Shown piece after piece: positions 1-64,000 of a stretch of DNA of 64,000 nucleotides. The stretch's first letter is position 1; each line of letters opens with the position of its first letter. The position numbers and the translations under genes are program-made. Source of the stretch: Streptosporangium sp. NBC_01495 (lineage in GTDB: Bacteria; Actinomycetota; Actinomycetes; Streptosporangiales; Streptosporangiaceae); contig NZ_CP109430.1 in the NCBI RefSeq assembly GCF_036250735.1, positions 6,076,001-6,140,000 on the forward strand, given 5' to 3'. Below the pieces are notes generated by a model. It ran no database searches, was not told where the DNA came from, and saw only the letters and a program-made list of their open reading frames with translations.

Positions 1-272
1 CCCAGGTCCGCCAGCACGTGCTCGCTGCGGTTGACCATCATGAGCGCGACCGCCTCGCCGGGCTCCAGGCCGAGGGCGACGAAGCCGGCGGCGATCTCCA
101 GGACCCGCTGCCTGGCCTGGGAGTACGTCAGGGTGGACCAGCCCCCCTCGACCGGGTCGGAGTACGCCGGCGCGTCGGGGTTGCTCTCGGCCGCCTCCTT
201 CAGCTGACCGCAGACCGTACGGCCCGCGATCTCCCTCTCGATCGCCGCCCGCTCCTCAAGGACATCGGCCAT
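1..272 (-). CDS. AMP-dependent acyl-CoA synthetase, N-terminal part (cut by window edge)
   Basis: Only the first 90 codons are present; the gene runs off the left edge. The translation begins MADVLEERAAIEREIAGRT, continues with a segment that includes LTYSQARQRVLEIAAGFVALGL and ends in a stretch with LMMVNRSEHVLADLG. This matches the start of long-chain fatty-acid CoA ligases (ANL superfamily), which activate fatty acids with ATP before transfer to CoA. The AMP-binding P-loop and catalytic motifs lie outside the window, so substrate cannot be judged. It is divergent from the peptide transporter that starts at 453, leaving a 180-bp shared upstream region. Confidence 0.8.
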   Translation of the reverse strand, partial: MADVLEERAAIEREIAGRTVCGQLKEAAESNPDAPAYSDPVEGGWSTLTYSQARQRVLEIAAGFVALGLEPGEAVALMMVNRSEHVLADL

Positions 273-452
273 GACGCGCCTCCTGAAAGTGCTCACTTGC
301 ACGAGTGGCATGCATCGCACCACACGCCGTTCCCCTCGGACAAGACCCTGAAAGGGAGAAGAAACGCCACATTGCACAACCGTCTTTTCCATCCCGACAG
401 GATGCGTACGTAGAGTTAGCCTCTGATCACGCGATGACGTTCGGGGGGACGC

Positions 453-1952
453 ATGCCATCGGGGAGACGAGCTCGCGAGAAGACCTTCTTCGGGCACCCG
501 CGCGGCCTCGCCACGCTTTTCGGCACCGAGATGTGGGAGCGCTTCAGCTGGTACGGCCTGCGGGCCATCCTCGCCACCTTCATGGCCGCCTCCCCCGCCA
601 CGGGCGGCCTCGGGCTGACCGAGCAGACCGCCCAGGCGATCATCGGCATCTATGGCGCCCTCATCTATCTCGTCGCCCTGCCCGGCGGCTGGATCGCCGA
701 CCGGATACTCGGCGCCCGCAGGGCGGTGCTGTGGGGCGGCGTCGTCATCATGTGCGGCCACATCAGCATGGCCATCCCCGTCAGGACCGGCGTGTTCGTC
801 GCACTCGGGCTGCTCCTCATCATCGCCGGGACCGGGCTGCTGAAGCCCAACATCTCCACGATGGTCGGCAAGCTCTACCCGCGGGACGACGACGCGCGCA
901 GGGACGCGGGCTTCTCGATCTTCTACCTCGGCATCAACATCGGCGCCTTCATCGCCCCCGTCGTCGTCGGCTGGCTCGCCCAGGACGACCGCTGGCACCT
1001 GGGCTTCGGCGCGGCGGCGGTCGGCATGGCCCTGGGCCTGGTCCAGTACGTGCTGGGCAGGCGCCACCTGATGGGCGTGGGCGAGCGGCCTGGCCATCGG
1101 ATGACCCCGCGTGAGCGCCGGCACTTCACCCTCGCCCTCGTCGTGGCCGTCGTCGTGGCGGGCGGCGCGCTGGCCGCGTGGGTGGCCTCGGGCACCTTCG
1201 GCCTCGACACCTTCGCCCTGGTGATGACGCTGCTCATCGTGGCCGTGCCGGTGCTCTACTTCGGCTACATCCTGCTGGGCAGCCACAACCTGACCGACGA
1301 CGAGCGCTCCCGGATGAAGGCGTACGTCTGGTTGTTCGTCGCCGCCGCCATCTTCTGGATGGTCTACGACCTGGCGCCGACCGTGCTGCTGTTCTTCGCC
1401 CAGCACAACACGGACCTGTCGCTGCTCGGCCTGCGGATCACCCCGGCGATCACCCAGGCGTTCAACCCGCTGTTCATCATGATCTTCGTGCCGGTCTTCG
1501 CGGCGCTCTGGATCCGGCTGGGCAACCGGGTGACCGCCCCCCACAAGTTCTCGGTGGGACTGTTCGTCAACGGCCTGAGCTTCATGGTCATGGCTCTGGC
1601 CGCCATGCTGGCCCAGAGCGGGAGGATCTCGGTGTGGTGGCTGGTGCTGGTCTACCTCGTCCAGGTCTTCGGGGAGCTGGCGCTGAGCCCGGTCGGGCTC
1701 TCGGTCACCACCAAGCTCGCCCCCGAGGCGTTCAAGAGTCAGATGCTCGGGCTGTGGTTCCTGTCCTTCTCGGTGGGCGACGCGGTGGGCGGGCAGACGG
1801 GACGGTTGAAGAACCACATGTCGGAGCCCGCGTACTTCCTCACCCTCGCCTCGATCTCCATCGTGGCGTCGCTGGTGCTGCTCGCGTTCTCCGGCAGGCT
1901 GCATGCGATGATGCGCGAGCACCGGGCGCCGAGCACCAGCCCGTCGCCCTAG
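453..1952 (+). CDS. POT/PTR2 family proton-coupled peptide transporter
   Basis: A 499-residue polytopic membrane protein of the proton-dependent oligopeptide transporter family, which imports di- and tripeptides using the proton gradient. The N-terminal ExxERF proton-coupling motif is at about residues 26-31 (EMWERFSWYG). The family signatures LLKPNISTMVG (about 129-139) and FYLGINIGAFIAP (about 157-169) are intact. Length and the 12 to 14 hydrophobic segments fit the family. A purine-rich GGGGGGAC lies just before the ATG, which supports this start. It is followed by a TRIC-type channel gene 55 bp downstream, possibly co-transcribed. Confidence 0.93.
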   Translation: MPSGRRAREKTFFGHPRGLATLFGTEMWERFSWYGLRAILATFMAASPATGGLGLTEQTAQAIIGIYGALIYLVALPGGWIADRILGARRAVLWGGVVIMCGHISMAIPVRTGVFVALGLLLIIAGTGLLKPNISTMVGKLYPRDDDARRDAGFSIFYLGINIGAFIAPVVVGWLAQDDRWHLGFGAAAVGMALGLVQYVLGRRHLMGVGERPGHRMTPRERRHFTLALVVAVVVAGGALAAWVASGTFGLDTFALVMTLLIVAVPVLYFGYILLGSHNLTDDERSRMKAYVWLFVAAAIFWMVYDLAPTVLLFFAQHNTDLSLLGLRITPAITQAFNPLFIMIFVPVFAALWIRLGNRVTAPHKFSVGLFVNGLSFMVMALAAMLAQSGRISVWWLVLVYLVQVFGELALSPVGLSVTTKLAPEAFKSQMLGLWFLSFSVGDAVGGQTGRLKNHMSEPAYFLTLASISIVASLVLLAFSGRLHAMMREHRAPSTSPSP

Positions 1953-2007
1953 CCACCCCGCCCCCTCAACGGAAAGCCCATATGTCCGGTCATGGGATGA
2001 TTTATCC

Positions 2008-2619
2008 GTGAATACTGTGCTCGATCTCGTCGGGATCTTCGTCTTCGCCCTCTCGGGCGCCCTCGTCGGCGTACGCAGGCGACTCGACGTGGTGGGCATG
2101 GCCGTGCTGGCCGAGATGACCGCGCTGGGCGGCGGGATCCTGCGCGACCTGATCCTGAACGTGCGGCCCGCGGCCTTCTCCAGCGTCGGCTACGTGGTCG
2201 TTCCCGTGGTGGCCACGGCGATCGTGTTCTTCTGGCACCCGCAGGTCGAACGGGTGATGCCCGCGGTGAACGTCCTCGACGCCGCGGGGCTCGGCCTGTT
2301 CTGCGCGGTCGGCACCGAGAAGGCGATGTACTTCGGCCTCACCCCGCTGCACGCGGCCCTGCTCGGGGTCACCACCGCGGTCGGCGGCGGCATCCTGCGC
2401 GACATCCTCGCCGGGCAGATCCCCACCCTGCTTTATGACCGCCAGCTGTACGCGGTGCCCGCCATGCTCGGCTCGGCGCTGATGGCACTGCTCTACACCG
2501 CCGGCCTGCACGGCTGGCCGGCCACGCTGGCCGCCGCGCTCCTCGCCTTCGGGCTGCGGATCGCGGCCATGCGGCTGGGACTGCGGGCCCCGCTGGCCAG
2601 GGGCGTCACGTCGGACTGA
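2008..2619 (+). CDS. TRIC-type cation channel family (UPF0126) membrane protein
   Basis: A 203-residue membrane protein built of two similar three-helix halves. The diagnostic repeat GGGILRD occurs at about residues 41-47 and again at 126-132, as in bacterial YadS/YicG and the prokaryotic homologues of trimeric intracellular cation channels. Members form trimeric monovalent-cation pores. The start is a GTG; the preceding ATG-rich leader has no better in-frame start. The gene is 55 bp downstream of the peptide transporter on the same strand and convergent with the MocR gene. Confidence 0.88.
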   Translation: MNTVLDLVGIFVFALSGALVGVRRRLDVVGMAVLAEMTALGGGILRDLILNVRPAAFSSVGYVVVPVVATAIVFFWHPQVERVMPAVNVLDAAGLGLFCAVGTEKAMYFGLTPLHAALLGVTTAVGGGILRDILAGQIPTLLYDRQLYAVPAMLGSALMALLYTAGLHGWPATLAAALLAFGLRIAAMRLGLRAPLARGVTSD

Positions 2620-2626
2620 GCCGCAC

Positions 2627-2811
2627 CCCCGCGGGGTGACGGGGGCGGTTCACAAGCTCGGGGTGAGAGGCATCACCTCGGGCCGAACCGTGTCCCCGCA
2701 GGGTGACGGGACCGGTTCACCGGCTCCAGGCGAGGAGCGTCGCCTCGGGCCGAACCGCGTCCCCGCGGGGTGACGGGGCCGGTTCACAGACTCGGGGTGA
2801 GGGGCTCGGCC
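2627..2811. repeat. 67-bp tandem repeat, about 2.7 copies, spanning the 3' end of the MocR gene
   Basis: Copies start at 2627, 2694 and 2761 with the shared core CCCCGC(A/G)GGGTGACGGG, then a GGTTCAC block and a segment encoding the end of the MocR protein. The third copy holds the real stop codon (2784-2786) and the last codons, read on the minus strand as PLTPSL-stop. The first copy still encodes PLTPSL-stop in another context. Each inter-copy junction can fold: GAACCG (2685-2690) pairs with CGGTTC (2713-2718), and GAACCG (2752-2757) with CGGTTC (2780-2785). The folds could act as a terminator between the convergent TRIC and MocR genes. Confidence 0.85.
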
Positions 2812-4220
2812 GGGCGGATGCCGTACGCGCCCCTGAGCCTGGCCTCGGCGATGCGCCGCACGGCCTCGACGAGGACCTGGGGCGGCTGGGTGAAGGGGAG
2901 GCGGAGCCGCCCCTCCAGGGTGCCGTCCACGCCGAACCACTGGCCGGGGGCGAGACGGACCCCCTGACAGGCCGCCGCGTCGGCCAGCGCGGTGGCCGAG
3001 GGGCCGGACAGCCGCACCCAGAGCGAGCCGCCGCCCCGGGGCGGCGTGAAGCTCCAGTCGGGCATCCGCGCCGCCAGCTCGGCCGCCAGAACGTCCCTGG
3101 AGGCGCCGAGACCGCGGGCCCGCTCGGCCCTGGCCTCCTCGATGTCCTCGAACAGCCTGGCCACCACCAGCTGCTCGAAGAGCGGGCTGGCGATGTCCAC
3201 GGAGGCGCGGAGCACGGCCAGGCGGCGGACCGTGGCGGCGTTGGTGCGGATCCAGCCGATGCGCAGCCCTCCCCACCACAGCTTGGACGCCGAGCCGATG
3301 GTGATCACCCTGCCGTCGGTGTCGAACGCGGCCAGCGGCGTGGCCCCGGCCCCCTCGTCGATCGCCAGCTCGCTCCAGCTCTCGTCGACCACCAGGGTGG
3401 TGCCGTACCGCCTCGCCGCGGCGGCCAGGGCCGCCCGCGCGGCGTCGCCCATCAGGTGCCCGGTCGGGTTCTGGAAGTCGGGGACGACGTACACGAGGCG
3501 GGCGGCCGACTGGCGCATCGCGCAGGTCAGCAGGTCCAGGTCACGCCAGCCCTCGTCGGGGACGCCGACCGGGACGATCCTGGCGCCGCGCATCCTGGCC
3601 AGGTCGATGGCGTGCGGGTAGGTGGGCGACTCCAGCAACATCGGGTCGCCCCGGGAGAGCAGCATCGTGGTCACCAGGTGGATGGCCTGCTGGGCGCCGG
3701 TGGTGACCAGGATCTGCTCGGGCCGGGTGGCCACCCCGCGCGCGGTGTAGCGGGCCGCGATGGCCTGGCGCAGCGGGGCGATCCCCACCGGGTCGTAGCC
3801 CATGCCGAGCGTATAGCGGGGATACTGGCCGGTGGCGGCGGCGATCGCGTCGGGCAGCGACGAGATCGCGCTCGGGGCCGCGGCGTGCAGCGGCAGCAGC
3901 CCGTCGTCCTGGGCGGCGATCCACGGGTTGTCTACGCCCAGCGAGCCCGCGTCGGGCAGCGCGGTCCAGCTTCCCGCGCCCTGCCTGCTCTCCAGGTATC
4001 CCTGCTCGCGGAGCAGGTCGTAGGCCGAGGTCACGGTGGTGCGGCTGACGCCCAGGGCCTCGGCGAGGTGCCGCTCGGCGGGCACCCGCACCCGCACGGG
4101 CAGCCGCCCGTCGAGGACCAGCGATCGCACGGTCCTGGCCAGGACCCGGTAGTACGGCCGGGCGGCGGGGTCGATCGCCAGGAGGCGGGCGAGCTGGGAG
4201 CCGCTGAGATACCGATCCAT
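2784..4220 (-). CDS. MocR/GabR-type GntR regulator with aminotransferase-like domain (YczR type)
   Basis: A 478-residue protein with an N-terminal GntR winged helix (about 10-80, with SRTTVTSAYDLLREQGYLE) fused to a fold-type I aminotransferase domain. The PLP lysine is K313 in SASKLWWGG, and the cofactor-contacting DFQNPTG and VVDES motifs are present. MocR proteins bind DNA through the N-terminal domain and sense a small amine or vitamin B6 through the C-terminal domain. The divergent neighbour at 4296 is yczE, the conserved partner of YczR-type regulators, so it probably controls that gene and itself. The ATG is at 4220; its 3' end is duplicated downstream. Confidence 0.9.
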   Translation of the reverse strand: MDRYLSGSQLARLLAIDPAARPYYRVLARTVRSLVLDGRLPVRVRVPAERHLAEALGVSRTTVTSAYDLLREQGYLESRQGAGSWTALPDAGSLGVDNPWIAAQDDGLLPLHAAAPSAISSLPDAIAAATGQYPRYTLGMGYDPVGIAPLRQAIAARYTARGVATRPEQILVTTGAQQAIHLVTTMLLSRGDPMLLESPTYPHAIDLARMRGARIVPVGVPDEGWRDLDLLTCAMRQSAARLVYVVPDFQNPTGHLMGDAARAALAAAARRYGTTLVVDESWSELAIDEGAGATPLAAFDTDGRVITIGSASKLWWGGLRIGWIRTNAATVRRLAVLRASVDIASPLFEQLVVARLFEDIEEARAERARGLGASRDVLAAELAARMPDWSFTPPRGGGSLWVRLSGPSATALADAAACQGVRLAPGQWFGVDGTLEGRLRLPFTQPPQVLVEAVRRIAEARLRGAYGIRPAEPLTPSL

Positions 4221-4222
4221 GA

Positions 4223-4277
4223 GGACCACTTTAAGGCCACTTCCGGAAATTGGCCCTTTTGATCCGGAACTGTGGCC
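4223..4277. promoter_or_regulatory. Candidate MocR operators between the regulator and yczE
   Basis: The 75-bp divergent gap contains a direct repeat GG(A/C)CACTT-like pair, GGACCACTT at 4223-4231 and GGCCACTTC at 4235-4243, 12 bp apart. It also contains an imperfect inverted repeat, GGCCACTTCCGGA (4235-4247) against TCCGGAACTGTGGCC (4263-4277). MocR dimers commonly bind spaced direct or inverted repeats between divergent genes. The site assignment is inference. Confidence 0.5.
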
Positions 4278-4295
4278 TGGACGATTGACACCATC

Positions 4296-4940
4296 ATGAG
4301 CGAACTCTCCCTGCCCACCCTCGTCTCCCTTCCCAACCGCCTCACCCGCCTGTACGCGGGCCTTGCCCTCTACGGCGTCGGCGTCGGCCTGCAGATCGAG
4401 TCGCGGCTGGGCGGCAGCCCCTGGGACGTGTTCCACCAGGGGCTCTCCATCCACATGGGCCTGTCGATCGGCACCTGGATCATCATCGTGGGCGCCCTGG
4501 TCATGCTGCTGTGGATCCCGCTGCGGCAGAGACCGGGAGTGGGCACCCTCAGCAACGTCGTCTTCCTCGGGCTGTTCGCCGACGGGGCGATGTGGCTGCT
4601 CCCGACCCCGGACCCGCTCGCCGCGCGCTGGGCGTACCTCCTGCTCGGCGTCGTGGTCACCGGCGCGGCGACCGGCCTCTACATCGGCGCCGGGCTCGGC
4701 CCCGGGCCGCGCGACGGCCTGATGACCGGCCTGAACCGCCTCGGCCTGTCCATCCGCGCGGCGCGCACCGTCATCGAGGTCACCGTGCTGGCGGCGGGCT
4801 GGCTGCTCGGCGGGACCGTGGGGGTGGGAACGCTCGTCTTCGCCCTCGCCATCGGGCCGCTGAGCCAGTTCTTCATGCCCAGGACGCGGCCCGGCGCCCA
4901 GTTCCTCCGGAGGCCACCGTGGACCGCGCGAAGGCACTAG
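4296..4940 (+). CDS. yczE: YczE/YyaS/YitT family membrane protein
   Basis: A 214-residue integral membrane protein with about five hydrophobic segments and the family pattern GGSPWDVFHQGLS (near residue 35) and GLGPGPRDGLMTGL (near residue 140). YczE is a membrane protein of poorly known function that is repeatedly found divergent from a MocR regulator, as here. No good Shine-Dalgarno sequence precedes the ATG at 4296; an in-frame GTG lies 24 bp upstream inside the putative operator, so I prefer the ATG. The GH15 gene begins 9 bp after its stop and is probably co-transcribed. Confidence 0.85.
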   Translation: MSELSLPTLVSLPNRLTRLYAGLALYGVGVGLQIESRLGGSPWDVFHQGLSIHMGLSIGTWIIIVGALVMLLWIPLRQRPGVGTLSNVVFLGLFADGAMWLLPTPDPLAARWAYLLLGVVVTGAATGLYIGAGLGPGPRDGLMTGLNRLGLSIRAARTVIEVTVLAAGWLLGGTVGVGTLVFALAIGPLSQFFMPRTRPGAQFLRRPPWTARRH

Positions 4941-4949
4941 CTTCGAGGC

Positions 4950-6710
4950 ATGTGGATCGAGGACTACGCTCTCATCGGCGACATGCAGTCGGCGGCCCTG
5001 ATCGGCCGCAACGGCTCCATCGACTGGCTCTGCCTGCCGCGCTTCGACTCGCCCTCCTGCTTCGGAGCGCTGCTCGGCGACAAGAAGAACGGCCAGTGGT
5101 GGATCGGCCCCGCGCACGCCGAGCGTCCGCACGCCACCCGGCGCCGCTACCGGGGCGAGACCCTCATCCTGGAGAGTGAGTGGGACACCCCGACCGGCAC
5201 GGTGAGGGTGACCGACTTCATGCCCACCCGGCACACCAACCCCGACCTGGTGAGAATCGTCGAGGGCGTGTCCGGGACGGTGGAGATGGCCACCGAGATC
5301 CGCATCCGCTTCGACTACGGCCGCATCGTGCCCTGGGTGCGCCGCAGCGACGGCCTGCTGCAGGCCGTCGGCGGGCCCGATTCCGTGTGGCTGCACTCCC
5401 CCGTCCCGCTGGAGGGCAGTGACTACGCCCACCGGGCGAAGTTCGAGGTGTCCGAGGGCGACAGCCTGGCGTTCGTCTTCACCTGGCACCCCTCGCACGA
5501 GCCCAGGCCCGTCGAGATCGACCCGTACGAGCAGCTGGGCGAGACCGAGTCGCTGTGGGCCGAATGGGTCGAGCAATGCACCTACCAGGGGCCGTGGCGC
5601 GAGGCCGTGGTCCGCTCGCTCATCACGCTCAAGGCGCTCACGTACGCCCCCACCGGCGGCATCGTCGCCGCCCCGACCACCTCGCTGCCCGAGGACATCG
5701 GCGGCGTCCGCAACTGGGACTACCGCTACTGCTGGCTGCGCGACGCCACCATGACCCTGGACGCCCTGATCGGCGCCGGATATCTGGAGGAGGCGGGCGC
5801 GTGGCGGTCCTGGCTGCTGCGGGCCATCGCGGGCCGCGCCCAGGACCTGCAGATCATGTACGGCGTCGCCGGGGAGCGCAGGCTGACGGAGCTGGAGCTC
5901 GACTGGCTGCCCGGCTACGAGAACTCCCGGCCGGTCAGGATCGGCAACGGCGCGGTCGACCAGCTCCAGCTGGACGTCTACGGCGAGGTCATGAACTCCC
6001 TGCACCTGTCCCGCGTCTCCGGCCTCGAGGCGGACCATCGGGCGTGGACCCTGCAGTACGAGCTGATCTCCTACGTCGAGGAGCACTGGGTGGACGCGGA
6101 CGAGGGCCTGTGGGAGGTCCGCGGTCCGCGACGGCACTTCGTCCACTCCAAGGTCATGTGCTGGGTCGCCGTCGACAGGGCCGTCAAGCAGGTGGAGGCC
6201 TTCGGCAAGCCCGCCCCGCTGACGCGCTGGAGGGACCTGCGCGACCGCATCCACGCCGAGATCTGCGACAAGGGCTTCGACCCGGTGCGCGGCACCTTCA
6301 CCCAGTCGTACGGCTCGCAGGAGCTGGACGCGGCCCTGCTGCTGATCCCGATCGTCGGCTTCCTGCCGCCGGAGGACCCCCGGGTGGTCGGGACGGTGGA
6401 GGCGATCCAGCGCGAGCTCATGGTCGACGGTTTCGTGCTGCGCTACCCGGTCTCCCCCGACAACGACGTGGACGGCCTGCCCGGCGGCGAGGGCGCCTTC
6501 CTGGCGTGCAGCTTCTGGCTGGCCGAAACCCTGGCGATGATCGGCCGCAAGGACGAGGCCGTCGAGCTGTTCGAGCGCCTGCTGTCGCTCCGCAACGACG
6601 TCGGCCTGCTCGCCGAGGAGTACGACCCCCGCTACGGCCGGATGGTCGGCAACTTCCCGCAGGCGTTCAGCCACGTTCCGCTGATCCACACCGCCCGCGC
6701 GCTCAGCTGA
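4950..6710 (+). CDS. Glycoside hydrolase family 15 (trehalase/glucoamylase-like)
   Basis: A 586-residue cytoplasmic protein with no signal peptide. It starts with the N-terminal beta-sandwich motif IEDYALIGDMQSAALIGRNG, followed by the (alpha/alpha)6 barrel with RNWDYRYCWLRDATMTLDAL at about 250-270 and LLAEEYDP near 552, where the catalytic base of GH15 enzymes lies. Length and motifs match actinobacterial GH15 proteins, several of which are trehalases; glucoamylase or another alpha-glucosidase activity is equally possible from sequence. The ATG is 9 bp after the yczE stop, suggesting one transcript. Confidence 0.9.
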   Translation: MWIEDYALIGDMQSAALIGRNGSIDWLCLPRFDSPSCFGALLGDKKNGQWWIGPAHAERPHATRRRYRGETLILESEWDTPTGTVRVTDFMPTRHTNPDLVRIVEGVSGTVEMATEIRIRFDYGRIVPWVRRSDGLLQAVGGPDSVWLHSPVPLEGSDYAHRAKFEVSEGDSLAFVFTWHPSHEPRPVEIDPYEQLGETESLWAEWVEQCTYQGPWREAVVRSLITLKALTYAPTGGIVAAPTTSLPEDIGGVRNWDYRYCWLRDATMTLDALIGAGYLEEAGAWRSWLLRAIAGRAQDLQIMYGVAGERRLTELELDWLPGYENSRPVRIGNGAVDQLQLDVYGEVMNSLHLSRVSGLEADHRAWTLQYELISYVEEHWVDADEGLWEVRGPRRHFVHSKVMCWVAVDRAVKQVEAFGKPAPLTRWRDLRDRIHAEICDKGFDPVRGTFTQSYGSQELDAALLLIPIVGFLPPEDPRVVGTVEAIQRELMVDGFVLRYPVSPDNDVDGLPGGEGAFLACSFWLAETLAMIGRKDEAVELFERLLSLRNDVGLLAEEYDPRYGRMVGNFPQAFSHVPLIHTARALS

Positions 6711-6880
6711 GACGCCGATCTCCGGGCACCTCCAGTCCGCTTTATCCCTTTTTGTCTGAACAGGTCGTTGGAAACGGCTGACTTCTCGGAAATTCGCCAA
6801 GAAATCCGGGATTCGGCTGCAACAATCCGGTGCGATCGTGACTCTCATCCGATGTAACACCACCGGAAAGGATCGAACCA

Positions 6881-7135
6881 ATGAGCGATTTCGACGTGAC
6901 CACCACCGACCTGGTCGACTACGACGGCGACGGAGGCACCGATGCCCAGCTGATCGACGTCGACGGTGACGGTCTCGCCGACGAGGAGCGCTACGACACC
7001 GACGGTGACGGCGTCACCGATGTCGTCTACCTCGACCACGACGGCGACGGCTACATCGACGAGACGCGCGTCGACCTGAACGGCGACGGGGTCGCCGACT
7101 ACACCGAGACCGCGGGCCCCTTCCCGACCGTCTGA
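6881..7135 (+). CDS. Small acidic protein of five 13-residue DxDGDG calcium-binding-type repeats
   Basis: An 84-residue protein that is almost entirely five exact 13-residue units: DYDGDGGTDAQLI, DVDGDGLADEERY, DTDGDGVTDVVYL, DHDGDGYIDETRV and DLNGDGVADYTET. Each unit has the D-x-(D/N)-G-D-G-x-x-D spacing of EF-hand-like or thrombospondin type 3 calcium loops. There is no signal peptide, membrane segment or cysteine, so it appears cytoplasmic unless exported otherwise. A GGAAAGG Shine-Dalgarno sequence precedes the ATG. It lies just upstream of, and on the same strand as, the GrpE-like and dynamin-like genes. Calcium binding is inferred from motif only. Confidence 0.8.
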   Translation: MSDFDVTTTDLVDYDGDGGTDAQLIDVDGDGLADEERYDTDGDGVTDVVYLDHDGDGYIDETRVDLNGDGVADYTETAGPFPTV

Positions 7136-7232
7136 ACCGTCTGAAACAGAGAGACCGGCACGAGCCCGTGTGATCTCACCGAGGGGGGACCCGGATCCGG
7201 GTCACACGGGCGGCCGACGAGAAAGGCCTGCG

Positions 7233-8078
7233 ATGAGGGACCGACGCGCGTTCCTTCCCCTGCTCCTGGCCTGGCCGGTGCTGACCGGCTGCGGCGCGGT
7301 GACGGGGCCCGGAGGAGAGGCGGTCGGCGCGCCGTCGGTCCCACTGCGGGACGGCGGCGTGCGCCCCCTGGACCCCGGGGAGGCGGGGACCGTCACGGTG
7401 GGAACACCGTTCGGGTTCCTCCCGCCGCCCCTGGTGCTCGCGGTGGCGGCGGGCGCCCTGGCCGTGGTGACCGTGGTGGCCGTGGGCCTGTACCTGCGGC
7501 ACCGCGACCGCCGCCCCACCCCGCGAGCCCCCCTTCCCGGCACCTGGCGGGCGGCCCCCGTACCACCGGGGACGCCACCGTTCCCGGCGGGCGGGGCGGG
7601 ACCGGCACCGGGACGGCCCGGCGCGGACCACGCCGCTCCATCCGCCGATCCGGGGGCGGATCCCTCGGCGGACCCGCTGGCCGGGGCGCTGGCCGAGGTC
7701 GCGGCGAGCGGGATCAGCGCCGCGCTCACGCAGCAGGTGGAACGGCTCCTCGCCGGGGGCCGTCCGGGGCGCGAGGCGCTGGTGGCGGCCTGCGTCGACT
7801 ACCGTGACCAGCTCGCCGAGCGGCACCCCCGGCTGGCCGGGACGCTGCTGGAGGCGCTGAACCGCGCGGGGATCCGGGAGATCGTCGCCGACGGGCGGCG
7901 CTTCGACCCGCGCCTGCACGAGGCGGCCGGCACCGAGCCGGCCGGACGCCCCGAGCTGCACGACATCGTGGCCGAGACCGTCAGGCGGGGGTACGCCGAC
8001 GGCGAGCGCGTGATCCGCGTGCCGCGGGTCGTCGTCTACCGCCACGGCTCGCCGGACCCCGGAGCGGAGCGGCGGTAA
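7233..8078 (+). CDS. Membrane-anchored GrpE-like nucleotide exchange factor
   Basis: A 281-residue protein. Residues 1-20 form a short signal with a lipobox (LTGC, C20). A transmembrane segment follows at about 66-88, then a Pro/Ala-rich linker. The C-terminal domain (about 145-273) resembles GrpE: a helical stretch, then the beta-wing pattern with GIREIVADGRRFDPRLHEA and GYADGERVIRVPRVVV. GrpE releases ADP from Hsp70. A GAAAGG sequence precedes this ATG, better than the upstream GTG at 7170. An Hsp70-like gene lies in the same cluster, convergent. Whether the lipobox is processed or the segment is simply a membrane anchor is open. It is far from any canonical dnaK operon in this window. Confidence 0.78.
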   Translation: MRDRRAFLPLLLAWPVLTGCGAVTGPGGEAVGAPSVPLRDGGVRPLDPGEAGTVTVGTPFGFLPPPLVLAVAAGALAVVTVVAVGLYLRHRDRRPTPRAPLPGTWRAAPVPPGTPPFPAGGAGPAPGRPGADHAAPSADPGADPSADPLAGALAEVAASGISAALTQQVERLLAGGRPGREALVAACVDYRDQLAERHPRLAGTLLEALNRAGIREIVADGRRFDPRLHEAAGTEPAGRPELHDIVAETVRRGYADGERVIRVPRVVVYRHGSPDPGAERR

Positions 8079-8103
8079 GGCGGTAAGGCGGTGCGGCGGT
8101 GAA
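8072..8103. repeat. 8-bp tandem repeat over the grpE-like stop codon
   Basis: Four consecutive 8-bp units, GCGGTAAG, GCGGTAAG, GCGGTGCG and GCGGTGAA. The first contains the TAA stop of the GrpE-like gene and the second repeats it out of frame. Confidence 0.8.
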
Positions 8104-8223
8104 GCGCCCGGCCCTCACCGCGCCGGAGCTCGCCCCTCTCGCCCCCCGCCCTCGCGTCCACCCCGCCCCACCGGCTCCCGCACCCACCAAACTCCCGTAC
8201 CCACCGAGAAGGAAATACCGGAC

Positions 8224-8310
8224 ATGCCCGCTCAGACACCTCCACCGGACGGCCGGAACCGCGTACCCGCCCGCGAGAACGCCTCGGGCGGCCGGAACGG
8301 TGACGCGTGA
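8224..8310 (+). CDS. 28-codon ORF translationally coupled to the dynamin-like GTPase
   Basis: ATG at 8224 is preceded by a strong GAGAAGGAAA Shine-Dalgarno sequence, while the downstream GTPase has none of its own. The product would be MPAQTPPPDGRNRVPARENA followed by SGGRNGDA. Its TGA overlaps the GTPase GTG start as GTGA, the classic arrangement for translational coupling. It may be a coupling leader rather than a functional peptide. No homologue is recognised. Confidence 0.5.
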   Translation: MPAQTPPPDGRNRVPARENASGGRNGDA

Positions 8311-10193
8311 ACGCCGGGCCCGCGGACCTGCTGCGCCGCCTGTGCGACACCACCTCGGCCAGGCTCTCCGGCGCGGAGCTGCGCGAGCGGGTGGGGCAGG
8401 TGCGCGCCGGCCTCGACGCGCCGCTGCGGGTCGCGGTGGCGGGCGCGGTGAGCAGCGGCAAGTCGACGCTGGTGAACGCGCTGCTCGGGCTGCCCGTCGC
8501 CCCGGTGGACGCGGGCGAGTGCACCTTCGTGGTCACCCAGTACGAGTACGGCGAGGACGACGGCCACATCACGGTCGAGCTCACCGACGGCGGAGTGGCC
8601 CACTCCCGGCTGCTGCCGGGGCACCGGCTCCCCTCCGAGTTCGGCGTCGACGTGGCCCGGATCCGGCGCCTGCGGGTCACCCTCGACCTGCCGTCGCTGC
8701 GCACGATCACCATCGTCGACACCCCCGGCATGAACACGGTGACGGTCGCCAACGAGCGGGCGGCCAGGAGCATGCTGTTCGGCTCGGGCGACGAGGACGA
8801 CCGCGCGCAGGCGATGATCTACGTGCTGCGCTACGTCCAGAAGTTCGACGACACCACCCTGGCCGAGTTCCGCGGGCTGACCGACGCCTGCGGCATGAGC
8901 TGCGTCAACACCCTCGCCGTGCTCGGCCAGGTCGACCGGCGCGGCGACGAGGGCGACCCGTGGCCGACCGCGAGGCGGCTCGCCGCCAAGGGCTACGCGG
9001 ACCTGCGCACCTCCGTCTTCGACGTGGTCCCGGTGATCGGCCTGCTGGCCGAGACCGCGCGGGCCCGCCCGCTGGGCACCGAGGAGGCGGCGGCCCTGGC
9101 GGCGCTGGCCGGGCTCGACGAGGACGACCTGGAGGACTATCTCCTGGACCTGGACGACTTCCGCTCGGCGCCCGAACTTCCCGTACCGGCCGAGGTGCGG
9201 CACCGGCTGGTGGAGCGGCTGCACCGCTACGGCATCACCAGCGCGGTGGACGCGGTGCGCGCAACCGGGACCGCCGACCCCGAGGCGCTCGCCGCCCACC
9301 TGCTGGAACGCTCGGGTTACTCCTCCGCGGGCCGGGCCGCGACCGGCTCGGTGGCCGCGGGCATCGCCCACTTCGCCCGTCGCGCCGACCAGCTGAAGGC
9401 GCTCGACGCGCTGACCCGGCTGCGCGCGATCGCCCGCACGCCCGCGCTGGGGGCCGACCGCGCCACCCTGGACGCGCTCGCGGCCCAGCTCGACGAGAAC
9501 CGGCCGATCGCGACCTCCCTGGGCGGCCTGCGGATCTTCACCGCCGCCGAGGCGCTCGGCCGGGGCACGCTCGTGCTGAACGAGGAGATGACCGCCGAAC
9601 TCCTGCGCCTGGCCCGCCACGACGAGCCCGCCGAGCAGCTCGGCCTGCCCTCGGGGACCTCGGCCTCGGAGGTCGCCGCCGCGGCCACCGCGGCGTCGAT
9701 GCGCTGGCGCACCCTGGCGATGATGAGCGAGGGCAGGACCGGCGGGCACCGGGCCAGGGACGTGCTGACCGTCCTGGAGGACCTCGTCTCCACGGCGCTG
9801 GACGAGGCGGCCCTGGACGAGGCGGCCCTGGAGGAGGCGGCGTCGGACGGGGCCGTACGGACCGGAGGGGCGTCCCCCGCGAGTGCCGGGGGCGAACCGC
9901 TCCCCCCGGTCCGGGTGGCCCCCGCCGCGATCGAGGCGCTGCGGGCCTCCCCCCTCGTCCCCGCCGACGACCGGCGGGCACTGGAGCTCCTGCTCGCGGG
10001 GTCCGAGCTGGCCACCCAGCTCGGGGCGCCGCCCGGAGCGCCGCGCGCCGAGGTCGCGGGCTACGCCGCCGCCCTGGGCGCCCGGTTCCGCGTCCTCACC
10101 CACCGGCCGCTCTCCCTGCGGCAGCGGCGGGCGGCCGAGACGCTGTGCGAGGCGTACGAGGCCATCTGGTCGCACTACGGCGGCGGTTCCTGA
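8307..10193 (+). CDS. Dynamin-like GTPase, first of a pair
   Basis: A 628-residue protein with an N-terminal dynamin-type GTPase domain: P-loop GAVSSGKS (46-53), switch-I threonine near T73 and G3 DTPG (138-141). A long helical region follows, with an Ala/Glu-rich stretch near residues 500-515 (DEAALDEAALEEAAS) encoded by a 15-bp repeat. No clear transmembrane segment is visible. Dynamin-like proteins oligomerise on membranes with GTP, and bacterial ones are often encoded as adjacent pairs, as here with the gene at 10244. The GTG start overlaps the stop of an upstream small ORF. GTPase assignment is firm; membrane action is inferred. Confidence 0.85.
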   Translation: MNAGPADLLRRLCDTTSARLSGAELRERVGQVRAGLDAPLRVAVAGAVSSGKSTLVNALLGLPVAPVDAGECTFVVTQYEYGEDDGHITVELTDGGVAHSRLLPGHRLPSEFGVDVARIRRLRVTLDLPSLRTITIVDTPGMNTVTVANERAARSMLFGSGDEDDRAQAMIYVLRYVQKFDDTTLAEFRGLTDACGMSCVNTLAVLGQVDRRGDEGDPWPTARRLAAKGYADLRTSVFDVVPVIGLLAETARARPLGTEEAAALAALAGLDEDDLEDYLLDLDDFRSAPELPVPAEVRHRLVERLHRYGITSAVDAVRATGTADPEALAAHLLERSGYSSAGRAATGSVAAGIAHFARRADQLKALDALTRLRAIARTPALGADRATLDALAAQLDENRPIATSLGGLRIFTAAEALGRGTLVLNEEMTAELLRLARHDEPAEQLGLPSGTSASEVAAAATAASMRWRTLAMMSEGRTGGHRARDVLTVLEDLVSTALDEAALDEAALEEAASDGAVRTGGASPASAGGEPLPPVRVAPAAIEALRASPLVPADDRRALELLLAGSELATQLGAPPGAPRAEVAGYAAALGARFRVLTHRPLSLRQRRAAETLCEAYEAIWSHYGGGS

Positions 10194-10243
10194 GAGGGCG
10201 CGCCCCCGACACCCGAACCATCCCCGACAGGAGAACAAGGACC

Positions 10244-12169
10244 ATGACGACCCCCGACCCGACCGGCCCCGTGGCCAGGCTGCTGCGCTACGCCAACGAG
10301 GTTCACGCGCTGGCCGGGCAGTGCGGCAGGAAGGACCTCGCGGAGGTGCTGGCCGCGTGCGCGGGCCGCTGGAAGGACGAGTGCACCGACATCGTGGTCG
10401 CCGGGGCGCAGAAGCGCGGCAAGAGCCGGCTGCTCAACACGCTGGTGGCCCACCCCGACCTGCTCCCCGTCGACGCCGACGTGGCCACCAACTGCTTCCT
10501 GTCGCTGCGGCGCGGCCCCCGGCTCGCCGCCGTCGTGCACCGTAGCACCGACGCGGGACCGGTCCAGACGCCGATCACCGTCGAGTCGATCCCCGACTAC
10601 GCCTCGATGCGCGGCGACGCGGGCAAGCGCCGCGACGTCGTCAGCGTGGACATCACCCTCGACAACCCGCTGCTCGACGGCCTGCGGCTGCTCGACACCC
10701 CCGGCGTGGACAGCCTGACGGTCGGCCACCGGCAGGTGACGGTGGCCATGCTGCAGCGGGCCGACGCGCTGCTGTTCACCCTCAGCGCGCAGGACCAGCC
10801 GGTGCTCAGGCACGAGCTGGAGTTCCTCGCCGAGGCCGCCGAGCGGGTCCAGGCGATCGCGTTCGTCCTGACGAAGGTGGAGGACTCGGCCAACTGGCGC
10901 GCCCTGCAGGAGGAGAACAAGACCCGCCTGAGGACGTTCGTCACCGAGGCGATCGCGGCGAGTCCCGGCAGGGCGGCGACGCTGGCCCCGCTCCTGGAGG
11001 CGCCGTGGATCCCGGTGAGCGCCAAGCTCGCCGAGGCCGCCGAGGTCAAGCGGCGCGAGGGACGCACGGAGCGCGCCGACACGCTGCGGGCGCGCAGCGG
11101 CATGGACGTGCTGGAGCGGCACCTGCGCGGCTTCGCCGAGGGCAGGGACTCCGCGCGGGGCGCCACGGTGGTCGCCGCCGCGCTGTCGGTGCTGGGCTCG
11201 CTGGCGACCGGCGCGAAGGACGACGTCGCCGTGGGCTCCGACGACGAGGGCGACGTCACCGCCCGGCTCGCCGAGGTGGACGCCGGCCTCGCGGAGCTCG
11301 CCGGGCTGGCGGGGCGCCGCAGGGCGGGCGCGGTGGCCAACACCTTCCTCGGGCGCGAGGTGGCGGGCATCGTGGCGGCGCGGGTGTCGGAGATCCGCCA
11401 GCCGTACGAGAACACGATCGCCACGCTGAAGAAGCAGGCCCAGGTCGACCAGTACATGGCGGAGCTGCCGGAGAGCGTGCAGCGCTCCCTGGAGGCGGCG
11501 TGGTCGCAGATCGTCTACGACGTGGAGACGCTGGCCAGGACCACGCTGGACGCCTTCGCCCGCGATCTCGGCCTCGACCCGGTCGACCTGGCCACCGACG
11601 GGCGCGCGATGCCCAACCTGACGCAGGTCCAGGTCAAGGGCGACCTGGCCGCGGACGACCCGGGCAGCGTGGACCTGATCCGGGACGTGCTGCCCTCGGC
11701 CTCGATCGGGCTGTCGCTGGGCGGCTTCGCCACGGCCCTGCTCGGCCCGGTGGGCTTCATCCTGGTCGCCCCGGCCATCGGGGCGGCCATCTTCATGGGA
11801 CGGCGCTCGATGGAGAAGGTGCAGCGCAGCCAGGCGGCGATCAGGGGGGCGCTGCGCGACCAGTTCTCGGTGGTCGCCAGGGAGATGACGCTCGACCTGG
11901 AGCGGATGGTGGCGACCTGGCGGGTGGGCGTCGAGCAGACCGCGGACGAGAGCCTGGCCCGGCGCCGCAGGGAGCTGGAGAGCAGGCGGGCCGAGCTGAA
12001 GTCCGCCTCCGCCCGCTCGGCCGCCGACCGTCTCAAGGCCCGCAGGTCGGGCGAGGACCGCATCGCCGCGATCGCCACCCTCACCGCGCGCGGCCAGGAG
12101 CTCCGCGGGGAACTGGCCACCGCGGTGGCCGCCCTGGGCGCGGAACGACCGGTGCCCGCCGCGACCTGA
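10244..12169 (+). CDS. Dynamin-like GTPase with C-terminal hydrophobic hairpin, second of a pair
   Basis: A 641-residue protein with P-loop GAQKRGKS (54-61), a switch-I threonine near T82, G3 DTPG (151-154) and a G4-like TKVED (210-214). After a helical region comes a hydrophobic, glycine-rich hairpin at about 486-516, the likely membrane-inserting paddle, then a long Arg/Glu-rich coiled-coil tail (about 525-625). Such architecture is typical of bacterial dynamin-like proteins that remodel or bridge membranes. A GGAG sequence supports the ATG. It follows the first GTPase by 50 bp on the same strand, implying a hetero-oligomeric pair. Confidence 0.87.
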   Translation: MTTPDPTGPVARLLRYANEVHALAGQCGRKDLAEVLAACAGRWKDECTDIVVAGAQKRGKSRLLNTLVAHPDLLPVDADVATNCFLSLRRGPRLAAVVHRSTDAGPVQTPITVESIPDYASMRGDAGKRRDVVSVDITLDNPLLDGLRLLDTPGVDSLTVGHRQVTVAMLQRADALLFTLSAQDQPVLRHELEFLAEAAERVQAIAFVLTKVEDSANWRALQEENKTRLRTFVTEAIAASPGRAATLAPLLEAPWIPVSAKLAEAAEVKRREGRTERADTLRARSGMDVLERHLRGFAEGRDSARGATVVAAALSVLGSLATGAKDDVAVGSDDEGDVTARLAEVDAGLAELAGLAGRRRAGAVANTFLGREVAGIVAARVSEIRQPYENTIATLKKQAQVDQYMAELPESVQRSLEAAWSQIVYDVETLARTTLDAFARDLGLDPVDLATDGRAMPNLTQVQVKGDLAADDPGSVDLIRDVLPSASIGLSLGGFATALLGPVGFILVAPAIGAAIFMGRRSMEKVQRSQAAIRGALRDQFSVVAREMTLDLERMVATWRVGVEQTADESLARRRRELESRRAELKSASARSAADRLKARRSGEDRIAAIATLTARGQELRGELATAVAALGAERPVPAAT

Positions 12170-12326
12170 CCGGACACCTCCCTGCCGCGCGACCGCGGCC
12201 GGCGACCGATCACCGTCGACGGTCACCGTCGTCGGCCGTCGCCACCGGTCGCTGTCGGCGTCGGCCGTCGCTCCGGTGGGGAACGAGGATCGGGACGGAA
12301 CCGGAACGCACCCGTGGAGCCGTGGC

Positions 12327-12351
12327 GGCCCCCGCCTGCCGGGCGGGGGCC
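12327..12351. terminator. Bidirectional terminator hairpin between GTPase and hsp70-like genes
   Basis: A perfect 10-bp stem, GGCCCCCGCC and GGCGGGGGCC, with a TGCCG loop, lies between two convergent genes. Confidence 0.75.
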
Positions 12352-12359
12352 GTGAACGA

Positions 12360-15116
12360 TCAGAGGGGCAGGTGCACCAGGGTGGCGGGCTGGTCGCGGG
12401 TGGCGCCGAGCGCGTCGGCGGGGCGGTGCAGGCAGAGCAGACCCGTCGGAACCCGGGCGACCGGCTCGAACATCCCCGGCGTGCGGTGCACCTCCCGCGC
12501 CCCGGCGGGGGTGACGTGCAGCAGCCTGCTGCGGCCCGCGTCAAGCATGGTCATCCACATCGAGTCGCCGTCGGCGACGAACCTGGGACGCTCCCAGCGG
12601 TGCCGCGAGGTGAGGTGACCGGCCAGGGTCGCCGACTGCTTGCCCATCAGGAACTCCAGCGTCTGGGAGCGCTGGTCGAAGATCCCGACAGACCAGCCCC
12701 TGGCCGGGCTCACCTGGTCGGTGCCGACCGCGTAGATCTGGTTGCCCGCGGGGAACCAGCGCAGCGCGCCGCCCCGGGGGCGCGGCATGACCAGCCTGGT
12801 CCTGCCGTCCGCGGTGTCGGCCTCCAGCCCCGCCGAGCCGGAGGTGAACCACCTGCCCCCGTGCAGGACCACCTGGTGCAGCCAGCTCCGCCCCGGCTCG
12901 CGCACCGTCGGGCGCACGACGCCGCCGGGGTCGACCAGGCACAGGACCTGCCACGGCCTGAAGTCCTGGTGCCGGTTCTGGAACATCGGCTTGTTGCTGC
13001 CGAACTGCCCGAGCACCACGGTGCAGCCCGGCGCGCCCACCGAGGGCGACGGCTCGGTGCCGCTGGGGGCCTCCTGGTCGAGCAGCCGTCGCAGCCTGTT
13101 GTCCTCGTTGAGGAACCACTGAGCGTACGGGCCCAGCTCGCGCGGCTGGGGAGCCTGGAAGGCGAGGTTCCCGCCCAGGTCGAGCTCGATCATGGCCAGC
13201 TGGCCGGTCTCCCCCCAGGGCAGGCCCATCGCGGTGTCGACCGGGACGGCCTGCCGGGAGTGGAAGAAGGCCCACGCCGTACGGCCGTGGGCGATCACCG
13301 TGGGGTTGCCCCACATCTGCATCGGGTGGGTGGCGCGAATGGCCAGGTCGGGGGTGAGGGTGCGGACCAGCACCTGCGCGGGTCCCACCTGCTCCACGGC
13401 CACGACGCCCTCTCCGGACGCGGCCCACTCCACGAGCCTGCCGAAGCGGAACTCCCGGTCGTGGCGGCCCCCGATCCCGTCGAGCCTGCGCAGGAGGTGG
13501 CCGCTGTCGAAGGCCTGGTGGACGAGGACCCTGCCCGCCTCGGCCCGCGCCTCGAGGACGGCGTCCATGACCTTCTCGATCCCCTGGACCGTGGGCCCGC
13601 CCGCCGTACCCCCGGCGCTCCCGGGACCCCCGGGGCCCCCTGACGGGCCGATGGGGGCCCGGTGGCCGCCGGTGGCGCCGTCCTCGGGACCGGTGAGCAC
13701 CCGGTGGTCCCCGGTGGCACCGCCCGCCGGGCCGGTGAAGGCCCGCGGGCCCGCGGCCAGGACGGCGACCGGCGCCCCGGGAGGCCGGTGCCCCCCGGCG
13801 GGGCCGCCCGCGGGGACCGGGGAGACAGGGGAGACAGGGGACTCCAGGGAGCCCGCTGCTGGGCCGGTGAAGGCCCGCTGCCCCGCACCGGGGACCCGCC
13901 CGGCGCCGGGATCGCCGGAGGTGCCGGGAGGGACCGAGTAGCCGCCGGTGCCGGGAGGGACCGGGTGACCGCCGGTGCCGGAAGGGACCGGGTGACCGCC
14001 GGTGGCGGGAGCGGAGCCCCGGCTCGGTTCGCGGTGCTCGACCTTGAGCTTCCAGGCCAGCTGCGCGGCGCCGTACGCGACCACGATCTTCGGGTCGTCG
14101 TAGGTCCTGACCCGCTCGCCGAAGCGCTCGCGCACGGCCTTCTGGACCAGCGGCATCCTGCTGGGCCCGCCGGTCATGAACACCGCGGCCAGCTCGCCGG
14201 ACTCGACCCCCGCGCCGCGGATCGTCTCGTCGAGGATGTCGACCGTCCTGACGATCTCCTCGCCGATGAGGTCCTCCAGGTCGGCCCTGGTGATGTGCAC
14301 GTCCTCGTTGATGCCCACCACGTAGTGGGAGGAGGTGTCGAACTTCGACAGCGTCTCCTTGGCCTCCCTGGCCATCTTGAGCAGGTCGGCGGCGTAGCTG
14401 ACGTAGCGGCGCTCGGGGTTGGTGGTCACCTGCTGCCACCAGTCGGCGTCGAGCCGCTCGATCTGGGCGCCGAGGAACGCGAAGACCTGCTCGTCGAACC
14501 CCTCGCCGCCGATCTCGTCGCTGCCTCCCGGCTCGCCGACGACCGCGAAGTCACCGCCGTCCACGGTGAGGACGGCCGCGTCGAACGTGCCGCCGCCGAG
14601 GTCGTAGACGGCCAGCCGCGATCCGCCGGTCGCCCGTCCCGCGGACGCGAAGTAGCGGGCCGAGGCGACGGGCTCGTCGATGAGCGCGATCCGCACGCCG
14701 CTGACGACCTTCCTCGCCGCCGCCAGCAACACCGCCTTGCGGTCGGCGCCCCAGGCCACCGGGTGGGTCAGCGCGATGCAGTCGGGGTCGGCGCCGTCGA
14801 ACCGCCGCCGTCCCTCGCTGACGAACAGCTCCAGCAGCGCCGCCAGGGCGTCGGCCACGTCCACCGGGACGCCGCCGAGCAGCATCCGGCCCCGGCCGAC
14901 GTAGCGCTTGGGGTTGCGCTCGACGCGCTCGGGACTGATCGCGATGCCCCGCTGGGCGATCCTGCCCGCCACGAGCGTCCCGCGCTCGTCCAGCATGACC
15001 GCGGAGGGGATGCGCCGCTCCCCCTCGACCTCCAGGACGTCGAAGCGTCCTTCTGCCGCTATCACCCCGGCGGAGAAGCTCGTCCCCAGATCGACACCGA
15101 GGCACCACTGCGCCAT
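12360..15116 (-). CDS. Hsp70-family ATPase with long linker and non-canonical C-terminal domain
   Basis: A 918-residue protein. Residues 1-362 are an Hsp70/actin-type ATPase: phosphate-1 GVDLGTSFS (7-15), phosphate-2 YDLGGGTFDAA (171-181) and adenosine motif MTGGPSRMPLV (314-324). Residues 365-508 are a Gly/Pro-rich linker with nine-residue repeats TGGHPVPSG, TGGHPVPPG and TGGYSVPPG. The last 410 residues are not the DnaK substrate-binding domain; they contain Trp/Phe-rich strands resembling a beta-propeller. The protein probably couples ATP cycling to binding of a specific partner. The ATG has an AGAGGAG Shine-Dalgarno sequence. The convergent GrpE-like gene is the obvious exchange-factor candidate. 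Confidence 0.85.
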   Translation of the reverse strand: MAQWCLGVDLGTSFSAGVIAAEGRFDVLEVEGERRIPSAVMLDERGTLVAGRIAQRGIAISPERVERNPKRYVGRGRMLLGGVPVDVADALAALLELFVSEGRRRFDGADPDCIALTHPVAWGADRKAVLLAAARKVVSGVRIALIDEPVASARYFASAGRATGGSRLAVYDLGGGTFDAAVLTVDGGDFAVVGEPGGSDEIGGEGFDEQVFAFLGAQIERLDADWWQQVTTNPERRYVSYAADLLKMAREAKETLSKFDTSSHYVVGINEDVHITRADLEDLIGEEIVRTVDILDETIRGAGVESGELAAVFMTGGPSRMPLVQKAVRERFGERVRTYDDPKIVVAYGAAQLAWKLKVEHREPSRGSAPATGGHPVPSGTGGHPVPPGTGGYSVPPGTSGDPGAGRVPGAGQRAFTGPAAGSLESPVSPVSPVPAGGPAGGHRPPGAPVAVLAAGPRAFTGPAGGATGDHRVLTGPEDGATGGHRAPIGPSGGPGGPGSAGGTAGGPTVQGIEKVMDAVLEARAEAGRVLVHQAFDSGHLLRRLDGIGGRHDREFRFGRLVEWAASGEGVVAVEQVGPAQVLVRTLTPDLAIRATHPMQMWGNPTVIAHGRTAWAFFHSRQAVPVDTAMGLPWGETGQLAMIELDLGGNLAFQAPQPRELGPYAQWFLNEDNRLRRLLDQEAPSGTEPSPSVGAPGCTVVLGQFGSNKPMFQNRHQDFRPWQVLCLVDPGGVVRPTVREPGRSWLHQVVLHGGRWFTSGSAGLEADTADGRTRLVMPRPRGGALRWFPAGNQIYAVGTDQVSPARGWSVGIFDQRSQTLEFLMGKQSATLAGHLTSRHRWERPRFVADGDSMWMTMLDAGRSRLLHVTPAGAREVHRTPGMFEPVARVPTGLLCLHRPADALGATRDQPATLVHLPL

Positions 15117-15119
15117 GTC

Positions 15120-15385
15120 CACTCCTCTTGAACTCCTCCCCGGCCTGAGGGCCGGGGACTCTCCCGTCGCGTCGCGGTTGGGCGGCGCGCGGGGGTTGAC
15201 GCTTCGCAGACCGGGTAACCCCGAGGTCTCCACGTCCTGACACCGGCGTTCCGACGGCGTTCCTGATATTGATCGCGGCGTTGGTGTCGGCATGCCCGAC
15301 CCAGTCGCACACGGGGTTGGCGCAGGCGTACTTTATCCCGTCCCGGACCGCCGGGTCACGATGGTCGCACCGATGACAGGTCTGC
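15120..15385 (-). pseudogene. IS200/IS605-type TnpB (OrfB) C-terminal remnant
   Basis: Read on the minus strand, the fragment encodes the TnpB zinc ribbon (QTCHRCDHRD, then YACANPVCDW) directly followed by VGHADTNAAINIRNA, which contains the last RuvC acidic residue. Everything upstream of the zinc ribbon is missing, so it cannot be an active nuclease. No tnpA is present. The 3' side runs into the right-end hairpin and then the hsp70-like start region. Confidence 0.8.
15138..15157. mobile_element. Right-end hairpin of the IS605-type remnant (omega-RNA-like)
   Basis: A perfect 8-bp stem, CCCCGGCC and GGCCGGGG, with TGAG loop, sits just after the tnpB remnant. In this IS family the right-end hairpin is recognised by TnpA and also forms the 3' scaffold of the TnpB guide RNA. 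The next bases on the minus strand are the hsp70-like Shine-Dalgarno region. Confidence 0.65.
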
Positions 15386-15387
15386 GA

Positions 15388-15407
15388 GGTCCCCCGCGCG
15401 GGGGACC
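15388..15407. terminator. Terminator palindrome after the 15487-16416 gene
   Basis: A perfect 20-bp palindrome, GGTCCCCCGCGCGGGGGACC, lies 80 bp beyond the stop of the minus-strand gene and at the 5' breakpoint of the TnpB remnant. Confidence 0.6.
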
Positions 15408-15486
15408 TTCACAGGGCGACAGGACCGGCAGGAGCCCGGGGGTGGGACGGGCCGGGGCTCGGGTGACCGTCCTCGCGGGGGGCGGG

Positions 15487-16416
15487 TCAGCCGCCGAGGC
15501 CGCCGTCGGGGCGGACGGCCAGGGCGGCGAGGACGCGGGCGAAGTCCGGCGGGGGCGCGACCACCAGCCGGGTCTGCCCGTCCTGGCTGACCAGGTCGGC
15601 CCTGATCAGGGAGAGACGGCCGCCGTGCCACCAGTAGACCTGCGGGCTGAGCGCCTCGGCGCGCATGTCGAACTCCCGCTGGGCGAACAGCCGCAGCCGC
15701 TCGATCGCGCGGACCACGCTGATGCCCTCGACCGGGTGGACGATCAGCGTCGCCGGGTCGGGCAGGGCGACGAGGACCCCGTCGGAGGGGACCGGCAGGT
15801 AGTCGCCCAGCCTGCGCAGATGGGCGGCGGCGCCCTCGGTGGGACCGGTCAGCCTGCGGACCGCCACACCGCCGAGGTCACCCTCGGTGACCGAGAGCCG
15901 CTCGTCCCTGCGGGCGTTGTCCAGGGCCAGGTCGAGCGCCTGGGCCGCGGTGATCGGCCAGCAGCCGACCTCCTCGGGGCGGACCTGGCGCCCGGCGGCG
16001 CCGTCGCCGATGGTGAGCACCTCGACCAGGTCGGCGGTGAGGTGGCGCCCGACCACGCGGGCCGAGTCGAGATCGTCGTCAAGCTGGATGCGGGTGCGCA
16101 GCAGCGGGCGTACCTGCTCCAGATCGCAGGCGTCGAACGGCTCGTCCGCCGTGGCCAGGGCGTGGGACAGGTGCTCGGAGACGATCACGGGCCAGTCCTC
16201 GCGGGAGCGCCGGAGCGCCTCGGCGCGCAGCCCGGCGAGCCGCACCACGACCCGGCGCGGGCCGGTGAGCGTCAGGGTCCCGCCGCCGGGATCGAAGGCG
16301 CAGGCATAGCCGAGATTGTCCGCGACCAGGGCGAGCAGGGAGTCGAGATCGACCTCTTCGACCGGACGCGGCGGCGTCTCGGTCCGCCGGTCACGGTGCC
16401 GCCGAAACAATCTCAC
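15487..16416 (-). CDS. Uncharacterised cytoplasmic protein, possibly DUF1444/YtpQ-like
   Basis: A 309-residue soluble protein with no signal peptide or membrane segment. It starts MRLFRRHRDRRTETPPRP and contains WPVIVSEHLSHAL (about 76-88) and VRPLLRTRIQ near 102-111, a pattern that loosely recalls YtpQ/DUF1444 proteins. No catalytic motif is visible and I do not assign a function. The start is a GTG with an AGAGGGGG sequence upstream. It ends shortly before a terminator palindrome. Confidence 0.6.
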   Translation of the reverse strand: MRLFRRHRDRRTETPPRPVEEVDLDSLLALVADNLGYACAFDPGGGTLTLTGPRRVVVRLAGLRAEALRRSREDWPVIVSEHLSHALATADEPFDACDLEQVRPLLRTRIQLDDDLDSARVVGRHLTADLVEVLTIGDGAAGRQVRPEEVGCWPITAAQALDLALDNARRDERLSVTEGDLGGVAVRRLTGPTEGAAAHLRRLGDYLPVPSDGVLVALPDPATLIVHPVEGISVVRAIERLRLFAQREFDMRAEALSPQVYWWHGGRLSLIRADLVSQDGQTRLVVAPPPDFARVLAALAVRPDGGLGG

Positions 16417-16443
16417 GCGTGCGCCCCCTCTGCCGGTTTCCTC

Positions 16444-16459
16444 CTAGGTTCGCACCTAG
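16444..16459. promoter_or_regulatory. Inverted repeat CTAGGT-N4-ACCTAG upstream of the 15487-16416 gene
   Basis: CTAGGT (16444-16449) and ACCTAG (16454-16459) lie 28 bp upstream of the GTG start of the minus-strand gene and touch the stop codon of the LD-carboxypeptidase gene. It could be an operator; no regulator is implied. Confidence 0.35.
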
Positions 16460-17412
16460 AGTGCCTTGCCGACGCCCCCTGTTGAGTAGGCCAGAGAGCA
16501 CGATTTTGCATCAATAGCACCAAGTGCCCCGAGCAATACAGAAAACTGTGGACTTCCATGCCCTATCGGAAGCCCCGCGATAACGGGTACCCCGAGCGGC
16601 GCGAGCAGCTCCTCCAGCACCGGATAGGGGTCGCCGCAGTCGATCCAGGATCCCAGGACGAACCCGGCGGCCCCGTCGAGCGCCCCGCTCCGCAGCAGCT
16701 GGGTGAGCATCCTGTCGATCCGGTACGGCGCCTCGGTGACGTCCTCCAGCAGGACGATCCGGCCCCGCGCCGACAGCGCGTACGGCGTGCCGCAGAGCGC
16801 GGCCAGCAGGCTGAGGTTGCCACCGGTGACCGGCGCCGTGACGTCGCCGGGAACGATCACCCGGTCGCCGGTGATCGTCGGCGGGGCTCCGGCGAGCGCG
16901 GCGGTGAAGTTCTCGAAGGTGCGCGGCTCGGGCCCCTCGGGATCGCTGATCGTGGAGCTGGCCGGCATCGGCCCGAACCAGGAGGCGACGCCCAGCTCCA
17001 CGGCGAACGCGCGGTGCAGGGCGGTGACGTCGCTGGAGCCGACCAGCGCCTTGGGCCCGGCGGCCCGCATGGCGTCCCAGTCGAGGTGGCCGAGGAGGCG
17101 GGTGGCGCCGTAGCCGCCGCGGGCGCAGAACACCGCGCTCACCTCGGGATCACACCAGGCGTTCAGCAGATCGGACGCGCGGTCGGCGTCGGAACCGGCC
17201 AGGTAGCGGTCCCTGTCGAGGACGTGGGCGCCGACGACGACCTTCAGCCCGAGCCCCTCCAGGACACGGACTCCGCGCGCCAGCCGCTCGAAATCGGGAG
17301 GTCCGGACGGGGCCACCACCGCCACCGTGTCGCCCGGACGCGGCGGAGGTGGGACCGGTATCCCGGCAGCCGGTTCGTTCACTCCGCAAACGGTGCCACA
17401 CTGGGCTTTCAT
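16456..17412 (-). CDS. LD-carboxypeptidase, peptidase family S66
   Basis: A 318-residue serine peptidase that trims tetrapeptides to tripeptides in muropeptide recycling, or acts in MccF-type immunity. The S66 triad regions are present: nucleophile serine in GSSDVTALHRAF, glutamate in LLEDVTEAPYRIDRML and histidine in GLPIGHGSPQFS. GGAGGT stands 5 nt before the ATG at 17412, so this start is preferred over the GTG 30 bp inside. The start codon abuts the divergent sulfotransferase ATG in the shared hexamer CATATG. The last 40 or so codons are AT-rich with rare codons (ATA, AGT, GTA), unlike the rest of the gene. Confidence 0.88.
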   Translation of the reverse strand: MKAQCGTVCGVNEPAAGIPVPPPPRPGDTVAVVAPSGPPDFERLARGVRVLEGLGLKVVVGAHVLDRDRYLAGSDADRASDLLNAWCDPEVSAVFCARGGYGATRLLGHLDWDAMRAAGPKALVGSSDVTALHRAFAVELGVASWFGPMPASSTISDPEGPEPRTFENFTAALAGAPPTITGDRVIVPGDVTAPVTGGNLSLLAALCGTPYALSARGRIVLLEDVTEAPYRIDRMLTQLLRSGALDGAAGFVLGSWIDCGDPYPVLEELLAPLGVPVIAGLPIGHGSPQFSVLLGALGAIDAKSCSLAYSTGGVGKAL

Positions 17413-18300
17413 ATGCGACCTCCGCCCCACATCCTGGTGGTCAACGGCATCAAGGTCCGCAGGCCGGTATTCGTGCTCGCCGCCCCGCACTCCGGCGCGG
17501 ATCTGCTGGCCCGCGCCCTGAAACGCTCCCCCGGATTCCACGTCACCATGGGGCGGGCGGCGGTGGCGCACGTCGTCTACGCCTTCGCCCGGCGGCCCTC
17601 GATCGCGGGACGGGGCATGGGCGCGACCCGCGTGCTCCGCGACGCCATGGCCGAGTCCTGGCAGATCGTCCCCGGTGCCTGCGAGGAGTGCCCGGCGCCG
17701 TGCCGGGAGGCTGGCGGCGTGACCGGGGCGGGCCCCTGCGTGGCCTCGGGTTCCGTGGCCCGATTCGGCGACGCCAGCCCCGACCTGCTCTACAGCGCCT
17801 CGGTGCTGCTGCAGGCCTTCCCCGACGCCCGCTTCGTCCAGCTCATCAGGGACGGCCGCGACGTGGCCGCCGACATGCTGGCCGACCCCGCCTCCCTGAC
17901 GTGGTTCAAGCCGGCCATGCTGAGTGACGAGACGGAGTTCCCCAACCCGTTCCTCGGCGTCAACTCCGGCGAGCACCGCGAGCGCTGGAAGGCGATGCCC
18001 ACCGCGGGCAAGTGCGCGCTGCGCTGGCGCAGCGCGGTGCGGCTGTCGGCCTCGCTCCACCAGGAGCTGCCCCGGGAGCAGCTGCTGACCATGCGCTACG
18101 AGGACCTGGTCTCCTCTCCCGCCGAGTCCATGGACGGGCTCTCCCACTTCCTGGAGACGCGGGTTCCGAAGATCGCCCTGCTGGGCAGGAGCGTGCCGAA
18201 GGTCGGTGTCTGGCGCACCCGCCTGCGCGGCCAGGACGCCGAGCTGGTGGCCAAGGTCGCCCGCGAGGAGCTCACCCGCCTGGGCTACGCCTCGTCCTGA
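17413..18300 (+). CDS. Sulfotransferase family protein
   Basis: A 295-residue protein of the PAPS-dependent sulfotransferase fold. The 5'-phosphosulfate loop is degenerate (FVLAAPHSGADLLARAL, about 17-33). The 3'-phosphate region has the expected FVQLIRDGRDVAADML (about 138-153), and LTMRYEDLVSSP is the typical distal motif. A cysteine cluster (CEECPAPC) around residues 92-99 is unusual. Substrate is unknown. No Shine-Dalgarno sequence precedes the ATG; a CACACT -10-like hexamer about 10 bp upstream suggests a leaderless transcript. It is divergent from the LD-carboxypeptidase with no intergenic bases. Confidence 0.8.
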   Translation: MRPPPHILVVNGIKVRRPVFVLAAPHSGADLLARALKRSPGFHVTMGRAAVAHVVYAFARRPSIAGRGMGATRVLRDAMAESWQIVPGACEECPAPCREAGGVTGAGPCVASGSVARFGDASPDLLYSASVLLQAFPDARFVQLIRDGRDVAADMLADPASLTWFKPAMLSDETEFPNPFLGVNSGEHRERWKAMPTAGKCALRWRSAVRLSASLHQELPREQLLTMRYEDLVSSPAESMDGLSHFLETRVPKIALLGRSVPKVGVWRTRLRGQDAELVAKVAREELTRLGYASS

Positions 18301-18336
18301 CGCCGGTCCGCGTTCTCGGGGTTCCCCTGGCCGTAC

Positions 18337-18418
18337 GAGCCCCTTCACGGGGCATCGAGTGGACCGATGTCCGGCGTGAAATCGTGTTCCCACGAGCCAT
18401 GCGAGCCCCCTCACGGGG
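18337..18418. terminator. Two GC hairpins, 65 bp apart, after the sulfotransferase gene
   Basis: GAGCCCC-TTCAC-GGGGC (stem 18339-18353) and GAGCCCCC-TCAC-GGGG (stem 18407-18418) form a direct repeat and could terminate the sulfotransferase transcript. Confidence 0.5.
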
Positions 18419-18424
18419 TTGTGG

Positions 18425-18832
18425 TCACCAGCCGGGGACCTCGAACGTCGCGCCGGGCCGGATGTCCCCCGGCCGGGCCGTGACGGCCGTGGAACCGGTG
18501 CCGGGCACCGGACCCCCGCCGACGCCGTCACCGATCCGCAGCGCCCCCAGGATCGTCTCCCAGGTGCCGTCCACCGACCACCGGCGGTGCCGGTTGTAGA
18601 CGGTCTTCCAGTTGCCGTAGGCCTCCGGCAGCTTGCGCCAGGGGCAGCCGCTCCTGGTACGGAAGAACACCCCGTCGATGATCGTGCGGTGATCGGCCCA
18701 CCGGTTTCCCCGCCGGGCGTGAGCGGGCAGCAACGGCGCCAGCCGCCCCCACTCGTCGTCGGTCAGATCATCGCGTTTCAACCGGTCGTCCACGTCCCCA
18801 TGATCTAACACCATCGGTACCGGAAGATCCAC
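18425..18832 (-). pseudogene. IS5-family transposase remnant (N-terminal domain)
   Basis: The translation contains LTDDEWGRLAPLLPAHARRG followed by NRWADHRTIIDGVFFRTRSG and CPWRKLPEAYGNWKTVYNRH. This is the N-terminal DUF4096 domain of IS5/IS427-group transposases. After WETILGALRIGDG the sequence diverges into unrelated residues and stops, and the DDE catalytic domain is absent. No flanking inverted repeats were found. It is a decayed copy. Confidence 0.82.
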
Positions 18833-18925
18833 TCAGAGCCGCGCCGCCGGACGTCGTCAGCCACCGGGAGATCCGGCCGAACCGGTGCCGGGACAGGTCC
18901 GGAGGTCCGGGGCCGGGCCTGGCCT

Positions 18926-19001
18926 CGGAAGAGGTCAGGAGGACGGCCAGGGCAGCCTGGAGGGCCGCTGCCACGGCCGGGGGCGCCCGGAAGAGGTCAG
19001 G
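18926..19001. repeat. Imperfect 62-bp duplication of the ABC exporter 3' end
   Basis: CGGAAGAGGTCAGG, which contains the stop codon of the ABC exporter (18997-18999), occurs at 18988-19001 and again 62 bp downstream at 18926-18939, with related GGCCGGG-rich sequence before both. Confidence 0.6.
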
Positions 19002-20868
19002 TCCGGCTGAACTGGGTCCGGTAGAGCTCGGCGTAGACCGCCCCCCTGGCCAGCAGCTCCTCGTGGCGGCCCCGCTCGACCACCCGGCCGTCCTGGACCA
19101 CCAGGATCTGGTCGGCCTCGCGGATCGTGGACAGCCGGTGGGCGATGACCAGCGAGGTGCGCCCGGCCAGCGCGACCTTCAGCGCCTGCTGGACGGCGGC
19201 CTCGGACTCGGAGTCGAGGTGCGCGGTGGCCTCGTCGAGGACGACCACGCGGGGCGCCTTGAGCAGCAGTCTCGCCAGGGCCAGCCGCTGCTTCTCGCCA
19301 CCGGACAGCCGGTGGCCCCGGTCGCCCACCACGGTCTCCAGGCCGTCGGGGAGGTCCAGGACCAGGTCGGAGATCTGGGCGGCGCGCAGGGCGTCCCAGA
19401 TCTCCTCGTCGGTGGCCCCCGGCCTGGCGTAGCGGAGGTTGGCCCCGATGGTGTCGTGGAACAGGTGGGCGTCCTGCATGACGACTCCCACGGTGTCGCG
19501 CAGGGAGGCCAGGGTGGCGTCGCGCACGTCCAGGCCGTTGACGCGGACCGCGCCCTCGTTGACGTCGTAGAGACGGGAGACCAGGCCGGTGATGGTGGTC
19601 TTCCCCGCGCCCGAGGGGCCGACCAGGGCGACCATCTCGCCGGGGCGGGCGGTGAAGGTGACGCCGCGCAGCACCTCGTGACCCGGCCCGGTGTCGGGGC
19701 GGGCCACCGCCTCCAGCGAGGCCAGCGACACCTCCGAGGCCGACGGGTATCTGAACCGGACGTCCTCGAACTCCACGGAGGCCGGGCCGCCGGGAAGGGG
19801 CCGGGCGCCGGGCCTCTCGGCGATCATGGGCTGCAGGTCGAGCACCTCGAAGACCCGGTCGAAGCTCACCAGGGCGGTCATCACGTCCACGTGCACGTTC
19901 GACAGGCTCGTCAGGGGGCCGTACAGACGCATCAGGAGGGCGGCGAGCGCCACGAGGGTGCCGAGCTCGAAGACGTCGGAGACGGCCAGCACGCCGCCCA
20001 CGCCGTACACCAGGGCGGTGGCCAGCGCCGCGACCAGGCCGAGCGCGACGCGGAAGACCGTCCCGTACATGCCGACGGTGACGCCGACGTCGCGCACCCG
20101 CCCCGCCCTGCCGCCGAAGGCGGCGGTCTCGTCGGCCGGGCGGCCGTACAGCTTGGCGACCATGGCCCCGGCGACGTTGAAACGCTCGGTCATCATGGTG
20201 CTCATCTCGGCGTCGAGCTCCATCTGCTCGCGGGTGAGCCCGGACATCTTCCTGCCGACCCACTTCGCGGGGAAGATGAAGATCGGTAACAGCACGAGGG
20301 CGACGAGGGTGATCTGCCACGAGAGCACCAGCATGGCGCCGAGCACCAGCACCAGCATGACCACGTTGGCCACGACCGACGACAGGGTGCTGGTCAGGGC
20401 GCGCTGGGCGCCGATGACGTCGGTGTTGAGCCGGGAGACCAGGGCACCGGTCTGGGTACGGGTGAAGAAGGCCACGGGCATCCGCTGGACGTGGTCGAAG
20501 ACCTCGGTGCGCAGGTTGTAGATGAGGCCCTCGCCGATCCGCGAGGAGAACCAGCGCTGGGCCAGGGTGAGCGCCCCGTCGGCGACCGCCAGACCCGCGA
20601 TGACCAGCGCGAGGGCGACCACCACCCCCTGGCGCTTGGCGATGATGCCGTCGTCGATGATCGCCTTCATCAGCAGCGGGTTGGCGATCACGATGACCGA
20701 GCCGACCACGACCAGCGCGAGGAAGGCGGCGATCTGCCGCGAGAAGGGCTGTGCGTAGCGGGCGATGCGCCTGACCGTGCCCGGGGCGAGACGCTGTTTG
20801 GTCACCGAGCTGTCACGCCGGAACGAGACCATCGCCTGGGGACCGAGTCCCCCACCCATCATCGCCAT
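18997..20868 (-). CDS. ABC exporter, fused membrane and ATPase domains
   Basis: A 623-residue half-transporter with six transmembrane helices (about 45-330) and a C-terminal ATPase. Walker A is GPSGAGKTT, the signature is LSGGEKQRLALAR, Walker B is VVVLDEATAHLDS and the H-loop is IAHRLST. It would act as a homodimer or with a partner, exporting lipids, peptides or drugs; substrate is unknown. AGGAGG lies 4 nt before the ATG. A perfect inverted repeat precedes that Shine-Dalgarno sequence. No adjacent ABC partner is present. Confidence 0.93.
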   Translation of the reverse strand: MAMMGGGLGPQAMVSFRRDSSVTKQRLAPGTVRRIARYAQPFSRQIAAFLALVVVGSVIVIANPLLMKAIIDDGIIAKRQGVVVALALVIAGLAVADGALTLAQRWFSSRIGEGLIYNLRTEVFDHVQRMPVAFFTRTQTGALVSRLNTDVIGAQRALTSTLSSVVANVVMLVLVLGAMLVLSWQITLVALVLLPIFIFPAKWVGRKMSGLTREQMELDAEMSTMMTERFNVAGAMVAKLYGRPADETAAFGGRAGRVRDVGVTVGMYGTVFRVALGLVAALATALVYGVGGVLAVSDVFELGTLVALAALLMRLYGPLTSLSNVHVDVMTALVSFDRVFEVLDLQPMIAERPGARPLPGGPASVEFEDVRFRYPSASEVSLASLEAVARPDTGPGHEVLRGVTFTARPGEMVALVGPSGAGKTTITGLVSRLYDVNEGAVRVNGLDVRDATLASLRDTVGVVMQDAHLFHDTIGANLRYARPGATDEEIWDALRAAQISDLVLDLPDGLETVVGDRGHRLSGGEKQRLALARLLLKAPRVVVLDEATAHLDSESEAAVQQALKVALAGRTSLVIAHRLSTIREADQILVVQDGRVVERGRHEELLARGAVYAELYRTQFSRT

Positions 20869-20878
20869 ATGGCCTCCT

Positions 20879-20900
20879 CTCCCGATGCGAGCATCGGGAG
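20879..20900. promoter_or_regulatory. Perfect 10-bp inverted repeat in the ABC exporter leader
   Basis: CTCCCGATGC-GA-GCATCGGGAG lies immediately upstream of the exporter Shine-Dalgarno sequence. It could be a repressor operator or an RNA hairpin controlling translation. Confidence 0.6.
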
Positions 20901-20956
20901 AAGCGCGATCATTCCCCTGTCAGCTTGAGGCGAACACCTGTGCTCCGCGGGACGGC

Positions 20957-21760
20957 CTATCCGAAGAGCGCCTTGACGCGCTTCGCCTGCTCGCGCGCCT
21001 CGGCCGCGCCCTGCTCGGCCAGTGTGCGCCCCGAAGCCCCCTGAAGCAGCCGCTTGGTGGCCGTCGCGGCGTCGCGGTCGGTCGCCAGCAGCGCGTCGGT
21101 CAGGTCGCGTACGGCCTGCGTCAGCTCCCCCGGCGCGACGACCAGCTCGGCCAGGCCGATCCTCGCCGCCTCCCGCGCCCCCACGACGCGGGCGGTGAGG
21201 CAGATCTCGATCGCCCTCGACAGGCCCACCAGGTCGACCAGCGGCTTGGTGCCGGTCAGGTCGGGAACCAGCCCGAGGGCGGGCTCCTTCATGCACAGTT
21301 TGGCGTCGTCCGCCAGGACCCGCAGATCGCAGGCGAGCGCCAGTTGGAACCCCGCACCGATCGCGTGGCCCTGAACGGCCGCCACTGAGACGATGTCGGG
21401 ACGCCTCAGCCAGAGAAAACCCCGTTGGGCCCGCGTCACCCGCTCGGCGAAGGCCGCCTCGTCGAGTGTCGCGGAGGTCGCGAACGACCCCTGCCCTGGA
21501 ACCCCCTCCGGAGTGAACATCCTCAGATCGATCCCAGCCGAGAAGGACGGCCCCTCACCTCTGATCACGACGACCCTCACCTGCTGCGGCAGGCCGTCAC
21601 CGATATGAGCCAGAGCCGACCAGGTAGCGAACGTCTGAGCGTTTCGCTTCTCCGGACGGTCCAGCGTGATCGTCGCGATCTCGCCGTCCACCTCGTAGCG
21701 CAGACCGACCTCCTTGAGAGAGATCTCCTCCGCACTCCCCCCGAACGCCACTTCCGCCAT
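20957..21760 (-). CDS. Enoyl-CoA hydratase/isomerase family protein
   Basis: A 267-residue crotonase-fold protein. The CoA and oxyanion-hole segments are seen in FSAGIDLRMF (about 72-81) and VQGHAIGAGFQLALACDLRV (about 129-148), then KEPALGLVPDLTGTKPLVDL. The usual second glutamate pair is not clearly conserved: the GLVPD segment carries an aspartate. Hydratase activity is therefore likely but not certain, and isomerase or hydrolase roles are possible. The gene is flanked by the ABC exporter and a small HTH gene on the same strand. Confidence 0.88.
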   Translation of the reverse strand: MAEVAFGGSAEEISLKEVGLRYEVDGEIATITLDRPEKRNAQTFATWSALAHIGDGLPQQVRVVVIRGEGPSFSAGIDLRMFTPEGVPGQGSFATSATLDEAAFAERVTRAQRGFLWLRRPDIVSVAAVQGHAIGAGFQLALACDLRVLADDAKLCMKEPALGLVPDLTGTKPLVDLVGLSRAIEICLTARVVGAREAARIGLAELVVAPGELTQAVRDLTDALLATDRDAATATKRLLQGASGRTLAEQGAAEAREQAKRVKALFG

Positions 21761-21892
21761 CGCCGTTCTCCCACCCTCGGTGTCCGCCTCGCCCGAGCCT
21801 ATCGATTCCCCAGAATGAGGTTCTACAGGTCCGGGCGGGGACGGCTTCGGCGTGGGGGACGAGCGGCTGCGGTCGCGCGTTCCGAGGCGGGG

Positions 21893-22108
21893 TCAGCGCT
21901 TGGACTTGCCTCGGGTGGCGCCACCGCGCCCGCGCAGAGTCACACCGGACTCGCTCAGGATGCGGTGGATGAACCCGTATGACCTGCCGGTCGAAGCGGC
22001 CAGGGCACGGATGCTTTCACCCGCGCTGTAGCGCTTCTTGAGATCGGAGGCCAGTTTTTCACGATCGGCCCCGGTAACCCGGGTGCCCTTCTTCAGAGTC
22101 TCGGCCAC
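21893..22108 (-). CDS. Small helix-turn-helix protein, 71 residues
   Basis: A basic protein (MAETLKKGTRVTGADREKLA at the start, RGRGGATRGKSKR at the end). It has a central helix-turn-helix reading SIRALAASTGRSYGFIHRIL, similar to resolvase or Hin-type HTH modules. Small stand-alone proteins of this kind are common in actinomycetes, but their targets are unknown to me. The GTG start has an excellent AGGAGG six to seven nt upstream. It lies between the ABC-F and enoyl-CoA hydratase genes on the same strand. Confidence 0.8.
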   Translation of the reverse strand: MAETLKKGTRVTGADREKLASDLKKRYSAGESIRALAASTGRSYGFIHRILSESGVTLRGRGGATRGKSKR

Positions 22109-22222
22109 GAGTACCTCCTGTAGTGCCAGACTTCCGCAGCGTTACACACGCCATGATCAGTCATTTCAACGAGATCGGCTACCTACTCCACGGGAAAAGA
22201 TCCGTACCCGCTCAAATTAAGA

Positions 22223-23821
22223 TCAGGCAAGTGCCACAAGATCGGAAAATTCGTCGCTCCATGCGTCTTCAACTCCGTCAGGCAGCAAGATCACCCTATC
22301 GGGTCGTAGAGCCTCTACAGCACCCTCATCATGCGTGACGAGCACAATCGCCCCAGAATAGGACGTTAGGGCCGAAAGTACCTGCTCCCTGCTGGCCGGA
22401 TCAAGGTTGTTCGTGGGCTCGTCGAGAAGGAGGACGTTGGCCGCGGACAGCACCAGCGTGGCCAGCGCCAGCCGCGTCTTCTCCCCGCCCGACAGCACCC
22501 CCGCGGGCTTGTCCACGTCGTCGCCGGTGAACAGGAACGAGCCCAGCACCTTGCGCAGCTCCACGTCGGGGAGCTCTCCCCCGGCCGAGCGCATGTTCTC
22601 CAGCACGGTGCGCTCGGGGTCGATCGTCTCGTGCTCCTGCGCGTAGTAGCCCAGTTTGAGCCCGTGTCCCGGCTTGACCGCACCGGTGTCCGGCTCCTCG
22701 ATGCCGCCGAGAATCCGCAGCAGAGTGGTCTTTCCCGCGCCGTTCAGGCCGAGGATGACGACCCTGCTCCCCCTGTCGACGGCGGCGTCGACGTCGGTGA
22801 AGACCTCCAGGGAGCCGTACGACTTCGACAGCCCCTCCGCCATGATCGGGGTGCGCCCGCACGGGGCGGGCTGGGGGAAGCGCAGTTTGGCGACCTTGTC
22901 GCTGCGCCGCTCCACCTCCAGGCCCGAAAGCAGGCGCTCGGCCCGGCGCTGCATGTCCTGCGCCGCCTTGGCCTTGGTGGCCTTGGCGCGCATCTTGTCG
23001 GCCTGCGACATCAGGGCCGAGGCCTGCTTCTCGGCGTTGGCGCGCTCACGCCTCCTGCGCTTCTCGTCGGTCTCCCGCTGGGTCAGATATGCCTTCCAGC
23101 CGACGTTGTAGGTGTCGATCACCGCACGGTTGGCGTCGAGGTGCAGGACGCGGTTTACCGTCGCTTCAAGAAGCGAGACATCGTGGCTAATAATGATCAA
23201 GCCGCCCTGGTGGGATCGTAAAAAATCACGAAGCCACCCGATTGAGTCCGCATCTAGGTGGTTTGTCGGCTCGTCAAGCAGGAGAGTCTCCGCCCCGCTG
23301 AAGAGGATCCGGGCCAGTTCCACCCGCCTGCGCTGCCCTCCCGAGAGGGTCTCCAGCGGCTGGCCGAGCACCCGGTCGGGCAGCCCCAGGCTGGAGGCGA
23401 TGGAGGCGGCCTCCGACTCGGCGGCGTACCCGCCCAGGACGTGCAGCCGGTCCTCCAGGCGCCCGTAGGCGCGGACCGCGCGGTCTCTCGTGCGGTCGTC
23501 GGCCGAGGACATGCCGGACTCGGCCTCGCGCAGCTCGCGCAGCACCTGGTCGAGCCCGCGGGCCGACAGGATGCGGTCGCGGGCGAGCACGTGCAGGTCG
23601 CCGGTGCGCGGGTCCTGCGGCAGGTAGCCGACCTCGCCACTGATGGAGACCGTGCCCGAGGCGGCCGACCCCTCTCCCGCGAGCACGCGGGTCAGCGTGG
23701 TCTTCCCGGCCCCGTTCCGGCCGACGAGCCCGATCTTGTCGCCGGGGTTCACCCGGAAGGACGCGGCCTCGATGAGCAACCGGGCCCCGGCCCGCAATTC
23801 GATGTCAGAAGCTACGATCAT
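22223..23821 (-). CDS. ABC-F family ATPase (translation factor or antibiotic-resistance type)
   Basis: A 532-residue protein with two ATPase domains and no membrane segments. Walker A motifs are GRNGAGKTT and GLNGAGKTT, signatures LSGGQRRRVELAR and LSGGEKTRLALA, with LLLDEPTNHLD and LLLDEPTNNLD. The inter-domain linker is long, charged and helical (RRRRERANAEKQASALMSQA region), the segment that reaches into the ribosome in ABC-F proteins. Some members protect ribosomes from antibiotics; others relieve stalling. The start MIVASDIELRAG is chosen because domain 1 begins there. The last 50 codons and a patch near 23160-23280 are less GC-rich, with rare codons such as CTA. Confidence 0.92.
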   Translation of the reverse strand: MIVASDIELRAGARLLIEAASFRVNPGDKIGLVGRNGAGKTTLTRVLAGEGSAASGTVSISGEVGYLPQDPRTGDLHVLARDRILSARGLDQVLRELREAESGMSSADDRTRDRAVRAYGRLEDRLHVLGGYAAESEAASIASSLGLPDRVLGQPLETLSGGQRRRVELARILFSGAETLLLDEPTNHLDADSIGWLRDFLRSHQGGLIIISHDVSLLEATVNRVLHLDANRAVIDTYNVGWKAYLTQRETDEKRRRRERANAEKQASALMSQADKMRAKATKAKAAQDMQRRAERLLSGLEVERRSDKVAKLRFPQPAPCGRTPIMAEGLSKSYGSLEVFTDVDAAVDRGSRVVILGLNGAGKTTLLRILGGIEEPDTGAVKPGHGLKLGYYAQEHETIDPERTVLENMRSAGGELPDVELRKVLGSFLFTGDDVDKPAGVLSGGEKTRLALATLVLSAANVLLLDEPTNNLDPASREQVLSALTSYSGAIVLVTHDEGAVEALRPDRVILLPDGVEDAWSDEFSDLVALA

Positions 23822-24040
23822 GGTTGGAGAACACTCCCAGCAGGAAATACACAGGCTCACTTCACTGTGGCCGAACCCGCCGCGCCCTGTGTCTCCCGGC
23901 TCTCGGCTCGGCCGTCTCGCCTTCATCGGGACGACGGTCAATCGGGAGTGCGCATACCGATCAGTGTACGGCGCGGCACCGGCCGGCTTCTCCACGATTA
24001 CGCGAGCCCCTGTCAGGCGGAGCCCCCGTCCAGCGGGACC

Positions 24041-24167
24041 CGCTCACAGGAAGCCCGCTCACACAGGCCTCACACAGGCCTCACTCACGCGGAACTCCCA
24101 CAGAACCCGCTCAAACGGGCCTCGCTCACGCGGAGCCCGCTCACGCGGAGCCCGCTCACGCGGTGCC
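24041..24167. repeat. Degenerate 15-bp tandem array upstream of the ABC-F gene
   Basis: The 364-bp gap 23822-24185 has no gene. Its left part may be the ABC-F leader. Its right part is an array with consensus CGCTCACGCGGAGCC: near-perfect copies at 24123, 24138 and 24153, and diverged copies from 24041. It is too short and degenerate for a CRISPR array. Confidence 0.75.
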
Positions 24168-24185
24168 CGACCGCGCGGAACCCGG

Positions 24186-24842
24186 CTACACCGGGTCGCT
24201 CACCCTGATGCGGACCGCGCGGAACTGGGCGGGGGTGTCCTTGAGGATCACCAGCCGCGGATCGGGGACCGTCAGGAAGGGCTCGGTCTCCAGCGCGAAG
24301 ACCGGGGCGAGCCTGCGGTCGGGCCGCAACGCGTCGACCGCGCGCCGGTCTCCGCCCAGCACGACGGCCTCCAGCTCCCCCACGTGCGGACCGAGGACGC
24401 GCAGCGCCACCTCGGCCGCCGCCTCGTGCGCCTGGTCCACCTGCTTCTCCCTGCGCCGGGCGAAGCGCCGCTGTGACCAGCCGCCCGCCGCGCTGCGCCC
24501 GTGGACCTGCCGCGAGCCGACCTTGGAGGAGAGCAGCTCCTCGCCCTGGAAGATCCCCGCCGCGTGGCCGCCCAGCCGTACGAGCAGCACGCCGATCCTG
24601 CGCTCGGTGCGCACGTGGGTGACCAGGCGTGCCATCGGGCCGCCCCCGGAGGGGGTCAGCGGCGGGAACGGCACCTGGCACTCGGCGACCGCGCCGTCCG
24701 CGCCCTCGAGGCGTACGACGGAGGCCGAGGCCGTCACGCTCGGCGGGCCGTGCCGGTCGACGAAGCCGTCGATCCAGCGGTTCAGGCGCTCGGGCGCCAC
24801 GGAGACCCAGCGGCCTCCCCCTTTGGCCGGTCGCGACGTCAT
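24186..24842 (-). CDS. acVLRF1-type peptidyl-tRNA hydrolase (Vms1/ANKZF1-like release factor)
   Basis: A 218-residue protein with the hallmark of actinobacterial VLRF1. The segment GSRQVHGRSAAGGWSQRRFA includes the GGWSQ loop, whose glutamine corresponds to the catalytic residue of Vms1/ANKZF1 and whose fold resembles eRF1. Such factors cleave peptidyl-tRNA on stalled or split ribosomes. The chosen ATG at 24842 starts MTSRPAKGGGRWVSV; an upstream in-frame ATG would add an unlikely basic extension. The ABC-F gene lies downstream on the same strand, a suggestive pairing of two ribosome-acting factors. Confidence 0.85.
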   Translation of the reverse strand: MTSRPAKGGGRWVSVAPERLNRWIDGFVDRHGPPSVTASASVVRLEGADGAVAECQVPFPPLTPSGGGPMARLVTHVRTERRIGVLLVRLGGHAAGIFQGEELLSSKVGSRQVHGRSAAGGWSQRRFARRREKQVDQAHEAAAEVALRVLGPHVGELEAVVLGGDRRAVDALRPDRRLAPVFALETEPFLTVPDPRLVILKDTPAQFRAVRIRVSDPV

Positions 24843-24924
24843 GGAACGCGACACTACCGGCTGACCTCGCCGGACACACCGTCCCACCGGCCAAGTCCAA
24901 CGAATGGCGAAATATCGGTGAACA

Positions 24925-24946
24925 TCACAGTGCGTTACTTCTGTGA
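24925..24946. promoter_or_regulatory. Inverted repeat TCACAG-N10-CTGTGA upstream of the EAL-CBS gene
   Basis: Perfect 6-bp arms lie 9 bp before the ATG of the EAL-CBS gene, in locally AT-rich sequence. A repressor bound here would block initiation. The arm order is the inverse of a CRP site. Confidence 0.45.
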
Positions 24947-24955
24947 CGATAAATA

Positions 24956-26071
24956 ATGCCGCATTCTCGGAACGTGACGACCAGAGCGCAAGCCGTCCCG
25001 CACTCCTCCGCGGCAGGCGTGGGTGTCACGCCCGTCGTCGATCTCGATACCGGGGGCGTCATCGCCTTCCAGGCCGACGGCGCGGGCCGCGGGAACATCT
25101 CCTCCACCGTCCAGACGGTGCGCGACGTCGCCGCGAGCGAGGTCCTGCTCCCCCTGGTGCTCCCCCTGCCGACGGCCGCGGTGATCGGCGGCTCGGCCGC
25201 CCTCGCACCGCTCCACGAGGCCCTGCGCGCGTCAGGCCGGCGCCCCCGCGAGGTGATCCTCACCGTACGAGGTGACTTCGCCCAGTTCGAGCGCCGCTCC
25301 CTGCTCACCGGGCTGGACGGCCTGCGCGCCATCGGCTACCTCATCGCGGTCGGCGACCTGGGCACCGGACACGTCCCGCTGGACCTGATCGCCGACGCGG
25401 CGCCGTACCTGGCGGTGATCTCACCGGACCTGATCGCCCAGGTGCCCCGCGACCCGCGCCGCGCCGCGATCGGCGAGGGCCTGGCGCGGCTCGCCCGGGG
25501 AGTGGGGGCGCACGTGCTGGCCCCGGGCATCGGGGACGAGGCGCAGCTCACCGCGGTCCGCGGCTGGGGGGTGCGGCTGGCCCAGGGCCCACTGCTGGTC
25601 CCCGGCCCGTCGGGGCGGGTGCACGTGCCGCTCCCGGTCGTCGAGCAGGAGCCCTCCCGGTTCGTCCTCGGCCCCCGCGTCCACGAGTTCCTGCTGCCCG
25701 CGGTGACCCTCCCCTACGAGGCCACCGCCGAGGCGGTGATCGACGCCTTCGGCAGCGAGCCGTCCATCACCAGCGTGATCCTCGTCGACGAGTACCAGCG
25801 CCCCCGGGGCAGCCTCGACCGCAGCCGCTTCCTGCTCTCGATCGCCGGACGCTTCGGCCACGCCCTGCACGGCAAGAAGGCCGCCGGGCGGCTGGCCGAT
25901 CCCGCCCGCACCGTTCCCAAGACCACCCCCGCGATAGCGGCCATGCAGGTCGCGGGCCGCGACGCCGAGCGGGTCTACGACGACCTGGTCGTCACCGACG
26001 AGGTCGGCCGTTGCATGGGCGTCGTCCGGGTCGCCGACCTGATCCGCCAAGTCGCGGCCATGCAGCGCTGA
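24956..26071 (+). CDS. Degenerate EAL domain protein with C-terminal CBS-like domain
   Basis: A 371-residue soluble protein. Residues about 20-250 follow the EAL phosphodiesterase fold (PVVDLDTGGVIAFQADGAGR, later GDLGTGHVPLDLIADAAPYL). The EAL signature itself is replaced by QAD, and the usual KID metal-binding segment reads ISP, so c-di-GMP hydrolysis is unlikely. The C-terminal part (about 255-368) resembles CBS modules. It may bind a nucleotide as a receptor. No Shine-Dalgarno sequence precedes the ATG, and a 22-bp inverted repeat sits just upstream. It does not form an obvious operon with its neighbours. Confidence 0.78.
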   Translation: MPHSRNVTTRAQAVPHSSAAGVGVTPVVDLDTGGVIAFQADGAGRGNISSTVQTVRDVAASEVLLPLVLPLPTAAVIGGSAALAPLHEALRASGRRPREVILTVRGDFAQFERRSLLTGLDGLRAIGYLIAVGDLGTGHVPLDLIADAAPYLAVISPDLIAQVPRDPRRAAIGEGLARLARGVGAHVLAPGIGDEAQLTAVRGWGVRLAQGPLLVPGPSGRVHVPLPVVEQEPSRFVLGPRVHEFLLPAVTLPYEATAEAVIDAFGSEPSITSVILVDEYQRPRGSLDRSRFLLSIAGRFGHALHGKKAAGRLADPARTVPKTTPAIAAMQVAGRDAERVYDDLVVTDEVGRCMGVVRVADLIRQVAAMQR

Positions 26072-26238
26072 GGACCTCTCCACCCCTGGCCGGAACGGTC
26101 CATTCCGTCCCGCCGGACGCCGACGCCTTTACGTTGTAGATTCGAACATCCGCCACGCCGTCGCCGTGCCCTCTTGGCAGGCGCGCATGATCACGATAGG
26201 AAGGGGCACAGGGGCGGGACGACGGCGAGGGGTAGGGC

Positions 26239-27567
26239 ATGGACGAGCGCGGACCTCGGGTCGGGCGGCGCGGGCTGCTCGGCGCGGGACTCCTGGCCGG
26301 AGCCGGAGCCGCGCTGTCCGGATGCACCCCCGGCGACGAGCCCGCCACGCCCACCGCGTCGCGGCCTCCGCCGTTCGACCCCGCCAGCTGGGAGTCGGTG
26401 CGGGCCCAGTTCCCACTCGACCCCTCCTACGCCCAGTTCGCCGCCTACGTCCTCGCCGCCCACCCGGCCCCGGTGCGGCGGGCGATCGAGGAGCATCGGC
26501 GCGGCCTCGACACCGACACCGACGCCTACCTGCACGGCGAGGACCGGGAGGAGGCGGTGCGCGAGGCCGCCGCGGCCTACCTGGGCGCCGACGCCCCCGA
26601 CGTCGCCCTCACCGACAGCACCACGATGGGCCTAGGCCTGCTCTACAGCGGCATGCGGCTGCTCCCCGGCCAGGACGTGCTCACCACCGAGCACGACTTC
26701 TTCGCCACCCACGAGAGCCTGCGGCTGCTCGCCGCCAGGACCGGCGCCAAGGTCCGCAGGGTCCGCCTGTACGACGACCCGGCCAAGGCCTCCGCCGACG
26801 AGATCGTCTCCCGGCTGAAGGCCGCGCTCGAACCGAGGACCCGGGTGGTGGCGATCACCTGGGTGCACTCGGGCACCGGGGTGCGGATGCCGGTCAGGGC
26901 GATCGCCGACATGGTCGCCGAGGCCAACCGCTCCAGGGACGCCGAGGACCGGGCGCTGCTGTGCGTGGACGGGGTGCACGGCTTCGGCGCGATGGCCGAC
27001 GGGGTGGAGGAGCTGGGCTGCGACTTCCTGGCCAGCGGCACCCACAAGTGGCTGTTCGGGCCCCGGGGCACCGGCATCCTGTGGGGCAGGGGCCGGGCCT
27101 GGGACGCCCTGCTGCCGGTGATCGCGACCTTCTCCAACGTGACCGTCGACCCGGGGACCGGCGACGAGCCGTACGGCCCCGGCGGGCTCGTGCACACCCC
27201 GGGCGGCTACCACAGCTTCGAGCACCGCTGGGCGCTGGGCGAGGCGTTCGCCTTCCACACGGCGATCGGCAAGGAGCGGGTGACGGCCAGGATCACCGAG
27301 CAGGCCACCCGGCTCAAGGCGGGGCTCGCGGCCCTGCCCAACGTGCGCCTGGTCACCCCGGTCTCCCCCGAGCTGTCGGCCGGGCTGGTCTGCTGCGCGG
27401 TCGACGGCGTGGACGCCCCCACCGCGGTGGGCAGGCTCCGCAGGGACCACCGGATCGTCACCAGCGCCACCCCGTACCAGGACGTCTACCTGCGCTTCGG
27501 CACCGGGATCGTCACCACCCCCGAACAGGTGGACCAGGCGGTGAGGGCCGTCGCCGCGCTCCGGTGA
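26239..27567 (+). CDS. Exported class V aminotransferase-fold protein with Tat/lipoprotein signal
   Basis: A 442-residue PLP-dependent enzyme of the class V aminotransferase/cysteine desulfurase/isopenicillin-N-epimerase group. The PLP lysine is in ASGTHKWLFGPRG, and LLCVDGVHGFG supplies the cofactor aspartate and histidine. The N-terminus carries a twin-arginine signal, GRRGLLGAGLLAGAGAALSG, ending in a lipobox cysteine (LSGC). The protein is therefore predicted to be folded with cofactor, exported by Tat and lipidated at the cell surface, which is uncommon for PLP enzymes. Substrate is unknown. A GAGGGGTAGGG sequence supports the ATG. Confidence 0.87.
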   Translation: MDERGPRVGRRGLLGAGLLAGAGAALSGCTPGDEPATPTASRPPPFDPASWESVRAQFPLDPSYAQFAAYVLAAHPAPVRRAIEEHRRGLDTDTDAYLHGEDREEAVREAAAAYLGADAPDVALTDSTTMGLGLLYSGMRLLPGQDVLTTEHDFFATHESLRLLAARTGAKVRRVRLYDDPAKASADEIVSRLKAALEPRTRVVAITWVHSGTGVRMPVRAIADMVAEANRSRDAEDRALLCVDGVHGFGAMADGVEELGCDFLASGTHKWLFGPRGTGILWGRGRAWDALLPVIATFSNVTVDPGTGDEPYGPGGLVHTPGGYHSFEHRWALGEAFAFHTAIGKERVTARITEQATRLKAGLAALPNVRLVTPVSPELSAGLVCCAVDGVDAPTAVGRLRRDHRIVTSATPYQDVYLRFGTGIVTTPEQVDQAVRAVAALR

Positions 27568-27578
27568 CGTATGGTACG

Positions 27579-27596
27579 AGTTAGGTTCACCTAACT
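27579..27596. promoter_or_regulatory. Iron box (DtxR/IdeR-type operator)
   Basis: AGTTAGGT-TC-ACCTAACT is a perfect 8-bp inverted repeat close to the known TTAGGTTAGGCTAACCTAA consensus. It lies 21 bp before the start of the siderophore-interacting protein, predicting iron repression. Confidence 0.88.
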
Positions 27597-27617
27597 TAGA
27601 CCCCCACGGAGTGACAT

Positions 27618-28469
27618 ATGGCAGACGAGAGAGCCGGGCGCCGTACGCCGAAGGTGACGAGCGGCCTGGTCCGGCGGGTCGAGCGGCTCACCCCCCACAT
27701 GATCCGGGTCGTGGTGGGCGGCGAGGGCCTCGCCGGATTCTGCGCGGACGAGTACACCGACCACTACGTCAAGCTGCTGTTCGCCCCGGCCGGGGTGAGC
27801 TACCCGCGGCCGTTCGACATGGAGGCGATCCGCCGCGACCTGCCCCGCGAGCAGTGGCCCACCACCCGCACCTACACCGTCCGCCGCTGGGACGCCGAGG
27901 CGGGAGAGCTGACGCTCGACTTCGTCCACCACGGCGACGTCGGCCTGGCCGGGCCGTGGGCCGACCGGGTCCAGCCGGGTGAGGAGCTCCACTTCTTCGG
28001 TCCCGGCGGCGCGTACGCGCCCGACCCGGAGGCGGACTGGCACCTGTTCGCGGGAGACGAGAGCGCGCTGCCCGCCATCGCCGTCTCCCTGGAGAACCTC
28101 CCCGCCGGAGCCCCGGCCTGGGCCTTCATCGAGGTCGAGGGTCCCGAGGAGGAGCAGAAGATCGACTCCCCCGGCGACGTGAGGATCGTCTGGCTGCACC
28201 GCGGGGACGCCCCGTACGGCGAGACGCTGGTCAGGGCGGTCCGCGAGCTTGACTTCCCCGGCGGCGACGTGCACGCCTTCGTCCACGGCGAGGCGGGCTT
28301 CGTCCGCGAGCTCAGGCGCCACCTGCGCACCGAGCGCGGCGTCCCGCTGGCGAGACTCTCCATCTCGGGCTACTGGCGGCTGGGCCGCGACGACGAGGCG
28401 TGGCGCTCCTCCAAGCGCGAGTGGAACGAGCAGATCGAGGCCGAGGAGGCCACGGCGCTCTCCTCCTGA
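27618..28469 (+). CDS. Siderophore-interacting protein (SIP/ViuB family ferric-siderophore reductase)
   Basis: A 283-residue FAD-dependent reductase that releases iron from imported ferric siderophores. The FAD-binding motif appears as TRTYTVRRWD (about 75-84) followed by LDFVHHGDVGLAGPWADRV. The C-terminal NAD(P)H domain has WHLFAGDESALPAIA and HGEAGFVRELRRHL, and the family hallmark SISGYWRLGRDDEAW is intact. A GGAG lies before the ATG and an iron box directly upstream. No siderophore biosynthesis or transporter gene is adjacent. Confidence 0.94.
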   Translation: MADERAGRRTPKVTSGLVRRVERLTPHMIRVVVGGEGLAGFCADEYTDHYVKLLFAPAGVSYPRPFDMEAIRRDLPREQWPTTRTYTVRRWDAEAGELTLDFVHHGDVGLAGPWADRVQPGEELHFFGPGGAYAPDPEADWHLFAGDESALPAIAVSLENLPAGAPAWAFIEVEGPEEEQKIDSPGDVRIVWLHRGDAPYGETLVRAVRELDFPGGDVHAFVHGEAGFVRELRRHLRTERGVPLARLSISGYWRLGRDDEAWRSSKREWNEQIEAEEATALSS

Positions 28470-28583
28470 GCCGGCGGGGTTCGGGGGCGGCGTCCGCCGG
28501 GCACGCCGACCCCGTGGCACCCGGCGGCGAGCCGGACCGGCGCCACGGGGACGACGGGCGGGCTCGCCGGAGCGTCGGGAGCC

Positions 28584-28764
28584 GTCAGGCCAAAGACGGC
28601 AGGCACCCGAGGCCGTCAAGCCAGAGTCGGAGGCGCCCAGGGGCGTCAGGTCAGAGGCGGCAGGCACCCGGGGGCGCCGGGTCAGAGGCGGCAGACGCCC
28701 GAGGGGCGCCGGGCCGGAAGCCGCAGACGCCCGAGGGGCGCCGGGTCAGAGGCGGCAGGCGAAG
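28584..28764. repeat. 30-32-bp tandem repeat continuing from the hisG 3' end
   Basis: Six units start near 28584, 28615, 28650, 28681, 28713 and 28745, with a typical core GTCAGAGGCGGCAG and then CGCCCGAGGGGCGCCGG. The last unit is the end of hisG itself, with the stop at 28746-28748; the others are downstream copies diverging with distance. The array fills most of the 276-bp gap to the siderophore-interacting gene. Confidence 0.85.
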
Positions 28765-29591
28765 ATGGCGGTCACCAGGATGGCCTTGGCACCCATCTCC
28801 CAGAGCTGGTCCATGATCTGCTGGTGTCCCTTGCGCGGGACCATGGCCCGGACCGCGACCCAGCCCTCCCGGTGCAGCGGGGAGACCGTCGGCCCCTCCA
28901 TGCCCGGGGTGAGGGCGATGGCCTCCTCGATCCGCTCGGCGCGGATGTCGTAGTCCATCATCACGTAGTCGCGCGCCACCAGCACGCCCTGCAGGCGGCG
29001 GATGAGCTGCCGCAGGCCCGGGGTCTCCTCGGTGCCGATCCCCTTGATCAGCACGCCCTCGGAGTGGGTGATCGGCTCGCCGAACACCTCCAGGCCGATG
29101 TTGCGCAGCGTGGTGCCGGTCTCCACGACGTCGGCCACGGCGTCGGCCACGCCCAGCCGGATCGCGGTCTCGACCGCGCCGTCCAGCTTGATCACCCGGG
29201 CCTCGACGCCCCGCTCGGCGAGGTAGGCCTCCAGCAGGCCCGCATAGGCGGTGGCGACACGCCTGCCCTTGAGGTCGGCGACGGAGTCGAAGTCGCCGGG
29301 GTTGGCGGCGAAGCGGAAGGTAGAGCGGCCGAAGCCGAGCGGGATGATCTCCTCGACCTGCGCGCCGGAGTCGTGGAGCATGTCACGGCCGGTGATCCCG
29401 GCGTCCAGGGTGCCCTCGCCGACGTAGACGGCGATGTCCTTGGGCCGCAGGAAGAACAGCTCGCAGGAGTTCTCCGGGTCGGCGACCACGAGCTCCTTGC
29501 TGTCCTTGCGGACGCGGTATCCGGCTTCCTTGAGGATCGTCTGGGCACCCTCGGTGAGGGCGCCCTTGTTGGGTACGGCGAGACGCAGCAT
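28746..29591 (-). CDS. hisG: ATP phosphoribosyltransferase, long form
   Basis: A 281-residue enzyme catalysing the first step of histidine biosynthesis, joining ATP and PRPP. The catalytic domain shows LRLAVPNKGAL at the start, GITGRDML and the PRPP loop VADVVETGTTLRN. The C-terminal ACT-like domain (about 210-281, YDIRAERIEEAIALTPGMEG) marks the long, histidine-inhibited HisG that acts without HisZ. AAGGAA stands 9 nt before the ATG. It follows hisE by 61 bp on the same strand, the usual actinobacterial arrangement. Its last codons are repeated in tandem downstream. Confidence 0.97.
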   Translation of the reverse strand: MLRLAVPNKGALTEGAQTILKEAGYRVRKDSKELVVADPENSCELFFLRPKDIAVYVGEGTLDAGITGRDMLHDSGAQVEEIIPLGFGRSTFRFAANPGDFDSVADLKGRRVATAYAGLLEAYLAERGVEARVIKLDGAVETAIRLGVADAVADVVETGTTLRNIGLEVFGEPITHSEGVLIKGIGTEETPGLRQLIRRLQGVLVARDYVMMDYDIRAERIEEAIALTPGMEGPTVSPLHREGWVAVRAMVPRKGHQQIMDQLWEMGAKAILVTAIFACRL

Positions 29592-29652
29592 GGCTGGGTT
29601 CCTTACATGTGGACGGGATCTGCCTACAAGACCGGGAGCCGGGCGCACCGGC

Positions 29653-29916
29653 TCACAGATGCTTGTAGACCTCGTCCAGCCCGATCCCCTTGGCGATCAT
29701 GAGGACCTGCACGTGGTAGAGGAGCTGGGAGATCTCCTCGGCCGCCCGCTCGTTCGACTCGTGCTCGGCCGCCATCCAGCTCTCGGCGGCCTCCTCCACG
29801 ACCTTCTTGCCGATGGCATGGACCCCGGCGTCCAGCGCGGCCACGGTGCCCGAGCCCTCGGGCCGGGTGCGCGCCTTGTCGGACAGCTCGGCGTACAGCT
29901 CTTCGAAGGTCTTCAT
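29653..29916 (-). CDS. hisE: Phosphoribosyl-ATP pyrophosphatase
   Basis: An 87-residue all-alpha pyrophosphohydrolase for the second step of histidine biosynthesis. Family motifs [19 protein letters not shown] and [17 protein letters not shown] provide the metal-binding glutamates of the MazG-like fold. The length is typical for stand-alone HisE. A GAGAGA sequence precedes the ATG. It is the first gene of a hisE-hisG unit. Confidence 0.96.
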
Positions 29917-30226
29917 GATCTCTCTCGGCGTCGTCGGATGTGCTCGTCAAGCCTAACGGGCCATCCGACCCCACCGCGTGCGGGTTCCACGCTCTGGGAC
30001 GCGGCACGGGCGACTACGGGCGGCACGGACGGCCTGGCGCGGCCTCCTCCCTGCCTACCACCGGCGCGTCCCTCTTCGTGGTCACGACACCCGGGATCAC
30101 CGGCTGTCGCCGGCACCGGGTGATCCCTCATCGCGCCGGCGACCGCCGCTCCGAAGGCGTCGCGCGACGCGGGACAGCGGGTTGGCCGAAGGAAGCCGGA
30201 GGAACGAGAGGGGTGGCCCGCGTGTC
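29917..30226. other. Intergenic region upstream of hisE with a strong inverted repeat
   Basis: No gene is seen. GGGATCACC (30093-30101) pairs perfectly with GGTGATCCC (30119-30127), with an inner GGC/GCC pair. It could be the terminator of the lost gene whose tail remains at 30227-30334, or an operator for hisE. Confidence 0.5.
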
Positions 30227-30334
30227 TCAGCCGGGGATCACCTGCGGGAGTGGTGTGGCGGAGAAGACGCCGTCCGGGTCGAAACACCTCTTGGCGGCGA
30301 TCAGCCGGTTTGTGAAGAAACGGGGTTTCGTGTC
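30227..30334 (-). pseudogene. C-terminal scrap of a FAD-linked oxidase (BBE-domain type)
   Basis: The translation DTKPRFFTNRLIAAKRCFDP, then DGVFSATPLPQ, matches the C-terminal berberine-bridge-like segment of FAD-linked oxidoreductases, where N-x-x-R-L-x-x-x-K-x-x-x-D-P is typical. Nothing of the FAD domain remains upstream. It is a remnant only about 35 codons long. Confidence 0.55.
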
Positions 30335-30420
30335 GGTGGCTGCCGTCAGACTGGCGTGTACGACAGGAGGCCCGCTTCCGTCGTGGGCTGCATCCCGCAC
30401 GTGATGGACAGGAGTCCGAG

Positions 30421-31107
30421 GTGGCCGAGACGACACTGACCGAGACAACGGTGGCCGAGGTGATGGCCGAGCTGGCCGGGCTTGAGGACCCGAAGATACG
30501 CGCGGTGAGCGAGAAGCACGGTGACGATCACGGTGTGAACCTCGGCAGGCTGCGCGCGCTCGCGAAGCGGCTGAAGACTCAGCAGGAACTCGCGGGCCGG
30601 CTCTGGGAGACGGATGACACCGCGGCGAGACTGCTGGCGATCCTGATCTGCCGCCCGAAGGCGTTCGGGCGGCAGGAGCTGGACGTCATGTTGCGCGAGG
30701 CGCGCGTACCCAAGGTGCACGACTGGCTCGTGAACTACGTGGTGAAGAAGAGTCCGCACTCCGAAGAGCTGCGCCTGGCCTGGTCCGCCGATCCGGATCC
30801 GGTGGTCGCGAGTGCCGGCTGGGCGCTGACCACCGAACGCGTGGCGAAGAAGCCCGAGGACCTCGACCTCGCGGGACTGCTCGACGTGATCGAGGCGGAG
30901 ATGAAAGACGCCCCGGATCGCCTGCGGTGGGCGATGAACCACTGCCTGGCTCAGATCGGGATCGAGCGCGCCGAGCACCGCGCCCGTGCGATCGACATCG
31001 GTGAGCGCCTGGAGGTGCTCAAGGACTATCCGACTTCCCCGGGCTGCACGTCTCCGTTCGCGCCCATCTGGATCACCGAGATGGTGCGCCGGCAGCACGA
31101 CAAGTAG
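30421..31107 (+). CDS. AlkD-like DNA alkylation repair protein (HEAT-repeat)
   Basis: A 228-residue, all-helical protein of the DNA alkylation repair family, related to AlkD glycosylases that excise alkylated bases with HEAT-like repeats. Recognisable segments are LGRLRALAKRLKTQQELAGR, LWETDDTAARLLAILICRP and DWLVNYVVKKSPHSEELRLA. The C-terminal region WAMNHCLAQIGIERAEHRAR fits the family. The GTG start has AGGAG upstream. It is transcribed away from the hisE region and has no obvious operon partner. Confidence 0.85.
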   Translation: MAETTLTETTVAEVMAELAGLEDPKIRAVSEKHGDDHGVNLGRLRALAKRLKTQQELAGRLWETDDTAARLLAILICRPKAFGRQELDVMLREARVPKVHDWLVNYVVKKSPHSEELRLAWSADPDPVVASAGWALTTERVAKKPEDLDLAGLLDVIEAEMKDAPDRLRWAMNHCLAQIGIERAEHRARAIDIGERLEVLKDYPTSPGCTSPFAPIWITEMVRRQHDK

Positions 31108-31230
31108 GAAGGTCCGCGCTCACACTCGTGCCGTCAAGTATCGCCCGACGGCTGTTCGTACAGTTCAGCGGCAGGCGGCGGGTGTCACCGGGCGGACACC
31201 CCCTGTGGTCGTCGACGACGGCCCGCGCGG

Positions 31231-31710
31231 CTAGGACTCGTAGAGGTCCGTCTCGTTCAGGACCGGGCTGCCGTCGTCGGAGCGTCCCAGGCGGGCCGCG
31301 GAACCGAACATGGGTCCACGAGCGCGCTGGAGCCCGGCGAACCGTCCAAACCCGAGCGGTTTGGGCACGTCGTCGTAGACGGCCTCCATGCCACCCTTGA
31401 CCGAGTACGTCTCGTGCCAGAAACCGGTGCCGCCCGAGTCCCGCAGGAAGTCCAGCCACCACTGCCGATGCGGCTCGGACCGGGCGAAGGCGAGCAGCGA
31501 GGGCAGGTCCCGCCAGTACTGGCGCATCCCCATGTTCATCGGGAAGAACGAGTAGTACACGGGCTCGTGCAGCAGCAGCCCGTCCGGCTTGCCCTCGACC
31601 GACTCACTGATCTTCCGGCCGAAGCTGAAGAAGGTCCGGATCCCGTACCGCCGGTTCACCCGCATGCCGAGGTACAGGCCGACGGTCTGCCGGTTCACTC
31701 GAGTTGGCAT
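31231..31710 (-). CDS. DUF4188 family protein
   Basis: A 159-residue protein of the DUF4188 family, related to dimeric alpha-beta-barrel monooxygenase-like proteins. Typical elements are GLYLGMRVNRRYGIRTFFSF, MRQYWRDLPSLLAFARSEPH and FWHETYSVKGGMEAVYDDVP. Function is uncertain; family members are annotated as monooxygenases or aldoxime-dehydratase-like without firm biochemistry. The ATG at 31710 (MPTRVNRQT) has AAGGAG 6 nt upstream and is preferred over ATGs further 5'. Confidence 0.82.
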   Translation of the reverse strand: MPTRVNRQTVGLYLGMRVNRRYGIRTFFSFGRKISESVEGKPDGLLLHEPVYYSFFPMNMGMRQYWRDLPSLLAFARSEPHRQWWLDFLRDSGGTGFWHETYSVKGGMEAVYDDVPKPLGFGRFAGLQRARGPMFGSAARLGRSDDGSPVLNETDLYES

Positions 31711-32085
31711 CCAACGCTCCTTATGACTCGGGTCAGGCATGGGCTGGTGTGGGAGGCAGGTCATGTGCCTGCGCGGCGGGCGCATCGAGCGGTGTGCCGG
31801 TGGCGACCGCGGCGGATCCGGCCGGCAGTGTTCGGCGGGTGGTCGTCATCGTCGCGGCCCCTTCGGCTTGAGTTCGTTCCCGGCGGCCTCAACGTACGAA
31901 AGCGAACTTGACCGGCACTGAACGAGAACCCGGGGGAGTAGTGAACGGCGACTTCCCGTCCGGCCGATGTCCGCGCGTAGCCTGCGTGGCCTGCGTGGCA
32001 CAGATCAATTTGGGGTGGAACCGGCCTGGACAGCTCATTGCCTCAGGTCCGTACCGGTGGCCACGGCCGACCGTCCTCCGGCGAC
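31711..32085. other. Intergenic stretch without a supportable gene
   Basis: No reading frame has recognisable content. A short duplication, GCCTGCGTGGCCTGCGTGGC, is visible around 31981-32000. The region leads into three gene remnants and looks degraded. Confidence 0.5.
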
Positions 32086-32169
32086 AACCTGCGCCTGCAG
32101 ATCCTCGGTCCGTTGCGGGTGTGGCGGGACCGCGCCAAGCCGAACACCGGGCCGCGGCAACAGGCCTAA
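32086..32169 (+). pseudogene. N-terminal scrap of a SARP/AfsR-type regulator
   Basis: The frame reads NLRLQILGPLRVWRDRAKPN, then TGPRQQA, and a stop. This is the characteristic opening of SARP/BTAD transcriptional activators (LxxxILGPLxVxxDG...GPRQRA). The DNA-binding and BTAD regions are missing. Confidence 0.6.
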
Positions 32170-32287
32170 CCGCTCGCCCTGCTCCGAACGAGCTCGGGCG
32201 CTGTCGGTCGAACGCGAGGCGCATCTGTTCGCCCACCGCGCCGACCGTCATGGGATCGCGCATGAATTGCCGGAAGAACTCCACAGC

Positions 32288-32503
32288 TTATTGCCCGGTA
32301 TTCGATGTGGGCGGCGAGAAGACCGCCCAGGCGTGGAAGGCCAGCACGATGCCTCAGGAGACTATCGACCACACGGGCCAGAAAAAGTGTTCCTGGTCGT
32401 AGGCCAACCACACCACGACCTGGGCCAGATTGGCCACGACATATCAGAACAGGTGTACCCGCAGGCCCCATTTTCTGGCGCTTTCGCTCTTCGGCGATTT
32501 CAT
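32288..32503 (-). pseudogene. 2TM-domain membrane protein interrupted by two TGA codons
   Basis: One frame of 72 codons reads MKSPKSESARKWGLRVHLF, TGA, YVVANLAQVVVWLAYDQEHF, FWPVWSIVS, TGA, GIVLAFHAWAVFSPPTSN and ends TGQ. This is the two-helix 2TM domain in full length. The two TGAs (32444-32446 and 32354-32356 on the plus strand) stand at positions where family members could carry tryptophan (TGG), certainly plausible before GIVLAFHA. Most simply it is a recently inactivated gene. Confidence 0.65.
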
Positions 32504-32540
32504 TCTCGAAGGCTGGATCAACGTACTTGACGACGAGTGA

Positions 32541-32990
32541 ATCGCGCGCCTGGTCCACACCGTGCTGCGCGACCGCGCCTTCGCCGAGGCCTGCGACGGC
32601 GTCGCCGAGCACGTGACGGTGCACACCGACTACACCGGCGAGGAGGGCGCCCGCGCCACCCGGCGCCTGCTCAGCTCCCCCGCCCGGCCCACCGCGATCG
32701 TCTACGACATCATGGCCGTCGCCGGGCTGTCGGCCGCCCAGGACCTGCGCCTGGATGTCCCGGGCGACCTGTCCATCGTCGCCTGGGACGACTCCCCTCT
32801 CTCCCGGGTCGTCCGCCCCCCGCTCACCGCCCTGAGGCGCGACATCCCCGCCTATGGCGCCCACGCCGCCCGCAGGCTCCTCGCCCTCGTCGCCGGGGAG
32901 GAGCCGGGCCCGTACGAGGACGAGGTCGCCCGCCTCACCCCCAGGGCCAGCACCGCTCCCCCGCCCCGGCGGGAGGGCAGCCCCTCGTGA
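32541..32990 (+). pseudogene. LacI-family regulator, C-terminal fragment
   Basis: About 149 codons encode the C-terminal lobe of a LacI/GalR effector-binding domain. They include FAEACDGVAEHVTVHTDYTG, PTAIVYDIMAVAGLSAAQDL and LSIVAWDDSPLSRVVRPPLT, where SIVAWDD...PPLT is diagnostic. The helix-turn-helix and N-terminal lobe are absent, and the frame opens directly after a stop. It is a 5'-truncated remnant. Confidence 0.75.
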
Positions 32991-33118
32991 GGCGCACCGA
33001 AGCCGCCGCGAGGGCTCGCCCCGGGCGGCGCGACCCGCGCGGGCGATCGCGGCGTCCCTGCCCCCGGGCCCAGCTCGCTCCGGACGGCGCGGCCCACCCT
33101 GTCCGGAGTGACGGCGGA

Positions 33119-33898
33119 TCAGGGCTTCGTCAGGGTGACGAGCAGCGCGGGGTGGTCGGTGTACCTCATGGAGATGACGTCGGTACGTTCGAAGCCCATG
33201 CTCGCCGCGAAGACATGCTGCACACTCCCGTCCCCCTTCCTGAAGAAGGGGGCGGAGTTGCAGTTCTGGACGTTCTGCCCGAACAGCGGGGCGTATTTCA
33301 TGTTGAAGTCGCCCGCCAGGAAGGTCGGCCTGGTGGCGGCGCCCCGGTCGCGCAGCATCGCGATGGCCGCCTTGCACTGGGCCATGGCGACGTTCCCGGT
33401 GGTCGACAGGTGGGTGGTGCAGCCGGTCAGGTCGGAGAACTCGGCGCACACGTAGACGCGCCTCTCGCTCCCGCCGTCCTGGGTGGCGTAGACGCCCGAG
33501 AAGCTCGTCGCCCCGGTGGCGCGGAAGATCAGCCCGTTGCCGTACTCGTCGCCGTTGACACAGCGCACCGGCGTGCCGTCGGGCCGCAGCGCCGGGGCGA
33601 ACACCCGGTGGCCGTCCCCCATCGAGGGGGCCAGCTGGGCCAGGTCGTCGCGGCAGATCTCGTTGAGGGTGACGACCTGCGGCTGCCTGGCGGCGATGAT
33701 GTCGCGCGCCTCCTGGATGACGTCGGCCCCGTTGAAGCAGGAGGTGTTGACGCCGCTGTGGCAGAGGTTGAGCTGCAGGACGCGGTAACTCTGCGCGGCG
33801 GACGCGGGGGAAACGATGGTGACGGTCCCGGCCACGGCCAGCAGGACGACGAGGGGAAAGCGGGCGAGAACGCGGAGGCTGGACCACAGAAAGCGCAT
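33119..33898 (-). CDS. Secreted endonuclease/exonuclease/phosphatase-family protein
   Basis: A 259-residue protein with a cleavable signal peptide (hydrophobic core VVLLAVAGTVTIV, likely cleavage after ASA near residue 34). The mature part has the DNase I-like fold motifs: LNLC at the first strand, VVTLNEICRDD with the metal glutamate, FLAGDFNM with the catalytic Asp-Asn and YTDHPALLV with the terminal Asp-His. Six cysteines suggest disulfides. It could be a nuclease, sphingomyelinase or phosphatase. It lies on the opposite strand to its neighbours. Confidence 0.87.
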   Translation of the reverse strand: MRFLWSSLRVLARFPLVVLLAVAGTVTIVSPASAAQSYRVLQLNLCHSGVNTSCFNGADVIQEARDIIAARQPQVVTLNEICRDDLAQLAPSMGDGHRVFAPALRPDGTPVRCVNGDEYGNGLIFRATGATSFSGVYATQDGGSERRVYVCAEFSDLTGCTTHLSTTGNVAMAQCKAAIAMLRDRGAATRPTFLAGDFNMKYAPLFGQNVQNCNSAPFFRKGDGSVQHVFAASMGFERTDVISMRYTDHPALLVTLTKP

Positions 33899-34053
33899 TT
33901 ATCCTCTTATTTCGGATATTCCAGACGCATCAGTTGATCATCCAGGCAGCCTGACGGAGAGCGTCTGGCCTACGCAAGGCTTCGAAGATGAACGGAAACA
34001 GTGGGTCATGAAGCCATGATGACTGATTCTAGATCGTCGACCGCGAGATCTCC

Positions 34054-34221
34054 GTGACTCGCGACGTCCTGCCAGGAGGGGCGGCTCTCCGGCGTTCACA
34101 GCTCCGCTTGGCACAGGGCGACGTTTTGGCGCGGATCGTCAATGAACCGGCGCTCTCCAGCAATGACTTCGGTCCCGCCTTCCACCAGGCTCGGGGGAGT
34201 CGCAAAACCACGGAGGGATGA
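34054..34221 (+). CDS. Possible 55-residue ORF before the small secreted protein
   Basis: The 33899-34223 gap is otherwise empty. From a GTG at 34054 an open frame runs to a TGA at 34219-34221, ending two bases before the ATG at 34224 of the next gene. It reads VTRDVLPGGAALRRSQLRLA and ends GSRKTTEG. It resembles nothing I recognise and may be a remnant or chance ORF; no good ribosome-binding site is present. Confidence 0.2.
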   Translation: MTRDVLPGGAALRRSQLRLAQGDVLARIVNEPALSSNDFGPAFHQARGSRKTTEG

Positions 34222-34223
34222 AC

Positions 34224-34571
34224 ATGAAGTTTCAGCACTCGAGGCCGGGCCGCCTGGCCGTCGTCATCACGGCGGCCGTCGCGCTGGCCGGGCTCGCCCA
34301 GACAGCCGCGCACGCCGCCGGCCCCAACGCCTACCACGGATCCGACAAGGCCTGGACGGACGGCGGAGTCCGGATCTGGGTGGATGACCGCGAGGCGGAC
34401 AACCACGGGGTCCACGCGGAGTACCGCACGCGTAATGGACACACGTACACGATCGGCGACGCGAACGGTTCGGCCGCCCCTGCCGGAACGGAGCTGTCGG
34501 AGGATGGTTCGGTCATCCTGAACTGGCGGGTGTGCGAGGCGACCGAGGGCTGCGGCAGCTGGGCCTACTAG
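34224..34571 (+). CDS. Small secreted protein of unknown function
   Basis: A 115-residue protein with a Sec signal peptide (RPGRLAVVITAAVALAGLAQ, likely cleavage after AHA). The mature part is about 80 residues, rich in Gly, Asp and aromatic residues. Two C-terminal cysteines lie in RVCEATEGCGSWAY, probably a disulfide. GGAGGG lies 6 nt before the ATG at 34224, so that ATG is preferred over the one at 34218, which abuts the ribosome-binding site. No family is recognised. Confidence 0.7.
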   Translation: MKFQHSRPGRLAVVITAAVALAGLAQTAAHAAGPNAYHGSDKAWTDGGVRIWVDDREADNHGVHAEYRTRNGHTYTIGDANGSAAPAGTELSEDGSVILNWRVCEATEGCGSWAY

Positions 34572-34794
34572 ACACCGGCGGTGACCGCGTCATGTGAACG
34601 CCGATGAGATCACTCGGACGGCCGCGCGAAGGCAGGCGTCACCGGCTTCGGGATAGAGCGTCCTTCGCACGTCATCGCGGCGGTTGGGGGACCCTGCCGC
34701 ACAAAGACGAAGGCGCCGGTGGGATCGGCCGGAGGTAGTGGAATCGCCGCCCCTACGCGGCCACACCCACGCGTGGTCCGCTACGGAAAGACCG

Positions 34795-34828
34795 AAGGGC
34801 CGGTACGGCGGATGCCGCACCGGCCCTT
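34795..34828. terminator. Terminator hairpin of the DEAD-box helicase gene
   Basis: AAGGGCCGGT and ACCGGCCCTT form a 10-bp stem with an inner CGGC/GCCG pairing, 29 bp beyond the helicase stop on the minus strand. Confidence 0.75.
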
Positions 34829-34856
34829 CAGGGTCCTACGAGGTGATCAGAGGCGA

Positions 34857-36590
34857 TCAGCGGCCGTAACGGCTGCCGCCACTGCGCGGGGCGGAGCCGC
34901 GGCCGTCGGCGCGGAACTCGCCGCCGCGGAAGCCGCCGCCCTGGCGGTCGCCGCGGAACGGCTCGCGCTCGCCCGCCGGACGCTCGGAGCGGAAGCCGCC
35001 GCCGGCCGGGGCCGGACGGTCGGTGCCCGCACGGAACGGCTCGCGCCGCTCGCCACCGCGGTAGCCACCGGTGGCGGGACGCTCGGAGCGGAAGCCACCG
35101 CCCGCCGGACGCTCGGAACGGTAACCGCCGCCACCGGCCGGGCGCTCGGAGCGGTACTGGCCGCCACCGGAGGCGCCGGTGCCACGGTTGTCGTCACCGA
35201 AGGAACGCTCGCGGGGCGGCTGGCCCTCGCCCGTGCCGTGGGCGGGACGGTCGGAGCGGAAGCGGCGCGGGCCACGCCCGCCGCCGCCACCGTTGCCGCC
35301 GAAGCCGCCACGGCCCTGACGCTGCTTGGCGGCCGGCGCCGAGGGCTCCCAGACCGGGATCGGCTCGCCGCTGGGCGTACGCGCGCCGGCGACCTCTCCC
35401 AGGCGCGGGTGGCCCGGGGTGGCCTTGATGCGGAACGGCTTGATGCCCGCGCGGCGGGTCATCGCGTCGGTGGAGCGGCGCTCGTTGGGGAGCACCAGCG
35501 TCATGACGGTGCCCTTCTCCCCGGCGCGAGCGGTACGGCCACCGCGGTGCAGGTAGCTCTTGTGGTCCTGGGGCGGGTCGACGTGCAGCACGAGGCTGAT
35601 GTTGTCGACGTGGATGCCGCGGGCCGCGACGTCCGTGCAGACCAGGACGTTGATCGTGCCTTCCTTGAACTCGGCCAGGATGCGGGTGCGCTGGTTCTGG
35701 CGCTTGCCGCCGTGCAGGCCGCCTGCGCGGATGCCGACCTGGGCGAGCTGCTTACACAGCCGGTCGACCCCGTGCTGGGTGCGCACGAAGATGATGGTCC
35801 GGCCCTCGCGGTTGGCGATCTCGGCGGTCACCGGGAACTTGTCGTCGCGGTGCACCTCCAGCACGTGGTGCTCCATGGTGTCGACCGAGGAGGCGGCCGG
35901 GGACATGGAGTGGGTCACCGGGTTGGTGAGGAAGCGGCGGACCAGCTTGTCGACGTCGCCGTCGAGGGTGGCGGAGAACAGCAGGCGCTGGCTGTCGCCG
36001 GGGGTCTGCTGCAGGATCGCGCTGACGACCGGGAAGAAGCCGAGGTCGCACATGTGGTCGGCCTCGTCGAGGATCGTCACCTGGACCTCGTCCAGCATGC
36101 ACTCACCCTGCTGCATGAGGTCGGTCAGGCGGCCCGGCGTGGCCACGACGACCTCGACGCCGCGGCGCAGCGCCTCGATCTGGCGGCCCATGGACATGCC
36201 GCCGACGACGGTCTTCATCCGCAGCGACAGGCCGCGGCCGAGCGGCTCGAGCGCGTCGGTCACCTGCATGGCGAGCTCGCGGGTCGGGACCAGGATGACG
36301 GCCAGGGGGTGGCCCGGACGGGCCTTGGCGCCGGCGATGAGGGTCATCATGGGCAGGCCGAAGGCGAGCGTCTTGCCGGAGCCGGTCTGGCCGCGGCCGA
36401 GGACGTCGTGACCGGCGAGAATGTCGGGGATCGTGGCCCGCTGGATCGGGAAGGGACTGTCGATGCCCGAACGGGAGAGACCGGTCACCAGCGGCTTCGG
36501 CAGGCCGAGGAGCGTGAACTCGGACGGACCTGCGGGGGCCTGGGAGATCTCGGTGATGTCGGTGATTTCGGGCAGAACAGCGTCAAGCAT
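34857..36590 (-). CDS. DEAD-box RNA helicase with Arg/Gly-rich tail
   Basis: A 577-residue ATP-dependent RNA helicase. Core motifs are in order: Q-motif region PFPIQRATIP, Walker A GQTGSGKT, PTRELAMQV, ATPGRL, DEAD (LDEADHMCDLGF), SAT and HRGGRTARAG (HRxGRxGR variant). After residue 420 a disordered RNA-binding tail repeats RSERPAGGG-type units (YRSERPAGGGG, YRSERPAGGG, FRSERPATGG). This suits roles in cold adaptation, ribosome assembly or mRNA decay. The ATG at 36590 is used; a GTG two codons upstream is possible. A long leader with a hairpin precedes it. Confidence 0.93.
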   Translation of the reverse strand: MLDAVLPEITDITEISQAPAGPSEFTLLGLPKPLVTGLSRSGIDSPFPIQRATIPDILAGHDVLGRGQTGSGKTLAFGLPMMTLIAGAKARPGHPLAVILVPTRELAMQVTDALEPLGRGLSLRMKTVVGGMSMGRQIEALRRGVEVVVATPGRLTDLMQQGECMLDEVQVTILDEADHMCDLGFFPVVSAILQQTPGDSQRLLFSATLDGDVDKLVRRFLTNPVTHSMSPAASSVDTMEHHVLEVHRDDKFPVTAEIANREGRTIIFVRTQHGVDRLCKQLAQVGIRAGGLHGGKRQNQRTRILAEFKEGTINVLVCTDVAARGIHVDNISLVLHVDPPQDHKSYLHRGGRTARAGEKGTVMTLVLPNERRSTDAMTRRAGIKPFRIKATPGHPRLGEVAGARTPSGEPIPVWEPSAPAAKQRQGRGGFGGNGGGGGRGPRRFRSDRPAHGTGEGQPPRERSFGDDNRGTGASGGGQYRSERPAGGGGYRSERPAGGGFRSERPATGGYRGGERREPFRAGTDRPAPAGGGFRSERPAGEREPFRGDRQGGGFRGGEFRADGRGSAPRSGGSRYGR

Positions 36591-36909
36591 GGTCACGAAG
36601 ACTCGTGCCTTTCGATAGAAGAACGGGGCACGTCACTTCTGCGAAAGGACGAGCCTGGAACGCACGGCCTGAGGCCGCGCTGGATCAACGCCCACATGGG
36701 GGCGGTAGTGCGGTGCAAGTCGAGGCGCACCGCACGGGGCGGGTCTAGCTTACCCGCACGCAGTCAAACCACGATCAAGCATACCCGGCGTTCGCAGTGC
36801 CGGGTTCGGTCGGGGCGTCCGGCATCAGCCGGTCGCTTGTCCGTCGGTTGGAGTCAACACTCCCGGCCGGGCTTTTCTTCCCGGCCTCGGAAATCCTCTC
36901 ACACAATTG
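36591..36909. other. Leader and promoter region of the DEAD-box helicase
   Basis: No gene is seen. GTGCGGTGC (36708-36716) and GCACCGCAC (36727-36735) form a perfect 9-bp hairpin about 120 nt upstream of the helicase start, in what is probably its 5' untranslated region. A CCCGGCCGGGCTTTT element near 36870 resembles a small terminator. Long structured leaders are common for cold-shock helicases. Confidence 0.5.
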
Positions 36910-36944
36910 GGTACGGCCCGAACCCCGGGGGTGCGAGCCGTACC
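36910..36944. terminator. Terminator at the end of the suf operon
   Basis: GGTACGGC (36910-36917) pairs with GCCGTACC (36937-36944), with further CCCC/GGGG pairing inside, 13 bp after the last suf gene. Confidence 0.8.
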
Positions 36945-36956
36945 GGAAAGCACTTC

Positions 36957-37340
36957 TCAGACGTTGAAACCCAGCATCCTGAGCTGCTCGCGTCCCTCGT
37001 CAGTGATCTTGTCCGGGCCCCACGGCGGGAGCCACACCCAGTTGATCTTCACGTCGGAGACCATGCCCTCCAGGGCCGAGTGCGCCTGGTCCTCGATGAC
37101 GTCGGTCAGCGGGCAGGCCGCGCTGGTCAGCGTCATGTCGATGGTGGCGACCGGCAGGGCACCGCCCTCGGCCCCCTCGGCGGCCTCGGCCGCGTCCAGG
37201 TGAAGCCCGTAGATCAGGCCCAGGTCGACGACGTTGATGCCGAGCTCGGGGTCCACGACGTCCTTGAGGGCCTCCATGACCTCGTCATGGGTGGTGTCCC
37301 CGTCGTACGCCGTGGTGGGGGTCTCAACAGCCTTGCTCAT
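36957..37340 (-). CDS. SufT/MIP18-like metal-sulfur cluster assembly factor
   Basis: A 127-residue protein of the DUF59/MIP18 family, which helps deliver or mature Fe-S clusters. Hallmarks are VVDPELGINVVDLGLIYGL, TLTSAACPLTDVIEDQAHSA with the conserved cysteine, and WGPDKITDEGREQLRMLGF. It is the last gene of the suf operon and overlaps the sufU stop by 4 bp (ATGA), indicating translational coupling. Its closest role models are bacterial SufT and PaaD-related proteins. Confidence 0.92.
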   Translation of the reverse strand: MSKAVETPTTAYDGDTTHDEVMEALKDVVDPELGINVVDLGLIYGLHLDAAEAAEGAEGGALPVATIDMTLTSAACPLTDVIEDQAHSALEGMVSDVKINWVWLPPWGPDKITDEGREQLRMLGFNV

Positions 37341-37774
37341 TTGGTGCTCCTCACGACCGCGTCCTTGTAGGCCATCCACGCCAGTAGCGCGCACTTCACC
37401 CGGGCGGGGAACTTGGCGACCCCGGCGAAGGCGACGGCGTCGCCCAGCACGTCCTCGTCCGCCTCGACCTTCCCCCTGCCCTGCATGAGCCGGGTGAACT
37501 CGTCCACGATGCCGAGGGTGTCGTGGACGGTCGAGCCGGTGGCCAGCTCGTGCAGCACGGAGGCCGCGGCCTGGCTGATGGAACAGCCCTGCCCGTCGTA
37601 GGAGACGTCCTCGACCTTGCCGCCGTCGCCCAGTTTCACACGCATGGTGATCTCGTCACCACACGTCGGGTTCACGTGGTGGACCTCGGCGTCGTACGGA
37701 TCGCGGAGCCCCCTCCCCTGCGGGTGCTTGTAGTGCTCCAGGATCAGCTCCTGGTACATGGACTCGGCGATCAT
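37337..37774 (-). CDS. sufU: SufU Fe-S assembly sulfurtransferase/scaffold
   Basis: A 145-residue IscU-like protein of the SufU type. The zinc/cluster ligands are visible in VNPTCGDEITMRV, GQGCSISQAAASVL and VKCALLAWMAYKDAV. SufU takes sulfur from SufS and passes it to the SufBCD scaffold. It lies 118 bp after sufS and overlaps the following SufT-like gene, all on the minus strand. Confidence 0.95.
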   Translation of the reverse strand: MIAESMYQELILEHYKHPQGRGLRDPYDAEVHHVNPTCGDEITMRVKLGDGGKVEDVSYDGQGCSISQAAASVLHELATGSTVHDTLGIVDEFTRLMQGRGKVEADEDVLGDAVAFAGVAKFPARVKCALLAWMAYKDAVVRSTK

Positions 37775-37892
37775 AGGGTCGTGCTCACCTTCTCGTTCGC
37801 TGCGCCGTGCGCTCGTGCATCGCCGGGCGCCGTGCGGCGGGCGTCTCCCGCCCGCCGTTCGCCCGTCCGCCGGCTCGACTGCTCGGGCATGG

Positions 37893-39151
37893 CTAGGCGA
37901 ACACCTTCCGCACGTGGTGGAGGCCGCGGACCAGGGCGTCGATCTCGGCCGGTGTGTTGTAGAGGTAGAAGGACGCCCGCGTGGTCGCGGGAATCCCGAA
38001 TCTCAGATGGAGCGGGCGGGCGCAGTGGTGTCCCACGCGCACGGCCACCCCGAAGTTGTCATCCAGGATCTGCCCGACGTCGTGCGGGTGAATCCCCTCG
38101 AGGGTGAAGGAGACCGTGCCGCCCCGGTCGGCGAGGTCCAGCGGGCCGATCACCCGCAGCCCCGGGATCTCCCCCAGGGCGCCGAGCGTGTACGCGGTGA
38201 GCTCGCGCTCGTGGCGCACGACGGCGTCCATCCCGATCTCGGACAGGTAGTCGACCGCGGCGCCGAGGCCGATGGCCTCGACGATCGGCGGGGTGCCCGC
38301 CTCGAACTTGTGCGGCGCGGGCGCGTAGGTCGAGTGGTCCATCCAGACCGCCTCGATCATCTCACCGCCGCCCAGGAACGGGGGCATCGCCTCGAGCAGC
38401 TCGCCGCGGGCCCACAGCACGCCGATCCCCGAGGGGCCGACGACCTTGTGACCGGTGAAGGCCAGGAAGTCGACGCCCAGCGCGGCCACGTCCACCTTCT
38501 GGTGGGGCACCGACTGGGAGGCGTCGAGCATCATCAGCGCGCCGACCTCGCGGACCCTGGCGAGCACCGGGGCGACCGGGTTGACCGTGCCCAGCACGTT
38601 CGACTGGTGCACGATCGAGACGATCTTCGTGCGCTCGGTGACGAGCTCGGCGAGGTCGGACAGGTCCAGGCGTCCCTCGTCGGTGACGGAGAACCACCGC
38701 AGCGTCGCGCCGGTGCGCTGCGCGAGCATCTGCCACGGCACGATGTTGGAGTGGTGCTCCATCTCGGAGATGACGATCTCGTCGCCGGGGCCGAGCCGGA
38801 AGCGGGGGTCCTCGCCGATGGGGTTGCCGAAGGCGTACGCCACCAGGTTGAGCGCCTCGGAGGCGTTCTTGGTGAAGACGACCTCGTCGCGGTCGGGCGC
38901 GCCGATGAAGGCGGCGACCTTGTCGCGGGCGTTCTCGTACGCCTCGGTGGACTCCGCGCCCAGCACGTGCATGGCGCGGCCGACGTTGCTGTAGTGCATC
39001 GTCATGTGCTCGCGCATCACCTCGACCACCTGGGCCGGCTTCTGCGCGGAGTTGCCCGAGTCGAGATAGATCAGCGGCCTGCCGCCGGGAAGCTCGCGGG
39101 AGAGGACCGGGAAGTCCTTCCTGATCCTCTCCACGTCAAGGCCGGTCTCCA

Positions 39152-39152
<1 letters not shown>
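37893..39152 (-). CDS. sufS: Cysteine desulfurase SufS
   Basis: A 419-residue PLP enzyme that takes sulfur from cysteine for Fe-S cluster assembly. The PLP lysine is in FTGHKVVGPSGIGVLW and the catalytic cysteine in GHHCARPLHLRFGI. SGNSAQKP and the N-terminal IRKDFPVLSRE are typical of group II (SufS) desulfurases. Its ATG overlaps the sufC stop by one base (TGATG), so the two are translationally coupled. SufU encoded downstream is the expected partner. Confidence 0.96.
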
Positions 39153-39922
<770 letters not shown>

Positions 39923-39923
39923 T

Positions 39924-40241
39924 TTATGACTCCTTCGAGAGCGAGACGAGGACGTCATCGCCGTCGATCTTTACTCGGTATACGGGAACGGGCTTGTTGG
40001 CGGGCGGGCCGGTGGGCTTGCCCGAGCGCAGGTCGAAGCACGAGCCGTGCAGCCAGCACTCCAGGGTGCCGTCGTAGACCTCCCCCTCGCTGAGTTTCAC
40101 CTCGGCGTGGGAGCAGACGTCGTGCAGCGCGAAGACCTCCTCGCCCTGGCGGACCAGGGCGATGGGGGTGTCGCCTACCTCAATGCCGACCACACCCTCG
40201 TCGGGGATGTCGGCGAGCTTGCAGACCTTCTCGAACGTCAC
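39924..40241 (-). CDS. Rieske [2Fe-2S] ferredoxin in the suf operon
   Basis: A 105-residue non-heme Rieske protein. Ligand boxes are CSH in [14 protein letters not shown] and CxxH in [15 protein letters not shown]. Such a small Rieske protein inserted between sufD and sufC is a known actinobacterial arrangement and may supply electrons during cluster assembly. Its GTG start overlaps the sufD stop as GTGA. Confidence 0.95.
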
Positions 40242-41359
40242 TTCTCAAGCTCCGCCTCGACCCGGGCGAGCACCCGCTCGCGAAGCTCGGGAACCTCGAT
40301 CTTCTCCAGCAGCTGCGCGAAGAAGCCCTTGACGACGAGACGGCGGGCGTCGTCGTGGGGGATGCCCCTGGCCTGGAGGTAGAAGATGTGCTCGTCGTCG
40401 AGACGGCCCGAGGCGCTGGCGTGACCCGCCCCGGCGACCTCGCCGGTGAGGATCTCCAGGTTGGGCACCGAGTCGGCGCGGGCGCCGTCGGTGAGCAGCA
40501 GGTTGCGGTTGAGCTCGTAGGTGTCGGTGCCCTCGGCCTCGACGCGGATGATGACGTCGCCGATCCAGACCGCGTGGGCGTCCTGGCCCTGCAGCGCGCC
40601 TCGGTAGTCGACGTTGCTCCGGCAGTCGGGCCTGGAGTGGTCGACGAGCAGGCGGTGCTCCAGGTGCTGGCCGGCGTCGACGAAGTAGAGGCCGTTCAGC
40701 TCGGCGTCGCCGCCGGGGCCGTCGTAGGAGACCGACGGGGACAGCCTGACCAGGTCGCCGCCGAGGGTGACCACGAAGCCGCGGAAGGTCGCGTCCTTGG
40801 CCAGCAGGGCGTGGTGGTGGGAGACGTGCACGGCGTCGTCGGCCCAGTCCTGCAGGCTGACGACCTTGAGCGTGGCGCCCTCGCCCACGACGAACTCGAC
40901 GTTGTCGGCGTAGACGGCACTGCCCTGGTGGTCGAGGACGACCACGGCCTCGGCCATCGGCTCCAGCTTCACGACCGTGTGGCCGTACGCGGCGCCCTGG
41001 CCGGACCCGGTGAGGGTGATCAGGGTCGGCTTGGACGCGACGACCTCGCGCGGGACCGTGACCACGGTGGCCTTCTCGAAGGAGGCGTAGGCCTGGGCGC
41101 TGACCCGGTCGGCGGGCACGTAGGCCCTGCCGACCCGCTGGTCGTCGCGGCCGACGGTCTCCACGGTGACCTCGGGGGCGGCGTCGACGTGCACGACGAC
41201 GTTCGCGGAGGCCGCGACGCCCTCGTGCAGGCCCTTGAGCCGGGAGAGCGGGGTGAAGCGCCACTCCTCCTCCCGGCCGGTCGGTACCTCGAAGTCGGCC
41301 ACGTCGTACGAGGCCTTCTCGTGGAGGGTCGACAGGGGTTTTCCGGTGTCGAGACCCAT
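40238..41359 (-). CDS. sufD: SufD scaffold subunit
   Basis: A 373-residue member of the SufB/SufD beta-helix family. It starts [20 protein letters not shown] with the typical REEEWRFTPL motif, and ends with DDEHIFYLQARGIPHDDARR, then LVVKGFFAQLLEKI, shared with SufB. With SufB and SufC it forms the Fe-S assembly scaffold. The ATG overlaps the sufB stop by one base. Confidence 0.95.
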   Translation of the reverse strand: MGLDTGKPLSTLHEKASYDVADFEVPTGREEEWRFTPLSRLKGLHEGVAASANVVVHVDAAPEVTVETVGRDDQRVGRAYVPADRVSAQAYASFEKATVVTVPREVVASKPTLITLTGSGQGAAYGHTVVKLEPMAEAVVVLDHQGSAVYADNVEFVVGEGATLKVVSLQDWADDAVHVSHHHALLAKDATFRGFVVTLGGDLVRLSPSVSYDGPGGDAELNGLYFVDAGQHLEHRLLVDHSRPDCRSNVDYRGALQGQDAHAVWIGDVIIRVEAEGTDTYELNRNLLLTDGARADSVPNLEILTGEVAGAGHASASGRLDDEHIFYLQARGIPHDDARRLVVKGFFAQLLEKIEVPELRERVLARVEAELEK

Positions 41360-42771
41360 CAGCCGACGGCTCCTTCCATCTGCAGCTCGATCAGGCGGTT
41401 CAGCTCCAGGGCGTACTCCATCGGGAGCTCGCGGGCGATCGGCTCGACGAAGCCCCGGACGATCATCGCCATCGCCTCGTCCTCGCCCATGCCACGGCTC
41501 ATCAGGTAGAAGAGCTGGTCGTCGGAGACCTTGGAGACGGTGGCCTCGTGCCCCATGGAGACGTCGTCCTCACGCACGTCCACGTAGGGGTAGGTGTCGG
41601 AGCGGCTGATCTGGTCGACGAGGAGCGCGTCGCACTTGACGGTGCTGGCGCTGCCGTGAGCGCCCTCCTCGATCTGGACCAGGCCGCGGTAGGAGGTGCG
41701 TCCGCCGCCGCGGGCGACGGACTTGGAGATCACCGAGGAGCTGGTGTTCGGCGCGAGGTGCACCATCTTGGCCCCGGCGTCCTGGTGCTGGCCCTCACCG
41801 GCGAAGGCGACGCTGAGGGTCTCGCCCTTGGCGTACTCACCCATGAGGTAGACGGCCGGGTACTTCATGGTGACCTTGGAGCCGATGTTGCCGTCGACCC
41901 ACTCCATGGTCGCGCCCTCGTACGCCACGGCGCGCTTGGTGACCAGGTTGTAGACGTTGTTCGACCAGTTCTGGATGGTCGTGTAGCGGCAGCGCGCGCC
42001 CTTCTTCACGATGATCTCCACGACCGCGCTGTGCAGCGAGTCGGAGGAGTAGATCGGCGCGGTGCAGCCCTCGACGTAGTGGACGTAGGAGTTCTCGTCC
42101 ACGACGATCAGGGTCCGCTCGAACTGGCCCATGTTCTCGGTGTTGATCCGGAAGTAGGCCTGGAGCGGGATCTCCACGTTGACGTTCGGCGGCACGTAGA
42201 TGAAGCTGCCGCCGCTCCAGGTGGCCGTGTTCAGCGCGGCGAACTTGTTGTCGCCGACCGGGATCACGGTCCCGAAGTACTCCTTGAAGATCTCCTCGTG
42301 CTCCCTGAGGGCGGTGTCGGTGTCGACGAAGATGACACCCTTCTCCTCAAGGTCCTCACGGATCTTGTGGTAGACGACCTCGGACTCGTACTGGGCGGCG
42401 ACGCCGGCGACCAGGCGCTGCTTCTCCGCCTCGGGGATGCCGAGCCTGTCGTAGGTGTTCTTGATGTCGTCGGGCAGGTCCTCCCAGGAGGCGGCCTGCT
42501 TCTCCGTCGAGCGCACGAAGTACTTGATGTTGTCGAAGTCGATCCCGCTGAGGTCGGAACCCCAGTTGGGCATGGGCTTCTTACCGAAAAGGCGCAGCCC
42601 CTTCAGACGAAGGTCCAGCATCCACTCCGGCTCGCTCTTCAGCGCGGAGATGTTGCGGACGACCTCTTCGGACAGGCCACGCCGGGCCGTCGCTCCCGCG
42701 GCGTCCGAGTCGGCCCAGCCGAACTTGTAATTCCCGAGGCCTTCCAGCTCCGGGCGGTCGGTGACAGTCAC
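41359..42771 (-). CDS. sufB: SufB scaffold subunit
   Basis: A 470-residue protein, the main scaffold on which Fe-S clusters are built with SufC and SufD. Diagnostic segments are [20 protein letters not shown] near the start, [37 protein letters not shown] and [20 protein letters not shown]. The GTG start at 42771 has AAGGAG 8 nt upstream and overlaps the sufR stop as GTGA, coupling it to the regulator. Confidence 0.97.
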
Positions 42772-43577
42772 CTTCCGGTCTCCTTGCTCGATGTGTCGAT
42801 CGTTTCGTGGATTGCCGGTGATTGCGCCGGATCGGGTGCCGGGGAGCCCGTCGCGCGCTCCCTCGTGCCCGGCCCGGGGGTCCTGTGGGGACTGACGTGC
42901 GTGGTGCACACGCCGTCGCCGTGGGCGATGGTCGCGAGCCGCTGCACGGGGGTGCCGAGGATGCGCGCGAACGCCTCCGTCTCGGCCTCGCACAGCTGCG
43001 GGAACTCCGCGGCCACGTGCGCCACCGGGCAGTGGTGCTGGCACAGCTGCTCGCCGCCGAGGCTGGCCTTGCTCGCCGAGGCGGCGTAGCCGTCGGCCGA
43101 CAGCGCCTCGGCCAGGACGCGGACCCGCTGGTCGGCGGGGACCTCGCTCATCTTCGGCGCCAGGCGGTCGACCAGGCCGGCCACCTGTGAGCGGGCGAAC
43201 TCGGCCACGGCCTCCTCGCCCACGCGCTCGGCCAGGAAGCGCAGCGCGCTCCCGGCGAGGCCGTCGTAGGCGTGCTCGAAGGCGCTGCGTCCCGCGTCGG
43301 TTATCGCGAACAGCTTGGCCGGTCGCCCGCGCCCGCGCTGGCCTCGCGGCCTGGCGGTGCGGGCCTCGGCCATCCCCTCGGCCAGCAGGGCGTCGAGGTG
43401 CCTGCGGACGGCCGCGGGGGTGAGGCCGAGCCGCTCGCCGAGGGCGGCGGCGGTGATGGGCCCGTGCTCCAGGATGAGCCGGGCGACACGCGCTCGCGTG
43501 CTGCGCTCGGCGGACACGCCGGAGGGCCGCGCGGCGGCGGTTCCCTCGGTGCCCTGCATCCCGGTCACGTATTTCAC
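42768..43577 (-). CDS. sufR: SufR, Fe-S-sensing repressor of the suf operon
   Basis: A 269-residue winged-helix regulator. The N-terminal HTH is [20 protein letters not shown] through [15 protein letters not shown]. The C-terminal part carries cysteines in [20 protein letters not shown] and GDGVCTTHV, the expected ligands of a [4Fe-4S] cluster. SufR represses suf when its cluster is intact and releases it under iron limitation or oxidative stress. The GTG at 43577 is taken as the start because a -10-like CACACT ends 7 bp before it; an ATG at 43559 is an alternative. It is the first gene of the operon. Confidence 0.9.
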
Positions 43578-43613
43578 AACATCAGTGTGCCGTAATTGCT
43601 TCCTCAGTTACAA
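43574..43613 (-). promoter_or_regulatory. suf promoter with overlapping SufR operator
   Basis: On the minus strand TTGTAA (43613-43608), an 18-bp spacer and CACACT (43589-43584) form a promoter whose start point would fall at the sufR GTG, giving a leaderless mRNA. ACACT-N5-TGTGA (43588-43574) matches the mycobacterial SufR operator pattern as I recall it, and covers the -10 element and start codon. Confidence 0.75.
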
Positions 43614-43650
43614 ACCCGATGTCCGGCCGTCCGGAATGTGGTTCGTCACG

Positions 43651-43669
43651 CAGGTAAGCCTTACCTAAG
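43651..43669. promoter_or_regulatory. Iron-box-like inverted repeat upstream of sufR
   Basis: AGGTAAG-C-CTTACCT (43652-43666), extended to CTTAGGTAAGGCTTACCTG on the minus strand, resembles the DtxR/IdeR consensus. It lies about 75-90 bp upstream of sufR and overlaps the stop of the efflux gene. Confidence 0.7.
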
Positions 43670-44897
43670 CTGGGGAAACGCTCCGTGAGGTCCCCCGCAG
43701 CCCGACGAAGGCGGCGAGCGCGGCGACGGTGAACCCGGCCAGGACGACGGCCATCGGCAGGGCCGATCCCTCGCCGCCCAGACCCACCAGCGGGGCGGCG
43801 AGCGCGCCGAGCCCGAACTGCAGCACGCCGGTCAGCGCGGCCGCGCTCCCGGCGACCTGCGGGGGCTGACCGGCCAGGGCGAGCGCGGCGCTGCCCGGCA
43901 GGACGAAGCCCGCCCCGCACATCATCACGAACAGCGCGGCGACCAGCACCGGCAGGGGCAGGTGGAGCAGGGCCGTGACGAGCACCCCGGCGGCCCCGGC
44001 CACGCTCAGGAACAACCCCGCGAGGATCAGCCTGGCCGGGTCCAGCCGCCCGGCGAGGCGCCCGCCGATCTGCGCGGTGACGGTCAGGCCCAGCGCGTTC
44101 AGCCCGAACACCAGGGAGAAGGTCTGCGCCGAGGTCTCGTAGACGTCCTGGAGCACGAAGGGCGACCCGGAGATGTAGGCGAACATGGCCGCGAAGCCCA
44201 GCCCGCCGGACAGGGTGGCGGCCATGAAGGCACGGTCGCGGAGCAGGTGCCAGAAGGTGACGAGGGTGTGCCGGAGCCCGCCCCGCTCGCGCCGCCCGGC
44301 GGGCAGCGTCTCGCGCACCCCGGACAGCGCGGAGGCCAGCAGCAGGAGCCCCGCGACGCTCAGCGCGACGAACACGCCCCGCCAGGAGGTGTGGTCGAGC
44401 AGCTGCGCGCCCGCGATCGGGGCCAGGATCGGCGCGAGGCCGGTCACGAGCATGAGGGTGGCGAAGATGCGGGCGATGGCCGCCCCCTCGTACAGGTCGC
44501 GGACGACCGCGCGGACGATCACCAGCGCGGCACCGCCCGCGATGCCCTGGAGCAGGCGGAACCCGACCAGCCCGTACACCGAGGGCGAGAAGGCGCACAG
44601 CAGGGAGGCGGCGGCGTAGGCGGCGATGCCGATCAGCAGCGGGCCCCGCCGGCCGCGCGAGTCGCTGATCGGGCCCGCGACGACCTGCCCGACGGAGAAC
44701 CCGACGAGGCAGGCGGTGAGGGTGAGCTGCACCTGCGCCTGCCCGGTGCCCAGGTCGGCGGCGATGGAGGGGAAGGCGGGCAGGTACATGTCGATCGACA
44801 GGGGACCGACCGCCGACAGCGCGCCCAGGATGAGCAGTAGCAGTGACCTGCGCCGTGCGATCGGCGCCACCTCCGGCTCGACGACGGCCGCGGTCAT
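43665..44897 (-). CDS. Bcr/CflA-type multidrug efflux MFS transporter
   Basis: A 410-residue, 12-helix drug:H+ antiporter. The DHA1 Bcr/CflA signatures are LSIDMYLPAFPSIAADLGTG in helix 1, GPISDSRGRRGPLL as motif A and RLLQGIAGGAALVIVRAVVR as motif B/C region. It is expected to export drugs such as chloramphenicol- or bicyclomycin-like compounds, but substrate is not predictable. AAGGGGA precedes the ATG at 44897. Its 3' end overlaps the iron-box-like repeat of the suf promoter. Confidence 0.92.
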   Translation of the reverse strand: MTAAVVEPEVAPIARRRSLLLLILGALSAVGPLSIDMYLPAFPSIAADLGTGQAQVQLTLTACLVGFSVGQVVAGPISDSRGRRGPLLIGIAAYAAASLLCAFSPSVYGLVGFRLLQGIAGGAALVIVRAVVRDLYEGAAIARIFATLMLVTGLAPILAPIAGAQLLDHTSWRGVFVALSVAGLLLLASALSGVRETLPAGRRERGGLRHTLVTFWHLLRDRAFMAATLSGGLGFAAMFAYISGSPFVLQDVYETSAQTFSLVFGLNALGLTVTAQIGGRLAGRLDPARLILAGLFLSVAGAAGVLVTALLHLPLPVLVAALFVMMCGAGFVLPGSAALALAGQPPQVAGSAAALTGVLQFGLGALAAPLVGLGGEGSALPMAVVLAGFTVAALAAFVGLRGTSRSVSPA

Positions 44898-45141
44898 ACC
44901 CGTATCCCCTTTTTGGTCGCAGGCCACGCCCCCTGGTTACGGGCGATGACGGGCCCACAGGGGCCGAAGCGTCCAAACCAACAGTCGGTCATCCGAATTC
45001 CTGTATTTCGGAAATTTCCCCGAAAAAACCTTTAAGTGCCAGTCGGGCGGGTCCGGTCCCGGCCGGAAAACGGGCCCGGCGCGGCCCCGGACGCGTGGTC
45101 CGGAAGCGTGACCGGCGGGCGCAGTCCCTAAACTCGTGGCC

Positions 45142-46050
45142 ATGGACTCCCCAGCCGTCGAGATCGTCGACCTGGTCAAGAGATACGGCGGGACGACCGC
45201 GATCGACGGCCTGACCTTCAACGCCGCCCGCGGCGCGGTCACCGCGGTGCTGGGCCCCAACGGGGCCGGCAAGACCTCCACCCTGGAGATCTGCGAGGGG
45301 TTCCGCCGGGCCGACGGCGGCACCGTGCGGGTGCTCGGGCTCGCCCCGTCGAGGCCGGAGCTGCGGGCCAGGGTCGGGGTGATGCTCCAGGCGGGCGGCG
45401 TTCCCCCCGCGTCCCGCTGCGGGCAGTGGCTGCGGCTGATGGCCCGCTTCCACGCCCACCCGCTCGACCCGGCGGCGCTGCTGGAGCGGCTGGGGCTGAG
45501 CGAGCACGCCCGCACCCCGTACCGCAGGCTCTCCGGCGGCCAGCAGCAGCGCCTGTCGCTGGCGGGAGCGGTCATCGGCCGTCCCGAGCTGGTCTTCCTC
45601 GACGAGCCGACCGCAGGCCTGGACCCGCAGGCCAGGCACGCCTGCTGGGAGCTGGTGAAGGACCTGCGCGCGAGCGGGGTCTCGGTGGTGCTCACCACCC
45701 ACCACATGGACGAGGCGGAGAGGCTCTCCGACCAGATCGTGATCATCGACCGCGGCAGGGTGGTCGCCGAGGGCACGCCCTCCTCCCTCACCGGTGCCGA
45801 GCGGCAGCTGCGCTTCCGCGCCCGGCCCGGCCTCTGCCTGGACGAGCTGCTCGCCGCCCTGCCCGCCGGCAGCGCGGCCAAGGAATCGCCGTCGGGGCAC
45901 TACATCATCGAGGGGCAGGTCGCGCCCGGCCTCCTGGCCACGGTGACGACCTGGTGCGCCGCCGAGGGCGTCACCGCCGACGACCTCAGCATCGAGCGGC
46001 GCACCCTGGAGGACGTCTTCCTGGAGCTGACCGGGCGTGAGCTGCGGTGA
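45142..46050 (+). CDS. ABC-2 type exporter, ATPase subunit
   Basis: A 302-residue ATPase. Walker A is GPNGAGKTS, the signature is LSGGQQQRLSLAG, Walker B is LVFLDEPTAGLDPQ and the H-loop TTHHMDEAERLSD. The C-terminal region (RTLEDVFLELTGRELR) matches DrrA/NodI-type drug exporters. TAAACT ends 7 bp before the ATG, suggesting a leaderless transcript; a GTG two codons upstream is less likely. It pairs with the membrane protein at 46316. Confidence 0.9.
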   Translation: MDSPAVEIVDLVKRYGGTTAIDGLTFNAARGAVTAVLGPNGAGKTSTLEICEGFRRADGGTVRVLGLAPSRPELRARVGVMLQAGGVPPASRCGQWLRLMARFHAHPLDPAALLERLGLSEHARTPYRRLSGGQQQRLSLAGAVIGRPELVFLDEPTAGLDPQARHACWELVKDLRASGVSVVLTTHHMDEAERLSDQIVIIDRGRVVAEGTPSSLTGAERQLRFRARPGLCLDELLAALPAGSAAKESPSGHYIIEGQVAPGLLATVTTWCAAEGVTADDLSIERRTLEDVFLELTGRELR

Positions 46051-46319
46051 CGCCGTCTGAGTCCTCCGCTCCGCCCACGCCCTCCGAGCCCTTCGCCCCG
46101 CCGGCGTCCCCGGAGCCTCCCGCCCGGGTGACGTCCCCGGAGCCCCTCGCTTCGCCGGCGCTTCCGGAGGCTTCGCCGACGCCTCCCAAGCCCTCCGCTC
46201 CGGCGGCGTTCTCGAAGCCCTCTCGCCGGTACCCCGTGCGCGGCCGGGCGTGGTCCGAGCCGGACCACACGCCGGCCCACCCGCCAGTCGACATGTCAGA
46301 TCGCAGGAGAGCCCCATGA
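46047..46319 (+). CDS. Possible Pro/Ser-rich linking ORF between ABC subunits
   Basis: A GTG overlapping the ATPase stop (GTGA) opens a 90-codon frame that ends by overlapping the permease ATG (ATGA). The product (MTPSESSAPPTPSEPFAPPA at the start) is built of degenerate Pro/Ser/Ala repeats with no domain. The perfect overlaps at both ends argue for translation; the repetitive composition argues for an expanded spacer. It may only serve to couple translation of the two subunits. Confidence 0.35.
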   Translation: MTPSESSAPPTPSEPFAPPASPEPPARVTSPEPLASPALPEASPTPPKPSAPAAFSKPSRRYPVRGRAWSEPDHTPAHPPVDMSDRRRAP

Positions 46320-47083
46320 CGACCCTGGACCTCACGCCGGCCCCCGGAGCCGCGCCGCTGGGCCGGATGGTGGCGGCCCAGACCGGCGCGGAGATCCGGG
46401 CGATGCTCCGCAACGGCGAGCAGCTGCTGCTCACGATGATCATCCCGGTGCTGCTGCTCGTCGGTCTCTCCTCCGCCCCGATCATCGACGTGGGCGGCGG
46501 TTCCCGGATCGACTTCATGACCCCCGGGGTGCTCGCGCTGGCCGTGATGTCCACCGCCTTCACCGGGCAGGCCATCGCGACGGGCTTCGAGCGCCGGTAC
46601 GGCGTGCTGAAGCGGCTGGGCGCGACCCCGCTGTCGCGGACCGGGCTGATGCTGTCCAAGACGCTCGCGGTGATCGCCGTGGAGGTCATCCAGGTGGCGG
46701 TCATCTGCGGGGTGGCGCTCGCCCTGGGCTGGCACCCCGCGGGCTCGCCGCTCGCGGCGCTCCTACTGGTCGTGCTGGGCACCGCCGCGTTCAGCGGGCT
46801 CGGCCTGCTGATGGCGGGGACGCTGCGCGCCGAGGCCACCCTCGCCGCGGCGAACCTCGTCTACCTGCTCCTGCTCGCCTGCGGCGGGGTCGCCTTCCCG
46901 CTGGCGAGGTTCCCCGAGTCGGTACGGCCGGTGCTGGAGCTGCTGCCGATCTCGGCGCTGACCGGGGGGCTCCGCACCGTCCTGAGTGACGGCGCGGGAC
47001 CGCCGCTCGCCGCCCTGGCGATCCTCGCGGCGTGGGCGGCGGTGTCACTCTTCCTGACCTCCCGGACGTTCCGCTGGGAATGA
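46316..47083 (+). CDS. ABC-2 type exporter, membrane subunit
   Basis: A 255-residue protein with about six transmembrane helices. It has the ABC-2 family segment MTPGVLALAVMSTAFTGQAI and the conserved FERRYGVLKRLGATPLSR loop. AGGAGA precedes the ATG. Together with the ATPase at 45142 it would form a DrrAB-like exporter for a drug, lipid or cell-wall precursor. Confidence 0.9.
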   Translation: MTTLDLTPAPGAAPLGRMVAAQTGAEIRAMLRNGEQLLLTMIIPVLLLVGLSSAPIIDVGGGSRIDFMTPGVLALAVMSTAFTGQAIATGFERRYGVLKRLGATPLSRTGLMLSKTLAVIAVEVIQVAVICGVALALGWHPAGSPLAALLLVVLGTAAFSGLGLLMAGTLRAEATLAAANLVYLLLLACGGVAFPLARFPESVRPVLELLPISALTGGLRTVLSDGAGPPLAALAILAAWAAVSLFLTSRTFRWE

Positions 47084-47186
47084 CCCGGCCGGAAACCCCT
47101 TACTGGAAACCACCTAACCGGGAATATCCCCACTTCTCACCGCAAAAGATCAACGAGGATGATCGTCAAGATCTACCATCCTCCAG

Positions 47187-48665
47187 GTGATCACTACCGG
47201 AACGCGATCTCCATCCCGTCCGGCGACACGATATACGGGGCACATCTGGCCGAGTCTGGCCATGGGGATCGTTGCCACGCTTGTCGCCGTCGCGGGCTCG
47301 TCCACGGTCTCCCAGTCGGGGGACGAGCTCGCCACTCTCAGCGCGGCCCGCCGTGGCGCCGGAGGACTCTGGGAGCTGGCCCAGCACATCGACGGGCACT
47401 TCCTGCCCTACTACGGGTTCATGCACCTGTGGCTGGAGTTCGGGCAGGCCGAGTGGTGGATACGCCTGCCCTCGGCGCTCGCGACGGGCGCGGCCACCGC
47501 GCTCATCGCCGACCTGGGACGCCGGCTGAGCTCGCAGCCCGCCGGACTGACCGCCGCCGCCGTCTACGTCTTCCTGCCCTCGGTCTCCTACCACGGGCAG
47601 AACGTCCGCTCCTACGCGTTCGCCGCCGCCGCCGCGGTCCTGGCCACCTGGGCGCTGTACCGGGCGATCGAGGAGCCCGGACGGCGCGGCGCCTGGTGGA
47701 GGTACGCGGCCGCCGTCGCACTGCTGGGCTGCACGCAGGTGTTCGCGCTGCTCGTGCTGGCCGCGCACCTGCTCGCCATCGGGTTGTACGGGCGGGGCGT
47801 CCTGCCCAGGATGCTGGCCTGCATGGCCCTGGGGTCCGTCCCGGGGGCCGTCTGGGCGGCGGTCGGCTTCGCCGAGCGGCACGCGATCAGCTGGATCACC
47901 ATGCCGGGACCCGACGTGTTCCTGGCGCTGCCCAAGATGGCCGGGGGCACCGCCCTGGCGGGGTGCGTGGTGATGGCCGTCGCGGCGGCCGCCCCGTTCC
48001 TGCGCCGGCGGCACGGCGCCGACCGGCTCTGGATCGGCTTGCTGGTCGCCTGGGCGCTCCTGCCGCCCCTGCTGCTGTTCACCCTGTCCCACCTGGTCTC
48101 GCCGGTCTACGTCGACCGCTACCTGTTCGCGACGGTGCCCGCGTACGCGCTGCTGGCCGGGCTCGTACTCGCCGCGCTGCCCCGCCTGCCCGCCGGGCTC
48201 GCGCTGGCGGGCGTCCTGGCGGCCGGGATCCCCGGCCAGCTGGACTTCCGCAAGGAGGACGGGCACCACGAGAACTTCCCCCGGGCGGTACGGATCCTCG
48301 CGAGCGAGGGCCGGCCGGGCGACGCCCTTCTCTACGGGCGCTCCTCCCTGCGCGAGGGCTTCCGCTACTACGACGAGACGCGGCACGGCGGGAAGGGTCT
48401 GCCCGACGACGTGCTGCTCGCCGGGCCCGACCCGTTGCCCGACTCCTTCGGCTACCCGGAACGCTCCGACGTGGCCGCCGCCGTGGCCGGGCGCGAGCGG
48501 GTCTGGGTGATCTGGCGGGGCGGATCCGAGGCGGCCTCGCGCGTCGGCCGGGTCACCGCCCTGGTCAAGGAGGGATTCGTCCGGACCAAGGCCTGGCGGA
48601 CGGGCCGCGTACCCGGCATGACCGTCGCGCTCTACACCCGCGAACCCGCGCCGGACGCCGGATAG
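47187..48665 (+). CDS. GT-C-fold membrane protein (glycosyltransferase-like)
   Basis: A 492-residue protein with about ten transmembrane helices. The first extracellular loop has SQSGDELATLSAARR, placing an acidic DE pair where GT-C glycosyltransferases (ArnT/PMT type) hold their catalytic residues. YHGQNVRSYAFAAAAAVLAT is also typical. The C-terminal soluble part (about 365-490) is shorter than in PMTs. It probably moves a sugar from a polyprenyl-phosphate donor; acceptor unknown. The GTG start lacks a ribosome-binding site, and a TACCAT element ends 9 bp upstream, so it may be leaderless. Confidence 0.75.
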   Translation: MITTGTRSPSRPATRYTGHIWPSLAMGIVATLVAVAGSSTVSQSGDELATLSAARRGAGGLWELAQHIDGHFLPYYGFMHLWLEFGQAEWWIRLPSALATGAATALIADLGRRLSSQPAGLTAAAVYVFLPSVSYHGQNVRSYAFAAAAAVLATWALYRAIEEPGRRGAWWRYAAAVALLGCTQVFALLVLAAHLLAIGLYGRGVLPRMLACMALGSVPGAVWAAVGFAERHAISWITMPGPDVFLALPKMAGGTALAGCVVMAVAAAAPFLRRRHGADRLWIGLLVAWALLPPLLLFTLSHLVSPVYVDRYLFATVPAYALLAGLVLAALPRLPAGLALAGVLAAGIPGQLDFRKEDGHHENFPRAVRILASEGRPGDALLYGRSSLREGFRYYDETRHGGKGLPDDVLLAGPDPLPDSFGYPERSDVAAAVAGRERVWVIWRGGSEAASRVGRVTALVKEGFVRTKAWRTGRVPGMTVALYTREPAPDAG

Positions 48666-48673
48666 ACGGCGAG

Positions 48674-48708
48674 GCCCTCTCGCGGAGCCGTCACGTCTCG
48701 CGAGGGGC
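48674..48708. terminator. Terminator hairpin after the GT-C-like gene
   Basis: GCCCTCTCGCG (48674-48684) pairs with CGCGAGGGGC (48699-48708) with one mismatch, just after the stop at 48665. Partial copies of CCTCGCGGAGCCGTC follow to about 48760. Confidence 0.5.
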
Positions 48709-48829
48709 GCCACCCTTCACAAGGCCGCCACCCCTCGCGGAGCCGTCTCGCATCGCGGACGCCACGGAAACCAAAAGCCTCGGTCAGTAAGGTGTCACCT
48801 ATCGCTTTGCACCTGGCATGAGGAGAGTC

Positions 48830-49747
48830 ATGACCGCCGAAGCCCTGCACGGGCCCGCCGAACCGTACAAGCCGGGGCTGTCCAACCCCGGAGCGCTGCT
48901 GAAAGCGGCCTCCGACGCCATCCCGCCGTCCGGGCTGGTGCTGCTGGCCATCATGTCGGTGCAGGTGGGTGCGGGTTTCGCCAAGGATCTCTTCTCCCAG
49001 CTGCCGCCGAGCGCCGTGGTGTTCCTGCGGATCGCGACAGGCGCGCTGGTCATAGGGCTGGTCGCCCGCCCTCGGCTACGCGGGCTGTCCAGGGCGGACA
49101 TCGGGGCCGGGGTGGCGTTCGGCGTGACGCTGGGCGTGATGAACCTGTCGTTCTACGAGGCGCTGGCCCGGCTGCCCATGGGCATCGCGGTGGCGATCGA
49201 GTTCCTCGGTCCGCTCGGCGTCGCGGTGGCGGCCTCGCGCCGCCGCCTCGACCTGCTCTGGGTCGTACTCGCCGGGTCGGGCGTGGTGCTGCTGGCCCCG
49301 TGGGGCTCGGGGGCGTCCAGGATCAGCTGGGCCGGGATCGCCTTCGCCCTGGTGGCGGCGGTCTGCTGGGCCGGCTACATCCTGCTGTCGGCCTCGGTCG
49401 GCCGCCGCTTCCCCGGGACGAGCGGCCTCGCCCTGGCGATGATCGTCTCCTGTGTGCTGGTCGCCCCCGTCGGGATCGCCTCGGGCGGCACCGACCTGCT
49501 CCAACCCGAACTGCTGCTGATCGGGCTCGGGGTGGGGCTGCTGTCGTCGGTCATCCCCTACTCGATCGAACTGGAGGCGCTGCGCAGGATGCCCAAGCGG
49601 GTCTTCGGCATCCTGATGAGCCTGGAGCCCGCGATGGCCGCGCTGGTCGGGCTGGTCATCCTGGGCGAGATACTCCAGGTGCGCGAGTGGGCCGCCATCG
49701 GCTGCGTGGTCATCGCCAGCGTCGGCGCCACCCGGAGCACCGGCTGA
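48830..49747 (+). CDS. EamA-family transporter (RhtA-like)
   Basis: A 305-residue, ten-helix DMT-superfamily transporter with two EamA repeats. Motifs include MGIAVAIEFLGPLGVAVAAS and IPYSIELEALRRMPKRVFGI through SLEPAMAALVGLVILGE, which resemble the RhtA amino-acid/homoserine exporter group. GAGGAG before the ATG at 48830 decides the start over an ATG 12 bp upstream. It stands alone and is convergent with the hydroxyproline-locus regulator. Confidence 0.9.
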   Translation: MTAEALHGPAEPYKPGLSNPGALLKAASDAIPPSGLVLLAIMSVQVGAGFAKDLFSQLPPSAVVFLRIATGALVIGLVARPRLRGLSRADIGAGVAFGVTLGVMNLSFYEALARLPMGIAVAIEFLGPLGVAVAASRRRLDLLWVVLAGSGVVLLAPWGSGASRISWAGIAFALVAAVCWAGYILLSASVGRRFPGTSGLALAMIVSCVLVAPVGIASGGTDLLQPELLLIGLGVGLLSSVIPYSIELEALRRMPKRVFGILMSLEPAMAALVGLVILGEILQVREWAAIGCVVIASVGATRSTG

Positions 49748-49822
49748 CCCCGTCCCGGCACTCCGGGGGCATTCGCCCGCCCACCGGGCCGCCGCGTCCC
49801 CCTCTGGCCTGTCCCGGCCGCC

Positions 49823-50506
49823 CTACTCCTCGGGCCTGCTGGCCCAGATGCCACGGACGTGCCGGATGTGGGCGCGCATCAGCCGCTCGGCACCGCTCGC
49901 GTCGCCCTCGGAGAGCAGCGCGAGCAGAGTGAGGTGCTCGCGGGCGGAGTCGGCGAGGGTGCCCCGCCGGTGAAGGGAGGACAGGCCGTACAGGCGTGCC
50001 CGGTTGCGCAGGTCGCGGACCACCTCCACGAGATGGGAGTTGCCCGCCAGGGCGAGCAGGTCCAGGTGGAAGCGGATGTCGGCGTCGACGTACGCGAGCA
50101 GGTCGCCGCGCTCTGCGGCGTCGACGATCGCCTGGGCCAGCGGGCGCAGTGTCTCGAAGCTCGGCGCGCGCCCGGCGTCGGCCAGCTGCGCCACCGTGGG
50201 CACCTCGATGAGCCTGCGGATCTCGGTCAGCTCGTCCAGGTCCCGGTCGGACAGCTCCGTGACCCGGAAGCCCTTGTTGCGTACCGCCTCGACCAGGCCC
50301 TCCTTGGCCAGGTCGAGCATGGCCTCGCGCACCGGGGTCGCCGAGACCCCGAACTGGGCGGCGAGAACCGGGGCCGAGTAGACCATGCCAGGCCTCATCT
50401 CGCCGGTGATCAGGGCCGCCCTGAGCGCGTGGGCCACCTGCTCCCGCAGGCTCTGCCGCTCGCTCACGGCCGGCAGGTCGAGCCGGCCGTCCGCCCTAGG
50501 AGCCAT
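49823..50506 (-). CDS. GntR/FadR-type regulator, probably of the hydroxyproline locus
   Basis: A 227-residue regulator with an N-terminal winged helix (SLREQVAHALRAALITGEMR; FGVSATPVREAMLDLAKEGL) and an all-helical FCD effector domain. The FCD histidines and acidic residues appear in DIRFHLDLLALAG, REHLTLLALL and RAHIRHVRG. It is the last gene of the co-directional block 49823-60987 and is the best candidate to bind the palindromes at 55389 and 61025. A GAGAGG precedes the ATG. Confidence 0.87.
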   Translation of the reverse strand: MAPRADGRLDLPAVSERQSLREQVAHALRAALITGEMRPGMVYSAPVLAAQFGVSATPVREAMLDLAKEGLVEAVRNKGFRVTELSDRDLDELTEIRRLIEVPTVAQLADAGRAPSFETLRPLAQAIVDAAERGDLLAYVDADIRFHLDLLALAGNSHLVEVVRDLRNRARLYGLSSLHRRGTLADSAREHLTLLALLSEGDASGAERLMRAHIRHVRGIWASRPEE

Positions 50507-50562
50507 ACCGGAGCCTCTCGTGTCGCTCGCGTCCACGCCTCGTCGGCGGAACCCGCCACCCC

Positions 50563-51357
50563 TCATCCTCCCAGGCCATGAGGGTGCCTCCGAACACCCG
50601 GGGGGTGATCCCCCGGTGGCGGGCCCGCCGGTCGTCTCCGCCCGCTCCCCCCGGCCCCGCCGAGGTAGGCCTCGACCACCCGGGGGTCCCGACGGAGCTC
50701 GGCGGCGGGCCCGTCGAGGACACACTCACCGTTCTCGATCACGTAACCACGGGGCGCGATCCCGAGGGCGGCGACGGCGTTCTGCTCGACGAGCAGGACG
50801 GAGGTGCCCTCGGCGTTGATCTGGGCGATGAGTTTCATGACCTGGACGACGATGAGCGGGGCCAGGCCCATGGACGGTTCGTCGAGCAGCAGCAGCCGGG
50901 GTCCGGTGACCAGCGCCCTGCCGATGGCGAGCATCTGCTGCTCGCCACCCGACAGCGTGCCGCCCTGTTGTGCGCGCCGCTCGGCCAGGCGGGGCAGCAG
51001 CCCGTAGACGCGGTCGATCCGCGCGCGTAGCTCCGCCTGGTCACGGACCAGGTACCCGCCCAGCTGGAGGTTCTCGTGGACGCTGAGCGTGCTGAAGATC
51101 CTGCGGCCCTCCGGGACGTGCACCAGGCCGCGCGCGGTGATCCTGTGCGGCTTCTCCCTAGTGATCTCTTTCCCGTCGAAGGCCACCCTGCCGCCGCTGG
51201 ACCGCAGCAGCCCCGAGACCGCGGACAGCGTGGTGGTCTTGCCCGCGCCGTTGTTGCCCAGCAGGGCGACGATCTCGCCCTCGGCGACGCGGAGGGACAG
51301 GCCACGCAGGGCGTGTACGCCGCCGTAGTGGACGTCCAGCCCGTCGATGTCAAGCAT
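50563..51357 (-). CDS. Branched-chain-type amino-acid ABC transporter ATPase (LivF-like)
   Basis: A 264-residue ATPase. Walker A is GNNGAGKTT, the signature LSGGEQQMLAIGRAL, Walker B LLLLDEPSMGLAP and VLLVEQNAVAALG follows, all LivF-type. The C-terminal 30 residues form an extra Gly/Pro/Arg tail not normal for LivF. The start overlaps the end of the LivG-like gene by 8 bp. It is the last of five transporter genes that here probably import hydroxyproline or a related imino acid. Confidence 0.93.
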   Translation of the reverse strand: MLDIDGLDVHYGGVHALRGLSLRVAEGEIVALLGNNGAGKTTTLSAVSGLLRSSGGRVAFDGKEITREKPHRITARGLVHVPEGRRIFSTLSVHENLQLGGYLVRDQAELRARIDRVYGLLPRLAERRAQQGGTLSGGEQQMLAIGRALVTGPRLLLLDEPSMGLAPLIVVQVMKLIAQINAEGTSVLLVEQNAVAALGIAPRGYVIENGECVLDGPAAELRRDPRVVEAYLGGAGGSGRRRPAGPPPGDHPPGVRRHPHGLGG

Positions 51358-52246
51358 TGGCGTCTCCCCCGGCCGTGCCGTCCTTCCCGGCGGTCTCCTC
51401 CCCCGTGCCGCCTTCCGCCGCGCGGTCCTTCCCGGCGCGGTCCTTCCCGGTCGTCGCGGTCCCGTCGGTCTCGTCCCCGGTGGCGGCGGTGTCACCACCG
51501 AGGTAGGCCTCGATGACGGCGGGGTCGCGGCGGACGTCCTCGGGGCGGCCGTCGGCGATCTCCCTGCCGAAGTTGAGCACCACCACCCGCTCGGAGACCT
51601 CCATCACCAGGCCCATGTCATGCTCGATGAGCACGATGGCCACCCCCAACGCCTGGACACGCCGGATCAGGTCGAGCATCTCGGCCTTCTCCCCCCGGTT
51701 GAGCCCGGCCGCGGGCTCATCCAGCAACAACAGGTCAGGGCGGCGGGCCAGAGCACGAGCGATCTCAGTACGGCGCTGCTCACCGTAGGGAAGGCTCCCT
51801 GCCTGCCCATACCGGTCGCCGCGCAGGCCGACGAAGTCCAGCCAGTGATGGGCCTGCTCGGTGCACTCACGCTCGGAGCGCCGGTAGCGCGGAGTGTGCA
51901 ACAACGCGTCCCAGACGCTCTGACGCAACCACAGATGCGAGCCGGCGCGCACGTTGTCCAGCACCGACAACTCGCCGAACAGCCGCAGGTTCTGGAAGGT
52001 CCGCGCGACGCCCAACCCCGCGATCGCCGAGGGCCGCAGTCCCGGCAGGTCCTTGCCGCGCAGGGTGATGCGGCCCGAGGTCGGCCGGTAGAAGCCGGTG
52101 ACGCAGTTGAAGGCCGACGTCTTGCCCGCCCCGTTGGGCCCGATCACCGAGACGATCTCCGCCTCGCCCACCGAGAACGACAGGCCGTCGATGGCCACCA
52201 GCCCGCCGAAGACCAGACGCAGATCGGTGACGTGTAGCAAACTCAT
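51350..52246 (-). CDS. Branched-chain-type amino-acid ABC transporter ATPase (LivG-like)
   Basis: A 298-residue ATPase. Walker A is GPNGAGKTS, the LivG-specific GVARTFQNLRLFGELSVLDN is present, then SLPYGEQRRTEIARALARRP and LLLLDEPAAGLN. The final 48 residues are a Thr/Gly/Lys/Asp-rich low-complexity tail (GKDRAGKDRAAEGGTGEE) beyond the normal end (VIEAYLGG). It overlaps the LivM-like stop by 4 bp. Confidence 0.93.
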   Translation of the reverse strand: MSLLHVTDLRLVFGGLVAIDGLSFSVGEAEIVSVIGPNGAGKTSAFNCVTGFYRPTSGRITLRGKDLPGLRPSAIAGLGVARTFQNLRLFGELSVLDNVRAGSHLWLRQSVWDALLHTPRYRRSERECTEQAHHWLDFVGLRGDRYGQAGSLPYGEQRRTEIARALARRPDLLLLDEPAAGLNRGEKAEMLDLIRRVQALGVAIVLIEHDMGLVMEVSERVVVLNFGREIADGRPEDVRRDPAVIEAYLGGDTAATGDETDGTATTGKDRAGKDRAAEGGTGEETAGKDGTAGGDANA

Positions 52247-53298
52247 CGCAGCGCCTCCTGAGAACGGGCCGGCCAGATCCCCTGCGGCCGCAACAGCATG
52301 AAGGCGATGAGAAGTACGCCGAACAGGAAGAACCGGTAGTCGGCGAGGTCACGCAGGACCTCCGGCAGGATGCTGATCACCACGGCGCCGACCACGACGC
52401 CGGGCACCGAGCCCATCCCGCCCAGCACCACGGCCATCAACACCAGCGCCGACTGCAGGAAGGTGAAGCTGCCCGGCGAGACGGCCGACAGCTGGGAGGC
52501 GAACAGCACCCCGGCCAAGCCGCCCCACAGCGCCCCGGCGATGTAGGCGGCGAGCTTGACCCGGTAGGTGTGCACACCCATCGCCTCGGCGGCGTCCTCG
52601 TCCTCACGGACGAAGCGCCAGGCCCGACCCAGCCGGGAGCGGCCCAACCTGGCCGCGCCGAGCACGGCCAGCGCGACCACGACCACCGTGACGTAGTAGA
52701 AGGCCACCGGACTCCCGACCAGATGCGGGATCCCGTAGATACCCGACGGGCCGCCGGTGACGTCCAGGTTGTTGGCGGTGATCCGGATGATCTCCCCGAA
52801 ACCCAGCGTCACGATGGCCAGATAATCACTACGCAGGCGCAAAGTAGGGGCGCCGATCACGATCCCGGCGAGCACCGTGACCACCAGCACGGCGGGCACC
52901 GTGGCCAGCAGCGGCAGATCGAACCGGGTGGCCAGCACCCCGCTGGTATAGGCGCCGACCGCGAAGAACGCGACGTAGCCCAGATCCAGCAGCCCGCAGT
53001 AGCCGACCACGATGTTCAACCCGGCCGCCAGCATCACGAAGATCGCCGCACTCGTCATCACCGACAACGCGTACGGCGTGGCGTTCACGAAAGGAGCCAG
53101 CAGCGCGACCAGCAGCCCGCCCAGCCCGGCCCACCGGTTACCCATCAGCCTCGACGCCCGGCTGGGCGGCCGGTCGGTACCCAGACGGCGGACCCCGGTC
53201 GTGGTGGGTCCGGTGGCTCCCGTGGGTCCAGTGCTCCCGACAGGTCCAGTGGGTCCAGTGGGTCCCGTGGGTCCGGCGCTCCCGGCGGGCCCGGTCAT
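52243..53298 (-). CDS. ABC transporter permease (LivM-like) with collagen-like N-terminus
   Basis: A 351-residue permease with about ten membrane helices and the LivM features GYCGLLDLGYVAFFAVGAYT, LRSDYLAIVTLGFGEIIRI and FVREDEDAAEAMGV. The N-terminus is unusual: about ten Gly-X-Y triplets (GPAGSAGPTGPTGPTGPVG and so on) precede the first helix. The ATG overlaps the LivH-like stop (ATGA), so this start, and therefore the collagen-like extension, is supported by coupling. Confidence 0.92.
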   Translation of the reverse strand: MTGPAGSAGPTGPTGPTGPVGSTGPTGATGPTTTGVRRLGTDRPPSRASRLMGNRWAGLGGLLVALLAPFVNATPYALSVMTSAAIFVMLAAGLNIVVGYCGLLDLGYVAFFAVGAYTSGVLATRFDLPLLATVPAVLVVTVLAGIVIGAPTLRLRSDYLAIVTLGFGEIIRITANNLDVTGGPSGIYGIPHLVGSPVAFYYVTVVVVALAVLGAARLGRSRLGRAWRFVREDEDAAEAMGVHTYRVKLAAYIAGALWGGLAGVLFASQLSAVSPGSFTFLQSALVLMAVVLGGMGSVPGVVVGAVVISILPEVLRDLADYRFFLFGVLLIAFMLLRPQGIWPARSQEALR

Positions 53299-54188
53299 AC
53301 CCGCTCCGTGACGCGCTCGCCGAGCAGCCCGGTCGGCCGCACCGTCAAAAACAGGATCAACACCCCGAAGGTGAACACATCCCGCCACTCACCGCCCAGC
53401 CAGAACGTGCCGAACGACTCCAACAGCCCAAGCAACAACCCACCCAGCATCGTGCCGGGGATGTTGCCGATGCCCCCGATGACGGCCGCCGTGAACGCCT
53501 TGAGCCCGATCAGGAAGCCCATCATGAAATCGATCTTCCCGTAGTAGGCCCCGGCCATCACCCCCGCCGCCCCCGCCAGCGCCGAACCGACGAAGAAGGT
53601 GCGGGAGATCACCGCGTTGACATCGATACCCATCAACGCGCTGGTACGCGGGTCCAACGCGATGGCCCGCATCGCCCGGCCCTCACGGGTGCGGGTGACC
53701 AGCAGGTTCAACCCGGCCATCAACGCCACCGCCACCCCGACCAGCACCAACTGCTGCACGGTGAACCTGGCCCCGAACACCTCCATCGAGGTGCCGCCCA
53801 GCCGCACCGGATACACCCGCGGGTCGGCCCCGGCCACCGCGCGCATCCCGTACTCCAACGCGAACGACGCCCCGACCGCGGTGATCAGCAGAGACAACCG
53901 CGGCGCCCGACGCAACGGCCGGTAGGCGATCCGCTCCAACGCCACCCCGGCCAGGCCGGTGACCACCATCGTCACCACCAGCACCGCCAGCAGCAGCGGC
54001 AGAGCCATCGAGGAGGACACACCACCCACCGCGCCGAGAATGGCGAAACCAGCGAACGCCCCCAGCATGTACAGGTCGCCGTGGGCGAAGTTGAGCAGCT
54101 TGATGATCCCGTACACCATGCTGTACCCCAACGCCACCAGCGCGTAGAACGAGCCGACGAACAACCCGTTCCAGACGAGCTGCGTCAC
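53295..54188 (-). CDS. ABC transporter permease (LivH-like)
   Basis: A 297-residue permease with about eight helices. LivH motifs are SFYALVALGYSMVYGIIKLL, NFAHGDLYMLGAF and RAIALDPRTSALMGIDVNAV, with GLKAFTAAVIGGIGNIPGTM. The GTG start overlaps the stop of the binding-protein gene (GTGA). It pairs with the LivM-like permease downstream. Confidence 0.94.
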   Translation of the reverse strand: MTQLVWNGLFVGSFYALVALGYSMVYGIIKLLNFAHGDLYMLGAFAGFAILGAVGGVSSSMALPLLLAVLVVTMVVTGLAGVALERIAYRPLRRAPRLSLLITAVGASFALEYGMRAVAGADPRVYPVRLGGTSMEVFGARFTVQQLVLVGVAVALMAGLNLLVTRTREGRAMRAIALDPRTSALMGIDVNAVISRTFFVGSALAGAAGVMAGAYYGKIDFMMGFLIGLKAFTAAVIGGIGNIPGTMLGGLLLGLLESFGTFWLGGEWRDVFTFGVLILFLTVRPTGLLGERVTERV

Positions 54189-55357
54189 TTGAGCGCGTCC
54201 TGCAGGGCGAACCCGTCGCCCTTGACGACAAGGATCTGGAAGCCGCCGTTGGCCAGGGTGTGCTCGGGGGTGAACTTCAGCGGCCCGGAGAACATCTGGA
54301 AGCCGTCGATCGCCTCAAGGGCCGCGATGACCTTGTCGCCGTCGGTGGCCCCCGCCTTGGTGACCGCCTCGGCGGCGAGCCGAACCGCGTCGTAGGCCTG
54401 GTTGGAGTACGGGCCCGGCTCTGAGGCGTACTTCTTCTTGTACGCCTCGATCCAGCCCTCCGCGCCCTGAAGGGTGTCGGGCGTCTGGGTCATCGTGGCG
54501 TAGAGGCCCTCGGCGGCCTCGTCTCCGGCGATCTCGACCAGCTTGGGGGAGACCGAGCCGTCGCCGACCATGATCGAGCCCTTGTATCCGGCCTGCCAGA
54601 GCTGGCGCGCGATCAGGCCGCCCTCCTGGAAGTAGCCGGTCCAGTAGACGAAGTCGGGCTTCTTGGCCAGCACGTTGGTGATGTTGGCGCTGTAGTCGCT
54701 CTCCTTCGGGGTGACCGCCTCGGTGATCACGGCCTCGGCTCCGCCGGGGGCCTCCAGAAGGGCCTGGGTACGCAGTGCGATGTCCTTGGAGTAGCTGGTG
54801 TTGTCGTGCATGAGCGCGACGCTCCCGGAACCCTGCTTGGCGATCCACTTCTCCGCGGCCGCGGCCTGCTGGGAGCCCGTGCCGTTGATCAGGAAGACGT
54901 GCTTGAGTTTCTGGTCGACCAGTTCCTGGGAGTTGGCAGCCGGGATGATCATCGGGATTCCGGCCTTACCGAAGATCGGCAGGGTGGGGAGCGTCGCACC
55001 GGAGCAGTAGCCGCCCACGGAGATGTCGACCCCCTCGGTGACCAGCTTGTTGGCGCCCGCCGCCGCGGACTGGGCGTCACAGGCGTCGTCGGCGGTCCTC
55101 AGCTCCAGCTTGCGGCCGAGCACACCGCCCTTGGCGTTGATCTCGTCGACCGCGAGCTGCGCCGCGTTGCTCATGTAGGGGCCGATGGCGGCCTCGCTGC
55201 CCGACTGCGGGATCAGCATGCCGAGGACGATCGGCTCGTCCTTCGCGGCGGCCGTCTGGCCTCCGCCTCCGTCACCGAGCAGCCCCTGGCCGCATCCGGT
55301 GACCAGGAGACCGAGAACGGCCAGCGACGTGAAGCACTTCAGGGGGGTGGCACGCAT
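54185..55357 (-). CDS. Substrate-binding lipoprotein (LivJ-like) of the ABC transporter
   Basis: A 390-residue type-I periplasmic-binding-fold lipoprotein. The signal peptide ends in lipobox LVTGC (C22), then a Gly-rich spacer. The mature protein has VLGMLIPQSGSEAAIGPYMS and AAQLAVDEINAKGGVLGRKL, plus GGYCSGATLPTLPIFGKAGI, typical of branched-chain or imino-acid binding proteins. AGGAG precedes the ATG. Its own promoter lies directly upstream, so it leads the transporter sub-operon. Hydroxyproline as ligand is inferred from the neighbours. Confidence 0.92.
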   Translation of the reverse strand: MRATPLKCFTSLAVLGLLVTGCGQGLLGDGGGGQTAAAKDEPIVLGMLIPQSGSEAAIGPYMSNAAQLAVDEINAKGGVLGRKLELRTADDACDAQSAAAGANKLVTEGVDISVGGYCSGATLPTLPIFGKAGIPMIIPAANSQELVDQKLKHVFLINGTGSQQAAAAEKWIAKQGSGSVALMHDNTSYSKDIALRTQALLEAPGGAEAVITEAVTPKESDYSANITNVLAKKPDFVYWTGYFQEGGLIARQLWQAGYKGSIMVGDGSVSPKLVEIAGDEAAEGLYATMTQTPDTLQGAEGWIEAYKKKYASEPGPYSNQAYDAVRLAAEAVTKAGATDGDKVIAALEAIDGFQMFSGPLKFTPEHTLANGGFQILVVKGDGFALQDALK

Positions 55358-55388
55358 GCGCGGCTCCTCACATCTGGTGATGTGTGAT

Positions 55389-55417
55389 ATTGCACGTGCA
55401 ATGCACGTACACGTCAA
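55389..55417 (-). promoter_or_regulatory. Promoter of the transporter genes with palindrome over the -10
   Basis: On the minus strand TTGACG (55417-55412), a 17-bp spacer and TGCAAT (55394-55389) form a good promoter. The perfect 14-bp palindrome ATTGCACGTGCAAT (55389-55402) covers the -10. A further palindrome, TTAACGTTAA (55435-55444), lies upstream. Confidence 0.7.
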
Positions 55418-55528
55418 GGGCCGAAACAAGACCGTTAACGTTAAGACGCCGTTTCCCCCGTGATGCGCGGCCCACCGGGAATGGCGGCGTATCCACAGCT
55501 CAGAGAGGCCCGGAGAGGGTGGGGAAGG

Positions 55529-56530
55529 TCAGAGGAGGAAACCCGCGGGGAACGGGTCGCGGGGGTCGAGGAAGTACTGGGCGGTGCCGGTGACCCACGC
55601 ACGCCCGGTGATGGCCGGAACCACCGCGGGCAGGCCCGCCACCTCCGTCTCCCCCACGAGCCGCCCGACGAAGCGGGTACCGATGAACGACTCGTTCACG
55701 AAGTCGGTGTCCAGGGGGAGCTCGCCCCTGGCGTGCAGCTGGGCCATCCGGGCGCTGGTGCCGGTGCCGCACGGCGAGCGGTCGAACCAGCCGGGGTGGA
55801 TCGCCATCGCGTGCCGCGAGTGCCGGGCGCCCGCGCCGGGCGCGGTGAACTGCACGTGGTGGCAGCCCCGGATGCCGGGGTCCAGCGGGTGGACGGGCTC
55901 GTCCCGCTCGTTGATCGCCTCCATGATCGCCAGGCCCGTGTCGAGGATCCGCTGCTTGTGCGAGCGGTCGAACGGCAGGTCCACGGACTCGATGGGCAGG
56001 ATCGCGTAGTAGTTGCCGCCGTAGGCGAGGTCGTAGACGACCTCCCCGACGCCGGGCACCTTGACCACGCGGTCCAGCCCCGCGCTGAAGGAGGGCACGT
56101 TGGTGATGGTCACCTCCGTGGCGGCGCCGTCCTCGACCCGGACCTCGGCGACGACCAGCCCGGCGGGGGTGTCCAGCCGGATGGTGGTGACCGGCTCGGC
56201 GACCTCGACCATCCCGGTCTCGACGAGGACGGTGGCGACGCCGATGGTGCCGTGCCCGCACATGGGCAGGCAGCCGGAGACCTCGATGTAGAGCACGCCG
56301 TAGTCGGCGTCGGGCCGGGTGGGCGGTTGCAGGATGGCCCCGCTCATCGCCGAGTGGCCGCGCGGCTCGTACATGAGCAGGGTGCGGACGTGGTCCATCT
56401 CGGCCAGGAAGTGCTCGCGCCGCTCGGCCATGGTCGAACCGGGGATCACCCCCACTCCCCCGGTGATCACTCGGGTGGGCATGCCCTCGGTGTGGGAGTC
56501 CACCGCGTGGAAGATCCTCTTCGTTCTCAT
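55529..56530 (-). CDS. 4-hydroxyproline 2-epimerase (proline racemase family)
   Basis: A 333-residue cofactor-independent epimerase. Both catalytic cysteines are present, in LPMCGHGTIG and in DRSPCGTGTSARMAQL, so it is an epimerase/racemase rather than a dehydratase. DSHTEGMPTRVITGGVG is the family opening. With the D-amino-acid-oxidase-like and deaminase genes beside it, conversion of trans-4-hydroxy-L-proline to cis-4-hydroxy-D-proline is most likely. AGGAGAG precedes the ATG. Confidence 0.9.
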   Translation of the reverse strand: MRTKRIFHAVDSHTEGMPTRVITGGVGVIPGSTMAERREHFLAEMDHVRTLLMYEPRGHSAMSGAILQPPTRPDADYGVLYIEVSGCLPMCGHGTIGVATVLVETGMVEVAEPVTTIRLDTPAGLVVAEVRVEDGAATEVTITNVPSFSAGLDRVVKVPGVGEVVYDLAYGGNYYAILPIESVDLPFDRSHKQRILDTGLAIMEAINERDEPVHPLDPGIRGCHHVQFTAPGAGARHSRHAMAIHPGWFDRSPCGTGTSARMAQLHARGELPLDTDFVNESFIGTRFVGRLVGETEVAGLPAVVPAITGRAWVTGTAQYFLDPRDPFPAGFLL

Positions 56531-56564
56531 CGACTCTCCTCGCGGGAAAGGGTACGGGACGGGT

Positions 56565-57458
56565 CTAGCGCAGGCCCTCGGCCAGGGCCTTCTCCGTGGC
56601 GGCGCGTACGGCGGCCTCCTGCTCGGGGGCGAGGCCGAGCCTGGGCGGGCGGCACGGGCCGCCGTTACGCCCGGCCAGGTCCATGGAGAGCTTGATCGCC
56701 TGCACGAACACCGGCCTGGAGTCCCAGCGAAGCAGCGGGTGCAGCGCGCGGTAGAGCGGCAGCGCGGTGGCCGTGTCCCCCGCGGCGGCCGCACGGTACA
56801 GGGCCACGGTCGACTCGGGCAGCGCGTTGGGGAATCCGGCCACCCAGCCGACCGCCCCGGCGGTGACCAGCTCCAGCAGTACGTCGTCGGCCCCGGCCAG
56901 CACGTCCAGCCCCGGGGCGAGCTCGGCGATCTCGTAGATTCGGCGGACGTCTCCGCTGAACTCCTTGACCCCGACGATCAGGCCCTCGGCGTGGAGGGTG
57001 GCCAGCAGCCGGGGGGTGAGGTCCACCCGGGTGTCGAAGGGGTTGTTGTAGGCCACCACCGGCAGACCGGCCGCGGCCACCTCCCGGTAGTGCTCCACCA
57101 CGGTCCTGTCGTCGGCGCGGTAGGCGTTCGGCGGAAGCAGCATCACCGCGCGGCACCCGGCCTCACCGGCGTGCTCGGCCCAGCGCCGGGCCTCCAGGGC
57201 GCCGTAGGCGGCGACGCCCGGCATGACGCGGTCGCCGCCGACGGCCGCGACCGCGGTCTCCACGACCGAGGCCCGCTCCTCGGGGGTGAGCGTCTGGTAC
57301 TCGCCCAGCGACCCGTTCGGCACGACGCCGTCGCACCCGGAGGCGACCAGCCACCGGCAGTGCTCGGCGTAACCGTCCAGGTCGACGGAGAGGTCCGCGC
57401 CCAGGGGCAGAGCGGTGGCCACCGTCACACCGTGCCAGGGCTTCACGGGGGTCGTCAT
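56565..57458 (-). CDS. DHDPS/NAL-family protein, probable 1-pyrroline-4-hydroxy-2-carboxylate deaminase
   Basis: A 297-residue (beta/alpha)8 barrel. The Schiff-base lysine is in LIVGVKEFSGDVRRIYEI, GSLGEYQTLTPEERASVV corresponds to the substrate-carboxylate loop, and VVAYNNPFDTRVDL carries the usual tyrosine. The context (epimerase, three-part dehydrogenase) points to the deaminase step of hydroxyproline breakdown, giving 2-oxoglutarate semialdehyde. The dehydrogenase that finishes the pathway is not in the window. The ATG overlaps the preceding stop (ATGA). Confidence 0.87.
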   Translation of the reverse strand: MTTPVKPWHGVTVATALPLGADLSVDLDGYAEHCRWLVASGCDGVVPNGSLGEYQTLTPEERASVVETAVAAVGGDRVMPGVAAYGALEARRWAEHAGEAGCRAVMLLPPNAYRADDRTVVEHYREVAAAGLPVVAYNNPFDTRVDLTPRLLATLHAEGLIVGVKEFSGDVRRIYEIAELAPGLDVLAGADDVLLELVTAGAVGWVAGFPNALPESTVALYRAAAAGDTATALPLYRALHPLLRWDSRPVFVQAIKLSMDLAGRNGGPCRPPRLGLAPEQEAAVRAATEKALAEGLR

Positions 57459-58984
57459 GGTTCGTCCTTCCGAGGGGTTTCCAGCCGGTCCGAGTCCGAG
57501 GCCGGATCCGAGAGAGCCTCCGCACGGTCCGGGCGCGAGGGGGTCCCCGGCTCGCCCGGCTCCGCAGGGGTTTCCGGCCGATCCATCGCCGGGAGGGTTT
57601 CCCGCCGGTCCGAGGAGGCCCGTGGCCGCGCGGCGAGGTCGCCGAGCCTGACGGGCTGGGCGATCGGGCGCCGGGGCGGCGCGGGGTCCTCACCGGCGAG
57701 GCACGCGACCGCGTAGCCGCACATCCTGCCCTGGCACCATCCCATCCCCGGGCGCGCCAGAAGCTTGACGGAGCGCGCGTCGACGGCCCCCATGGCCTGG
57801 GCCTCCCGTACGGCCGACAGGGGCACCTCCTCGCAGCGGCACACGAGCGTGTCGTCGCGGAGCCACTCCCGCCAGCCGGGCCGTACCGGGTAGGCCTCCA
57901 GCAGGGCGTGCGCGAAGGCGGCGAGCCGGTTCCTGCGCCGGGACAGGGCGGGGTCGGGCGGCACCGGGCGGCCCAGGTCCGCGGCGGCGGACCGGCCCGC
58001 GATGCGCCCCTCCACCTCGGCGAGCGCGGCCCCGCCGACACCGGTGGACTCCCCCGCCGCGTAGACGCCGGGCACGCCGGTACGCATGCCCGCGTCCACC
58101 GCGACGACCGGGCTGCCGTCGGGGTCGCGGCGGGTGGCGCAGTCCAGCTGGACCGGCAGGTCGAGCTGGGGGACGAACCCGTAGCCATAGGCGAGGGTGT
58201 CGCACTCGACGGTCCTCGTCGAGACCGGCCGCCAGTCGCCGTCCAGGCTCGCCACGGTGACGTGGGTCAGCGCGGTGTCGCCGTGCGCGGCGACCACCGC
58301 CTCGCGGCGGCGGTACGGGATCCGGTGGCGGGCCAGGCGCGCTCCGTACCCGAGGGCCTCCCCGGCCCGTCCCGCGGCGAGCAGCGGGTGCCTGGCGAGC
58401 CCGAACCCGCCGCCGGCCTCGTGGACGCCGAGCACCCGGGCCCCGGCGTCCGCCAGGCCCGCGGCGACCGGGAGCAGGAACGGGCCGGTGCCGGCGACCA
58501 CGATCCTGCTTCCCGCGAGGACCAGGTCGCCCTTGAGCAGCGCCTGCGCGCCGCCCGCGGTGAGCACTCCCGGCAGGTCCCAGCCGGGGAACGGCAGCGG
58601 CCGGTCGTGCGCGCCGGTGGCGATCAGCAACCCTCGCGCGGTCACCGCCCGGGGCCGCTCCTCGCGATCTCCCTCCAGGCACCGTACGGTGATCGCCCCG
58701 TCCGCGCGTTCGACCGCCCAGACCCGATGGCGCATCAGCACCTCGGCGCGCTCGCGAAGCGTCTCCCACTGGCGGGTGAAGCGGGTGAATCCACCGAGGC
58801 CGTGGTGGAGCGCGCCGGGCCGCGCAGTGCGGAAACCCTCGGCGGGGTGCCGGAAGTACTGGCCGCCCGGCCTGGCGGCCCCGTCGATCAGTACGACGTC
58901 CAGCCCGGCCAGGGCTGCGGTGAGCGCGCCCGCGACCCCGGCGGGACCCGCGCCGACCACGGCGAGGTCGTGAATCCGCGTCAT
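57455..58984 (-). CDS. FAD/[2Fe-2S] subunit of a D-hydroxyproline dehydrogenase-type complex
   Basis: A 509-residue HcnB/OoxA-like flavoprotein. The dinucleotide fold is DLAVVGAGPAGVAGALTAA, a second Rossmann segment is RIVVAGTGPFLLPVAAGLAD, and a BFD-like [2Fe-2S] domain follows with CRCEEVPLSAVREA and GWCQGRMCGYAVACL. About 65 residues of Arg/Pro/Glu/Ser-rich tail are added after the last cysteine domain. With the [2Fe-2S] protein and the FAD oxidase encoded upstream it makes a heterotrimeric dehydrogenase passing electrons to the respiratory chain. Confidence 0.88.
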   Translation of the reverse strand: MTRIHDLAVVGAGPAGVAGALTAALAGLDVVLIDGAARPGGQYFRHPAEGFRTARPGALHHGLGGFTRFTRQWETLRERAEVLMRHRVWAVERADGAITVRCLEGDREERPRAVTARGLLIATGAHDRPLPFPGWDLPGVLTAGGAQALLKGDLVLAGSRIVVAGTGPFLLPVAAGLADAGARVLGVHEAGGGFGLARHPLLAAGRAGEALGYGARLARHRIPYRRREAVVAAHGDTALTHVTVASLDGDWRPVSTRTVECDTLAYGYGFVPQLDLPVQLDCATRRDPDGSPVVAVDAGMRTGVPGVYAAGESTGVGGAALAEVEGRIAGRSAAADLGRPVPPDPALSRRRNRLAAFAHALLEAYPVRPGWREWLRDDTLVCRCEEVPLSAVREAQAMGAVDARSVKLLARPGMGWCQGRMCGYAVACLAGEDPAPPRRPIAQPVRLGDLAARPRASSDRRETLPAMDRPETPAEPGEPGTPSRPDRAEALSDPASDSDRLETPRKDEP

Positions 58985-58991
58985 CGGCCGC

Positions 58992-59564
58992 TCACCCCTC
59001 CGGACCGGAGGCGCCGGGGTCACGGGGAGCGTGCGCACCCGGCGCGGCCCTCTCCGTACCGGAGCCGGGATCACGGGAAACGCCCGTAGGGGTATCCCCC
59101 TCCGTACCGGAGTCGAGACCACGGGGAGCCCGCGCGGGGACGCCCCCCTCCGTACCGAAGGCGCTGACGCCCGGGGCGGCCGGCTCGCCGACCGTCCGCT
59201 CCCCCGGCCCGGCTCCGGCCTCGTCGTCCAGATCCTCCAGGTCCTCCGGATCCTCCGGCGGGTCCTGAGACGGGGGCGGAGGGCCGCCGGTGGTGACCAG
59301 GTCTCCCGGGAGGGCCTCGGTCAGGCAGGCGCGCAGGGACGGGATCCCGTTCACCGTGACCAGGCAGTCGAAACAGACCCCGATGCCGCAGAACAGCCCG
59401 CGCGGGCGCCCGCCGAACCTGGTGGTGCGCCAGGAGCGGACGCCCGCTCCGTGCATGGCGGCGCCGACGGTCTGGCCGGGGACCACCGGGACGGGAGCGC
59501 CGTCCACGCTGATCTCGAACCCCGGCTCGGGCCGCGCCCCCACCAGGCGGTACGGATCCCTCAT
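58992..59564 (-). CDS. Small [2Fe-2S] subunit of the dehydrogenase, with repeat-built tail
   Basis: A 190-residue protein. Residues 1-90 are the HcnA-like ferredoxin subunit with ligands in GLFCGIGVCFDCLVTVNG and LRACL. The rest is acidic and repetitive, ending in 16-residue units of the form GTEGxxPxxxxRxxxS. These are encoded by 48-bp repeats at 59052, 59100 and 59148, plus a diverged copy at 58998 that contains the stop. Homologues normally end near residue 95, so the tail is an accretion. GGAGGT precedes the ATG. Confidence 0.86.
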   Translation of the reverse strand: MRDPYRLVGARPEPGFEISVDGAPVPVVPGQTVGAAMHGAGVRSWRTTRFGGRPRGLFCGIGVCFDCLVTVNGIPSLRACLTEALPGDLVTTGGPPPPSQDPPEDPEDLEDLDDEAGAGPGERTVGEPAAPGVSAFGTEGGVPARAPRGLDSGTEGDTPTGVSRDPGSGTERAAPGAHAPRDPGASGPEG

Positions 59565-59596
59565 CGGACACCTCCGCCGGGAAGGCGTCGATTCCG

Positions 59597-59656
59597 GCCT
59601 GGACCACAGAAGCCTGGACCACAGAAGCTTGGGCCACAGAAGCCTGGGCCGCGGAA
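59597..59656. repeat. 15-bp tandem repeat between two dehydrogenase genes
   Basis: Four copies of GC(C/T)TGG(A/G)CC(A/G)C(A/G)GAA start at 59597, 59612, 59627 and 59642, filling most of the 97-bp gap between the FAD oxidase stop and the [2Fe-2S] start. Confidence 0.85.
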
Positions 59657-59661
59657 GCAGG

Positions 59662-60987
59662 TCAAGGCCCCTCCCGGGTGAAGCGGTCCGGGCGGAAAGG
59701 GGTGAGGTCCAGGTCGGGGCGGAGCCCGGCCAGGAGCTGGGCGATCAGGTGGCCGGTGGCCGGGGCCAGGCCGATGCCCGCCCCCTCGTGGCCACAGGCG
59801 TGGTACAGCCCGGGAGCCCGGGGGTCCTCCCCGATCACCGGGAGGTGGTCGGGACAGTAAGGACGGAAGCCGCAGTAGGCGCGGATCACCCGGTACGCCG
59901 CCAGGGCGGGGAACAGCTCCACGGCCTGGCGGGCGAGACGTTCGAGCACCGGAACGGAGACCGTGCGGTCGAAGCCGACCCGCTCGCGGCTGGCGCCGAT
60001 GAGCACCGGCCCCGACGGGGTGCTCTCCACGACGGCGGACGTCTCCAGCCCCTCCGAGTCGCTGGCCACCGCGGTGACGTAGGCGGCGGTGTAGACCTTG
60101 TGCCTGATCAGCGGCCCGGCGAGCGGCTCGGTGACCAGGATGAAGCCGCGCCTGGGCAGGATCGGGACGCGCACACCGGCCAGCGCGGCGATCTCGCCGC
60201 CCCAGGTGCCCGCGGCGTTGACGACGGCTCCGGCGAGGATGTCGCCGTGGTCGGTGGTGACGCCGGCGACCCGGTCACCGTCGCGGACGAAGCCGGTCAC
60301 CGTGACGCCCGTACGCAGCATCAGGGCGCCGTGCCCGAACCGCTCGGCACCCCTCCGGATGAGCCTGGCCGCCGCCAGCATGGGCTGGACTTGGGCGTCC
60401 TGCGGGTAGAACACGCCTCCGGCGAGCCCTTTCGCCAGGTGGGGCTCGTAGTCGCCGAGCTTCCCCGGGGCGACGGCGACGTGCTCGACGCCCTGCTTTC
60501 CCGCCAGGTCGGTGAGCGCCTCCAGGATCTCGTCCGTCTCGGCGACCACCAGGCCGCCCTTCGCCTCGAACTCGAACCCGCCGCCCGGCTCGAATCCGCC
60601 GCCACCCGGCGCGGACCGGCCCGGGGGCCCCACCCCGGACTCGCCACCGCCAGTTCCGGACCCGGCACCGGCTTTACTCGATCCGCCACCGCCAGCTCCG
60701 GACCCGGCATCGGCCCCACCGGCGTGCTCGCCCCCCGGCCCACCCCCGGAGCCGCTCCCGGGCCCGGCTCCGGCCAGGTCTCGCCAGAGCCGGTTGGAGA
60801 GCAGCGCCAGGTCGAGTTCGGGGCCCGGTTCCTTGTCGGAGACCAGGATGTTGCCCTCGCCCGCCCCCGTCGTGCCGCCCGCCACCGCCCCCCGGTCGAC
60901 GACCACCACGTCCAGCCCCGCGCGAGCGGCGTAGTAGGCGCAGGCGGCACCGACGACCCCGGCGCCGACGACCACGACGTCCGGCAT
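59662..60987 (-). CDS. D-amino-acid-oxidase-type FAD subunit with Gly-rich insertion
   Basis: A 441-residue DAO-family flavoprotein, HcnC-like, expected to hold the substrate site for cis-4-hydroxy-D-proline. The FAD motif is VVVVGAGVVGAACAYYAARA, the GAGEGNILVSDK segment and the end (YHACGHEGAGIGLAPATGHL) are typical. Between residues about 73 and 140 a stretch rich in Gly/Ser/Ala (GPGSGSGGGPGGEHAGGADA) interrupts the catalytic domain without a frameshift. It is the first gene of the operon. AGGTGAG precedes the ATG. Confidence 0.87.
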   Translation of the reverse strand: MPDVVVVGAGVVGAACAYYAARAGLDVVVVDRGAVAGGTTGAGEGNILVSDKEPGPELDLALLSNRLWRDLAGAGPGSGSGGGPGGEHAGGADAGSGAGGGGSSKAGAGSGTGGGESGVGPPGRSAPGGGGFEPGGGFEFEAKGGLVVAETDEILEALTDLAGKQGVEHVAVAPGKLGDYEPHLAKGLAGGVFYPQDAQVQPMLAAARLIRRGAERFGHGALMLRTGVTVTGFVRDGDRVAGVTTDHGDILAGAVVNAAGTWGGEIAALAGVRVPILPRRGFILVTEPLAGPLIRHKVYTAAYVTAVASDSEGLETSAVVESTPSGPVLIGASRERVGFDRTVSVPVLERLARQAVELFPALAAYRVIRAYCGFRPYCPDHLPVIGEDPRAPGLYHACGHEGAGIGLAPATGHLIAQLLAGLRPDLDLTPFRPDRFTREGP

Positions 60988-61022
60988 GTCTCACCTCGCT
61001 CCCGCGCCTCGGGCTCGCCAGT

Positions 61023-61051
61023 ACTATGTCACATACCTTTTAGCCGATCAA
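61023..61051 (-). promoter_or_regulatory. Promoter of the hydroxyproline operon with palindromic operator
   Basis: On the minus strand TTGATC (61051-61046), a 17-bp spacer and CATAGT (61028-61023) form a promoter 36 bp upstream of the first gene. TATGT-C-ACATA (61025-61035), a perfect 11-bp inverted repeat like FadR-subfamily operators, overlaps the -10 and spacer. Confidence 0.65.
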
Positions 61052-61207
61052 TGCACCAAAACAGACATCGCACGCGTTCTCTCGGCTCAAGCCCACCCCT
61101 ACCCCCGGGCCCGTACGGCACGCCGTCCCGTACCGCACGCCCCGCACCGACGGCCGTACCCGGGGTCCACGGCGGGACCGCGCACCTCGCCGCCTAGCAT
61201 GTGAGCC

Positions 61208-62212
61208 GTGAACCACCTCCTTGACAAGGCCCGTCGGCATGCCGTGGGGTCGGCGCGGATCGTGGGGCCGCCGACCCTCCTCACCCTGCGCCGCTGGGCG
61301 CTGGCGGCGGTCGTCGTCAACGTCGGGATCACGGTGACAGGCGCCGCGGTGCGGGTCAGCGGGTCGGGCCTCGGCTGCCCCACCTGGCCCCGGTGCACGC
61401 CGGAGAGCTTCACCCCGGTGGCCCACGCCGATATCTCACCGCTGAACATGGCGATCGAGTTCGGCAACCGGATGCTGACCTTCCTGGTGCTGGCCGTCGG
61501 CGTGGCCTGCCTGGTCGCCGCCCTGCGACTGCCTGCCCGCCGCCCCGACCTGGTCAGGCTGGCCTGGCTGCAGCCGATCGGCGTCGCCTTCCAGGGGCTC
61601 TGGGGCGGCCTGGTCGTGCGCAGCGCGCTCAACCCGGTCACCGTGAGCGTGCACTTCCTGGTCTCCATCGGCATGATCGCCGCGGCGTACGCGCTCTACG
61701 CCCGCGCAGCCGAGGAGGGGAGCGGGGGCTGGAACGAGGTCTCGCGGCAGCGGGTCCACCGCCACGTCCGCACGCTCGTCCTCGCGCTCGTCGCCGCCGT
61801 GTTCGTCCTGCTCGTCGTGGGCGTGGTGGTGACCGGCACCGGGCCGCACTCCGGGGACGAGATGGCCTCCCGGTTCGGCTTCGACATCGAGACCGTGGCG
61901 AGGATCCACGCCGACGTCGCCTACGTGGTGGTCGGCCTCACCTTCGCGCTGGCGTTCGCGCTGCACATCACCGACGCGCCCGGCCCCGCCCGGCGGGCCG
62001 CCTGGACGCTGCTGGGCGTGGAGGCGGCGCAGGGGGTCATCGGATACGTCCAGTACTTCCTCGGCGTGCCCGCGGCCCTGGTCAACCTCCACGTGCTCGG
62101 CGCGACCCTGGTCTGGGTCTGCGCGCTGCGGGTGGTCTTCGCGACCGGCCCGCGCGGGCCGGGGGACGCCTCGGAGGCGGTCACCGGCGAGCTCGACACC
62201 GTCCGCGTCTGA
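61208..62212 (+). CDS. ctaA: Heme A synthase (COX15/CtaA family)
   Basis: A 334-residue, eight-helix membrane enzyme that oxidises heme O to heme A for cytochrome oxidase. The paired extracytoplasmic cysteines GLGCPTWPRC, the helix with EFGNRMLTF and histidine-bearing segments SVHFLVSIG, ARIHADVAYVVVG and NLHVLGATLVW are present. The start is a GTG. It is divergent from the hydroxyproline operon with 220 bp between them. Its last codons are duplicated 69 bp downstream. Confidence 0.95.
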   Translation: MNHLLDKARRHAVGSARIVGPPTLLTLRRWALAAVVVNVGITVTGAAVRVSGSGLGCPTWPRCTPESFTPVAHADISPLNMAIEFGNRMLTFLVLAVGVACLVAALRLPARRPDLVRLAWLQPIGVAFQGLWGGLVVRSALNPVTVSVHFLVSIGMIAAAYALYARAAEEGSGGWNEVSRQRVHRHVRTLVLALVAAVFVLLVVGVVVTGTGPHSGDEMASRFGFDIETVARIHADVAYVVVGLTFALAFALHITDAPGPARRAAWTLLGVEAAQGVIGYVQYFLGVPAALVNLHVLGATLVWVCALRVVFATGPRGPGDASEAVTGELDTVRV

Positions 62213-62318
62213 ACCGCCCGTACGCCCCCACGCCGTCCGCATTCGGACACCGGCGCACCGCCCCTCGCCGTCCGCGTCCGAGCCACCCGTACGCCACCAC
62301 GCAGCGTCCGCACTCGAC
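62201..62318. repeat. 69-bp duplication of the ctaA 3' end
   Basis: GTCCGCGTCTGAACCGCCCG (62201-62220), holding the ctaA stop, recurs at 62270 as GTCCGCGTCCGAGCCACCCG with TGA changed to CGA. The following TACGCC-C-CCACG segment is shared too. Confidence 0.85.
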
Positions 62319-62348
62319 GCGGTCCCGGTACGGCTGGACAATGATCGG

Positions 62349-63029
62349 ATGTCGTTGTCACGCACGACCATACGGCGCTGCTACCAGGGCACCGTGCTGC
62401 TGAGCGTCCTGGCCATCGCCCCGATCACCTGGACCTGGCTGACCAGCTCCGGGCACCGGGCGGTCGCCGACTCCTCCCCCGGCTGGGTGGCCGGGGTTCC
62501 CGAGGCCCCGGTGGCGCTGGTGCTGGGGGCGGGCGTCGTCGGAGGCGCCCCCAGCCCCATGCTGGCCAGGCGGCTGGACATCTCCGCGCAGCTCTACCGG
62601 GCGGGCAAGGTCAAGGCGATCCTGCTCTCCGGCGACAACAGCCGCGAGGAGTACGACGAGCCGACCGTGATGCGCGACCACCTGCTGGCGAGCGGCGTAC
62701 CGGCCGGGGCGCTGGTCCTGGACTACGCGGGCTTCGACACCTGGGACTCGTGCGTGCGGGCGCGCACCGTGTTCGGCGCCACCAAGGTCACCGTGGTCAC
62801 CCAGGTGTTCCATCTGCCCAGGGCGGTCGCCCTGTGCCGCACGGCGGGCATCGACACCTTCGGCGTGGGCGACGACTCGTCCAAGCGGTGGGTGTCCACC
62901 TACGGTCTCGCCGCCCGCGAGTTCCTCGCCTCGGCGAAGGGGCTCGTCGACTCCGTGCTCCTCGACTCGCGGCCCGTCTTCCCCGGCCCACGCGAGACCA
63001 CCCTGGAGACCGCGCTCCGGCGGGGGTGA
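62349..63029 (+). CDS. YdcF/SanA-like (DUF218) membrane-anchored protein
   Basis: A 226-residue protein with one N-terminal membrane anchor (VLLSVLAIAPITWTWLTSS) and an extracytoplasmic DUF218 domain. Motifs are ALVLGAGVVGGAPSPMLARR, ILLSGDNSREEYDEPTVM and VTQVFHLPRAVALC, close to SanA, which is linked to envelope permeability and vancomycin resistance. The biochemical role is unknown. It is convergent with prsW, 31 bp apart. Confidence 0.88.
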   Translation: MSLSRTTIRRCYQGTVLLSVLAIAPITWTWLTSSGHRAVADSSPGWVAGVPEAPVALVLGAGVVGGAPSPMLARRLDISAQLYRAGKVKAILLSGDNSREEYDEPTVMRDHLLASGVPAGALVLDYAGFDTWDSCVRARTVFGATKVTVVTQVFHLPRAVALCRTAGIDTFGVGDDSSKRWVSTYGLAAREFLASAKGLVDSVLLDSRPVFPGPRETTLETALRRG

Positions 63030-63060
63030 ACCCCGTCCCCGGCACCCGGCCGGGGCCGCC

Positions 63061-64000
63061 CTACGGGTGGAACGACCCGCCCTGCGGCGGATGGCCGGGA
63101 CCACCCCACGGGGGACCGGCGGAGCCTCCCTGCGGATGGGGCGGACCGCCCGGTGCGCGGCCGGGACCGCCGGAGGCCTGGCCCGCCGGAGCGTTCCCGG
63201 CCGCGGGCGACGCGGGGAACTGGGCACGGGCGCCGGCCATGCACTCCAGCAGTGCCCGCTGCTCCTCGTTGAACGTGCGCTCGTCGATCACGTGGCCCCT
63301 GGCCCGCTCGTGGAGCAGGCCGAGCTCGGTCGCCGCGAGCTGGTAGTCGCTCATCGCCCGCAGTGCCTTCCTGCCCCCGTGCTTTCTGGCCCACTGCCGG
63401 GCCTGGCGGCGGCTGGGCAGGGACGAGAGCATCGCGACGTCGCCCGAGGACACCAGCCCCGTCGCCCAGTAGGCGGGCAGGTAGGTCTGGATGAGCGCGA
63501 TGATGCGCTTGCGGTCGCGGAAGATGATCCAGATCAGCACGAACAGCACGGTCATCAGCAGCAGGTAGGCGATGGCCAGGCCGCCGATGCCGACGTAGGA
63601 GGCGAAGCCGTTCCAGATGCCGTGCAGCAGCATCGCGCCGATCCATCCGGCGGCGATGACGAAGATCCGGCCAGGGCCCCGGCGCTGCGCCGCGTAGGCC
63701 ACCGCGACACCGATCATGGAGGTGAACAGCGGGTGCGCGAACGGCGAGAGGATCCCCCGCAGCACCACGGTCACCGCCAGGCCCTGCGCGCCCAGCTCGT
63801 CGAGCGCGGCCACGTAGTAGCTGACGTTCTCGCTCATGGCGAAGCCGAGGCCGACCATGCTCGCGTAGATGATGCCGTCGGTGGGCCCGTCCAGCTCGGC
63901 GCGCTTGAACCTGAGCAGGCCCAGCAGGACCAGGCCCTTCATCGTCTCCTCGACCACCGGGGCGCCGAAGGTGGCGGTGATGTTGCGCGCGTAGTCGTAG
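63061..64000 (-). CDS. prsW: PrsW-family intramembrane metalloprotease (5' end outside window)
   Basis: More than 310 codons are present; the N-terminus is beyond the right edge. The active-site segments of PrsW/CAAX-type membrane proteases are visible: VVEETMKG with the glutamate pair, SENVSYY, FAHPLFTS and HGIWNGF. PrsW cleaves anti-sigma factors or membrane proteins. The C-terminal cytoplasmic tail ends in a Gly/Pro-rich stretch (GGPGRAPGGPPHPQGGSAGP). The frame is open to position 64000. Confidence 0.88.
   Translation of the reverse strand, partial: YDYARNITATFGAPVVEETMKGLVLLGLLRFKRAELDGPTDGIIYASMVGLGFAMSENVSYYVAALDELGAQGLAVTVVLRGILSPFAHPLFTSMIGVAVAYAAQRRGPGRIFVIAAGWIGAMLLHGIWNGFASYVGIGGLAIAYLLLMTVLFVLIWIIFRDRKRIIALIQTYLPAYWATGLVSSGDVAMLSSLPSRRQARQWARKHGGRKALRAMSDYQLAATELGLLHERARGHVIDERTFNEEQRALLECMAGARAQFPASPAAGNAPAGQASGGPGRAPGGPPHPQGGSAGPPWGGPGHPPQGGSFHP

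Follow-up and report, generated by a model that had tools for sequence, protein, structure and literature searches.

Within a 64,000-nucleotide stretch of DNA from the soil actinomycete Streptosporangium sp. NBC_01495 (hereafter the window), five genes span positions 6881-15113, four of them on the + strand and one, encoding an Hsp70-like protein, converging on the others from the - strand (Table 1). Third-codon-position GC is 0.89-0.97 in the four open reading frames measured whole; the fifth, Dyn2, lies within a longer open frame and its third-position GC was measured only inside that frame. Start codons were picked by eye from the translations. A promoter scan returned no promoter-like sites and one terminator-like site, which is the number expected by chance. 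Because the Hsp70-like and GrpE-like genes lie on opposite strands, their joint expression in the window cannot be assumed, and this counts against the explanation that we favor below. The genome's canonical dnaK/grpE pairs are located at 5.73 and 9.38 Mb, in agreement with an earlier sequence-only reading that placed the cluster apart from any canonical dnaK operon. Since these loci are separate and the module Hsp70 is truncated, we reject a canonical dnaK operon or a duplicate of one.

Table 1. Features of the module and its flanks (window positions).
Feature	Position	Strand	Basis
Trehalase-like flank gene	4950-6710	+	
DxDGDGxxD-repeat protein	6881-7135	+	ORF, codon bias, sub-threshold EF-hand_5
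GrpE-like transmembrane protein	7233-8078	+	PF01025, AF2 + Foldseek, hydropathy
Dyn1, dynamin-like GTPase, IniC position/type	8307-10193	+	PF00350, P-loop, 6j72
Dyn2, dynamin-like GTPase, IniA type	10244-12169	+	PF00350, motifs, hydrophobic segment, 6j72
Hsp70-like protein, C-terminal predicted β-propeller	12360-15113	-	PF00012, motifs, AF2
X15, 309-aa flank gene	15487-16416	-	
Block extent, trehalase-like gene to 309-aa gene	6711-15486	.	Conserved flanks; abutting flanks in block-less genomes

At the head of the cluster is the calcium-repeat protein that had been read from the sequence, an acidic 84-aa product with five tandem DxDGDGxxD repeats of the calcium-loop type, each of ~13 residues, and no signal peptide discernible by eye. 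Its Pfam EF-hand_5 match scores 22.5 bits, under the 25.9 cut-off. The protein is matched by tblastn at 18 of 18 distinct related Streptosporangiaceae loci, and a longer protein with the same repeat adjoins the dynamin pair in G108/L091.

The second gene does encode a GrpE-like protein with a membrane anchor, as had been proposed. Hydropathy predicts a membrane helix at about residues 67-90 (KD 2.64), and PF01025 matches with E=1.1e-10 at residues 204-268 only, corresponding to profile positions 100-163 of 165. An AF2 model covering the C-terminal 131 residues has a pLDDT of 90.9, and its Foldseek ranks 1-12 are all GrpE; the profile matches to GrpE likewise support a GrpE β-domain, which here would enter the Hsp70 cleft. 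No profile match occurs before position 100, leaving the long N-terminal helix/coiled coil of GrpE unmatched, and the C-terminal model contains short helices only. The sequence suggests a layout in which an N-terminal lipobox-like signal (LTGC) is followed by a short outside segment, the helix, a Pro-rich linker and the cytosolic GrpE β-domain.

The two GTPases match Dynamin_N (PF00350) with E values of 2.5e-13 (Dyn1) and 2.1e-15 (Dyn2), and carry GTPase motifs: the P-loop GAVSSGKS and DTPG in Dyn1, and GAQKRGKS and DTPG in Dyn2. The best solved relative of both is IniA (6j72; 2.5e-9 for Dyn1 and 9.2e-18 for Dyn2). Judged by this relationship, by the adjacent Dynamin_N genes and by the P-loop and DxPG motifs, they are an IniA/IniC-type pair. 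They are also different from each other in the way first noticed, with a hydrophobic paddle-like segment in Dyn2 (KD 2.19) versus no strong hydrophobic segment in Dyn1 (best KD 1.43).

The Hsp70-like protein matches PF00012 with E=2.3e-33, but the best-matching stretch stops at profile position 372 of 599, and the C-terminal peptide-binding domain is missing by this profile. An ATPase domain of ~375 aa is followed by a Pro/Gly-rich repeat linker and a C-terminal domain of ~410 aa. In an alignment with the genome's own DnaK, the three motifs scored (phosphate-1, phosphate-2 and adenosine) are intact, and the same is true for 14 of 14 Streptosporangiaceae copies of the window type listed. The replaced C-terminus of the sequence-only reading can now be given a candidate fold. 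The AF2 model of this domain (pLDDT 65, pTM 0.68) has its best Foldseek matches among propeller proteins, and we predict with modest confidence that a β-propeller has replaced the peptide-binding domain. Hsp70 C-termini at sister loci are other propellers, namely WD40 in L071, L076 (two of its three Hsp70 copies were scanned) and L067, PQQ in L085, and a Vgb/YNCE propeller after a membrane helix in L041. At the pairs, five of the Hsp70-like proteins (e.g. L043, L069, L091) showed no propeller match when scanned or measured. A Pfam profile search recognized neither a J-domain nor an effector domain among the module proteins.

The set is carried by 19 distinct Streptosporangiaceae loci, one of which (L054) is without a detectable GrpE-like gene; in L036 the GrpE-like protein lacks the membrane part. 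Flanks are shared by 18 of the 19 (the window and 17 others, with L039 the exception). The block is present in 9 of 15 other genomes of the same genus, and the flanking genes abut in all six that are without it. In these six genomes there is no match to the repeat protein, the GrpE-like domain, Dyn1 or the propeller domain, and Dyn2 finds only GTPase-domain matches of 23-25 bits, in four of the six; a positive control (G003) was matched every time. Hence, the five genes are present or absent as one block. The trehalase-like gene and X15 were rejected as module parts, since both remain where the block is missing. On a tree of the flanks the distribution needs 3 changes, about three losses.

The sequence-only reading would have been refuted had the genes proved to co-occur only rarely, and it survived this check. 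Among the matches listed across the class, 26 of 29 IniA/IniC-type pairs have a truncated (SBD-less) Hsp70 encoded in the stretch examined around them, as against none of 15 other dynamin loci. Chance would place such a gene within 12 kb on either side of ~0.9 of the 29 pairs, two of the 26 Hsp70s lying ~12.5 kb away, just outside this distance. Fisher's test, with 14 of the 15 other loci and with relatedness ignored, gives 8.7e-9. The 45 loci were chosen by eye among the PF00350 matches listed (at least ~155), a choice that misses pairs with two weak members. L066 was placed in neither group, having a single Dyn1-type match of intermediate score and no Hsp70 in its 16 kb. The 15 others include the single dynamin of L080; L094-L103 are dynamin pairs of the other type. 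G049, a 3.9-kb contig, was left out of the stretches examined, and a genome listed under two names (e.g. L048 and L030) was counted once. The grouping of a dynamin pair with a truncated Hsp70 exceeds chance, and among 35 pair-bearing genomes searched, nine, belonging to three families, encode a GrpE β-domain protein at the pair.

The means of membrane attachment differ among these loci. The window type combines a soluble Hsp70-propeller protein with a membrane GrpE-like protein, and at most loci with IniB and IniR the Hsp70 has its own membrane helix. Where a membrane GrpE-like protein is missing (23 loci), the Hsp70 has such a helix in 17 cases, and the other six loci have neither anchor; L085 has both. 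The GrpE-like protein of L065 is without a membrane helix. Over 39 loci the tether classes number 17/15/6/1. Since the classes track two clades in the tree of the dynamins, they are not independent evidence. Mapped on that tree, the tether swap yields 3 independent pairs on long branches (sign test p=1), and we therefore reject it as statistical proof and retain it as a clade-level pattern.

IniA/IniC-type dynamins are under study because they are linked to cell-envelope stress, and we know of no on/off switch that acts on them. Searches of an open-access library turned up no account of a bacterial dynamin under chaperone control, subscription papers and preprints being outside the scope of this search. 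We propose, with a probability of roughly 45%, that a membrane-tethered cycle of Hsp70 and exchange factor controls the IniA/IniC-type pair under envelope stress. Dyn1 and Dyn2 would act on the cytoplasmic membrane. Because its peptide-binding half has been exchanged for a predicted β-propeller, the Hsp70-like protein most likely would grip a single dedicated client, either the dynamins as a pair or their assembly, rather than unfolded peptides. The parts of the module would bind each other. The GrpE-like protein, its outer segment lipid-anchored, would cross the membrane and offer its β-domain to the cytosol, so that ADP would leave the Hsp70-like ATPase faster only at the membrane and the cycle of client grip and release would take place at sites of envelope stress. 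A Ca2+ input may come from the calcium-loop protein. Against this proposal weigh the Hsp70-like proteins without a propeller match, the modest confidence of the propeller model, the loci that depart from the tether pattern, the SBD-less Hsp70s far from dynamins, the copies with degenerate ATPase motifs in family f6 and the lack of a J-domain in the module.

Several observations point to the envelope. IniB_NTERM and IniR are found at other pair loci, although not at the window's, and an ECF sigma factor adjoins Dyn1 at L071 and L076. Moreover, membrane scission by IniA has been published, membrane activity being published for IniA only (PMC6715688), and cell-wall inhibitors induce iniBAC (PMC5760070). 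Relatives of the set occur across the sampled actinomycetes, and for this reason it is probably a real and mostly overlooked membrane-stress machine. The gene and domain content of the sequence-only reading has held up, but it lacked the IniA/IniC type, the convergent Hsp70 gene and the all-or-none block, and its idea that Hsp70 cycling controls the assembly or disassembly of GTPase coats is still an inference. If IniA/IniC-type dynamins usually have an Hsp70 ATPase as partner, which 26 of the 29 loci examined suggest, their regulation becomes directly testable. If the proposal is true, a membrane receptor that signals by way of a GrpE exchange domain would couple the cell's outside to an Hsp70 motor in a new manner.

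The main rival explanation, which we consider unlikely, is a biological-conflict system for anti-phage defense or altruistic death, wherein membrane damage by an invader triggers Hsp70/dynamin assembly that seals or kills the cell. Its patchy presence within one genus would fit this role, as would a locus of Nonomuraea gerenzanensis (L110), in which the pair and an Hsp70 fused to a CD225 membrane domain are flanked by two caspase-domain and two AAA-LuxR proteins. Conflict systems with paired GTPases are described from multicellular actinobacteria by Kaur et al. 2020, who report HSP70 and GrpE in ~14% of GAP1-N2 neighborhoods (PMC7159879). However, the module itself has no recognized effector domain, occupies a single fixed chromosomal site with about three losses on the flank tree, and has relatives that accompany IniB/IniR, an envelope-stress regulon. 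Module components match no known anti-phage system in PADLOC, in which Dyn1 and Dyn2 have weak, partial matches to LeoA, and Dyn2 to LeoBC as well, but the GrpE-like and Hsp70-like proteins have none up to E 0.1. Dyn2 has no phage match, and the propeller domain matches no viral contig. The plasmid collection returned two rows for Dyn2, an 11.85-Mb Nonomuraea record that is plainly a chromosome and a distant (31.6%) cyanobacterial plasmid match; hence, plasmid, phage or viral cargo was rejected.

Alternatively, the Hsp70-like protein might lack a working chaperone cycle and serve as an ATP-dependent sensor or scaffold, its actin-fold switch and propeller recruiting the dynamins to the GrpE-like membrane receptor. 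We regard this as rather improbable. In its favor, the best HSP70 match extends no further than profile position 381 in the window protein, the 20 ini-type copies scanned or L110, and many loci fuse a membrane helix or CD225 to the ATPase domain. Furthermore, copies of family f6, which its IniB/IniR content suggests is mycobacteria-like, keep the fold with degenerate ATPase motifs, so the ATP cycle cannot be general. Nevertheless, these motifs are intact in the window type, and a GrpE β-domain partner would hardly be sensible without nucleotide exchange. That the dynamin operon and the Hsp70 gene are unrelated neighbors with no joint function is very improbable, for despite the opposite strands in the window, the abundance of SBD-less Hsp70 genes in some families and also far from dynamins (mainly f19), and distances of ~9-12.6 kb between Hsp70 and pair at L068, L072 and L088, all five genes are jointly absent in six of six genomes and the co-occurrence recurs in varied arrangements among the matches listed.

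The proposed membrane-tethered Hsp70 cycle can be set against several known systems. As in iniBAC, the window has an adjacent Dynamin_N pair, with M. smegmatis IniA the best solved relative of both members, and relatives with IniB and IniR have a truncated Hsp70 nearby; one passing published mention of a dnaK-like gene near M. smegmatis iniBAC was found. The window differs by adding the membrane GrpE-like protein, the repeat protein and a soluble Hsp70-propeller protein with intact ATPase motifs. An IniB profile was run on the GrpE-like, Dyn1, Dyn2, Hsp70-like and trehalase-like proteins, and tblastn with two queries for the IniB N-terminus and one for IniR (E up to 1e-3) found no match in the window's first 40 kb, so we do not file the locus as iniBAC. 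The GAP1/DO-GTPase systems of actinobacteria likewise associate GTPases, part of them paired, with HSP70 and GrpE, the HSP70 being SBD-less in a subset (PMC7159879). However, the window GTPases match Dynamin_N rather than DO-GTPase, and there is no GAP1. The module proteins have no match to PF19993, PF19975 or PF20013 up to E 0.1, whereas the GAP1-N2/DO-GTPase2 set that this genome encodes at another locus (L046), together with Hsp70 and GrpE, does; with the defining proteins absent from the module, membership was rejected. Canonical DnaK-GrpE shares the ATPase-domain motifs and the GrpE β-domain, but the module is without a peptide-binding domain, a J-domain and a matched GrpE long helix, and a membrane helix precedes its GrpE domain.

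It is possible, if doubtful, that the wider actinobacterial ini-type family represents Hsp70-controlled membrane remodeling. The window type would then be its most explicit form, with a lipidated transmembrane receptor whose GrpE exchange domain converts a signal from the envelope, perhaps calcium, into local cycling of Hsp70, by which a dynamin scaffold is assembled or stripped. Such a machine would be a bacterial counterpart of coat uncoating by Hsp70, with the peptide-binding domain swapped for several kinds of propeller. In clathrin uncoating by Hsc70 and auxilin, Hsp70 cycles on a membrane coat, and although the two share neither a coat nor a J-protein, the proposed logic at this locus would, by analogy only, be the same.

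Five genes, each with actinomycete codon bias, make up the block under study in this 11.1-Mb genome (see table), with the Hsp70-like gene convergent with the other four; the nearest named relatives sharing the locus belong to Streptosporangium, Planomonospora and Planobispora. In the translations, judged by eye, the T/NKxD GTPase motif of Dyn1 seems degenerate (GQVD), and some Dyn1 relatives carry SRAD at this position. At L091, a long repeat protein resembling the small one of the window adjoins the dynamin pair and Hsp70.

Features of the window and of related fetched loci (L-numbers)
Locus	Feature	Coordinates	Strand	Detail
Window	GH15/trehalase-like gene	4950-6710	+	
Window	Five-gene block	6881-15113		
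Window	DxDGDGxxD-repeat protein		+	84 aa, five repeats
Window	GrpE-like protein		+	Pfam GrpE, 1.1e-10
Window	Dyn1, dynamin-like GTPase (IniC type)	8307-10193	+	Pfam Dynamin_N, 2.5e-13
Window	Dyn2, dynamin-like GTPase (IniA type)		+	Pfam Dynamin_N, 2.1e-15
Window	Hsp70-like protein		-	Pfam HSP70, 2.3e-33
Window	X15, conserved gene	15487-16416	-	309 aa, no Pfam match
Window	IS4/5-type transposase fragment	18425-18832		DUF4096
L036	GrpE-like protein	12188-12952		
L071	ECF-type sigma factor	12745-13317		
L076	ECF-type sigma factor	5174-5764		
L091	Long DxDGDGxxD-repeat protein	14699-15619	-	Family f26
L110	Hsp70-CD225 fusion	11777-13180		CD225, E=3.1e-21

The association of a dynamin pair with an Hsp70 ATPase domain lacking the peptide-binding domain (SBD) is not confined to the window. 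A Dynamin_N profile search over 148 genomes of the class gave matches in at least 146, and stretches were fetched around 45 loci picked from among the matches listed. By Dyn1-profile score, these comprise 29 IniA/IniC-type pairs from 27 genomes (318-568 bits), 15 other dynamins (112-167 bits) and the intermediate L066 (229 bits). Of the 29 pairs, 26 had an SBD-less Hsp70 in the fetched stretch (chance alone predicts about 0.9 of these pairs, counting 12 kb to each side); none of the 15 other dynamin loci had one, nor did L066. The three pairs without one are L044 and L078, on contigs of 21 and 11 kb, and L079, where only a canonical dnaK operon lies near the pair.

Nineteen distinct loci carry the set (the window, L029-L039, L049-L052, L054, L059 and L061), and the sole piece missing by tblastn at 1e-4 is the GrpE-like protein of L054. 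Eighteen of the 19 keep the trehalase-like gene, the block, X15 and an LD-carboxypeptidase-like gene in this order, and the block of L039 lies in a different gene context. Dyn1 is present in 9 of 15 other genomes of the genus; in all six that lack it, the trehalase-like gene and X15 are only 40 to 172 bp apart. No match to the repeat protein, GrpE-like domain or propeller domain was found in these six, and Dyn2 gave only 23-25-bit GTPase-domain matches in four, while G003, used as positive control, matched every time. The Hsp70 ATPase domain, which would also pick up canonical DnaKs, was not among these queries. On a tree of the flanks with 24 rows, presence must change three times, and supported branches force at least two of these changes. 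Because Planomonospora and Planobispora are all positive in our sample, losses are the simpler reading of the patchy presence. The transposase fragment lies past the right flank.

The GrpE-like protein matches its Pfam profile only over the C-terminal beta-domain (positions 100-163). This beta-only pattern (start at 97-101) recurs in eight of nine copies beside dynamin pairs, the exception being G183 (28-163). In canonical GrpE proteins of the 35 genomes searched, the match begins at positions 6-33. Nine of these 35 genomes, from families f1, f15 and f19, encode a GrpE beta-domain protein at the dynamin pair, with the G165 and G104 copies at or just below the Pfam cut-off and matching a local profile well. 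For a 131-residue model of the beta-domain and its surroundings (pLDDT 90.9), all twelve top structural matches are GrpE, and a profile search of solved chains gave eight matches, seven to GrpE and one to a designed helical bundle. By eye, 12 of 14 Streptosporangiaceae copies begin with a lipobox-like signal, which is followed by another hydrophobic helix, a region rich in proline and finally the GrpE domain. The two others are L032, which has no Cys, and L036, whose whole N-terminal region, signal and membrane helix included, is absent from that assembly through deletion or an assembly gap.

In the Hsp70-like protein, the HSP70 profile match runs only to position 372 of 599, the point from which a peptide-binding domain would be expected. 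Its phosphate-1, phosphate-2, adenosine and EP-x-A motifs are retained in all 14 aligned Streptosporangiaceae copies of this type, in a scoring that left out the K70 position. The C-terminal 412 residues (51-92% identity, 19 sequences) yield an all-beta model of modest confidence (pLDDT 65, pTM 0.68). Its best structural matches are beta-propeller proteins and have TM-scores mostly of 0.3-0.5, with a superoxide dismutase at rank 50. Built from closely related sequences, this modest model suggests a beta-propeller, a reading that gains weight because some Hsp70s of sister loci end in propellers recognized by Pfam: WD40 at L071, L067 and in both scanned copies of the three at L076, PQQ in one of two L085 copies, and Vgb/YNCE past the membrane helix in one of two L041 copies. 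Pfam found no propeller in the other scanned copies, such as those of L043, L069, L091 and L040. Family f6 Hsp70-like proteins adjoining IniA/IniC-type pairs at L042, L086, L087, L089 (first copy) and L090 (second copy) combine degenerate ATPase motifs with a membrane helix, and are probably pseudo-ATPases.

In a quickly built, midpoint-rooted tree of Dyn2 from 39 loci, which has long branches, the window's type tentatively clusters with L071, L076 and L085 (family f19), L045 and L091. The remainder includes the IniB/IniR loci, L065, whose GrpE-like protein has no helix, and L067, with its Hsp70-WD40 protein. Among NCBIfam models, IniB_NTERM is above cut-off at L040 and L042, and IniR matches L041 at 1.5e-75, yet below its equivalog cut-off; IniR-like tblastn matches below 1e-30 occur at 12 loci (L040-L042, L070, L073, L075, L077, L084, L086, L087, L089 and L090). 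With helices called from hydropathy alone (cut-offs 1.6 and 1.7; L075 just under at 1.57), 17 of the 39 loci have only an Hsp70 membrane helix, 15 only a GrpE-like anchor, six neither and one both. Because this pattern follows the Dyn2 tree, the split represents one or a few events and is not statistical proof. A third anchoring solution is predicted at L110 of Nonomuraea gerenzanensis, where an Hsp70 ATPase domain beside the dynamin pair shares its polypeptide with a CD225 (interferon-induced transmembrane) domain; this locus is flanked by AAA-LuxR proteins and by two proteins with caspase domains.

This architecture suggests nucleotide exchange on a client-specific Hsp70 at the membrane, adjoining the dynamin pair. 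Envelope stress is the trigger we favor, because the nearest characterized relatives are induced by cell-wall inhibitors, according to PMC5760070 and PMC6715688, and because an ECF-type sigma factor directly precedes Dyn1 at L071 and L076, f19 loci with a GrpE-like protein. As a hint only, IniR acts in response to trehalose (PMC5760070) and a trehalase-like gene flanks the site, a proximity that may be more than chance. The main rival is that the module is a biological-conflict system, a role consistent with its patchy presence, with the caspase-domain proteins at L110 and with the paired-GTPase systems containing HSP70 and GrpE in Kaur et al. 2020 (PMC7159879).

The sequence-only reading had thought the module possibly undescribed, which holds only as far as the searched open-access literature goes. 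Those searches yielded a single statement on a dynamin-pair/Hsp70 association, a dnaK-like gene near M. smegmatis iniBAC; IniBAC is also the subject of a 2026 paper (PMC13413693). The word "dynamin" is absent from the main text of Kaur et al. Elsewhere in the same Streptosporangium genome (L046; contig 1, ~4.117-4.128 Mb) lies a GAP1-N2/DO-GTPase2 set with Hsp70 and GrpE, and this set resembles the conflict systems described in that paper.
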